Origin: Sphingomonas hengshuiensis
Lineage (GTDB): Bacteria; Pseudomonadota; Alphaproteobacteria; Sphingomonadales; Sphingomonadaceae
Length of the DNA: 36,853 nucleotides
Assembly: GCF_000935025.1 (NCBI RefSeq)
Contig: NZ_CP010837.1
Span: 1 to 36,853, forward strand
Reading direction: 5' to 3'
Under the pieces are notes generated by a model. The model did not search any database, was not told the origin of the DNA, and worked only from the letters and a program-made list of their open reading frames with translations. Within the stretch, counting starts at the first letter, position 1. Each line of letters begins with the position of its first letter. This document shows, piece by piece, positions 1-36,853 of this stretch. The position numbers and the translations under genes were made by a program.

Positions 1-3
1 CCT

Positions 4-252
4 ATGAGCAGTGGCAGCCCCGCCTTCCGCAGCGCAGCGACGGAGATCTCACGGCGAGCGAGTTGCGGGCTTTTCCTCATGCTACCTTTCTCCGGCGTTA
101 CTGCCTCGGCCATGCCCCGCCGCGCCGTTGATCCCGGGACGACGCCAGTCGAAGACACCGCCGCACAGACTGGCGGAGCGCCCGTGCGCCAGGAGGCCGA
201 TCGCGTCGGCTACAGGCCGCGGCGGACGGCGCGCAGGATCGTTCGGTATTAA
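4..252 (+). other. Detached N-terminal segment of the beta-helix protein (Tat/Sec-like signal)
   Basis: This 82-codon frame begins with a twin-arginine-like stretch (SRRASCGLF) followed by a short hydrophobic run ending in ASA, which resembles an export signal. It continues to a PVRQEADRVGYR stretch of the kind that precedes the head of phage-tailspike and pectate-lyase-like beta-helix proteins. At about position 216 the sensible reading jumps to the frame of the next gene: shifting by one base gives a continuous AADGAQDRSVLNKLDDLALSV reading into the downstream CDS. The simplest reading is a one-base deletion in a G run (GGG to GG). The original start may lie before the window edge. A sequencing error is an equally good explanation. 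Confidence 0.5.
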
Positions 253-281
253 ACAAGCTCGACGACCTGGCGCTGTCGGTC

Positions 282-1685
282 ATGGACTTCATGACCCCCG
301 CACAAGCGCAAGCGGTGCGGGCACGCACCGGCACCGTCGAGGTAACCGACGCGCTCAACAAGGCGTTCGAAGCGGGCCAGGCTTCCGGTCGTACCGTGTA
401 CCTGCCTGACGGGCTCTATATCGTCGGAAACCTGTTATTTGGCTCCCAAAACCAAAAGGGACAATCAGCGGCGCCGCTCGGCCTGCAGGGACAAAGCAAA
501 ATGGGTGCGGTGCTACGCGCCAGGCCTGGATTGCGCGGCACCTTGCTGCAATCCTGGTCGCTTGCCGGGGTGACATTTTCCGATTTCAGCATCGAAACGA
601 CTGGCACGGACGCCCAGGCATGGGATTGCCAGTGGAAACCCGGCCCCGGCCCTTCAACGCAAAATGTCATCCGCCACATCATGGTCACGGGCGGCACGGC
701 CCCGTTGCATGTCAATTGGGACAACCTCAACGATACCTACCCAACAGCAGTGACGGTGCGAGTGGACGATCCTGCCGCTGCGTCCTGCGGCATATCGATG
801 GTCCAAAGCGGGGGCCTGAGCCTCATGCGCGAGTGCATATGGGCGAATTGCTATCTCAGATTCGGCACGCAGAATGGCAAGATCGATGGCTGCTGGGGAC
901 ACGGTATCGAGTTTGCCGCGAACTCCCTCAACCATGTCGAGATCAGCGCAGGGTATCTATATGCTAACCCGACCCATCGCGCCGTGCTCTGGTCACAAAG
1001 CTATCAGGCGTTTCAGTCGGTCCGTGCGTTAATATGCATCGCCACCCAGTTCGTCACCGAAACGCCAGGCGCTGCGGCATATTTCGAATTGAATGCCTAT
1101 AGCGAAATGCGGTTTTTGGGGTGCCAATGGATCGGCCTGACGAAGCCGCTTCTCGGAAAACGATCGCTTAGCGATAGCTATGCCAACGTCCTGGTCAAAA
1201 TAGAAGGCGGCACCCACTCGGGGAACCTTGAGCTCAACGAGAATCCTCGATTTGAAATCGAATGCGAGGGTTTCATGAACTTCGCCACCGGAAGGATGGT
1301 GACGAAGAATCGAGGGGGCACGTTCGTACCGATCATTAGAGGCGCCGGCGCCGCCGCAGCCCCATATACCAGCGGGTCAAAGACCTTCGGCCGGTATCAC
1401 CGCAGCGGCAACCTGGTACGATTCAAAATGCGGCTCGAATGGTCCGCACATGCCGGCGCCGGCAGCCGGTCGCGCCTCCAAATCGCAGGTCTGCCGCTGG
1501 CATATGACCCCGAGAGCATCGACAGCGTGTCGCTGGAATATTCCGGCACCACATTCGCCGGAAAACACGTGCTGCCCCAGATCGCGAATGGCGTCATTGA
1601 TTTTCTGGCAACAGACGGCAGCACAGTTACGCTGCCCAAAAGCGGCGACCTGATCCTGTCTGGCAGCTATACGGTCCTGGCGTGA
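282..1685 (+). CDS. Secreted right-handed beta-helix (pectate lyase / tailspike-like) protein
   Basis: The 467-residue product has a tailspike-like opening (SVMDFMTPAQAQAV, then DALNKAFEAGQASGRTVYLPDGLYIV), which in the pectate-lyase-3 superfamily forms the first coils of a parallel beta-helix. The middle is rich in short repeated beta turns, and the last ~130 residues look like a separate beta-sandwich cap. Proteins of this type in EPS loci are often lyases or hydrolases that trim the locus's own polymer, but no catalytic residues can be assigned here. The ATG at 282 lies inside the conserved region, and readable sequence continues upstream to about 216, where it joins the +1 frame carrying the export signal. 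The gene therefore looks frameshifted. Its stop is 3 bp from the convergent GT2 gene, with no room for a terminator. Confidence 0.65.
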   Translation: MDFMTPAQAQAVRARTGTVEVTDALNKAFEAGQASGRTVYLPDGLYIVGNLLFGSQNQKGQSAAPLGLQGQSKMGAVLRARPGLRGTLLQSWSLAGVTFSDFSIETTGTDAQAWDCQWKPGPGPSTQNVIRHIMVTGGTAPLHVNWDNLNDTYPTAVTVRVDDPAAASCGISMVQSGGLSLMRECIWANCYLRFGTQNGKIDGCWGHGIEFAANSLNHVEISAGYLYANPTHRAVLWSQSYQAFQSVRALICIATQFVTETPGAAAYFELNAYSEMRFLGCQWIGLTKPLLGKRSLSDSYANVLVKIEGGTHSGNLELNENPRFEIECEGFMNFATGRMVTKNRGGTFVPIIRGAGAAAAPYTSGSKTFGRYHRSGNLVRFKMRLEWSAHAGAGSRSRLQIAGLPLAYDPESIDSVSLEYSGTTFAGKHVLPQIANGVIDFLATDGSTVTLPKSGDLILSGSYTVLA

Positions 1686-1688
1686 AAA

Positions 1689-2687
1689 TCACACGCCGCG
1701 ATGCGCAACCCTGACCAGCCACATTGGAATCGCGGGGACCCGGCGCGGAACCCGGATACCAAGTTCGGCCTCGATCGCGGCAATATCGACATGGACGCCC
1801 CAATTTCGTCGCCCGACGCCAATTTCGTAGGCGAGCAGATAGGGTATCCACCGCGCCCAGGATCGCGGCACCGTCCCGCCCTCGACGGCGGCTACTCTGC
1901 GCCGATAGTCGCGCGTGAAAAAGCCCTGCATCGTGGCTACTTTCATGGACTCGTTTTCCTGCAGCCGGACCGCGCAGAGCTGGTCGGCGACCTGGTCAAG
2001 CCCGGATCCTCGCGCGAATTTCAAGTGCAGGTCAAAATCCGCCGACGGAAACTCGCGCGCGTCAAAGCCTCCCATGGCGAGCGCCTCCCGAGTGCGGAAA
2101 AGAGCCCCCAGCGAGCTGCCCGCGATATTCCCCCAGAACAGCCGCCGGGGCGTAAGGCGGATACGTTGGCTAAACCCGAAACGAAGTAACCTATTTACTC
2201 TTAGCTTCAACTCAGTCTTGAATCCGCTAACGCCTTTGGGCTTAACCTCGCGATTGTCCATAATCCGCGCCTGGCATATTATTGATCCCACCGGCTTATG
2301 ATCAATATAAGCCTGCATCTTCGTCAGAAATTCCGGAAACAGGAGATCGTCGTCGCTGAGTATTGTCGTCCATTCGCCACGCGCCAACGCCAGGCACCGA
2401 TTCCAATTGCCAAACATCCCGATGTTTGTTTCGTTGACATAGTATCGAAGCGGCGGGCCGTCATAGTAGGACAAATAGCCTAAGACGGATTCTACATTCT
2501 CGGGTTCGGAGCAATTATCGACCACCAGGATCTCAAAATCCTCAAATCCCGTTTGCTTCGCTGCGGATTCCAAACTCTCGCGCAGAAATTCCGGACGATT
2601 GAAGGTCGGTATCGCAATGGTGACCGCATAATCTCTATCCTGGTAATTATCCGAGGCATAGCGACAATCGCGTATTACCACGCTCAT
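1689..2687 (-). CDS. Family 2 glycosyltransferase
   Basis: The 332-residue product has a GT-A fold signature: VTIAIPTFNRPEFLRESLESAAKQ near residue 25, ILVVDNCSEPE for nucleotide-sugar binding, and an SDDDLLF acid motif for metal and diphosphate binding. A GGFD segment follows in the acceptor half. It lacks membrane helices and probably works at the cytoplasmic face, adding one sugar to a lipid-linked repeat unit. The donor cannot be read from the sequence. As the last gene of the dideoxyhexose operon it is a natural candidate for transferring that sugar. The ATG at 2687 overlaps the flippase stop by 4 bases (ATGA), indicating translational coupling. An in-frame start at 2726 would run into the flippase gene and is unlikely. 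Confidence 0.85.
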   Translation of the reverse strand: MSVVIRDCRYASDNYQDRDYAVTIAIPTFNRPEFLRESLESAAKQTGFEDFEILVVDNCSEPENVESVLGYLSYYDGPPLRYYVNETNIGMFGNWNRCLALARGEWTTILSDDDLLFPEFLTKMQAYIDHKPVGSIICQARIMDNREVKPKGVSGFKTELKLRVNRLLRFGFSQRIRLTPRRLFWGNIAGSSLGALFRTREALAMGGFDAREFPSADFDLHLKFARGSGLDQVADQLCAVRLQENESMKVATMQGFFTRDYRRRVAAVEGGTVPRSWARWIPYLLAYEIGVGRRNWGVHVDIAAIEAELGIRVPRRVPAIPMWLVRVAHRGV

Positions 2688-4042
2688 CGTTCCAGCTCCT
2701 TCCAGAACATCAATGGCCACTTCCAATTATTATACGCCGCCTGGGCAAGGCCTTGCGCCGCGATCACCCCGATAATGCCCAGGCCAAGCCAGCAGCTAAG
2801 AGTCACCAGGACCGCAACTGCCACCCCGGAAACGAGCGCAGGCACCACGAACGGCACCTTGTTCGCCGTGGTAATGAGAAACGCATGGAGCGAATGGTTG
2901 CCCTCAAGCACCAGCACCACCGCCAACAGAAGCATCGAAGGAAAGGGAAGCGGGCCGACACTGCTCCGCAACGCATGCAGCAAGTGCGGCGCGAGCCAGA
3001 CAACGGCGATCGAGCCGAACACGGCAATGGCAAGAAAGCTCAACACAGCGCGCGTGGCGATCCTAGACAGCGCGTCTCGGTTCCGGGCCACCCGGGCTGC
3101 GACGATTTGAGACAACGACATCTGCGCCGGAAGCTGCGCAATCGTAGCGACGGCCATCAACATCTGCAGGCTGATCGAGAAGGATCCCGCAGCTGTCAGG
3201 CCGTAGAAGGACGAAACCACGAAAACGTTCAACCGCGTGATCATAAAGGCACCCACGCCGACCAAGCCTAGCCGGGCCGCATTCGGCCCGATCTCGCGCA
3301 GCAATGCCTGCGGTCTCCCGGCTTCGATTTCGGTAGCCCTTGCCAGAGGCAGACGGGCCAAGAAAATGCCGCCCCCAACGCGCGCGATTATCTGCGCCCC
3401 AAGGAAGGCGGCAGATAAGCCAATCAGGCCTCCGCCCAGCAGCAACGCCGCGATGCCCAACAGCGCGGAACTCCCGCGGGACAGTACGAGAAACGTGTAG
3501 TTCTGCGCCCCGCGGCCTGACCCCAGAAGCAAGGCCGGAATCCAAAGAAAATAGACACCGAGCGCAGTCGCGGCGGAAAACAGAAACCACGACGTCATTA
3601 CCGCTGTAAGATCGAGACCGCTCGATCGCGCCAATGGAATCAAGTAAAATGCCCCCACGATCCCAAGAATTGCCAAAAGCAAAAAAGCGAGAATTCCGTA
3701 AAGCTTGCGAGAAGCGACTAGCAAATTTGCTAACAATTTTAAATTCGGACCCGAAATTTCCTTGGAAGTATTATCGGAACTTTTGAAACTTGATGCCCCC
3801 GACCATGCAAGCGACACATATCGTGCAATCGTCGGTTGAAAGCCGAAATCGACCACGGCCGACAAACCCTGAGCGGCTATGAATATATACCATAAACCGA
3901 CTTCCGGGGCACTCAACTCTCTCACGACAACGGGCAATAACAATAAACCCGAGCCATATTGAAGACTTTGGGCCAGAGCAGCTATCGCAAACCCGCGGCG
4001 CGCCATGACGGGACGAAGCAGGCGTTTCACGCCAAATGACAA
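2684..4042 (-). CDS. Wzx-like polysaccharide repeat-unit flippase
   Basis: The 452-residue protein is strongly hydrophobic, with about 12 likely membrane helices spread over its full length. It opens with RRGFAIAALAQSLQYGSGLLLLPVVV, typical of the MATE/MOP polysaccharide-transport superfamily. The expected role is to flip undecaprenyl-linked repeat units to the periplasm for Wzy polymerisation. It lies between nucleotide-sugar genes and a glycosyltransferase, as wzx genes often do. The start is uncertain: the longest frame uses TTG at 4042, with GTG at 4030 and ATG at 4006 as alternatives, none with a convincing ribosome-binding site. The 5' half (about 3640-3800) is more AT-rich than the neighbouring operon genes. 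Confidence 0.8.
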   Translation of the reverse strand: MSFGVKRLLRPVMARRGFAIAALAQSLQYGSGLLLLPVVVRELSAPEVGLWYIFIAAQGLSAVVDFGFQPTIARYVSLAWSGASSFKSSDNTSKEISGPNLKLLANLLVASRKLYGILAFLLLAILGIVGAFYLIPLARSSGLDLTAVMTSWFLFSAATALGVYFLWIPALLLGSGRGAQNYTFLVLSRGSSALLGIAALLLGGGLIGLSAAFLGAQIIARVGGGIFLARLPLARATEIEAGRPQALLREIGPNAARLGLVGVGAFMITRLNVFVVSSFYGLTAAGSFSISLQMLMAVATIAQLPAQMSLSQIVAARVARNRDALSRIATRAVLSFLAIAVFGSIAVVWLAPHLLHALRSSVGPLPFPSMLLLAVVLVLEGNHSLHAFLITTANKVPFVVPALVSGVAVAVLVTLSCWLGLGIIGVIAAQGLAQAAYNNWKWPLMFWKELER

Positions 4043-4070
4043 TCGGTGTCTGTGCGGTTCAATGCCACAA

Positions 4071-4967
4071 TTAATCCGCGCCCTGGGACAGCCGAAGAAT
4101 TTGATCGCTCAGGCGCCGTTTTGCACACCATCCAGGCACCAGATCTTCCGATTGTGGCGAAAACGGGTGCATCACCTCGCGCGCGCGATAGGGACGCCCA
4201 CCGAAATTAGCCTCGATCGGGCGCCCAAGCGTTTCCGAGACAAGCGATGCGAGCGCGCGAACGCTCTGGCGCTCGTTGGAGACATAATAGGTCTCAGACA
4301 GTGTCCGTTGCTGCGCGAGCTGGTGCTCTGCCGCCAGCAAAAACGCATCCACCACATCGTCGATATGCGTCATATCGACGATCTGCTCGCCGGGCGACAT
4401 ATCGATCGGATCGCCGCTTTTCGCCGAATCAATCAGGATTTGCAGTAGCTTGCGGCGCTTGTCCCCGCGACCATAGGTGTCGAACAACCTAAGCGTGACG
4501 ACCGAAAGATCGCGTGCGGAGGCATAATAGAGCAAAAGGTCTTCCGTCGCCTGTTTTGTCGCCGAATAGAGATTGACGGGGTGATAGTCCTTTCCCTGGA
4601 AATTCTGCCACGCGGTGCCGGTGTTGATGAGACAACGGCTTCCCGTGGCTGCCATTGCCTCCGCGAGGAGCGTCGGAAAGAGGATATTCGACTGCACCAG
4701 CGCGCCGATCTGGTCAGGCCGGTGTTCCGCCAGATACAGCGAGGCGAGGTGGAAGACGCTATCAGGACGGGACTCGGCGAAAACGGGCGTAAGGTCCTGC
4801 CCATCTTCAACGATGTGGAAATTCACGTCGCGGGCGAACGGCAGACAGTCGGTATTGCTTTGCGGTCGCACGATGGCATCGACCCGCCACCCTTCAGCGA
4901 GCAGGCGTTTGCTCAGTGCTCCGCCAATGAACCCGGTTATGCCCGTGACAAGCGCGCGACGAGTCAT
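4071..4967 (-). CDS. NAD(P)-dependent SDR sugar reductase/epimerase (AscF/RfbJ-like)
   Basis: The 298-residue extended short-chain dehydrogenase has the Rossmann motif GITGFIGG at residues 9-16 and a catalytic Tyr-x-x-x-Lys (YSATK). Length and arrangement match CDP-abequose/paratose/ascarylose synthases, which reduce the 4-keto group of CDP-3,6-dideoxy-4-keto-hexose. It follows the RmlC-like epimerase with a 4-base ATGA overlap, so the two are likely made together. By operon context the best guess is the final step of CDP-L-ascarylose synthesis (AscF role). The stereochemistry is inferred from the accompanying epimerase, not from residues in this protein. A plain C4-epimerase is the main alternative. 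Confidence 0.75.
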   Translation of the reverse strand: MTRRALVTGITGFIGGALSKRLLAEGWRVDAIVRPQSNTDCLPFARDVNFHIVEDGQDLTPVFAESRPDSVFHLASLYLAEHRPDQIGALVQSNILFPTLLAEAMAATGSRCLINTGTAWQNFQGKDYHPVNLYSATKQATEDLLLYYASARDLSVVTLRLFDTYGRGDKRRKLLQILIDSAKSGDPIDMSPGEQIVDMTHIDDVVDAFLLAAEHQLAQQRTLSETYYVSNERQSVRALASLVSETLGRPIEANFGGRPYRAREVMHPFSPQSEDLVPGWCAKRRLSDQILRLSQGAD

Positions 4968-5527
4968 AATGCGGCGCCCTCCGGATCAAATGCGAAAGGC
5001 GTGGTAAAATCGGACAAGCGCGGATGCGCTGCGTCGCGGGCTGACAAGGCGGGCGCACGGACAGGCCAGTCGAAATCAATGCTGTCCCACGCGATGCCCA
5101 AATCGTGATCGGGCGCGTGAACGCTGGTGACCTTGTAATACATGCCGCTCGCATCGCGCATCGACACGAAACCATGCGCGCAGCCCGTCGGCAGGTATAG
5201 TCCCCGGCCATTTTCGGCGCTGAGCGTAAAGCCGAGCGCCTTGCCGAACGCGGGCGAGCCGCGGCGCAAATCAACCACGACATCAAGCACCTCGCCCGTC
5301 AGGCAGAAGACCATCTTGGCATGGTCCGCAGGCGGGCTCTGAAAATGCATGCCGCGCACGACACCCTTTGCCGAGGTAGAGAAATACTCCTCTCGCCAGT
5401 CGGTTCGCAGCCCCAGTTCCTCAAATCTGGGCATATGGAATGTCTTGGTAAAAGTGCCGCGCGGATCGCCCAGCACTTTCGCCTGCAGAACATAACAGCC
5501 CGGAATGTCCGTCGGCTCAGTGTCCAT
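4964..5527 (-). CDS. RmlC-like cupin sugar epimerase (AscE-like)
   Basis: The 187-residue cupin belongs to the dTDP-4-dehydrorhamnose 3,5-epimerase family. It retains the active-site features: the His in VVRGMHFQ, the Lys in HAKMV, the CAHGF motif and the Tyr in MYYKVT. A genuine RmlC sits at 18.7 kb beside rmlBDA, and this copy lies inside a CDP-sugar operon. It is therefore more likely a C5-epimerase acting on CDP-3,6-dideoxy-4-ketoglucose, as AscE does in Yersinia. The ATG at 5527 is chosen over an adjacent GTG at 5530 because a GAGG Shine-Dalgarno fits it. The stop overlaps the start of the SDR gene. Confidence 0.78.
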   Translation of the reverse strand: MDTEPTDIPGCYVLQAKVLGDPRGTFTKTFHMPRFEELGLRTDWREEYFSTSAKGVVRGMHFQSPPADHAKMVFCLTGEVLDVVVDLRRGSPAFGKALGFTLSAENGRGLYLPTGCAHGFVSMRDASGMYYKVTSVHAPDHDLGIAWDSIDFDWPVRAPALSARDAAHPRLSDFTTPFAFDPEGAAL

Positions 5528-5534
5528 CACAACC

Positions 5535-6848
5535 TCAGAAATTCAGTCCGAAGAATTCTTCGAGCTTTCCGCCGACATAGTCGAAATGCTCCTGGCCCAG
5601 CGCCGGGTACAGGCCCAGCCAGAAGGTGTCGTTCATCACCCGGTCGGTGCGCGTCAGGTCGCCGACGACGCGGTAGTTTACGTGCTCGAAATAGGGCTGG
5701 CGGGTCAGGTTGCCGGCGAACAACAGGCGCGTGCCGATCTTGTTCTGGTCGAGGAAGCGCGTCACGTCGACGCGCTTGGCGTCCACGCCTTCGCGCAGCA
5801 TCAGCGGGAAGCCGAACCAGGACGGGTCCGAATTGGGCGTCGCCTCGGGCAGGATGAAGATTTCTTCCAGGCTCTTCAGCCGCTCGGTGAGCAGGCCGAA
5901 ATTGCGGCGGCGCGCGGCGACGAAACCCTCGGCGCGGTCGAGCTGCGCCAGGCCGCACGCGGCCTGCATGTCGGTGATCTTCAGGTTATAGCCGAGATGC
6001 GAATAGACATATTTATGGTCGTAGCCGAACGGCAGCGTGCCGTGCTGCTGGCCGAAGCGGACGCCGCAGGTATTGTCGCAACCCGGCGCGCAATAACAGT
6101 CGCGGCCCCAGTCGCGGATGCTCTCGATGATCGGGCGCAGCTCGAGCGACTGGGTGAACACCGCGCCGCCTTCGCCCATCGTGATGTGATGCGCGGGGTA
6201 GAAGCTGACCGTGGCGACATCGCCCCACAGCCCGACATTCTTGCCGTCATAGGTGGCGCCCAGCGCGTCGCAGCAATCCTCGACCAGCCACAAATCATGC
6301 TCGTCGCAGATGCGGCGCACTTCGGCGAGGTTGAACGGGTTGCCCAGCGTGTGTGCGATCATGATCGCGCCGGTCTTTTCGGTGATCGCCGCCTCGATCA
6401 GGCTGGCATCGATATTGTAGGTCGGCACGTCGACATCGACGAACACCGGAACCAGCCCGTGCTGGATCGACGGATTGACCGTGGTGGGGAAGCCCGCGGC
6501 GACGGTGATGACTTCGTCCCCCGGCTTCAGCCGGCGATCGCCGAGCTTGTGGCTGGTGAGGCACGACAGCGCCAGCAGGTTCGCCGACGAGCCCGAGGTG
6601 GTGGTGAGCACATAGGGCGCGCCCAGCAGCTTGGCGAGGCCGGCCTCGAACTCGGTGTTGAAGCGGCCCGTGGTCAGCCAGCCATCGAGCGACGCCTCGA
6701 CCATCAGCTCGATTTCGGGCGCGCCGATCACCTTGCCGGCGGGCGGGATCACGCTTTCGCCGGGGACGAACGGCTTGGGCGCGAACTGGGCCTCGGCATA
6801 TTGGCCGACAAGCTTGCGGATTTCGCGGCGGAGGTCGTCAGCGGTCAT
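5535..6848 (-). CDS. ddhC: CDP-4-keto-6-deoxy-D-glucose-3-dehydrase (E1)
   Basis: The 438-residue protein is a PMP-dependent member of the aminotransferase fold that, with a reductase partner, removes the C3 hydroxyl of CDP-4-keto-6-deoxyglucose. The diagnostic change is visible: in [15 protein letters not shown] the usual PLP-anchoring Lys is replaced by His (about residue 220), as in E1 and unlike ordinary sugar aminotransferases. A cysteine cluster at about residues 251, 253, 257 and 261 (DCYCAPGC...C) matches the [2Fe-2S] site of the family. The ATG at 6848 is chosen because the family N-terminus begins there; an upstream in-frame start would overlap ddhB. The partner reductase gene is the first gene of the same operon. 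Confidence 0.93.
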
Positions 6849-6859
6849 GGGTAGCAATC

Positions 6860-7948
6860 CTATGCGGGAACGGAAGGACTGGCGGCGGCAAAGCGCTCCA
6901 GCTCGGAAAGGCAGTAAGCGTGCATGTCGGCGCCCGACAGCCAGGCGCGGTGCCACGCGACGATGCGTTCGAGCGCCTCGCCCAGCGACCAGCGCGGTTG
7001 CCAGCCCAGACCGGCGCGCGCCTTGGAAATGTCGAGCTTGAGATAGCGCGCCTCGTGCGGCTGCGTACTGGCGTCATGGACCCAGTCGGCGCCCTCGCCC
7101 CATTGCGCGCAGAGCTTCTCGACGATCCACTGCACCGGCTGCGCATCGTCGTCGCGCGGGCCGAAATTCCATGCCTCGGCCGCGGCCTGCGGGTTCTCCC
7201 ACAGCGCCTGGCACAGCACGAGATAGCCGCCGACCGGCTCGAGCACATGCTGCCACGGGCGGATCGCAACCGGATTGCGGATCTGCACCGGCTCGCCGGC
7301 GCCGATCGCACGCAATATGTCGGGGATCAGCCGGTCGGCCGCCCAGTCGCCGCCGCCGATGACGTTGCCGGCGCGCCCCGATGCGATCGCGACGGGGCTG
7401 CCGGCGCCGAAGAACGAACGGCGATAGGCAGAGGTGACAAGCTCCGCACAGCCCTTGGAATTGCTGTACGGGTCATAGCCGCCCATCGCCTCGTCTTCGC
7501 GATAGCCCCACACCCATTCGCGGTTCTCATAGCATTTGTCGGTGGTGACGACGCACACCGCGCGCACCGACGGCGCCTTGCGCACTGCCTCGAGCAGATG
7601 CACCGTCCCCATGACATTGGTGGCATAGGTCCCGACCGGATCGTCATAGGAGGCGCGCACCAGCGGCTGCGCGGCCATGTGGATCACGATTTCGGGATCG
7701 GCGGCGACCAGCGCCGCCTCCAGCACGTCGCGATCGCGGATATCGCCGAGGATCGAGGTCATGCCCTCGGCCACGCGCGCCACGTCGAACAGCGCAGGGT
7801 CGGTCGGCGGCGCGAGCGCGAAGCCGGTGACCCGTGCCCCCATCTTCTGGAGCCACAGCGCCATCCAGCTTCCCTTGAACCCGGTATGCCCGGTCAGGAA
7901 GACGCGCTTGCCCGCCCAGAAGGCAGGATCGACGACGCCCCTCACCAT
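6860..7948 (-). CDS. ddhB: CDP-glucose 4,6-dehydratase
   Basis: The 362-residue extended SDR carries the glycine-rich NAD motif GHTGFKGSW and the catalytic Tyr-x-x-x-Lys in YSNSKGCAE, with [11 protein letters not shown] typical of RfbG/DdhB proteins. It converts CDP-D-glucose to CDP-4-keto-6-deoxy-D-glucose, the second step of the dideoxyhexose route. The ATG at 7948 overlaps the end of the cytidylyltransferase gene by 7 bases. The longer in-frame option at 7978 lies deeper inside that gene and adds residues not expected in the family. Confidence 0.93.
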
Positions 7949-8712
7949 ATGTGCCAAGGCGCCTTGCGAGCGTCCCACAGCGCTTCCAGATGCTGCTTGT
8001 CGCGCAGCGTATCCATCGGCTGCCAGAAACCGTGATGCTCATACGCCATCAGCTCGCCATCGGCGGCGAGGTTGCGCAACGGCTCCTGTTCCCAGGTGAC
8101 GCCGTCGTCGGCGATATAGTCGATGACCTTGGGGCTCAGCACGAAATAGCCGCCGTTGATCATGCCGCCATCGCCCTTGGGCTTTTCCAGGAAATGCGTG
8201 ACCTGCCCGTCCTCGATCTCGAGCGCGCCGAAGCGGCCCGGCGGATAGGTGGCGGTCATCGTCGCCAGCTTGCCATGGGCACGATGGAATGCGATCGACT
8301 TGGTAATGTCGATGTCGCCGACGCCGTCACCATAAGTGAAGAAGAAGAATTCCTCGTCCTTCACATGCTCCGCCACGCGCTTCAGCCGCCCGCCGGTCAT
8401 GCTGTCATCGCCGGTATCGACCAGCGTCACGCGCCAGGGCTCGGCCCGCTTCTCGTGGACGATCATCTCATTCTCGCGCATGTCGAAGGTGACGTCGGAC
8501 ATGTGCAGGAAGTAATTGGCGAAATACTCCTTGATCACATAGCCCTTGTAGCCGCAGCAGATCACGAAATCGGTCACGCCGTGCGCGGCATAGATTTTGA
8601 GGATATGCCACAGGATGGGACGCCCGCCGATCTCGATCATCGGTTTGGGGCGGAGGCTGGTTTCCTCGGCGAAGCGCGTGCCGAGCCCACCGGCCAAGAT
8701 AACAGCCTTCAT
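7942..8712 (-). CDS. ddhA: Glucose-1-phosphate cytidylyltransferase
   Basis: The 256-residue nucleotidyltransferase begins [18 protein letters not shown], with KPM close behind; this is the signature of RfbF/DdhA rather than of Rml[11 protein letters not shown] acidic motif for metal binding and an [17 protein letters not shown] segment complete the active site. It makes CDP-D-glucose from CTP and glucose-1-phosphate, committing carbon to the CDP-dideoxyhexose branch. It sits between ddhD and ddhB, giving the order ddhD-ddhA-ddhB-ddhC also found in Yersinia and Salmonella O-antigen clusters. ATG 8712 lies 9 bases after the ddhD stop. Confidence 0.94.
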
Positions 8713-8721
8713 CGATGTACC

Positions 8722-9711
8722 TCAGTTAGAACTGACAAATGCGTCGGAGAGGAAGCGCCGGGACGGAAGCCCAAGCGCCAGGAATTTTTCGCGTGCCGAA
8801 GCGATCATCGCGTTCGAGCCACACGCATAGACCATTGTTTCGGCGGGATCGAACCCATCGTCGGACGCTGCGTCGTGCACATATCCCCGCTTGCCGCTCC
8901 AACCCGCGTCGTTTCCCGATAGCAAGTGGTGGAAGCCGACGTCGAGGCCCAAAGTAACCGGGTCCCAGCAGAAGTTCTCCGCCTCGCGATTGCCCCAGAA
9001 CACGCGCAGCCGGTGGCGGGCAGCCTGTGCCGGATCGGCCGCGATTTCCTCGAGCAGCGCCTTTACCGGCGCGATGCCGGTGCCCGTCGCGAGGAACAGG
9101 AGGTTCGCCGGCGCTTCGTCGCGCAGGAAGAAGGTGCCGAACGGCCCTTCGATCCGCACCAGGTCGTTGGGCTTGGCGCGCTCGAACCAATAGGCGCTCA
9201 GATGCCCGCCCGGATAGCGCTTGATCAGGAATTCCAGCAGCCCGTCGGCACGCGGCGCATTGGCAAGCGAATAGCTGCGCCGGACGCCATCGGCGAGAAT
9301 ATCGACATACTGGCCCGCCACGAAGCGCAGCGGCGAGGCTGGCGGGGTTCGCAACACGACGCGGACGATCTCGGGCGCAAGCTGCTCAATCGACACGATC
9401 CGCGCGGGCATGGTCTTGATCTCGATGCCGGCGAGCCGATCGAGCGGCTCGATATCGAGCGCAACGTCGCTGGCCGCAGCGCGGCAACAGGTGAGGATCA
9501 TGCCCGCTGCGGCTTCTGCGGCGGTCAGGCTTTCTGCTTCAGAGCGCAGTACGGTGGTTTCGCCGGAAAGCACCGGCGCCTTGCAGATCCCGCACCGCCC
9601 GGTGCGGCAGCTATATTCAAGGATGATCCCCTGGTCGCGCGCGGCATCCAGAATGGAGCGGTCGGGCGCGACCTCGAAGCGCTTGCCCGACTGTAACGCA
9701 ACGACCGGCAT
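8722..9711 (-). CDS. ddhD: CDP-6-deoxy-delta-3,4-glucoseen reductase (E3)
   Basis: The 329-residue flavoprotein has an N-terminal plant-type ferredoxin domain with four Fe-S cysteines (CRTGRCGIC at about residues 35-43, then LTCC). A ferredoxin-NADP reductase-like FAD domain follows (RRSYSLANAP), then an NAD domain (ATGTGIAPVK and a CGS near the C-terminus). It passes electrons from NAD(P)H to the DdhC-bound intermediate, completing C3 deoxygenation. It is the promoter-proximal gene of the operon; the 282-bp gap upstream should hold the promoter. Oxygenase-type reductases share this architecture, but the four ddh neighbours settle the assignment. Confidence 0.93.
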   Translation of the reverse strand: MPVVALQSGKRFEVAPDRSILDAARDQGIILEYSCRTGRCGICKAPVLSGETTVLRSEAESLTAAEAAAGMILTCCRAAASDVALDIEPLDRLAGIEIKTMPARIVSIEQLAPEIVRVVLRTPPASPLRFVAGQYVDILADGVRRSYSLANAPRADGLLEFLIKRYPGGHLSAYWFERAKPNDLVRIEGPFGTFFLRDEAPANLLFLATGTGIAPVKALLEEIAADPAQAARHRLRVFWGNREAENFCWDPVTLGLDVGFHHLLSGNDAGWSGKRGYVHDAASDDGFDPAETMVYACGSNAMIASAREKFLALGLPSRRFLSDAFVSSN

Positions 9712-9993
9712 GACTTAACAGCTTCCTCAAATCCATTCTCGATAGTGTTCGAGAGTCTGTCATTAGCAGGATCGTCCGGGGGATCATCCCATTTCTGCAC
9801 TGCACAATCCAGCATCGGTGCAGGCGTGCCCGATGTCCGCTCGGCTGCGCTTTGTCAAAGCACGATCACCCGGGTCGTCGCCCGCACGGGGCATCTGCAC
9901 GCAATATGCTCTTCCGGGACCCGGCACTGCTACGGCAGTACAGCCTGTCGGGATGGCTCGACGACGTGCTGGACTGAGCCTCAGGCCTCGCCG
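9712..9993 (-). promoter_or_regulatory. Upstream region of the dideoxyhexose operon with an 18-bp dyad
   Basis: This gap between two minus-strand genes must contain the promoter of the ddh operon. A dyad TCTCGA-N6-TCGAGA lies at 9737-9754, about 26 bases upstream of the ddhD start, where an operator would sit. A GAGGA sequence is placed 12 bases before the ATG, which is long for a ribosome-binding site. I could not pick a convincing -35/-10 pair. A 23-codon plus-strand frame from 9906 is present but resembles nothing I recognise and was not called. Confidence 0.35.
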
Positions 9994-11199
9994 TCAACGC
10001 GTAATCGCGAGCGAGTCCAGCCACATGTCGGTATCGACTGCGGGCGCCGTGACCAATGAAATCGACTGCATTGCGCAATCCGTAGCAGGAACGTCGAAGG
10101 CAAAGCGGAAGCTGCGCCCATTTTCGTCGGACGCAGGCAATACGAAACGCGCTAATTGAGCGCCGCGGGCGCATGCCAGTTCGAGCGCAGGGCGGGCAAG
10201 GGGATCTGCCGAAACATCGCCAGCCTGACCCTGGAACACATAATGGCCCGGTGAAAGGCCAAAAAGCTGTTGCGCCACCCCCCCCGAGTTTCCGGCACTC
10301 GTGACGACACGAAGCCCCAGACTGCCGTTCGGCACGATGTCGCGATAGGCCCGGATGCTGGTCTCGTCGCGCATCCACCAGGTGAAGGGCAGCAGGCTGT
10401 TGTTCGGTTCGAAATCGCCCCCTCGCAAGGACCGTGTCGATCCGGCAAGGCCCTCCATATGATTGGCCGCAAGCATCGCCCTGCGCTCATCGTTGAGTGA
10501 CACCATCCGACGCAGTACATCTTCGGCCAGACTGCGTTGATCGACCTGGCGAATGTCCAACCGGATGGCCCGCAGCACGTCTGCCATCACTTGCGGATTG
10601 TCGCCTTCCTGTGCGAGCCGCTGGACATAGTCCTTCCACCACAGTGGCCGCTGCGCCAGCAAGGGCAGCAATTCCTTCCGAATGGCTGGATCGGAAGATG
10701 CCGTCAGCAATATGGGCAACAGCATCACGCGGGCCTCGGGCGACACCCGCATCGCCCGATCATAGTGCTTAAGGGCCTCAACCGAATCGTCCCGCGCCAC
10801 CGCGTCCTCGATCAGCCAGAGCTGCGCGAAGGTATTGCGACGCGACAGCGTTTCCGACACGCGAAAGAGCGCGCGTGCCCCTGCCCTGTCCCGCCGGTAA
10901 TCAGCGAGCGCCGCGAGCGCGCCGAGCGCATTGCTGTTCACTGGCTCCCGCAAGGCGGCAGCCCGAAGCTGCGCCCGTACCCGGTCCACCTTCTCGGGGG
11001 CGACCCGGTTGGCCTCGGCCACCACGGCCTGGCCCTCGGCCACCTTGGCCTGCACTCCCACCGGCCACCAGTCCAGGACGAGCGCGGGCCGCGTGCGGGC
11101 GAGTGTCAGGTCCAGGGTAACACCGGTCGCGACCCACAGCACGACCGCACCACCAATCAGGATCGCGGCCGTCTTTATGAAGACAAACGCCCGTGACAT
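9994..11199 (-). CDS. Membrane-anchored repeat protein of the export operon, unknown function
   Basis: The 401-residue protein begins MSRAFVFIKTAAILIGGAVVLWVATG, a signal anchor. An alpha-helical TPR-like region of about 200 residues follows (LGALAALADYRRDRAGARALFRVSETLSR and similar). The C-terminal half starts at RGGDFEPNNSLLPFTWWMRDE, which resembles the entry to a carbohydrate-binding beta-sandwich module and ends DTDMWLDSLAI. It probably sits in the periplasm and may contact the nascent polysaccharide. That role is inferred from position behind wza- and wzc-like genes. ATG 11199 lies 13 bases after the kinase stop and has an upstream AAGG. A longer frame starting at 11295 inside the kinase repeat tail was rejected. 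Confidence 0.75.
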   Translation of the reverse strand: MSRAFVFIKTAAILIGGAVVLWVATGVTLDLTLARTRPALVLDWWPVGVQAKVAEGQAVVAEANRVAPEKVDRVRAQLRAAALREPVNSNALGALAALADYRRDRAGARALFRVSETLSRRNTFAQLWLIEDAVARDDSVEALKHYDRAMRVSPEARVMLLPILLTASSDPAIRKELLPLLAQRPLWWKDYVQRLAQEGDNPQVMADVLRAIRLDIRQVDQRSLAEDVLRRMVSLNDERRAMLAANHMEGLAGSTRSLRGGDFEPNNSLLPFTWWMRDETSIRAYRDIVPNGSLGLRVVTSAGNSGGVAQQLFGLSPGHYVFQGQAGDVSADPLARPALELACARGAQLARFVLPASDENGRSFRFAFDVPATDCAMQSISLVTAPAVDTDMWLDSLAITR

Positions 11200-11212
11200 T
11201 CGCTTCGCAGCC

Positions 11213-13459
11213 TTACCATTTGCGCCGGGCGGCGGAGCCCTCGCCCTCGCCCTCGCCCTCGCCATAGCCATAGCCATAGCCATAGTCATAGCCATAGCCG
11301 CTGAACGAGCGCTTCGAATCGAACTTGGTCACGATCGCGCCGAAGATCGTCGTATCGGCACTGCGCAGGCGCGCGATCGCGGTGCGCGCGCTCGCCTTGT
11401 TCGTGCCGTGCGCCTCGACCACGAAGCAGACGCCCTCGACCTGGTTGGCGAGCAACGGCGCGTCGGCAAACCCCATCACCGGCGGCGCGTCGATCAGGAT
11501 ATGGTCGAACCGTTCGAGCAGCGTCGCCAGCGCCGGGCGCAGGCCGGGGCCGGAAAGCAATTCGGCGGTGCTGGGCGGATGCGGGCCGGCGGCAACGATC
11601 GACAGATTGGCGATGCCGCTTTCCTGAACCGCCGCGAGCGGAGCCTCCGATCCCGACAGGATGTTGCTAAGGCCGGGACCGCCCCGCAGATCGAGCATGT
11701 AATGGACGCTCGGCGAGCGCATGTCGCCGTCGATCAGCAACACCTTGCGCCCTTGCGACGCCAGCGTCTTTGCCAGACCGAGCGACGTCAGCGACTTGCC
11801 TTCGTTCGCGCGCGAACTGGTAATGACCAGCGTGCGCGGGAAGCCATGCTGGGTCGCCAGCGCAAGCGAGGTCTGGACCGAGAAATAGGCCTCGCTGAGC
11901 GGCGATTTGACGTCGAGCAAGGCCGGCACGAGCTCGCCCTCCATCTTGGGCACGACGCCGATGAGCGGAATGCGCAACAGCTCCGGCACTTCGGCAGGGT
12001 CGGACAGCGAGTCCTCGAGCTGCTCCAGGGCAAACGCCAGCGACACACCGGCCAATATCCCTGCGATCAACGCAAATGCCAGATTGAGCATCAGCTTGGG
12101 GCTCGACGGCTTGTCGGGCATGTCCCCGACGTCGACGACGGCGATGTTGTTGACGCCGACACCGCCGGCAACGCCGATTTCCTTGTAGCGCTGGAGCAGT
12201 GCGTCATAGAGCTGGCGGTTGGTATCCACCTCGCGCATCAGGATATTATACTGGGTGCTCCGCCGACGCAGGTCGAACAGCCCGGTCTTGAGGCTGTCGA
12301 CCTTGCCCGACAACACGGCTTCGCGTTGCTGCGCCGCTTGATAGGTCTGCTGCAGCGTCGAACGAACCCGGCTTTCTTCCTGCGCGATCGACTTGTCCAT
12401 CGTGACGATCTGCGCCTTGAGCGCCTGGGCAGGCGGATAGGCGGCGTCGAACTTCTCCAGCATCTCGGCATATTGCACCGACAACTCGGCACGACGCGCC
12501 CGCATCTGCGAAATGCCGGTGTTGGACAGGGCCTCCTGTACATCGCCGCCGCGCGCGCCGAGACGGCTCTGCGCCTCGATCCGCTGCGCCGTGGCGCTGG
12601 CAAGCTCCTTGTTCAATGCGACAAGATCCTCGGCCACCAGCGAACGCTCGGTGGTGGTGCCCGAATTGGCAGCGGTCCCGGTCTCGCCGGGCAGGTTCAC
12701 GATGTCCTGCTTCGCGGCATAATCGACGAGCTGGCGTTCCGCCTGGTCGATCCGCGTGCGGAGCTGGCCAAGCCGTTCCTCCAGGAACTTTCGGGCATAG
12801 GATGTCGCCGCATAGCGCCGGTCGAGCGTCGCCTGGACGAAATGCGCCGCCCAGGAATCGACGATCTTCTTGGAGAAATTGACGTCGGGACTGGTGAAGC
12901 TGATCGTGGCAAGCCGCGACTGGCGCACGATCGTCACTTTGATATTGTCGAGCAGCAGTTCGCTTGCCTCGCGCACCCGTTCTTCGCGGGTCGAGGCGTT
13001 GGGGATCAGGCGATCGTTGCTGAACCATGCCTGCGCCTTGCGGGACTTGAGCATCCGGAAGAATCCGGCATTGTCCTGGAGACGGTCGTCGGTGGCGACA
13101 CTGCCCGCAAGCGAGATCGAACGCAGCAGCCCGGCCTGGGTCTCGTAGAATTCGGGGTCGACTGTGCTGGAAGTGCGGGAATCGACGCCGTCGACATTGG
13201 TGAAGTTGCGCGTTTCGCGCTGGATCTCGACAACCGTCTTCGACGTGAACTGCGGCGTCATCAGAAGCGTTATGACTATGCCGAGCAGCAGGGCGCCCAC
13301 GACCGATCCAACGATAAGCCACTTGCGCTTCTTCAGGGTCGCGATGACCCAGGCAAGCGACAGGTTCAGCCGCGCTTCCTGCGGGCTGCCGCCTACATCG
13401 ATCAACGTGTCGTCGGCGCTGCGCATCGCGTTCCCGGTCCGTTCGTACTGCATGATCAT
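11213..13459 (-). CDS. Wzc-like chain-length regulator fused to a BY-type tyrosine kinase
   Basis: The 748-residue inner-membrane protein has an N-terminal Wzz domain with a first helix near residues 50-70 (WLIVGSVVGALLLGIVITLL). A long periplasmic coiled-coil region (about 190-410) follows, then a second helix near residue 460 and a cytoplasmic BY-kinase domain. The kinase has Walker A (SSRANEGKSLTSLGLAKTLA), Walker A' (VLLIDGDMRSP) and Walker B (ILIDAPP). The tail is a run of Tyr-Gly, Tyr-Asp and Glu-Gly dipeptides before SAARRKW. In this family Tyr-cluster phosphorylation controls assembly with Wza and polymer length. It is 16 bases downstream of the wza-like gene. ATG 13459 was chosen, with a second ATG at 13453. 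Confidence 0.92.
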   Translation of the reverse strand: MIMQYERTGNAMRSADDTLIDVGGSPQEARLNLSLAWVIATLKKRKWLIVGSVVGALLLGIVITLLMTPQFTSKTVVEIQRETRNFTNVDGVDSRTSSTVDPEFYETQAGLLRSISLAGSVATDDRLQDNAGFFRMLKSRKAQAWFSNDRLIPNASTREERVREASELLLDNIKVTIVRQSRLATISFTSPDVNFSKKIVDSWAAHFVQATLDRRYAATSYARKFLEERLGQLRTRIDQAERQLVDYAAKQDIVNLPGETGTAANSGTTTERSLVAEDLVALNKELASATAQRIEAQSRLGARGGDVQEALSNTGISQMRARRAELSVQYAEMLEKFDAAYPPAQALKAQIVTMDKSIAQEESRVRSTLQQTYQAAQQREAVLSGKVDSLKTGLFDLRRRSTQYNILMREVDTNRQLYDALLQRYKEIGVAGGVGVNNIAVVDVGDMPDKPSSPKLMLNLAFALIAGILAGVSLAFALEQLEDSLSDPAEVPELLRIPLIGVVPKMEGELVPALLDVKSPLSEAYFSVQTSLALATQHGFPRTLVITSSRANEGKSLTSLGLAKTLASQGRKVLLIDGDMRSPSVHYMLDLRGGPGLSNILSGSEAPLAAVQESGIANLSIVAAGPHPPSTAELLSGPGLRPALATLLERFDHILIDAPPVMGFADAPLLANQVEGVCFVVEAHGTNKASARTAIARLRSADTTIFGAIVTKFDSKRSFSGYGYDYGYGYGYGEGEGEGEGSAARRKW
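11237..11296 (-). repeat. Ten-unit hexanucleotide repeat encoding the kinase Tyr/Glu tail
   Basis: On the plus strand there are four GCCCTC units (11237-11260), then four GCCATA, one GTCATA and one GCCATA (11261-11296). Read on the coding strand they give six Tyr-Gly/Tyr-Asp pairs followed by four Glu-Gly pairs. Because the unit is 6 bp, slippage would keep the frame and change the number of phosphorylatable tyrosines. Confidence 0.9.
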
Positions 13460-13475
13460 CTGACTCTGACGGATA

Positions 13476-14192
13476 TTACTGGGTGATCAGATAGATCAGC
13501 GGTGTGGTGATCAACGGCGCGGCCGTCACGAGATCGCGGAAGACGCGCCGTGCCTGGTCGTCGCCGACATAGATCAGGTCATTCGAGAAGATTTCGGGAT
13601 CCTCATATATCCCCTGCCGGATCGCGCGCAGGTCATAGAGCGCGGCGTAGCGCTTGCCCTCGACGTTGCGGAACACGACCACATAATTCTCGCGGGCGAA
13701 TTCGGTAGTGCCCGACGCGCGCGCGATAGCCCGCATCAGCGACATCCGCCCGACCAGGGGATAGATTCCCGGCGTGGCGACCGAACCGTCGACGGTGATG
13801 ACCTGGCTGGCCGCGGTGACGATGTTGACCGTGACCTGCGGGTTGCGGACATGCGCCTGACGAAACCGGGTGACCAGTTCGGCGGTGAGTTCGTCGGCAG
13901 TCATGCCGGAAACCTTGAGTGCGCCGACCATCGGCAGAGCGATCTGCCCGGTCAGGTCGACCGTGACATTCTTGCTGAGTTCGTCGATGCCGAAAACCTC
14001 GACCGTCAACTGGTCCGACGGGCCGATGACATAGGGCCGCGCCGGAATCGTCAGGTCGGCGCGCACCGGCTCGGGCAGCGGCTTATTGTCGAAAACCGTC
14101 AGGCCTGGGCGCCCTTCAAACCTAGGGGATGCACATGCGGAAAGGGCCAGCGCAGCCACTAAAATGCTGCAGGATAACGCTCTAGTTTTCAT
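13476..14192 (-). CDS. Wza-like polysaccharide export outer-membrane lipoprotein
   Basis: The 238-residue protein starts MKTRALSCSILVAALALSACAS, a lipoprotein signal with an LSAC lipobox. A polysaccharide-export (SLBB-type) domain follows, recognisable by YVIGPSDQLTVEVFGIDELSKNVTVDLTGQIALPMVGALKVSGMT. The second half (ITVDGSVATPGIYPLVGRMSLMRAIARASG) is a soluble-ligand-binding beta-grasp segment. It would oligomerise in the outer membrane as the exit channel, docking with the Wzc-like protein encoded next. ATG 14192 is preferred over the in-frame start at 14297 because the signal peptide begins there and an AAGG lies about 7 bases upstream. Confidence 0.92.
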   Translation of the reverse strand: MKTRALSCSILVAALALSACASPRFEGRPGLTVFDNKPLPEPVRADLTIPARPYVIGPSDQLTVEVFGIDELSKNVTVDLTGQIALPMVGALKVSGMTADELTAELVTRFRQAHVRNPQVTVNIVTAASQVITVDGSVATPGIYPLVGRMSLMRAIARASGTTEFARENYVVVFRNVEGKRYAALYDLRAIRQGIYEDPEIFSNDLIYVGDDQARRVFRDLVTAAPLITTPLIYLITQ

Positions 14193-14395
14193 TGAGACCT
14201 TGCCAGCTACCACCCCACGGGCGAGCGCCCGGGTTAGCCGGGGGCTCTGCCGGTTGCAACCCTTCGCAATGTTGCGACGCAATAGGGTCTTAACCATCAG
14301 CTTGAGCGCAAATTTTCTAGAAACTCGAAATCACGCCAAACACCCCTTCAACCAAACCCTCTTAAGATCATCGAGTTAATAGGTGAACCTTGATA

Positions 14396-15379
14396 TCATT
14401 TCGGATCCTGCCAATAAAATGGCTGCATCGACAAGCGCCGCTTCCAGCGGTTCGACAATAGGGCCTCTCTGCTTCCCATCTTGTAGCCGGCATATTTGGC
14501 AAAGGTCCGGATGATTGCAGAGGGTAGTTGGGTGGGATCGTGTCGTGCCAGATAGGCAAGTTCCGATTTGACGAAGCGAAGCCCCTCGCCCTCGGCGGCA
14601 CCAAAGGTTTCGATCAGCCAGCGGTTGCGCCCATGGAATACGCCGACATCGAAATAGCGACGAAACTCCTCCATCATCGTATAGCCGTGGCTGTGCACGA
14701 CTTCGGCGTCGCCGCGATAGGCGATGCGCCAGCCATCGATGAGCATACGTGCGGCAACGAGCTGGTCCTCGGCAAAGAACGCATCCTCCGGAAAGCCTCC
14801 GGCCTGATCGAGCGCACTTCGTCGGTAGGCAGCAAAGGAATCGGAGCAGAAGACCGTTTTGACGCCGCTGCGATCGCGATCCTTCAGCTCGCGCACTTCC
14901 GAGTGCGCGGGATAGTTTATCAGCCGCGCATGACGCTCTATCCCGCGCGCAACCGTGCGGGGCAATTGCCGCCCATACGCCATGCCTGTGCCCGGATCCG
15001 CAAAGGCATCGACCAGGCGGAGGATCGCATCGCCCCCCTGGGGGATCGCGTCCTGCGTCATCATGACGATGATCTCGGCCTCGGGTCGCATCTCAACTGC
15101 GCGTTGGCGGGTGCCGCCATGATTGAACGTCCGCCGATCGATCTCGACTACCGTGGCGCCGAAATCCCGGAACGCGTTACGGGTTTCGTCCTGCGACTGG
15201 GAATCTATGACGAGGTACCGTTCGGGCGCAATATTCTGGCGTTCCAGCGCGGGCAGCAGCGTCGACAGATATCTGCCTGCGTTGAGAGTGGGAATAACGA
15301 TCGATAATCGCGTTTGATCGTCAGGCCGATATAGCAAGTCCGTCACCTCGATATGGCACGCGTGACCAATGGCCCGCAT
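14396..15379 (-). CDS. Family 2 glycosyltransferase, rhamnosyltransferase-like
   Basis: The 327-residue GT2 has the core TRLSIVIPTLNAGRYLSTLLPALERQ, then YLVIDSQSQDETRN and the NHGGTRQRAVE motif (about residues 86-97). That motif is common among rhamnosyltransferases of O-antigen and EPS clusters. It is probably cytoplasmic and adds a sugar, plausibly rhamnose, to the lipid carrier intermediate. The rml genes in the same window fit that donor. The start is uncertain: ATG 15379 and GTG 15346 are both in frame, and the conserved fold begins only about 23 residues in. It is divergent from the initiating sugar transferase, with a 366-bp gap. Confidence 0.82.
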   Translation of the reverse strand: MRAIGHACHIEVTDLLYRPDDQTRLSIVIPTLNAGRYLSTLLPALERQNIAPERYLVIDSQSQDETRNAFRDFGATVVEIDRRTFNHGGTRQRAVEMRPEAEIIVMMTQDAIPQGGDAILRLVDAFADPGTGMAYGRQLPRTVARGIERHARLINYPAHSEVRELKDRDRSGVKTVFCSDSFAAYRRSALDQAGGFPEDAFFAEDQLVAARMLIDGWRIAYRGDAEVVHSHGYTMMEEFRRYFDVGVFHGRNRWLIETFGAAEGEGLRFVKSELAYLARHDPTQLPSAIIRTFAKYAGYKMGSREALLSNRWKRRLSMQPFYWQDPK

Positions 15380-15745
15380 ATTCTACGCCCGCAACGCCAG
15401 CCTGGCTTGCCGTTTTTCAGCCTACCGCGAGCAGCGCGGATATGCCCCCGAGGGCATTGGATTGAAAGTGTCAATCAAAGACCCCCATTTGGCTATCTGC
15501 GGCGTCAATCAGCGTATCAAGCGGGCTCCAGGGGGCATGTCTTTTATTTGGAGAATTCGAACACCGATCCGCTCTAGTGACGCGAGTTGCTTTGTGCCAA
15601 TGCGGCGCCGCACCATATGGCGGCAGGTTTCCAACCACGACTAAAGATGGGTATAGGGATAGGATAGGGTATGGATTGGGCGGGGCGATATGGAATTTTG
15701 TCGGTATAAATCCAAATATGGTAATTACTGAGTTAATTGGAATAT
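15380..15745. promoter_or_regulatory. Divergent intergenic region between two glycosyltransferase genes
   Basis: This gap separates oppositely transcribed genes and should carry both promoters. The right half (15640-15745) is clearly AT-richer than the coding flanks. A G-rich element with five runs of three or more G lies at 15649-15685. I could not identify a convincing -35/-10 pair. A 91-codon plus-strand frame at 15369-15644 overlaps the start of the minus-strand gene and shows no recognisable domain, so it was not called. Confidence 0.4.
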
Positions 15746-17161
15746 ATGCTAGGTAAAAATGGCATCGGATCGGTCCAGATTGGCACTCAACATAGTTGGG
15801 TGGATGAGGACTGCAATATCGAAAGGGTGACCTCCAAGCGCGGCGTCCGGATGCGGCTTCTTACGACGCTCGCGTTTATCGATATCGCCATGATATGCGC
15901 TGGCTTGACGTTCGTGGCCTGGATGTACCTTGGGCAGGCAAACAACCCGCGCCTGGTGACCTTTCTGTGCCTGGTCCTTCCCATCTATTACCTGACCGCC
16001 ATCCGGCAACAGGCCTACCGACCGGCGAGCGTCATCCGCGCGTCGCGTAGTACCCGGCGTGCCTGCCTGTCCTTTCTGACTGCGGTGCTGATCGTCATCA
16101 GCATAACCTTCATCATCAAATCCTCCGACAACCTGTCTCGCGGCATCTCCATCGGCGGAACACTGGCGAGTTGCCTGCTTCTGTCGCTGGGTCGCTATCT
16201 CTTTGCGCACCATGCCTTTTCGGCATTGAACGGCAGCCCTGAAAGCGAAGTGGTGCTGGTCGACAATTTCGCGCCGCCGCAAGGCTGCACGGCGTTCAAG
16301 ATCGATGTCGAGGCGCTGAATATTCGCCCCGACATCAACGATCCCGTGATGCTCGACCGGATCGGCAGCCTGATCCATGAGGCCGATCGGGTGATCGTCG
16401 CGTGCCATCCCGAACGGCGTTCCGAATGGTCGCTTGCCCTCAAGGGGGCCGGGGTCAATGTCGAGGTGCTGATGCCCGAGCTGGACGCGATCGGCGCCAT
16501 CAGCACCACGCGCTATTATGACGTCGCGACAACGCTGATCGCCACCGGTCCGCTGAATGCCGTCGACAGCATCATAAAGCGGTTGTTCGACCTTGCCGTC
16601 GCAATCCCGGCCATCATCATCCTGTCGCCGCTCATGATCGTCGTGGCGCTTCTGATCCGGCTCGATTCTCCAGGGAATGTGTTGTTCACGCAGATGCGGA
16701 TCGGCAAGGGCAACCGCATGTTCCGGATGTTCAAGTTCCGAAGCATGCGCACCGACCTGCTCGATCACAACGCCAGCAAGCTAACCACGCGCAACGACGC
16801 GCGCGTCACGCGCATCGGCAAATTCATCCGCAAGACCAGCATCGACGAGCTTCCCCAGCTGCTCAACGTGCTGCGCGGCGACATGAGCATCGTCGGTCCG
16901 CGACCGCACGCGACGGGTGCCCTGGCCGGGGATGCGCTGTATTGGGAAGTGACCTCGCATTATTGGAGCCGCCATGCCGTGAAGCCCGGCCTCACCGGCC
17001 TTGCCCAGGTGCGGGGCTTCCGCGGCAACACCGAGACCGGCGACGACCTGGTCAACAGGCTGCAGGCCGACCTCGCCTATCTCGAATCCTGGACGATCTG
17101 GCGCGATGTCATGCTCGTGTTCCAGACCTTCCGCGTACTGACTCACCGCAACGCATTCTGA
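15746..17161 (+). CDS. Initiating polyprenyl-phosphate sugar-1-phosphate transferase
   Basis: The 471-residue polyisoprenyl-phosphate hexose-1-phosphate transferase has N-terminal membrane helices (LLTTLAFIDIAMICAGLTFVAW and following) and a C-terminal catalytic domain opening with KRLFDLAVAIPAIIILSPLMIVVAL. The diagnostic motifs are FTQMRIGKGN, MFKFRSMRTD, the ELPQLLNVLRGDMSIVGPRP block and KPGLTGLAQV. It transfers the first sugar phosphate, usually glucose in sphingan systems, to undecaprenyl phosphate. That sugar is inferred from family precedent. The start is uncertain: ATG 15746 is used, with TTG 15737 and ATG 15851 as alternatives, and the Shine-Dalgarno is weak. Confidence 0.9.
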   Translation: MLGKNGIGSVQIGTQHSWVDEDCNIERVTSKRGVRMRLLTTLAFIDIAMICAGLTFVAWMYLGQANNPRLVTFLCLVLPIYYLTAIRQQAYRPASVIRASRSTRRACLSFLTAVLIVISITFIIKSSDNLSRGISIGGTLASCLLLSLGRYLFAHHAFSALNGSPESEVVLVDNFAPPQGCTAFKIDVEALNIRPDINDPVMLDRIGSLIHEADRVIVACHPERRSEWSLALKGAGVNVEVLMPELDAIGAISTTRYYDVATTLIATGPLNAVDSIIKRLFDLAVAIPAIIILSPLMIVVALLIRLDSPGNVLFTQMRIGKGNRMFRMFKFRSMRTDLLDHNASKLTTRNDARVTRIGKFIRKTSIDELPQLLNVLRGDMSIVGPRPHATGALAGDALYWEVTSHYWSRHAVKPGLTGLAQVRGFRGNTETGDDLVNRLQADLAYLESWTIWRDVMLVFQTFRVLTHRNAF

Positions 17162-17185
17162 TTTGCGGTTGCGCGTGCGGCACGG

Positions 17186-18685
17186 GTGCATAAGGTCGCG
17201 CCGATATTGCCCAACACAGGCCTTGGCGTCGGCAATGCCGACTATGCCCTGCCCCAAAAAGACGAGACCCGTCCCGTGCCCTCCCACCGCCTTGCCCGTC
17301 CCCGCCGCGTCGGACCTGCCGCAAGAACATGGACCGTGCCGCCCATCCCGATAATCGCCTTTGCGATATTCGGGCTTGCCGTCGCGTTCACGGGCGGATC
17401 TTCGCGGCCAGACAATATCTGGCTATTGGGCCTGCGCCCGATCGCGGTGCTATGCATCGTTGCAATGCTGCTGACGGCGCGTCCGGATTGGCGCAGCATT
17501 CGTCCGCTGCCTCTGTTGCTGGCACTATTTGCTACGACGATAGCGATCCAGCTTGTGCCGCTTCCCTCGGCGATATGGCAGAGCCTGCCAGGCAGGGAAA
17601 CCTATACCCGCGTAGCCCAGGCTCTGGGCGGCGCCGGACAATGGCATCCACTGGCGCTATCCCCCGACCGCACATGGAATAGCCTTATCGCGCTGATGGT
17701 ACCGTTCGGAATCATGCTGGGCTTTCTCCTGTTGAACGAACGCCAGCGCCGCCTGCTGCTGCTCCCCGTTCTGGGAACGATAGCGTTCAGCATGCTGCTA
17801 GGCGTCGCGCAGATCGCCAGCGGCGGCTCTTCGATGCTCTATTGGTACAAGATCAGCGGGCATGATCAGTTGATAGGCCTGCTCGCAAATCGCAACCACC
17901 AAGGCGCGATGCTCGCAATGGCGCTACCACTGATCAGGGCCTGGACGCTCTTTCCGACTCGGAGCCCTCAGGAAAGTCGGCATCGCCTGCTCATGGGGCT
18001 GGCGGCTGCCGCCGTGATCCTACTCTACATTCTGGTCCTCGGCTCGCGGGCCGGGTTGGTGCTGGCAGTGGTCGGACTGGTCGCGGCGCTTCTGGTCGCG
18101 CCGACCTTGGGCGCGACACGACTTTCAGTGCGGGCGCGCTGGCTGGCAGCGGGCGGGTTCGCGGTCGGAATTGCCGCGATCGTGGTATTGGTCCTGAGCA
18201 TGGATCGCGCGGTCGCGATCGGGCGCCTCGTCGACGATGACCTGAGCACCGAGGGCCGCCTGGCCGCGCTGCCCACACTGCTGCGCATCGTGGGCGACAC
18301 GTTCCCGTTCGGCACCGGCTTCGGATCCTTCGTGCCGGTCTATGCCAGCTATGAACCCGATGCGCTGCTCAAGACTACCTATTTCAACAACGCCCATAAC
18401 GACCTGATCGAACTGGTGATCACCGGAGGCCTGCCGGCGCTGGCAGTGTTTCTGGCCTTCTTCGTCTGGTGGCTATGGACGAGCTGGCGGCGCTTCACCT
18501 CCCCTGCCCGATCGCAGAGCTGGCGCGCACTGCACCGTGCCGCGTCCTTTGCGATCCTCGTCCTTTTGCTGGCCAGCATTGCCGATTATCCGCTGCGCAC
18601 CCCTCTGCTCGGCGCCGTCTTCACACTGCTGTGCTGCTGGCTGGCATATACCCCTGCGAATGGAACGTCCGACTCCCATGACTGA
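17186..18685 (+). CDS. Wzy/O-antigen ligase-like membrane polymerase
   Basis: The 499-residue polytopic membrane protein has about 11-12 hydrophobic helices, and its central periplasmic loop contains FPFGTGFGSF and NNAHNDLIELVITGGLPALAVF. The H-N-D-x-x-E/G-L type segment is the hallmark of the O-antigen ligase/polymerase superfamily. It most likely polymerises flipped repeat units (Wzy role). Ligase activity cannot be excluded from sequence. It starts with GTG 17186, 24 bases after the sugar transferase stop, and ends 8 bases inside rmlC. The first ~50 residues are Pro/Arg-rich and may be cytoplasmic or partly untranslated. Confidence 0.85.
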   Translation: MHKVAPILPNTGLGVGNADYALPQKDETRPVPSHRLARPRRVGPAARTWTVPPIPIIAFAIFGLAVAFTGGSSRPDNIWLLGLRPIAVLCIVAMLLTARPDWRSIRPLPLLLALFATTIAIQLVPLPSAIWQSLPGRETYTRVAQALGGAGQWHPLALSPDRTWNSLIALMVPFGIMLGFLLLNERQRRLLLLPVLGTIAFSMLLGVAQIASGGSSMLYWYKISGHDQLIGLLANRNHQGAMLAMALPLIRAWTLFPTRSPQESRHRLLMGLAAAAVILLYILVLGSRAGLVLAVVGLVAALLVAPTLGATRLSVRARWLAAGGFAVGIAAIVVLVLSMDRAVAIGRLVDDDLSTEGRLAALPTLLRIVGDTFPFGTGFGSFVPVYASYEPDALLKTTYFNNAHNDLIELVITGGLPALAVFLAFFVWWLWTSWRRFTSPARSQSWRALHRAASFAILVLLLASIADYPLRTPLLGAVFTLLCCWLAYTPANGTSDSHD

Positions 18686-19250
18686 AAACCCCGTCCAGCT
18701 CCTCCGCCCCAAGCGCTTCGGCGATGCCCGTGGGTGGTTCACCGAAGTCTATTCGGTGCCCGTGTTCGAAGCGCTCGGCATCGGCTGCACCTTCGTCCAG
18801 GACAATCATTCGCTGTCGGTCCCCGCCTTCACGCTGCGCGGGCTGCATTTCCAGGTGCCGCCGCGCGGGCAGGACAAGCTGGTGCGGTGCGTTCGCGGGG
18901 CGATCTTCGACGTGGCGGTCGATGTGCGGCGCGGGTCGCCCACTTATGGTAAATGGGTCGGTGCCGAACTGAACGCCGAGAACGGGCATCAGCTCTTTAT
19001 CCCGATCGGCTTCGCGCACGGCTTCGTCACGCTCGAGCCCGATTGCGAAGTCAGCTATAAATGCTCGGACACCTATGCCCCGCAGCAGGATGGCGGCATC
19101 CGCTGGGACGATCCGGCGATTGGCATAGAATGGCCCCTCCCCGCCGGCGCGGTGCCCGAGCTGTCGCCCAAGGACGCCGTGCAGCCGCTGCTGGCCGATT
19201 TCGACAGTCCCTTTCCCTATGACGGGCGCCCGCTGGCCCCGCTCGCCTGA
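18678..19250 (+). CDS. rmlC: dTDP-4-dehydrorhamnose 3,5-epimerase
   Basis: The 190-residue cupin has the full RmlC signature: [18 protein letters not shown] with catalytic His and Lys, [24 protein letters not shown] and the Tyr in [13 protein letters not shown]. It epimerises C3 and C5 of dTDP-4-keto-6-deoxyglucose in the third-enzyme role of dTDP-L-rhamnose synthesis. ATG 18678 overlaps the end of the preceding membrane-protein gene, and rmlB follows after 11 bases, so the genes are probably co-transcribed. It differs from the second RmlC-like protein at 5 kb, which belongs to the CDP-sugar operon. Confidence 0.95.
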
Positions 19251-19261
19251 AGGATATTCCC

Positions 19262-20314
19262 ATGCGCATTTTCGTCACCGGCGGGGCCGGCTTCATCGGC
19301 TCGGCGCTCGTCCGCCACCTGATCGCGAATACGAGCCATGAAGTGCTCAATTTCGACAAGCTGACCTATGCCGGCACGCTGACCACGGTCGACGGAGTCG
19401 CGCAGTCGAACCGCTATCGCTTCGTCCAGGCCGATATCTGCGATGCCGAGGCGGTGCGCGCGGCGATCGCCGAGTTCCGGCCTGACGTCATCACCCATCT
19501 CGCGGCCGAAAGCCATGTCGACCGTTCGATCGACGGGCCCGGCGCGTTCATCCAGACCAATATGGTCGGCACCTATACGATGCTGGCCGAGGCGCGCGCC
19601 TATTGGCTGGGGCTGGAGCCCGAGGCAAAGGCGGCGTTCCGCTTCCACCATATCTCGACCGACGAGGTCTACGGCTCGCTCGGCGACACCGGGCTGTTCA
19701 CCGAGGAAACGCCCTATGACCCGCGCTCGCCCTATTCGGCGAGCAAGGCGGGGTCGGACCATCTCGTATCGGCATGGGGCCACACCTATGGCCTGCCGGT
19801 GCTGATCACCAATTGCTCGAACAATTACGGGCCGTATCACTTCCCCGAAAAGCTCATTCCGCTGATGATCGCCAAGGCGCTGGATGGCGAGACGCTGCCG
19901 ATCTACGGCAAGGGCGACCAGGTCCGCGACTGGCTCTATGTCGAGGACCATGTCCGCGCGCTGCAAACGGTGTTCGAGCGCGGGGAGCCGGGGCGAACCT
20001 ATAATATCGGCGGGCATAATGAGCGCCAGAATATCGAAGTGGTGCAGACGCTCTGCGCGATCCTCGACGAGCTGCGCCCGCGCGCCGATGGCCAGCCCTA
20101 TGCCGCGCAGATGGCCGAAGTCGCCGACCGGCCCGGGCACGACAAACGCTATGCGATCGACGCAGCGCGGATCGGTGCCGAACTGGGCTGGCACCCCGCC
20201 GAGACGTTCGAGAGCGGCATCCGCAAGACGGTGGAATGGTATCTGGCGAATGAGGGCTGGTGGCGCCCGCTGGTCGCCGCCAAGGCCGCCGAGCGCCGGG
20301 GCGTCGCCGCGTGA
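19262..20314 (+). CDS. rmlB: dTDP-glucose 4,6-dehydratase
   Basis: The 350-residue extended SDR starts [20 protein letters not shown], binds NAD through GGAGFIGS, and has the dehydratase active site STDEVYGSL with Tyr-x-x-x-Lys in [10 protein letters not shown]. It removes water from dTDP-glucose to give dTDP-4-keto-6-deoxyglucose. Length and motifs are full and undamaged. The last codons overlap an alternative GTG start for rmlD, and an 8-bp repeat array begins immediately after the stop. Confidence 0.96.
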
Positions 20315-20329
20315 GTGACGCGGACGACA

Positions 20330-20369
20330 TGTCGGCACGTATAGCTGTCGGCATGTCTACACCTCGACA
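20330..20369 (+). repeat. Octamer repeat array at the rmlB-rmlD junction
   Basis: Five consecutive in-phase octamers read TGTCGGCA, CGTATAGC, TGTCGGCA, TGTCTACA and CCTCGACA. Units one, three, four and most of five match the octamers of the array upstream of parA (consensus close to TGTCGRCA). Such a row inside a sugar-biosynthesis operon is not explained by coding constraint, because the first part lies upstream of the likely rmlD start. Confidence 0.7.
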
Positions 20370-21249
20370 GATACTCGTCACCGGCGCGAACGGCCAGCTC
20401 GGCACCGAACTGGCCCGCCTCGCCTGGCCGGATGGCTTTGAAGTGGTCGCGCTGGGCCGCGACGCGCTCGACCTGTCCGATCCCGCCGCGCTAGCGGCCA
20501 AGGTGGCGGAACACCCCTGGGCCGCGGTGATCAACGCCGCCGCCTATACCGCAGTCGACAAGGCGGAGAGTGACCAGGTGGCGGCCTGGACCGTCAACGC
20601 GCTGGCCCCCGCCGCGCTTGCCGCCGCCTGCGCCGCGGCGGGCGTTCCGATCGTCCAGGTCTCGACCGACTATGTCTTCGCCGGCGACCGGGCCGGCGCG
20701 TGGCAAGTCGACGACCCCGTCGCCCCGCTCGGCGTCTATGGCGCGTCCAAGCTGGGCGGCGAGCTCGCAGTGCGGACCTCGGGCGCGCGCCACGCAATCG
20801 TGCGCACCGCCTGGGTGGTGAGCGCGCATGGCAACAACTTCGTCAGGACGATGCTGCGCGTCGCGCCGAACAACCCGGTGCTGCGCGTGGTCGACGACCA
20901 GAGCGGCAGCCCGACCGGCGCCGCCGATCTGGCGCAGGCGCTGGCGACGATCGCAGTGCGCCTGGCCGAGGATGCCGACGCGCCTGTCGGAACCTTCCAT
21001 TTCAGCAATGAAGGCGCGGTCACCTGGGCCGGGTTCGCGCGCGCGATCTTCGCCCAGTCGGGGCTGCGCGGCGGCCCGGTGGCCGACGTCACGCCGATCG
21101 CCACCGCCGACTATCCCACCCCTGCCCGGCGCCCGGCCAATTCGCTGCTGAGCACCGCGACGCTCACTGCCGCCTATGGCATCGTGCCCCGCCCCTGGGA
21201 CGCGGCGCTGGCCGACATCCTCGATGAACTGATCGGAACACGCATATGA
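20353..21249 (+). CDS. rmlD: dTDP-4-dehydrorhamnose reductase
   Basis: The 298-residue SDR has [13 protein letters not shown] for NADPH binding, [10 protein letters not shown], and the active-site Tyr-x-x-x-Lys in [12 protein letters not shown]. It reduces the 4-keto group to give dTDP-L-rhamnose. ATG 20353 matches the usual family length and start. A GTG at 20311 overlapping the rmlB stop (GTGA) and an ATG at 20329 are alternatives that would add 14 and 8 residues. Those extra codons fall on an 8-bp repeat array that looks like plasmid partition DNA, which argues against them being real protein. The rmlA start overlaps the stop by 4 bases. Confidence 0.93.
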
Positions 21250-22124
21250 AGGGCATCATCCTGGCCGGTGGCTCGGGCACAAGGCTGCACCCGGCGACGC
21301 TGGCGGTGAACAAGCAGCTGTTGCCGGTCTATGACAAGCCGATGATCTATTATCCGCTGTCGGTGCTGATGCTCGCCGGAATCCGCGAGATACTGATCAT
21401 CTCGAGCCCCGAATATCTGGGTAATTACCGCAATTTGTTCGGCGACGGCGCCGGGCTCGGCCTCGCCATCTCCTATGCCGAACAGCCCCGGCCCGAAGGG
21501 CTGGCACAGGCGTTCACGATCGGCGCGGACTTTATCGGCACCGATAACGTCGCGCTGGTGCTGGGCGACAATATCTTCTTCGGCGCGCATCTGACCGACC
21601 TGCTCGCCAGCGCGGTCGCGCGCACCCACGGCGCGACGGTGTTCAGCTACCGCGTCGAGGACCCCGAACGCTACGGCGTGGTCGAACTCGGCGAAGGCGG
21701 CAAGGCGCTGTCGATCGAGGAAAAGCCCAGCGCGCCCAAGTCCAACCATGCGGTGACCGGGCTGTATTTCTACGACAACCGCGTCGTGGAAATGGCCCGC
21801 ACGCTGGCGCCCTCGCCGCGCGGCGAGCTCGAGATCACCGACATCAACCGGCTGTACATGGAAGCGGGCGATCTGTTCGTCGAACAGATGGGCCGCGGCT
21901 ATGCGTGGCTCGACACCGGCACGCATGACAGCTTGTTGGAGGCCAGCGAGTTCGTCCGCACGCTCCAGCACCGCCAGGGCATCCAGATCGCGTGCCTCGA
22001 GGAAGTCGCCTTCGAAATGGGCTTTATCGACGCCGACCAGGCGCGGGCGGCGGGCGAGCGGTTCGCCAAGACCGCCTATGGGCGCGCGATCTTGCTGGCG
22101 GTGGAGGGGCGTGATAGCTGTTAA
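21246..22124 (+). CDS. rmlA: Glucose-1-phosphate thymidylyltransferase
   Basis: The 292-residue nucleotidyltransferase begins [33 protein letters not shown], with VLGDNIFFG for metal binding, [19 protein letters not shown] and the [19 protein letters not shown] segment. All are standard for RmlA. It makes dTDP-glucose from dTTP and glucose-1-phosphate. It is usually inhibited by dTDP-rhamnose. The start overlaps rmlD by 4 bases. The C-terminal residues [22 protein letters not shown] end slightly unusually, and a diverged copy of this C-terminal motif lies 0.9 kb downstream, beyond the oxygenase gene. Confidence 0.95.
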
Positions 22125-22185
22125 ATGATTGCCTGTTCAGGCTCGGAAATTATACTGTAGATACTCTCAACTTTACGGTAATATA

Positions 22186-23010
22186 ATGACCAACCGACGG
22201 AATATCGCAGACATTATCGTTTCTCGCCTTGAGGCTGAGAAGGATCGCATGAAGGCGCAATATGCCGAATCGCGCGATCGTATCGGATATTTCTACATCG
22301 ATGATCTTTTGCCCGAAGAAATGGCTTTGGCGATACATCGCCAGTTTCCAAAACCGGAGGCGATGAAGCTGAAAAAGAGTATTCGTGAATATAAATATAT
22401 CGCCGCGCAGATGGATCAATATGATCCCATCCTTGAAGAGAGCGTCTATGCTTTTCATGATACCCGTGTCGTAGATTTGATCAAGGACATATGCGGTATC
22501 AAATCCGCGTATCCCGACATTCATCTATATGCTGGCGGCATATCGATGATGGGCAAGGATCAGTACCTTAACCCGCACATCGATAATTCGCACGATAAAG
22601 ATCGCTCGCGCTGGCGAGTCCTGAATCTTTTATACTATGTCAGCCCGGAGTGGCACGAAGATAACGGTGGTAATCTGGAGTTGTGGCCGAGTGGCGTCGA
22701 GCAAGATCAGATCACAGTCCATAGCCGCTTCAATCGCCTTGCCGTCATGGCTACGCATAACGACTCGTGGCATTCGGTCAGTCCGATCACGGCCGACGAC
22801 TTTCGATGCTGTGTTTCCAATTATTATTTCGCCGACGAAGCTTTGAAGGCCGATGACAGCTTCCATGTCACGTCATTCCGTGGCCGGCCCGAGCAGAAAG
22901 CGCGCGATATCGTGCTCCGCGCCGATGCCGCTGCGCGGATGGCCGTGCGAAAGATATTCGCCAAGGGCGTGGTAGAGAACAAGCATGTCTATAAACGGGA
23001 TGTAGACTGA
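22186..23010 (+). CDS. 2-oxoglutarate/Fe(II)-dependent oxygenase
   Basis: The 274-residue protein has the double-stranded beta-helix iron site: His131 and Asp133 in NPHIDNSHD, His196 in SWHSVSP, and Arg207 positioned to bind 2-oxoglutarate. This is the prolyl-4-hydroxylase-like superfamily. The substrate is unknown. Members in polysaccharide clusters may hydroxylate sugars or small molecules, but nothing here proves that. The gene is visibly more AT-rich than rmlA and has an AT-rich leader. It is followed directly by a remnant of an rmlA 3' end, so it looks inserted. ATG 22186 was chosen over an in-frame TTG at 22129. Confidence 0.82.
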   Translation: MTNRRNIADIIVSRLEAEKDRMKAQYAESRDRIGYFYIDDLLPEEMALAIHRQFPKPEAMKLKKSIREYKYIAAQMDQYDPILEESVYAFHDTRVVDLIKDICGIKSAYPDIHLYAGGISMMGKDQYLNPHIDNSHDKDRSRWRVLNLLYYVSPEWHEDNGGNLELWPSGVEQDQITVHSRFNRLAVMATHNDSWHSVSPITADDFRCCVSNYYFADEALKADDSFHVTSFRGRPEQKARDIVLRADAAARMAVRKIFAKGVVENKHVYKRDVD

Positions 23011-23013
23011 CCC

Positions 23014-23079
23014 ACCGCGGCGCGGTTCAGCAAGACAGCCTATGATCGCGTGATCGCGAATGCAGCAGAAGAAGAATAG
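23014..23079 (+). pseudogene. Remnant of a second rmlA 3' end
   Basis: Reading in frame from 23014 to a TAG at 23077-23079 gives TAARFSKTAYDRVIANAAEEE. This closely parallels the C-terminus of the intact rmlA here ([14 protein letters not shown]). No start codon or upstream rmlA sequence precedes it; the oxygenase stop lies immediately before. The DNA is diverged from rmlA, so this is a leftover of a replaced or displaced paralogue rather than a fresh duplication. Confidence 0.65.
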
Positions 23080-23089
23080 CGCCCAAGCC

Positions 23090-23449
23090 TCAGCCCAGTT
23101 GAAAGCTGACTGTGAACACCGTTTGCTGGGGCTGGGGAACGCGGGAAATATCGAGGTTGCGCCGCGTTTCCGCCATGCGCTTCTCTTCGAACGCTTGGCA
23201 ACTAACGTCCAGAGGCGAGAACACCCAGCCATTGCCATAGGGTGCATATGAAGTGCGCAGATAGTTGGCAAACGCAGTCCGAATGAACGCCGGCTCAGAA
23301 CGCGAGCGAAAGATCGACGTGACGATAAGCCCCTGCCCTCGCGGGCTGGTGCTGGACGCAGTGCAATACACATAGGCCGTCGGCTTGACGAGCGGCATGG
23401 GGGCCGCAGCAACCAGCGCGGCGCCGCCCAACAGGCTGGCGATCAGCAC
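23090..23449 (-). CDS. Small secreted protein, unknown function
   Basis: The 119-residue product starts with GTG and a signal peptide (MLIASLLGGAALVAAAP). The mature part contains CTASSTSPRGQGLIVTSIF and two cysteines that could pair. I recognise no family. It begins 3 bases after the stop of the adjacent lipoprotein gene, and the two are surely co-expressed. It converges with the oxygenase and rmlA remnant across a very short gap. Confidence 0.6.
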   Translation of the reverse strand: MLIASLLGGAALVAAAPMPLVKPTAYVYCTASSTSPRGQGLIVTSIFRSRSEPAFIRTAFANYLRTSYAPYGNGWVFSPLDVSCQAFEEKRMAETRRNLDISRVPQPQQTVFTVSFQLG

Positions 23450-23452
23450 GCC

Positions 23453-23803
23453 TCAACCCGTCGTCGGTGGCGCAAAACAGACTTGTACGCGCGCGGTCTG
23501 CGCCGCGTCCTGTTCCACCCCGATTATGGCCACCTGGGTATGATAGACGCCCTTGCCCTTGCCATTGGGACCGACGCTATAGCGAAGCCCGACATCTCCC
23601 GGCGCCGCCACGACAATGCGGTCTCCTTGCACCTCTGGTGTCGTACGCAGCGCCGCGGCGATGCAAGACGCGACCGCCTGAACGTCGGCCGTTATATAGA
23701 CACCGGCGTTTGCACCGGGCGGCAGCTTGCCGGGCGGTACGGCGCTGTTACCGACACATGCACCGGCAGCGAGGGGAATCGAAAGAGCTAGGACGCGAAA
23801 CAT
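23453..23803 (-). CDS. Small lipoprotein, unknown function
   Basis: The 116-residue protein begins MFRVLALSIPLAAGACVGN, a lipoprotein signal with an AGAC lipobox. The mature domain (AGVYITADVQAVASCIAAALR to QVAIIGVEQDAAQTARVQVCF) is small, alternates beta and alpha, and has two further cysteines. No family is recognised. It is the first gene of a two-gene unit with the secreted protein at 23090-23449, next to the partition genes. Confidence 0.6.
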   Translation of the reverse strand: MFRVLALSIPLAAGACVGNSAVPPGKLPPGANAGVYITADVQAVASCIAAALRTTPEVQGDRIVVAAPGDVGLRYSVGPNGKGKGVYHTQVAIIGVEQDAAQTARVQVCFAPPTTG

Positions 23804-23883
23804 ACGCTTCCTCTACGCGGGCCGCACAGCAGTGCAAAGCGGTTTAGGCGCAATCGGCGCAAACCACGCAGCTTTAGCGGCCC

Positions 23884-24183
23884 CTAATCCCCGATCGGGC
23901 TTTCGCCGTGCTTGCGCAGGACGTCGTTGAAGGCTTCCGCCATCACGTCCTGAAGGCTGCGGCCCTGGCGCCTTGCCAGCATGTGCATCGCGAACGACAT
24001 TTCGGGGCTGAAAAAGCCCGCGATCTGCTTGCGGCCTTCGCGGCTTTGCGCGCGGGGGGCGGGTTGGGGTGCCCCCTCCCCTGCCCCGCTGGCGGGCGCG
24101 GCAATGGTCGGTGCGGGTGCCGGCGCCGGGATCACGGCGGGGGCGTGGCTGCGCAGATTGGCGAAACTGGGCTTGCGGCTCAT
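23884..24183 (-). CDS. Ribbon-helix-helix partition partner of ParA
   Basis: The 99-residue protein has a Pro/Ala-rich disordered N-terminal half and a C-terminal ribbon-helix-helix-like domain (QIAGFFSPEMSFAMHMLARRQGRSLQDVMAEAFNDVLRKHG). The layout matches small centromere-binding proteins of type Ib partition systems such as ParG. These bind short tandem repeats, stimulate ParA through a flexible tail and repress their own operon. It overlaps the parA stop by 4 bases. The octamer arrays nearby are its most likely binding sites, an inference from position and repeat size. Confidence 0.75.
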   Translation of the reverse strand: MSRKPSFANLRSHAPAVIPAPAPAPTIAAPASGAGEGAPQPAPRAQSREGRKQIAGFFSPEMSFAMHMLARRQGRSLQDVMAEAFNDVLRKHGESPIGD

Positions 24184-24833
24184 GCGGTGACTTTCTTGCG
24201 GCGCGGTGTCGGCATGTCTAGCTGTCTACACGTCCACGCGTAGAGTTGTCGAATTTCCTCGGCGGCCTTGCCCTCGGGCTCGGTCTCCATGACGCTGCGC
24301 CCCTCGGCGCTGGCGTGGCGATAGGCGGCGCGATCGGGGATCTGCAACGGGCAGGGCGGGGTGCCGAAGCTTTCGACCAGTTCGCCGGCCTCCTGATAAA
24401 CGCGCGGCGCATTGGGGCTGCCCGCGGTGAACACCACGAACGCCGGCTTCTTGAGCAGCTGGACCAGCTTCGCCGTGGTCTGGATCGCCGACAAGTCGAA
24501 CGCGCTCGGGCGGCACGGGACCAGCACCAGATCGGCGACTTCGACAGCGGCGCGCGCGGCGCTGTCGGCGTGCGGTGGGGTGTCGATCACGATCACTTCG
24601 GCGCCTTGCTCGAGCGCCTGCGCGACCTTCGCGGCGAGGCGGGGCGGGGGGCTGTCGATCACTTCGGGCGGGGCGTCGTGGCGCCAGGCGGCCCATTGGC
24701 TCGCGGTCGCCTGGGGATCGGTGTCGATGACCAGCGCGACGCGCCCCGCCTCCTGCGCCGCGGCGGCGAGATGCAGCGCAAGCGTGGTTTTCCCCGCGCC
24801 GCCCTTCTGGCTGATGATGGCGATGACCGGCAT
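24180..24833 (-). CDS. parA: ParA-family partition ATPase (type Ib)
   Basis: The 217-residue deviant-Walker ATPase has ISQKGGAGKTTLALHLAAAA at the N-terminus, including the signature Lys10. A' is VALVIDTDPQATASQW and Walker B is VIVIDTPPHAD. It lacks the N-terminal HTH of type Ia ParA, so operon repression must come from the RHH partner. It drives plasmid segregation on the nucleoid. The gene's 3' end carries a six-unit row of octamers similar to the array upstream of its start, so coding and site sequence overlap. Confidence 0.93.
   Translation of the reverse strand: MPVIAIISQKGGAGKTTLALHLAAAAQEAGRVALVIDTDPQATASQWAAWRHDAPPEVIDSPPPRLAAKVAQALEQGAEVIVIDTPPHADSAARAAVEVADLVLVPCRPSAFDLSAIQTTAKLVQLLKKPAFVVFTAGSPNAPRVYQEAGELVESFGTPPCPLQIPDRAAYRHASAEGRSVMETEPEGKAAEEIRQLYAWTCRQLDMPTPRRKKVTA
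24207..24254 (+). repeat. Octamer row within the 3' end of parA
   Basis: In-phase units on the plus strand are TGTCGGCA, TGTCTAGC, TGTCTACA, CGTCCACG, CGTAGAGT and TGTCGAAT. The first 24 bases match the row at 27457-27480 at 22 positions. The orientation is opposite to the array upstream of parA. Confidence 0.65.
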
Positions 24834-24847
24834 GGCGTTCTCCCTGG

Positions 24848-24966
24848 GTGTCTACATGCCGACAAGTCGACGCGGCGGCACGTGTAGACAGGCCGACTCG
24901 TCGATAGGCCGACCTGTCGACACTTCGTAGTGTAGAGACACCGACATGTCGACGTGCTGACACCCG
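24848..24966 (-). promoter_or_regulatory. parA operator / candidate centromere: tandem octamer array
   Basis: Read on the parA coding strand, this stretch is an almost unbroken series of 8-bp units, including TGTCAGCA, CGTCGACA, TGTCGGTG, TGTCGACA, GGTCGGCC, TATCGACG, AGTCGGCC, TGTCTACA, CGTCGACT and TGTCGGCA, with two or three degenerate units and one 2-bp phase slip. The best sub-motif, GCCGAC-N2-GTCGA on the plus strand, occurs at 24858, 24892, 24908 and 24940. Array position and unit size fit an RHH-protein centromere that also overlaps the parA promoter. Confidence 0.75.
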
Positions 24967-25084
24967 ATGCGATGACCGCGGGCGCGAAGGCGCGAGCCGG
25001 AAACCGCATGCTTCCTCGGGGAGCATTGCCGGCGTAGCCGGCATCCTGTTGGTGCCCCAGAGGAGGGCGGAGCGGTTGCGGGTG

Positions 25085-25960
25085 TCACTTGCCGTATTCG
25101 CGGCCCGTCAGGGCAGAGCGTCGGCCGACCAGGCCGACTCCGCTTGTGCGGTTCTTATGAGAATCGAGGAGCGGTTCAGGATGGTTTTGAGACTCGCGCT
25201 CTGGTGCCTGTTCGCGCGCGTCGATCCTCGCTCCCAGGCGCGCCAGCACCTTGCCCAGATCGCCGCCGACCATCGTGCGCGCGAACTCGCGGCACGACAG
25301 CCCGGCGACCATGTTCGCCACGGCGCCGGCCTGTTCTGCGGCATGCCATTCGGCGTCGGCGGGGAGCGGGGCAGGGCGCATCCAGCGCGGCAGATAGGCC
25401 AGCACGCTGTTCGGCAGGAGCGGGCGATAGGCGTTGGACGTCTGTTCATAGCGCGGGCCGGGCCCGTCGCCCGCCACGCGCTTGAACCGGCGCTGGCGCA
25501 CGAGGAAGCCGATCTCCTCGAGCGCGTGGAGCGCGCGGGCGATCGTCGCGCGGCCGAGGCAGGTCGCCTCGGCGAGATAGTCATAGCTGGGATAGACGCG
25601 CCCCCGGTTGAGCCGGGCGAGCGTCAGGATTTCCTCATAGACGCGCACCGCCGCCGCGGTCAGCGACGCGACCAGGCGTTCGGACGCGGTCAGGCTGCGC
25701 GTACCCGCGCGCGCCTCGCGGCGGAGCTGGCGCCCGGCATCGAGCGTGCGGCGCGCGACGCGCAGCAACTGGTCGGTCTCGCCCTTGGCCGGGGCGGCGA
25801 AGAATGCCTCTTCGAACGTCCCCGCCTCGATGCTGTCGCGGCGCACCGGCGCGCCCGTGCGGTGTGGGGCGCCCGATCGCGCCGGCGCACGCACGGGAAT
25901 CCCGCGCGCCATGCCGCCCAGCGCGCGCGCGCTGGCCTGGCCGAAGGTAAACGCCGTCAT
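25085..25960 (-). CDS. Helix-turn-helix plasmid protein, probably replication-associated
   Basis: The 291-residue basic protein has a central winged-helix/HTH segment (about residues 123-163: YPSYDYLAEATCLGRATIARALHALEEIGFLVRQRRFKRV) preceded by a helical region. The C-terminal part is hydrophilic and ends GREYGK. Such proteins are commonly found between repA and parA on alphaproteobacterial plasmids, where a role in replication or copy control is suspected. I know no firm function. It is transcribed away from the iteron origin, and a candidate small RNA is encoded antisense to its leader. ATG 25960 was used; no alternative start is better supported. Confidence 0.7.
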   Translation of the reverse strand: MTAFTFGQASARALGGMARGIPVRAPARSGAPHRTGAPVRRDSIEAGTFEEAFFAAPAKGETDQLLRVARRTLDAGRQLRREARAGTRSLTASERLVASLTAAAVRVYEEILTLARLNRGRVYPSYDYLAEATCLGRATIARALHALEEIGFLVRQRRFKRVAGDGPGPRYEQTSNAYRPLLPNSVLAYLPRWMRPAPLPADAEWHAAEQAGAVANMVAGLSCREFARTMVGGDLGKVLARLGARIDAREQAPERESQNHPEPLLDSHKNRTSGVGLVGRRSALTGREYGK

Positions 25961-26024
25961 CGTCCATCCCCTGTGCAGGGCTGGGATCAGGGCAAAGAAA
26001 ATACGTGGCGCGAAACGCGCATCC

Positions 26025-26137
26025 TTGAACCAAAGTCCAACACCGGGTATGAAGAAGAGCTTCGGAAGCTCTTGATCGACGTTTGGCGACGTCGCTCCAA
26101 AACCTGGGATGCCCGGCCTCGTGCCGGGCTTTCCTTT
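26025..26137 (+). ncRNA. Candidate small antisense RNA with promoter and terminator
   Basis: TTGAAC (26025-26030) and TATGAA (26048-26053) are separated by 17 bp, giving a plausible sigma-70 promoter that would start RNA near 26060. Downstream are a hairpin CGACGT-TTGGCG-ACGTCG (26077-26094) and GCCCGGC-CTCGT-GCCGGGC (26111-26129) followed by TTTCCTTT. A perfect AAGAGCTT-CGG-AAGCTCTT palindrome (26054-26072) straddles the expected start and could be an operator. The roughly 78-nt RNA would run opposite to the leader of the HTH gene, as copy-control antisense RNAs do. Confidence 0.4.
26111..26137 (+). terminator. Intrinsic terminator
   Basis: A perfect 7-bp GC stem with a 5-base loop is followed by eight bases containing six T on the plus strand. 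No plus-strand protein gene precedes it, which supports the small-RNA reading. Confidence 0.6.
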
Positions 26138-26260
26138 ATGTGATCACAGCCGCTTCCCATCCAAATGCCGGCCCGTGCGGCCGGCGCATCCCAAATGCCG
26201 GCGCACATTGCCTGCGCCATGAATTTCGCAGTTAAAATCCTACAAGGGAAGCGTCTTTGG

Positions 26261-26372
26261 TTCGTGCTTTCGAGTATGAAATGCCAAAAAAGTTCGTGCT
26301 TTCGAGTATAAATGCGCCAACAGACTCGTGCTTTCGAGTATCAATTCGCCGCCCGATTCGTGCTTTCGAGTA
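26261..26372 (+). repeat. Four RepA-binding iterons with exact 32-bp spacing
   Basis: The 16-mer TTCGTGCTTTCGAGTA occurs at 26261, 26293, 26325 (first base C) and 26357. Each start is exactly 32 bp from the next, three helical turns, so bound RepA molecules would line up on one face. The spacers share a loose AAT-CGCC pattern. The last unit is 12 bp from the repA stop. Two more copies flank the repA control region. Confidence 0.93.
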
Positions 26373-26384
26373 GGAATTAAGCCT

Positions 26385-27320
26385 CTACTGCGCCGGGTCG
26401 GCACCCGATTCGGACTCGGCAGCCAGTTCGGGGGCGCGGCGCGAAATCACCACGCGCAGCGGGTGCGACTTGCGGCCCCGGCGCACCGGCGCGGCGTCGG
26501 CCGCCACGTCCTCCGCCACTTCGACGAGTGCGAGATGATAGTCGGGGATCGCGTCGGCTGCCGCTATGTGATTGAGCGCGGCGCGGAAATTGGGGAGCGG
26601 GTTCTGATACCCCACTTGCAGCCGGAACATCGCCAGGTCGATTTCGAGGCTGTCCGCCTCGCAGGTCGAGCGCGCCACTTCATAGATGCGCCGCTCGATC
26701 GGGCCGAGCTGGAAATAGGCATGGGCATAGTTGAGCACCTGGCGATCGCGCAGGATCGCGCGGAACAGCCAGTCGCACAGCCGGACCTTGACCGCCTTCA
26801 GCCGCCGCTCGCCGCTGCGCGTCCTGGTATAATGGAGCCGCGCCTCGGACAGCCATGAGAAAAAGCCTTCCTCGCCTTCGCCGCCCGCCTCGATATTGGT
26901 CTTGATCTGCGTCCCCTGGAGCCGCTCGAGCGCTTCGGACAGCCGGGCATAAGACCGCGCCGAATGGTTGCTGCCGGTGACCGAGAATAGATCATGCGCA
27001 GTGAACACGAAATCCTGGCCGACGGCCTCGCCCGCCTCGATCTTCGACGCCATCAGACTGGCGATATAGAGCACGATTTCCTTGTCGTAGATCGTCGCGA
27101 CCCCGGTGGCCGAGGGGCGGACCTCGATCGAGACCTTGTCGCTCTGATAGGCCAGCGGCTTCATCCAGGCATTCTTGGCGAGCGCGAAGAAGGGAAAGGC
27201 CATCAGCGAGCGTTCGCCGCGGATCTCGCCCTGCAACGGGCTGTCGAGCAGGAACAGGTCGCGCTGGGGCGCCGTCGCGGACTTGGCCGGCTTGGCGCGC
27301 GGGGCAGGGGGCTGGGTCAT
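26385..27320 (-). CDS. repA: Plasmid replication initiator, RPA family
   Basis: The 311-residue protein belongs to the replication initiator protein A family: SLMAFPFFALAKNAWMKPLAYQ, then IYDKEIVLYIASLM and TAHDLFSVTGSN, followed by a second winged-helix region (YFQLGPIERRIYEVARSTCE). It should bind the iterons and open the origin. ATG 27320 is chosen over a TTG at 27326 because an AGGA lies 8 bases upstream. That ribosome-binding site is embedded in an inverted iteron copy (27325-27346), which suggests RepA represses its own synthesis. Confidence 0.94.
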   Translation of the reverse strand: MTQPPAPRAKPAKSATAPQRDLFLLDSPLQGEIRGERSLMAFPFFALAKNAWMKPLAYQSDKVSIEVRPSATGVATIYDKEIVLYIASLMASKIEAGEAVGQDFVFTAHDLFSVTGSNHSARSYARLSEALERLQGTQIKTNIEAGGEGEEGFFSWLSEARLHYTRTRSGERRLKAVKVRLCDWLFRAILRDRQVLNYAHAYFQLGPIERRIYEVARSTCEADSLEIDLAMFRLQVGYQNPLPNFRAALNHIAAADAIPDYHLALVEVAEDVAADAAPVRRGRKSHPLRVVISRRAPELAAESESGADPAQ

Positions 27321-27324
27321 CGGC

Positions 27325-27423
27325 AATTCCTACTCGAAAGCACGAAGCGTTGCACCCATGGGCGCAACGACGCCGGGGAAAGCGCTGTTCCCGCGCTCGA
27401 GTTCGTGCTTTCGAGTAGGAATT
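27325..27423. promoter_or_regulatory. repA control region: 22-bp inverted iteron pair
   Basis: A 22-bp sequence containing the iteron plus GGAATT lies inverted at 27325-27346 and direct at 27402-27423, separated by 55 bp. The left copy covers the repA ribosome-binding site. Iteron plasmids commonly use such inverted operator copies for RepA dimers that repress repA, while direct iterons bind monomers at the origin. The promoter itself should lie in the 55-bp interval. Confidence 0.8.
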
Positions 27424-27441
27424 CGCCGCAGCCCCGAAACG

Positions 27442-27488
27442 GGTCGGCGGAGACCCTGTCGGCGTGTCGAGCTGTCTACAGATCGACA
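27442..27488 (+). repeat. Octamer row next to the resolvase 3' end
   Basis: Units TGTCGGCG, TGTCGAGC, TGTCTACA and GATCGACA are in phase from 27457, with an isolated GGTCGGCG at 27442. The row overlaps the last codons of the resolvase gene and resembles the row inside parA. Confidence 0.6.
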
Positions 27489-28048
27489 CGGGCGCGATGC
27501 GCGCGCAGCACGCGCTGCACCGTCGATCGCGAGACGCGGAACAGGCTGGCGAGTTGCGACGGCGATCCCTCGCCCGCCTCGGCCCGCGCGATGATCTCGG
27601 CGCGCTGCTGCGCGGTCAGGCTGGGGCGGCGGCCCAGATGGCGCCCGGCGGCGCGGGCATGCGCCAGCCCGTTCAGCGTCCGCTCGCGGATCATCGCGCG
27701 TTCGAACTCGGCAAAGGCGCCCAGCGTCTGGAGCATCAGCCGCCCCGCCGGGGTGGTCGTGTCGATCGCCTCGGTCAGCGAGCGGAACGCCGCGCCCGCC
27801 GCCGCGACCGCCTCCAGCGTGAACAACAGGTCGCGCAGCGAGCGCGACAGCCGGTCGAGCTTCCACACCACCAGCACGTCGCCCGGTTGCAGCGCGACAA
27901 GCGCGCGGGCCAGTTCGGGCCGGTCGGCCTTGCCCCCCGACGCCTCTTCGCGGAACACCCGCCCACACCCCGCCGCATCCAGCGCGGCAAGCTGTGCCCC
28001 CAAATCCTGATGATCCCCGCGCGAGACGCGCGCATAGCCGATCTGCAT
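27476..28048 (-). CDS. Serine recombinase / resolvase
   Basis: The 190-residue small serine recombinase begins MQIGYARVSRGDHQDLGAQLAAL, with the nucleophile Ser9. It has the family segments DVLVVWKLDRLSRSLRDLL and GRLMLQTLGAFAEFERAMIRERT, and a C-terminal HTH (SPSQLASLFRVSRSTVQRVL). It probably resolves plasmid multimers or moves an element. ATG 28048 is chosen because the fold begins there. A CATAAT box ends only 7 bases upstream with TTGCGC 17 bp before it, so the message may be leaderless. A dyad like a crossover site lies 67 bp upstream. Confidence 0.92.
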   Translation of the reverse strand: MQIGYARVSRGDHQDLGAQLAALDAAGCGRVFREEASGGKADRPELARALVALQPGDVLVVWKLDRLSRSLRDLLFTLEAVAAAGAAFRSLTEAIDTTTPAGRLMLQTLGAFAEFERAMIRERTLNGLAHARAAGRHLGRRPSLTAQQRAEIIARAEAGEGSPSQLASLFRVSRSTVQRVLRAHRARVDL

Positions 28049-28067
28049 GGCGACGATTATGACACGG

Positions 28068-28138
28068 GGTTTTGACACGCGCAAAGCATTGGGAATGCGT
28101 GGGGGGCGGCGGGGTGTCACAACCGACCGGTTTTGACG
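28068..28138. promoter_or_regulatory. Candidate resolvase recombination site, copy 1
   Basis: A 24-bp imperfect dyad, TGTCACAACC-N4-GGTTTTGACG (28115-28138), lies upstream of the resolvase gene. A further half-site GGTTTTGACA lies at 28068-28077. A core dyad with extra half-sites nearby is the layout of a resolvase res site. A second copy of the dyad is found at 30597-30619. Confidence 0.55.
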
Positions 28139-28173
28139 CAAACGGTCTGCCATAAAAGGTTACTATTTTCCGC

Positions 28174-28201
28174 TTGACTGCCATATTTGCGGCTTTATAT
28201 T
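28174..28201 (+). promoter_or_regulatory. Sigma-70-like promoter of the accessory cassette
   Basis: TTGACT (28174-28179) and TATATT (28196-28201) are 16 bp apart, both one base from consensus, and lie 25 bases before the first cassette gene. This is the clearest promoter in the window. Confidence 0.6.
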
Positions 28202-28226
28202 AAGTGCATCAGCAAGGAAGCTCGCT

Positions 28227-28511
28227 ATGCACCCCTCGTCAAACATCCACCTCCGCTATCCCCTTTCCCGACATGCGCTGCTGCGCATGCAGCAGCGTTC
28301 GATACCACAGCATGTCGTCGCCTTCCTGACGGAACTGACCGATCCGGTCGACGCGGGCGGCAGCTGTACCCTTCACCGTTTCGACAAGGATAGCTGGGCC
28401 GAGGCTCGCCGCCTTCTCGGCGGCCATGCCCCCCGGCTCGACCGCTACCGCAACGCTTACGTCGTCCTCGCACCCAACGGCTTGGTCATCACCGCCGCCC
28501 GTCTGCACTGA
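28227..28511 (+). CDS. Small DUF4258-like protein
   Basis: The 94-residue basic protein contains SRHALLRMQQRSIPQHVVAFL, the H-x-x-x-R-M-x-x-R-x-I pattern of DUF4258-type proteins, some of which resemble toxin folds. It ends VLAPNGLVITAARLH. Function is unknown. An AAGGA lies 8 bases before the ATG. It opens a three-gene plus-strand cassette; the next gene probably starts 17 bases after its stop. Confidence 0.65.
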   Translation: MHPSSNIHLRYPLSRHALLRMQQRSIPQHVVAFLTELTDPVDAGGSCTLHRFDKDSWAEARRLLGGHAPRLDRYRNAYVVLAPNGLVITAARLH

Positions 28512-28528
28512 TCAATCGGAGAAGTCCT

Positions 28529-29704
28529 ATTTCCATCCATCTCACCCGCATCCAGCGCACCAACTCGGCGACCGGGTTCACCGAGCGCCCTTGGCGCCAG
28601 CGCGATCGTATGTTCGTTCTCGGTGATCCGGCTCACGGTTCGCAGCGCCACCACAAAGAGAACGCTGTTTTCGTCTCCAGCTACCTTGAAGCCCTGGAAC
28701 TGGTGCGGAAGGGCTTCGCCATCCGCATGTCTGATGGTCGATCAGCTCCCAGTCTCGTCGCGCCGGGCTCGCTTGAGTTTATCGACGAGCCCGTGAACCG
28801 GCTCGACGACCTGTGGGCTTACACCATGCCTGAGCCGCCCTTCTCACTGGAGGCGGTCATGGTCGAATTGAAGCAGCACCTGCGCTCGCAAGCCGCGGAT
28901 TTAGGCCTAATCGCCAGCGCCGACGCAGCGAGCGCATTCATCGGCTTTCCATTCGATCCCGTCGACGATGGCGAGAGCAGCGAAGCGCTGGAGCGCATCG
29001 ACTTATCGCGGTTCAACATGACGCGCATCGTCACCGCCGCCTATCATAGCGCGTTCCGCCCGACCGCCGAGAGCCAATCGATCTCGGAGGACGACGTCGA
29101 CGAGCTGGAGCAGATCATGGTCGGCTCACTCGCTCGGTTCAGCCGTCGGCACAGCTCGCCGCTCGACCGCGAAGGAAGCGCGCTCCAGCGGACGATCCTT
29201 TCGGCATATTACAGGTGGCAGATCGCTGACGGCTGCTTCCTCGCATGCGAGGCGTCGGACGGAAAGGACGGCGCAATCGATCAAAGCGTGACCGAGGCAG
29301 TGGCTGCCCTCACCGGTATGCCGGCGACCGCCGTACGCAACACGCTCAGCCGCGATGGCCTGAGCCTGGTCAGGTCGAAACTCGACCTGCCGGCGCTGAC
29401 AGACTGGGTCGTGACCCGCCGCAACTTCGCGCCTCTACGTGAAGAGGAGACATACGAAGGGCGGTGGGCTTGGAGGATAGCTAACGATCTTCATGATCAG
29501 CCGGGACCCAAAGGGTTCGCGATCGCCCGTTCCCGGATTGGCGACCCTTCGCCCGACCTCAACGAGGCAGAACCCGCTATCGTGAAGCGTCGCGCTACTG
29601 ATGAGATGCCGACCGCACCCGAACTGCGACGCTACGCCGTGGCGCTGCACGTCTCCCCCGACTCCCTGTTCGCAGCTTTTCAGACCCTTGGCAGTCGGCG
29701 CTGA
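28529..29704 (+). CDS. Unknown protein of the accessory cassette, possible ATT start
   Basis: The conventional ATG is at 28610 (364 residues), but the frame is open and protein-like upstream (SIHLTRIQRTNSATGFTERPW). A strong GGAGAAG lies 7 bases before an in-frame ATT at 28529, and no ATG, GTG or TTG is available there. I therefore give the longer 391-residue form as the more likely product. The protein is soluble and acidic in the middle, with LVRKGFAIRMSDG near the N-terminus and an Arg-rich stretch near the end. I recognise no domain. It lies between the DUF4258-like and glycosylase-like genes and is surely co-transcribed with them. Confidence 0.6.
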   Translation: MSIHLTRIQRTNSATGFTERPWRQRDRMFVLGDPAHGSQRHHKENAVFVSSYLEALELVRKGFAIRMSDGRSAPSLVAPGSLEFIDEPVNRLDDLWAYTMPEPPFSLEAVMVELKQHLRSQAADLGLIASADAASAFIGFPFDPVDDGESSEALERIDLSRFNMTRIVTAAYHSAFRPTAESQSISEDDVDELEQIMVGSLARFSRRHSSPLDREGSALQRTILSAYYRWQIADGCFLACEASDGKDGAIDQSVTEAVAALTGMPATAVRNTLSRDGLSLVRSKLDLPALTDWVVTRRNFAPLREEETYEGRWAWRIANDLHDQPGPKGFAIARSRIGDPSPDLNEAEPAIVKRRATDEMPTAPELRRYAVALHVSPDSLFAAFQTLGSRR

Positions 29705-29744
29705 TCTGCGTCGGGTCCACAACTCTAAATCCACGAAGGAAGCT

Positions 29745-30530
29745 ATGGCCCAGTCTCTTTTCCCGCGTTTTGCCGCTACCGTCCGCGATCTCACCGATGT
29801 CGAAGTCTCCGACCCGCGGACTGCGGATAAGCTCGCTTTGGCGCACGCCGATGCAGGCGGCCGGACCGTCTCGATGGTCTACGCTCCATTCGACCATATG
29901 AACCCGACAGCGCGCATCGCCATTGTCGGCCTGACGCCGGGCCTTCAACAAGCCCGGAACGCGCTTTCGGCTGCACGGGCCGCCCTGCGTCGTGGCGCAA
30001 GCGTGATTGACGCAGCTGCGGAAGCGAAGGTGTTTGCCAGCTTTTCGGGTCCGATGCGCGCCAACCTAGTCGCCATGCTCGATCAGATCGGTGTCGCACG
30101 GCATCTCGAGCTTGCGTCCACCGCATTGCTCTGGAGCGAGCGCGCAGACCTCGTCCATTTCACCTCGGCGCTGCGCTACCCGGTCTTTGTCGATGGCGAA
30201 AACTGGTCCGGGCAGCCTGACGCGCTTCGCATCCCGTCTATGCGGGATTGGCTGCTGACCTACCTGGGCGAGGAACTGCGCTCCTTGCGCGGCGCGCTCC
30301 TGGTGCCGTTAGGGCCGAAGGTGAGCGCCATGCTGGATTATCTGGCCAATCAGGGCATTGTCGATCGCTCGACCATTCTCGACGGTCTTCCCCATCCGAG
30401 CGGGGCGAATGCCGAGCGCATCGCCTACTTCCTTGGTCAGAAGCCCCGCGATCGGCTTTCGGCGAAAACGAACCCGACGCGCCTAGATGCTGCTCGTGCG
30501 TCACTCGAGGCAAAGCTCAAGGCCGCGTAA
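29745..30530 (+). CDS. Uracil-DNA glycosylase superfamily-like protein
   Basis: The 261-residue protein has two short motifs placed as in the UDG superfamily: IAIVGLTPGLQQA (about residues 53-65, motif A position) and LDGLPHPSGANAERI (motif B position), with a core strand ALLVPLGPKVSAML between them. It is longer than standard bacterial UDGs, and the usual catalytic Asp/Asn of motif A is not obvious. It could be a diverged glycosylase or a DNA-binding relative. An AAGGA lies 5 bases before the ATG. It is the last gene of the cassette, ending about 65 bp before the second resolvase-like dyad. Confidence 0.6.
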   Translation: MAQSLFPRFAATVRDLTDVEVSDPRTADKLALAHADAGGRTVSMVYAPFDHMNPTARIAIVGLTPGLQQARNALSAARAALRRGASVIDAAAEAKVFASFSGPMRANLVAMLDQIGVARHLELASTALLWSERADLVHFTSALRYPVFVDGENWSGQPDALRIPSMRDWLLTYLGEELRSLRGALLVPLGPKVSAMLDYLANQGIVDRSTILDGLPHPSGANAERIAYFLGQKPRDRLSAKTNPTRLDAARASLEAKLKAA

Positions 30531-30596
30531 CGGACGAATGGCTGGAGCCTTCGACCTTTGCCCAGAATGTCAGTTCGACCGCTCGACCCGCGGCGG

Positions 30597-30619
30597 TGTC
30601 ACAACCAGCGGTTTTGACG
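30597..30619. promoter_or_regulatory. Candidate resolvase recombination site, copy 2
   Basis: TGTCACAACC-N3-GGTTTTGACG repeats the arms of the dyad at 28115-28138 in the same orientation, with a centre one base shorter. Short flanking identity (GCGG before, C after) is also shared. Together the two copies bracket about 2.5 kb carrying the three-gene cassette. Confidence 0.55.
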
Positions 30620-30625
30620 CTGGGC

Positions 30626-30958
30626 CTATCCCGCGAGCAGCCGCCGCTCGAGCAATGCCTGGAAGTCCCGCCGGCCATCGGCGACCAGCAACACGAACAC
30701 GCTGTCGACGATCACCCGGTACAGCAGCCGATAGGGCGGGGCGACGATCTGGCGGAAGTCGCGGATGCCCAGCGCGTCGAGCTCGGGCGGCACGCTGCCG
30801 CGATCGGGGAATTGCTCGAGGCTGTCGATCCGCGCGAGCATCGTATCGAGAAAGGCGCCGGCCTGGTCGGGCGCGCGGTGCGCCGCGATCCAGTCATGGA
30901 TGTCGGCCAGATCCGCCTCGGCGCCCGCGGTGAGATACACCGTGTAGCGCGCGGTCAT
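30626..30958 (-). CDS. ParE/RelE-family toxin
   Basis: The 110-residue protein has the ParE-type layout: YTVYLTAGAEADLADIHDWIAAH at the N-terminus, then LEQFPDRGSVPPELDALGIRDFRQIVAPPYRLLYRVI and a terminal RRDFQALLERRLL. ParE toxins inhibit gyrase and RelE toxins cleave mRNA; this sequence is closer to ParE. Its ATG overlaps the antitoxin stop by 4 bases. It would act as a plasmid-addiction module, a natural neighbour of the replication and partition genes. Confidence 0.88.
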   Translation of the reverse strand: MTARYTVYLTAGAEADLADIHDWIAAHRAPDQAGAFLDTMLARIDSLEQFPDRGSVPPELDALGIRDFRQIVAPPYRLLYRVIVDSVFVLLVADGRRDFQALLERRLLAG

Positions 30959-31248
30959 GCCTTGGGCGCACCCCCGTCCGCCGCCCGATCGGCGCGCAGC
31001 CGCTCGATCGCCGCGCGCGCCGGCGCCACGCGCCCCGCCTCGACATCGCGCGTGCCCAGCGCCAGCAGCTTGAGCAGCGCCATCGTCTCCTGCGTCGCCT
31101 CATAGCTGGCGATATCCTGGAGCACCGCCCGCGCCTCGCCATTCTGGGTGATCACCAGCGGCGCCCCGCGATCCGCCAGCCCGCGCAGCAGCGTGGCGGC
31201 ATGCGCCTTGAGATAGCTGACCGGCTTCACTTGCTCGGAATAACGCAT
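30955..31248 (-). CDS. Phd/YefM-family antitoxin
   Basis: The 97-residue protein begins MRYSEQVKPVSYLKAHAATLLRGLADRGAPLVITQNGEARAVLQD, the standard Phd/YefM N-terminal DNA-binding fold. The helical C-terminal tail should wrap the toxin. Antitoxin comes first and the genes overlap, as usual. ATG 31248 is taken because the fold starts there; a much longer in-frame extension to 31473 is not protein-like. Confidence 0.88.
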   Translation of the reverse strand: MRYSEQVKPVSYLKAHAATLLRGLADRGAPLVITQNGEARAVLQDIASYEATQETMALLKLLALGTRDVEAGRVAPARAAIERLRADRAADGGAPKA

Positions 31249-31261
31249 GGGGGGGCAGACT

Positions 31262-31292
31262 CCGGACCGAATATGGTCCGAATATAGGCCGG
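31262..31292 (-). promoter_or_regulatory. Toxin-antitoxin operator
   Basis: A dyad GGACC-GAATAT-GGTCC is followed at once by a direct repeat of CCGAATAT, all within 45 bp upstream of the antitoxin start. Overlapping repeats at this place are typical autoregulatory sites for Phd-type antitoxins. Confidence 0.5.
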
Positions 31293-31503
31293 ATGGGGGG
31301 AGGGGGCAATATTCCCGTTCCCCTGCCTGATGCCCTCTCCCCGGGGCCGCAGCGAAACAGGCCGCCTGCCAAACGCTGCCTGCTTTGACATGGCCTCTCT
31401 CTTTCACGCCACACCGCCATGACTGGCGGAATTTTTCGCCCCTGCCTAAGGGCCGTGCTTTTCCGCAGTGCACACCATGGCGCCAAGAGGGAGCAATGAA
31501 GGA

Positions 31504-32436
31504 ATGACGGATTTTAGGAAACGGATCGCCGATTCATCGATCCTCGTCGTCGGCGACGTGATGCTCGATCGCTACTGGTTCGGCGAAGTCGACCGCATTT
31601 CGCCCGAGGCACCTGTGCCCGTCGTGCATGTCCAGCGCGAGGAATATCGCCTCGGCGGCGCCGCCAACGTGGCCGCCAATGCCGCCGCGCTGGGCGCATC
31701 GGTTACGCTAATGAGCGTCGTTGGGGAGGACGAGGCGGGAGAAAAGCTCGCCAGCGTCATCCACCGCTCCGGTATCAAGGGAATATTGAAAAAGGACGAC
31801 CAGCTTTCCACTACCGTCAAATTGCGAGTCAGCGGGCGCTCACAGCAACTGCTCCGAATCGACTTCGAGAATCGTCCCGGCAATGAAGTGCTTGAGCGAA
31901 TGACCGGCGATTTCTGCGCTGTGGTCGACCAATATGACGCGGTGCTGCTGTCGGATTATGGCAAGGGTGGCCTGGGGCATGTCTCCACCATGATCGACGC
32001 GGCACGCGCAGCGGGAAAGCCGGTACTGGTGGACCCCAAGGGCCGCGACTACGCCCCCTATCGCGGCGCCACCGTCGTCACGCCCAACCGGGGCGAACTG
32101 GCACTGGTGACCGGTGCCTGGAGCAGCGAAGCGGAACTTGAACGCCTGAGCCGCACCCTGCGGGACGAACTGGACCTTGGCGCGCTGCTGGTCACCCGTT
32201 CCGAAGAAGGCATGTCGTTGTTTGACGACGCTGGGCATTTCCGGGTCGGAGCCGATGCCCGAGAAGTGTTCGACGTGACGGGTGCAGGCGACACGGTGAT
32301 CGCGACGCTTGCAACGCTGGTCGCTGCCGGCATGCCGCTGCGCGACGCGGTTCCCATCGCCAACCGGGCCGGTGGAATCGTGGTTGCCAAATTCGGTACG
32401 TCGGTGGTTGGTTATGACGATCTGTTCGGTGCTTGA
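31504..32436 (+). CDS. rfaE1: D-glycero-beta-D-manno-heptose-7-phosphate kinase
   Basis: The 310-residue PfkB-family kinase corresponds to the N-terminal domain of HldE: ILVVGDVMLDRYWFGEVDRISPEAPVPVV, then YRLGGAANVAANAAALG and the catalytic DVTGAGDTVIATLA. It phosphorylates heptose-7-phosphate at C1. The nucleotidyltransferase half is encoded separately at 34066. ATG 31504 has a GAAGGA immediately upstream, while the in-frame ATG at 31468 lacks support. It opens a heptose gene block and is divergent from the toxin-antitoxin genes. Confidence 0.93.
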   Translation: MTDFRKRIADSSILVVGDVMLDRYWFGEVDRISPEAPVPVVHVQREEYRLGGAANVAANAAALGASVTLMSVVGEDEAGEKLASVIHRSGIKGILKKDDQLSTTVKLRVSGRSQQLLRIDFENRPGNEVLERMTGDFCAVVDQYDAVLLSDYGKGGLGHVSTMIDAARAAGKPVLVDPKGRDYAPYRGATVVTPNRGELALVTGAWSSEAELERLSRTLRDELDLGALLVTRSEEGMSLFDDAGHFRVGADAREVFDVTGAGDTVIATLATLVAAGMPLRDAVPIANRAGGIVVAKFGTSVVGYDDLFGA

Positions 32437-32505
32437 CCCCTGCCGAACGGACATGCCCGCCACGACCGCGCCATCGGCTCGTCAATCCGAAATAGAGGCA
32501 ATTAC

Positions 32506-33372
32506 ATGACCCTTCCCAGATACCCCGTCGTCTTCCTGCAATACAGGGCGCTGGGCGATTTCGTGATCGCCGCGCAATGCCTCGGCAGGCGCAGGATCGA
32601 ACCGGGCTCAGGAATCGAACTCCTGGCCGGCGAACACCTCCGCCCAATTGCGGCCGTCCTCGACATCCATTTCCCCTTGCGCTTCTTCGCGCACCCGGAA
32701 CGCGCCATTCCGGCGATTATCGCCCTACGCAGCCAGGGCATGCTGCGCGGCTTGAAATCGGCGATCCTCCTGAAAGGCGCGCTCCACAAGGCTGGCATCC
32801 CGCGCGAGGCACTGGTAATATTCGAAAAGCTGGACAAACGGGAACGTTTTCTTGCCGCAGGTTTCTCCGCGACGGCACTGCCCCATGCCGAGAACATCTA
32901 TCTGGCGCATGATGCGATGCTCGACGCCCTCGGCCTCGGCATGCACGACCGCGTCGATCGCGCGCCGCCTGCGGGTCCGGTGCGGATTTATCCGGGCAGC
33001 CGGCTGCCCGAACGCCACGTCCCGTTCAAAGTCGTGGCAGAAATCCTGGACACCGTATCGGCGCTGGGGTTGCCGGTCGAACTGATGCTACTGGAAGGCG
33101 AGCGCCCGGATCTCGAAACCACCGGTCTGCCCTTCACGCGCGTCCCGCGCACCTTTGAAGCCCTGATAGCATCCATCAAGGGTGCCCGGAAGGTCATCAG
33201 CGCAGACAGCATGCCCGCGCACCTGGCCGAATATCTCGACACGCCGATCTTCGTATGTTCGCCAACGCTTAAATCCTATTGGCTGCCGCGATCGGCATTT
33301 ACCGACGGATGGACATCGCTGTTCGACGAAGGCGGCGGATCGGAGCGGTTGCGCCGTTTTCTCGCAGCCTGA
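32506..33372 (+). CDS. Family 9 (heptosyl-type) glycosyltransferase
   Basis: The 288-residue protein resembles GT9 heptosyltransferases: an N-terminal VVFLQYRALGDFVIAAQCLG in place of the usual R-x-G-D-x-(I/L) motif, GPVRIYPGSRLPERHVPF, and a C-terminal ISADSMPAHLAEYLDTPIFVCSP that forms the donor site. It is shorter than typical WaaC/WaaF (about 320-350 residues). Placed among heptose-synthesis genes, it is the obvious candidate for transferring the heptose. ATG 32506 has GAGG upstream. Confidence 0.82.
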   Translation: MTLPRYPVVFLQYRALGDFVIAAQCLGRRRIEPGSGIELLAGEHLRPIAAVLDIHFPLRFFAHPERAIPAIIALRSQGMLRGLKSAILLKGALHKAGIPREALVIFEKLDKRERFLAAGFSATALPHAENIYLAHDAMLDALGLGMHDRVDRAPPAGPVRIYPGSRLPERHVPFKVVAEILDTVSALGLPVELMLLEGERPDLETTGLPFTRVPRTFEALIASIKGARKVISADSMPAHLAEYLDTPIFVCSPTLKSYWLPRSAFTDGWTSLFDEGGGSERLRRFLAA

Positions 33373-33433
33373 CAGGTGTGCCGGGTCTGGAAACGCACCG
33401 CCCGGCGCTTCCAGACCCTCTGCGCCGGTCAGG
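33368..33433. terminator. Stem-loop between convergent genes
   Basis: GGGTCTGGAA (33383-33392) pairs perfectly with TTCCAGACCC (33409-33418). Outer arms CCTGAC (33368) and GTCAGG (33428) extend the structure over both stop codons. There is no T run, so it may be a bidirectional stem-loop that ends or stabilises both transcripts. Confidence 0.5.
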
Positions 33434-34001
33434 CCTCGACCAGCCCGAGCTGCTGCTCGACCAGGCCGCACAGCGTGTGGCCGATCAGGATATGCGCTTC
33501 CTGGATGCGCGCCGTCACGTCGCTGGGGACGATAATCGCATAGTCGGACAGCGCCTTGATCTGGCCGCCGTCGCGCCCGAGAAAGCCGATGGTCGTGATC
33601 CCCATTTCGCGCGCAGCCTCGAACGCGCGCAGCACATTGGCCGAATTACCCGAAGTCGAGATGCCGACCAGGCAGTCGCCCGTACGGCCCAGGCCGCGGA
33701 CCTGGCGGACGAAGACGTCAGCAAAGGAATAGTCGTTGCCGATGCAGGTCAGCGCCGAGCTGTCGGTATTGAGCGCCAGCCCCGCGAGCGGCGGGCGGTC
33801 CTTGATGAAGCGCCCGGTGAGTTCGGCGGCGAGATGCTGGCTGTCCGCGGCCGAGCCGCCATTGCCGCAGAACATGACCTTGTTGCCGGCCCGAAGCGAC
33901 GCGGTCGCCGCGCCGCTGGCCTCGGCAACTATGGTCGAAAGCGCGTCCAGACGTGCGAATACTTCCCGGTGCTCGGCAAGATTTGCGAGAAACAATGACA
34001 T
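33429..34001 (-). CDS. gmhA: Sedoheptulose-7-phosphate isomerase
   Basis: The 190-residue SIS-domain protein has KVMFCGNGGSAADSQHLAAELTGRF and CLVGISTSGNSANVLRAFEAA, both diagnostic for GmhA. It converts sedoheptulose-7-phosphate to D-glycero-D-manno-heptose-7-phosphate, the first step of the pathway. An AAGGA lies upstream of ATG 34001. It is transcribed opposite to the rest of the block and divergent from the nucleotidyltransferase gene 64 bp away. Confidence 0.94.
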   Translation of the reverse strand: MSLFLANLAEHREVFARLDALSTIVAEASGAATASLRAGNKVMFCGNGGSAADSQHLAAELTGRFIKDRPPLAGLALNTDSSALTCIGNDYSFADVFVRQVRGLGRTGDCLVGISTSGNSANVLRAFEAAREMGITTIGFLGRDGGQIKALSDYAIIVPSDVTARIQEAHILIGHTLCGLVEQQLGLVEA

Positions 34002-34065
34002 TTTAGTCCTTCCAATCCGGGATTTTATGGCGTTGCAGCATAGCCGCTGCTACAGGCACCCGCCT

Positions 34066-34548
34066 ATGCTAGGCAACATCCTTTGGCCCGCAGACGGGGT
34101 TGCGGCCGTTCACGCCGCCATCGCCCGACTACCCCGCCCCCTGGTCTTCACCAATGGGGTGTTCGATATCCTGCACCGCGGGCACGTCGAATATCTCGCC
34201 GACGCGCGCGCGCTAGGCGCCGCACTGATCGTCGCGGTCAATTCCGATGCGTCGGCGCGGATGCTGGGCAAGGGACCCGATCGCCCGCTCAATCGCGAGC
34301 AGGACCGCGCGATCGTCCTGACGGCGCTCGAAAGCGTGTCGCTTGTCCTCGGCTTCGACGAGAAGACGCCCTGCGCGCTGCTGCAATCCGTCCGCCCCGA
34401 CCTGTACGTCAAGGGCGGCGATTATGACATGGAAACGCTGGAGGAAACCCGGCTTATCCGAAGCTGGGGCGGCGATTCAGTGGCGATCCCGTTTCGCGAT
34501 GGCTTCTCGACCACCAACCTGGTCGACCGCATACGGCAGACTGCGTGA
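34066..34548 (+). CDS. rfaE2: D-glycero-beta-D-manno-heptose 1-phosphate nucleotidyltransferase
   Basis: The 160-residue cytidylyltransferase-fold protein equals the C-terminal half of HldE: VFTNGVFDILHRGHVEYLADAR with the nucleotide-binding H-x-G-H, then VKGGDYDMETLEETRLI and SFS-like GFSTTNLVDRI. It transfers a nucleotide, usually AMP, to heptose-1-phosphate. ATG 34066 is used; ATG 34027 is possible. The stop overlaps the GTG start of gmhB, so these two are coupled. Confidence 0.92.
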   Translation: MLGNILWPADGVAAVHAAIARLPRPLVFTNGVFDILHRGHVEYLADARALGAALIVAVNSDASARMLGKGPDRPLNREQDRAIVLTALESVSLVLGFDEKTPCALLQSVRPDLYVKGGDYDMETLEETRLIRSWGGDSVAIPFRDGFSTTNLVDRIRQTA

Positions 34549-35111
34549 CGACCGGCACGGCGAAGCGGGCGGCCTTTCTGGATCGGGACGGCGTGATCAA
34601 CGTCGATACCGGCTATGTCGGTCGCACGCAGGATTTCGTGTTCGCGCCGGGCGCAAAGGCCGCGCTCGCCCGGCTTTCGGCGGCAGGCTATCTGCTCGTC
34701 GTGGTGACCAACCAGTCGGGCATCGGTCGCGGCTATTACAGCGAGGCCGATTTTGCAGACCTGACCGCGCATATGTGCGCCGAGTTACAAGCTGCGGGGG
34801 CGCCGGTCGCGCGCGTGCTCCATTGCCCGCACCTCCCCGACACCGACTGCACGTGCCGCAAGCCGGCGCCGGGCATGGTGCTGGCGGCGGCATCGGCACT
34901 CGGCATCGATCTGCAGCGCTCGGCGATGATCGGCGACAAGCCGAGCGACATGGCTGCAGGTCGCGCCGCCGGCGTCGCGCGCTGCTACCTCGTCTCTTCC
35001 CGCACGGAAACCTCGCCGCTTGCCGATGCGCGCTTCGCCACGCTTGCCGAATGCGTCGATCACGCGCTGGAGGAATCCTCGGCCACCGATTTCGCAAAAG
35101 GAGTCGATTGA
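34545..35111 (+). CDS. gmhB: D-glycero-D-manno-heptose 1,7-bisphosphate 7-phosphatase
   Basis: The 188-residue HAD phosphatase begins near FLDRDGVINVDTGYV with the D-x-D nucleophile. It has VVVTNQSGIGRGYY and a zinc loop CPHLPDTDCTCRKPAPGM, whose Cys/His pattern is typical of GmhB, and it closes with MIGDKPSDMAAG. It removes the C7 phosphate before nucleotide transfer. It starts with GTG overlapping rfaE2 by 4 bases. A 26-codon frame follows at 35112 and has no recognisable content. Confidence 0.93.
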   Translation: MTTGTAKRAAFLDRDGVINVDTGYVGRTQDFVFAPGAKAALARLSAAGYLLVVVTNQSGIGRGYYSEADFADLTAHMCAELQAAGAPVARVLHCPHLPDTDCTCRKPAPGMVLAAASALGIDLQRSAMIGDKPSDMAAGRAAGVARCYLVSSRTETSPLADARFATLAECVDHALEESSATDFAKGVD

Positions 35112-35318
35112 ATGAACGTGCTCTGCTGCTTCGGCAAGTCGCTCAGGGAACCGGCCGATCGCCAGCTATTGCGGACCGTCAGGGCGAGTTGAGGGCAGGA
35201 TGGGCGCCCTTTGCTTGATAGCGCGCACCCGCTTCGCCTATAGCGGCGGCAGGATCCACTTCACGCTGTCGCAGTTGCAGCAAAGGGGCCTTCGCACACG
35301 ACCATAGGCCCGCTCTTC

Positions 35319-35522
35319 ATGACCAAAGCGATCGACAACATGGAAGACAGCATCGCCCCCACCTCGGCGGCGACACCGGTCGCCCCGCAGGAGGCGGTTT
35401 CCATCCGGAGCCGGCTCCGCAGCAATAATTTCGACGAGCTGCGGCTGATCTTCGCCAGCATGGTCATGCCCACTGTAAACCGTGAACGCCGTCGGCGCAT
35501 GTGTAAGGACCCGGCATGTTGA
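35319..35522 (+). pseudogene. Truncated acyltransferase-3 (OafA-like) N-terminal remnant
   Basis: The frame MTKAIDNMEDSIAP... reaches RLRSNNFDELRLIFASMVM, which is how membrane O-acyltransferases of the acyltransferase-3 family usually begin (N-N-F-D-x-L-R-L-x-F-A). After that point, near 35468, the sequence becomes PTVNRERRRRMCKDPAC, basic and unrelated, and stops. The rest of a ~350-residue enzyme is absent. The junction lies just upstream of the AT-rich polymerase gene, so a deletion or replacement is likely. The preceding 35112-35318 holds only a 26-codon frame. Confidence 0.55.
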
Positions 35523-36814
35523 ATCTGGTGGCGGTGATGGCACTGTCAATGCAAATTCTAGCGCCTTATCTTGTCTGGCGCAGCCGATGGAATATTCCCA
35601 CGCATATCGCGGCGGGATTTTGTATGTCTGCATATGTCATACCTGGTCTACTTACCAATTTATGGGATGGGTTTCCCTCGGAGACCGTTAATCTTTTTAT
35701 CGTGATCAATGTCATCGGTGGATTGGCATTGTGTGCAGGGACCTTGATTGGTAGTTTTTTCGCCAGAGGAAAAGGCGACTATATATTCCAGTCCACCTCA
35801 CGCATGATCAAAGACACTTCTCCGATGACTCGTCGTGTCCTTATCGTAACCGTTCCATGCGTGATCGGCATGTGTGCTGCATATTCCATCATGGGATTTG
35901 TCCCCATGTTTGCGGAAGACCCTTTTACTGCGAGGCAGTTCAAGGGCGAATATCGTGACGCATATTATCGGGCTGCATATCTTTTCAGATTTTGCTTCTC
36001 CGTGTTGCAAGCGACCATGCCTCTACTATTGGTCATTGGGTGGTATCGTCGATCGCCCTTTTTGATTTTCCTGGCGCTTGCTTCTTTTACTGTTCTTCTC
36101 GTTTCGCTAGCGCGCGGACCAACGGCGACGGGCGTAATTTTCTTTTTAGGCATACTCGCAGCCAATAGTCGCGGCGGCCTAAAATGGTATATTCCATTGA
36201 TTTTGCTCATATTTCCGTTTGGAAGTGTATTTTATTATATTCTCGGAAACATCCTGGACGTGGAGGTATTTCGCAGCATTTACGTCGGCGATACGCTGTC
36301 CCAATTTATCGCCAACGGATCACCGGATATTCTCGATCAGCTCAACTGGCTTCACGGATTTAGTAAGGGTGATTATTTTTCCATGGGCCGGACTATATTT
36401 GGCGGGCTCGTTCCAAATAATTATCAATGGAATCCTCAAGTATGGACTCTGACGTACGACGACATCGGTGCCAATATATCCGAGTTGGCGACGGGCGGTC
36501 TGCGCCTTACGACCGCAGAGTGGGGTTATGCCAATTTTGGTTGGATCGGAGTGGTTTTAATACCGCTTATTTCTGGAATAATTAGCGGCTCACTAATTGA
36601 AAAGATTAAGTCTGTGTTGCCAAATCTTAATATATTACAGGCAACCTCGGCACTTGTATTATACTCTACTATTGGAACGTTTATGGTTCAGTGGTATATA
36701 CTTAGCATCCATTCCCTGCCTGCCGTGGCGGTGGCGGTATATTATTGGCGCGCTAACGCCCGGAAAACCAACGGTCGCCCGCAAACAGCTTCCAGCGTGG
36801 CCCAAAATCGATAG
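35516..36814 (+). CDS. Second Wzy-like oligosaccharide repeat-unit polymerase
   Basis: The 432-residue membrane protein has about 10-11 hydrophobic helices and a large periplasmic loop between them (about residues 245-330, including DILDQLNWLHGFSKGDYFSMGRTIFGGLVPNNYQWNPQ). This matches the oligosaccharide repeat-unit polymerase type rather than the O-antigen ligase type seen at 17.2 kb. The gene is markedly more AT-rich than its neighbours, with many A/T-ending codons, suggesting acquisition from another source. ATG 35516 has a GTAAGGA about 7 bases upstream. The last 39 bases of the window after the stop show nothing. Confidence 0.8.
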   Translation: MLNLVAVMALSMQILAPYLVWRSRWNIPTHIAAGFCMSAYVIPGLLTNLWDGFPSETVNLFIVINVIGGLALCAGTLIGSFFARGKGDYIFQSTSRMIKDTSPMTRRVLIVTVPCVIGMCAAYSIMGFVPMFAEDPFTARQFKGEYRDAYYRAAYLFRFCFSVLQATMPLLLVIGWYRRSPFLIFLALASFTVLLVSLARGPTATGVIFFLGILAANSRGGLKWYIPLILLIFPFGSVFYYILGNILDVEVFRSIYVGDTLSQFIANGSPDILDQLNWLHGFSKGDYFSMGRTIFGGLVPNNYQWNPQVWTLTYDDIGANISELATGGLRLTTAEWGYANFGWIGVVLIPLISGIISGSLIEKIKSVLPNLNILQATSALVLYSTIGTFMVQWYILSIHSLPAVAVAVYYWRANARKTNGRPQTASSVAQNR

Positions 36815-36853
36815 TCCCTATCCCTCCGAAGGCGCTTGGCAGTTAAGAGGTTT

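Follow-up and report, generated by a model that had tools for sequence, protein, structure and literature searches.

Octamer arrays around parA and at the rmlB-rmlD junction of a Sphingomonas plasmid as candidate centromere sites of a ParA/RHH partition system

The replicon, its partition genes and its octamer arrays

The window, i.e., the whole stretch of DNA that was analysed (36,853 bp from Sphingomonas hengshuiensis), is a complete replicon that makes up one entire contig of a 5.2-Mb genome; the other contig is the 5.19-Mb chromosome. Given its rep and par genes, we infer that this 36,853-bp replicon is a plasmid. The cargo includes exopolysaccharide genes, among them the rmlCBDA operon. 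In addition, the plasmid encodes Replication initiator protein A (RPA; 26385..27326, minus strand; PF10134, E = 7e-57), a serine resolvase (27476..28045, minus strand; PF00239, E = 4.1e-44), and ParA together with the product of an overlapping RHH gene. Within the rml operon, rmlB (19262..20314, plus strand) encodes dTDP-glucose 4,6-dehydratase, which is identified from its translation and a match to the Pfam epimerase/dehydratase family and is named after annotated relatives (rfbB), and rmlD (20353..21249, plus strand) encodes dTDP-4-dehydrorhamnose reductase (PF04321; TIGR01214 with 303.7 bits over 20329-21249). The likely start of rmlD is ATG 20353; the in-frame alternatives are ATG 20329 and GTG 20311.

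The partition locus displays the traits of type Ib systems. The parA gene (24180..24833, minus strand; ParA family partition ATPase, NCBIfam NF041546, 207.4 bits against a cut-off of 180) encodes a small protein of 217 aa in which the match to the ATPase domain begins at residue 2-4, leaving no N-terminal DNA-binding domain, as is characteristic of type Ib. The RHH gene (23884..24183, minus strand; Pfam PF20605, Antitox_RHH, E = 1.9e-21), the product of which is the proposed type Ib centromere-binding ParB, encodes 99 aa and is located 3' of parA with a 4-base overlap with the parA stop, also in the type Ib manner; a sequence search of this protein against PDB yields no useful match. An RHH gene adjoins parA at all 11 parA loci that were fetched. 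The tandem short repeats typical of type Ib loci are present 5' of parA as well (24849-24962).

The segment 20330-20369, which lies 3' of the rmlB stop (20314) and ahead of the body of rmlD, reads TGTCGGCA CGTATAGC TGTCGGCA TGTCTACA CCTCGACA, with all units in phase. An extra unit, GGACGACA, at 20322-20329, 5' of the row, also scores above 0 with the octamer matrix described below, so that the complete array at the rmlB-rmlD junction, GGACGACA TGTCGGCA CGTATAGC TGTCGGCA TGTCTACA CCTCGACA, occupies 20322..20369 (no strand assigned). The units are of unequal quality, with CGTATAGC being, by eye, the furthest from the consensus. The original prediction, which was made from the sequence alone and placed an in-phase octamer row resembling the parA array at 20330..20369, is correct in place, phase and resemblance, and the overlap with a possible rmlD start that it noted is borne out as well, in that ATG 20353 lies inside the row.

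The matrix used here is an 8-bp, palindrome-symmetrised matrix trained solely on the octamers of the parA promoter and the parA 3' end from the window and nine related plasmids, and the score of an array is the sum over three in-phase octamers, in bits. Accordingly, the two parA arrays of the window belong to the training set, and the rml and resolvase arrays lie outside it. At a score of at least 12, a scan identifies four arrays on the plasmid. The top score, 28.7 bits, is that of the junction array (at 20346-20369), with a matrix that was trained without any rml sites. The long array 5' of parA (24849..24962, no strand assigned; a candidate operator/centromere core) scores 27.9 at 24849 and includes two registers, one from 24849 and the other from 24883. 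The array within the parA 3' end (24207..24254, no strand assigned) scores 26.7, and the fourth array (27457..27488, no strand assigned; 25.8), which was absent from the original prediction, spans the 3' end and the stop of the resolvase gene. Elsewhere in the window, the best score is 10.0.

None of this appears to be due to chance. In 15 segments of 20 kb from the chromosome of the same strain (300 kb), no array reaches a score of 12 (the best place scores 11.7), and among 300 dinucleotide shuffles, none reaches 25.8 (the maximum is 21.5). Equally good rows at random places, which the original prediction had named as the outcome that would count against it, are not found in the scan of the whole replicon. 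When the spacing between units is set to 8, 77 array clusters are detected on ten plasmids (training sites included), compared with 0-12 at spacings of 5-7 and 9-13. Chance origin of the arrays is rejected on the strength of the shuffles, the chromosome sample and the spacing comparison. With at most one mismatch, TGTCGRCATGTCKACA is confined to two plasmid locations in the 5.2-Mb genome, the junction site and 24849; with two mismatches, matches are also present on the chromosome. A genome-wide repeat family is disfavoured, given that the chromosomal matches appear only at two mismatches, and the matrix scans agree.

Arrays on related plasmids and their placement

A ParA match is carried by 1074 PLSDB records. 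A set of nine PLSDB plasmids encode a ParA that is at least 80% identical to that of the window; records very near the source genome are possibly not in that set. All ten plasmids with such a ParA beside an RHH gene, the window included, carry 4-11 arrays at a score of at least 14 (four in the window and 5-11 in each of the nine relatives, 81 altogether), compared with 0-0.8 clusters on average on shuffled plasmids at a score of 14. Arrays of the same unit are thus found at several separate places on one replicon, as in dispersed centromeres. The arrays consist of 3-6 contiguous units, and 30 of the 81 have only three. Two plasmids outside this set, W03, which carries an rml operon and no such ParA, and W05, with a ParA that is 34% identical, have no array at a score of at least 12. 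On the plasmid W04 (NZ_CP098764.1), four array-like sites with scores of at least 14 are present (including those at 24959, 73239 and 74781), with no match to ParA or the RHH protein. These sites without a detectable ParA or RHH protein count against the interpretation of the arrays as partition sites; perhaps W04 has lost its par system or has a partner plasmid.

All nine relatives, which are of the Sphingomonas type, possess a site within about 40 bp 5' of the parA start, and eight of the nine (the exception is W12/L031) contain an array inside the 3' end of the parA coding sequence, so that the C-terminal codons of parA seem to double as a DNA site. Sites at distances above 0.8 kb are concentrated towards parA, with a mean normalised distance of 0.26 against 0.5 expected (n = 60, window included). 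For the analysis of placement relative to genes, the 77 sites on the nine relatives were reduced by five that lie outside the fetched annotation and by 18 within 150 bp of the parA ends, which leaves 54 (window excluded); the RPA remnant of W11 was added to the gene table by hand, as was the rmlD gene of W09 that spans the record start. Pseudogenes are absent from PLSDB annotation. In these annotated stretches, 40 of the 54 sites are centred between genes, compared with 18% expected, and 24 of the 54 have a stop codon at most 60 bp away. Among the 40 intergenic sites, 19 are no more than 60 bp from a stop (8.2 under the null) and six no more than 60 bp from a start (9.0 under the null). Sites that related plasmids have in common through descent make the p-values, here and in the comparisons below, too small, but the direction of each trend is clear. 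This placement is what would be expected of protein-binding sites put where they do the least harm around a centromere, rather than of promoter operators.

The many dispersed copies, and in particular the arrays at 24207 (the parA 3' end) and 27457, which share 22 of 24 bases, could also suggest a mobile repeat of the REP, MITE or palindromic-element kind with a history of spread among the plasmids. The sequences around the arrays speak against such an origin: across 312 pairs of sites, flank identity is 0.34, the same as for random sequence (0.34), so that no shared sequence extends beyond the units, and the single pair at 0.98 (10056 and 27204 on W01) lies beside a duplicated rmlB tail, with the next pair at 0.50. 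The strict period of 8 and the lack of arrays in the chromosome sample also disagree with a mobile element, which we consider very improbable. On W01 (CP099616.1), the second copy of the rmlB tail occupies 26958-27227 and is followed downstream by an octamer array; one flank of this array and that of the rmlB-rmlD array (10056) share 98% identity.

The near-palindromic octamers and the proximity of so many sites to stop codons are likewise compatible with RNA hairpins or terminators at gene ends, and the array upstream of parA (24840-24965, minus strand) does fold as RNA into one long imperfect hairpin (z = -3.9 relative to shuffles). The arrays in general do not behave in this manner: the folding energy of 60-nt segments at the 81 sites is -19.4 versus -20.2 for random windows, TTTT within 16 nt, as in an intrinsic terminator, is found at one of the 81 sites, the z value for the fold of the rml array is -1.15, and no terminator-like site is found in 19200-21300. 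Moreover, the period of 8 and the co-occurrence with the RHH gene (see below) would be left unexplained, and hairpins or terminators are a very improbable role for the arrays. Both the mobile repeat and the hairpin or terminator are rejected on flank identity, folding energies and the TTTT count.

The rml junction and the RHH gene across the genus

A survey of 121 genomes of the genus, in which a match to the RHH protein with E of 1e-25 or less is taken as strong, reveals that a pair of octamers (with at most one mismatch) is present in 23 of the 29 genomes with a strong RHH match and in six of the 92 without one (p = 5e-14). In 22 of these 23 genomes, at least one pair is located on the contig that carries the RHH gene. 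The exceptions that count against this association are the six genomes with a strong RHH match that lack an octamer pair and the six without a strong match that possess it.

The rmlB-rmlD junction was surveyed at 57 of 70 RmlD places, namely, 56 with E below 1e-100 (that of the window included) and the chromosomal copy of the same strain, with 13 weaker places excluded; a junction array was called at a score of at least 12. Such arrays are found in nine of the 18 operons located on an RHH contig, in one of 11 on other contigs of genomes with the RHH gene, and in one of 28 belonging to genomes that lack a strong RHH match (9/18 versus 2/39, p = 0.0002). The lone carrier on another contig is a 23.5-kb draft contig, and in draft genomes an "other contig" may still belong to the same replicon; the lone carrier without a strong RHH match is borderline (13.6). 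One of the nine same-contig carriers, G080, has no upstream RmlB match and is absent from the RmlB tree. The second rml operon of S. hengshuiensis, on the chromosome, has no junction array (-8.2). Three PLSDB plasmids combine the par pair with adjacent rmlB and rmlD, and their junctions score 26.0 (W01), 24.7 (W09) and 10.1 (W02); the weak row of W02, despite its par pair, counts against the interpretation as a partition site. Plasmids without the par pair have nothing at the rml junction (W03 and W04) or a weak row (W05, 8.3). Two of the genome records in the survey are apparently the same as plasmid records (G008 and W01, and G108 and W03).

When mapped on a tree of 60 RmlB C-termini, the presence of the array requires at least six changes (bootstrap range 5-7, with three changes forced by well-supported branches), compared with a mean of 10.4 for shuffled labels; in other words, the arrays are clustered in the tree. 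In the main rml clade (support 93/77; 100/99 for an inner group of 10 rows), the eight array carriers share a contig with the RHH gene, and the three rows without an array have no RHH gene on the same contig. Within this one clade, the junction site is thus kept or lost together with the RHH gene on the replicon. The nine array-less operons on RHH contigs are all found elsewhere in the tree, which indicates that an RHH gene on the contig is insufficient and that the junction site is dispensable.

Examination by eye of 16 array-less junctions shows that, in most of them, rmlD begins near the rmlB stop or overlaps it; in array-bearing junctions, the gap between rmlB and rmlD is wider and is largely filled by the array. 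The array extends into the rmlD start region in the window, G014 and G013. The units at the junction vary among plasmids, with the consensus kept.

This patchy distribution raises the question of whether the junction array is a neutral remnant, in which case arrays would arise or be copied near par and persist at the junction without any function. The gains or losses on the tree, including the forced ones, and the half of the same-contig operons that manage without an array are what such a scenario would predict. It is at odds with the tracking of the RHH gene on the same contig by the rml array, within a single clade too, and with the persistence of the consensus while individual units vary between plasmids, and overall appears quite unlikely.

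The original prediction also proposed that the RHH protein could influence rhamnose synthesis. In this case, the array would serve as an operator for repression or road-blocking of rmlDA by the RHH protein, and the amounts of rhamnose and exopolysaccharide made would depend on plasmid dosage. The likely start of rmlD lies within the row, and the W01 and W09 arrays also sit in the rmlB-rmlD gap. There are precedents as well: ParB sites of NAH7 are located near transfer genes, so that a partition protein regulates distant genes (PMC12421886), and the RHH ParBs of pSM19035 control copy-number genes (PMC9499535). Half of the rml operons on RHH contigs lack the array, however, so that it is not a conserved element of these operons; intergenic sites on the related plasmids favour stops over starts, and no sigma-70-type promoter-like site is found in 19200-21300. 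Control of rhamnose synthesis thus gains no positive support from these comparisons and is not favoured because half of the same-contig operons are devoid of the array; we regard it as unlikely. The absence of the array from related rml operons on parA plasmids, which the original prediction had held to be damaging when joined to a lack of binding, turns out to be true for half of them.

A putative dispersed type Ib centromere

The interpretation that best accounts for these observations is that the junction row is a putative RHH-protein site, one of four dispersed, centromere-like (parS-like) arrays of a type Ib ParA/RHH system; we put the probability of this at roughly three in four. Binding of the RHH protein and a contribution to partition are what we infer from the arrays, their period, their clustering, their placement at gene junctions and their co-occurrence with the RHH gene. 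As regards the two roles that the original prediction envisaged for the row, a secondary partition site is well supported by the comparison, given the octamers shared with the parA arrays, the empty chromosome sample, the clustering near parA and the occurrence of arrays at rml junctions mainly on RHH contigs; RHH control of rhamnose synthesis is not.

Under the proposed mechanism, RHH dimers would coat each 24-48-bp array cooperatively, with about one dimer per octamer. Enough RHH protein would be gathered by arrays that are spread over about 7 kb around par, one of them in the cargo rml operon, and all arrays jointly would form one partition complex that is moved by ParA. More than one array would be needed because spreading along DNA is not a property of RHH ParBs; indeed, such proteins are unable to extend past parS, and full activation of the ParA ATPase takes at least four contiguous units (PMC9499535).

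A bolder version of the dispersed-centromere scheme holds that these plasmids build their centromere partly from cargo and that occupancy of the rmlD array also lowers rhamnose output. Exopolysaccharide genes that settle near par would gain junction arrays and would lose them on a replicon without the RHH gene, and dispersed arrays would stand in for ParB spreading in an RHH system. If true, this would tie segregation to exopolysaccharide synthesis, although we consider the combined proposal improbable.

Several known systems resemble the putative dispersed centromere. The closest in site units and layout, on which the comparison is based, is the type Ib parCAB system of the Myxococcus plasmid pMF1, with six dispersed ParB sites that consist of AGATGTCT-like 8-bp units and are bound in EMSA; these iteron sites are located in the rep-par interval, in part within ORFs (PMC3235114). 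It differs by an additional gene, parC, and the available part of that report describes no site in a cargo operon (PMC3235114). The discussion of pMF1 names N15, RK2 and pSM19035 as further cases of dispersed sites (PMC3235114). The parS1-6 sites of the IncP-9 plasmid NAH7 are dispersed intergenic backbone sites, around par and near other operons, but they are 18-bp inverted repeats, the ParB protein activates transfer genes, and the paper does not use the word "ribbon" (PMC12421886). The archaeal SegB is an RHH centromere protein with scattered sites, many of which are clustered around its own locus; these sites, however, have a 13-bp motif, are chromosomal, and are more than 80% intragenic (PMC12284271). 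Thus, in view of pMF1, NAH7 and SegB, this kind of dispersed site is already known, and what is added here is the Sphingomonas-type family, the sites in a cargo operon, and their association with the RHH gene. Among the literature matches listed (titles and beginnings of abstracts, open-licence papers), none reports, for Sphingomonas plasmids, octamer arrays of an RHH protein or centromere sites in rml operons.

KorB and SopB are ParB proteins of the HTH type, and RepB of repABC replicons is of the HTH type as well. The KorB operators of RK2 and the SopB sites of N15 resemble the arrays described here in being dispersed ParB sites (PMC3235114); a reference title gives 12 KorB sites for RK2. 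Unlike the RHH system, KorB is a CTP-dependent sliding clamp (PMC11790492). The repABC replicon pAMI4 is, similarly to the present plasmid, an alphaproteobacterial replicon, and its extra parS, 11.5 kb away, is needed for partition, but this parS is a palindromic 16-bp sequence (PMC9040568). The delta/omega system of pSM19035 combines ParA with an RHH ParB and has several arrays of tandem short units per plasmid; it differs in the unit, the 7-bp non-palindromic WATCACW, with 7-10 units per array and six sites that overlap the promoters of copS, delta and omega (PMC9499535), whereas the Sphingomonas-type arrays consist of 3-6 near-palindromic 8-bp units and are mostly intergenic, often next to stops. 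The fit of RHH-type partition proteins to the current partition model has been called unclear (PMC9499535). A family of plasmids with 4-11 short arrays near parA that can be read from sequence makes a partition model for RHH proteins testable.

More distant ParA/RHH pairs appear to use other words. On two Sphingobium plasmids, with ParA proteins that are 71-73% identical, the RHH ribbon is GKKAMTGYF instead of GRKQIAGFF, and 4-5 arrays of a TGYAAACA-like word are present within about 2.2 kb around parA; two of the 4-5 sites per plasmid served to train the matrix for this word, which also has 0-4 matches per plasmid on the others (three on W05). The distant par copies of W12 (39% identity in ParA) have no clear array by eye. 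In the cases seen, the word and the RHH protein change together, and the 8-bp period and the positions appear to remain constant. Given that arrays bracket parA and that the word differs between RHH groups, the centromere words of further plasmids could probably be read from sequence.

Arrays at both ends of parA are observed in two other distant systems. On W14 (NZ_CP013268.1), one of the two Sphingobium plasmids, a second, co-resident ParA/RHH system (41% identity in ParA) has, as read by eye, GTATAC units with a period of 8 at 38188, 40315, 40649 and upstream of 41264, in positions similar to those of the TGYAAACA word in the first system; perhaps two orthogonal centromeres coexist on this plasmid. 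On W05 (NZ_CP101725.1), ATAAGC-type units with a period of 8 are seen by eye at both ends of parA (34% identity), at approximately 33840-33900 and 34490-34545.
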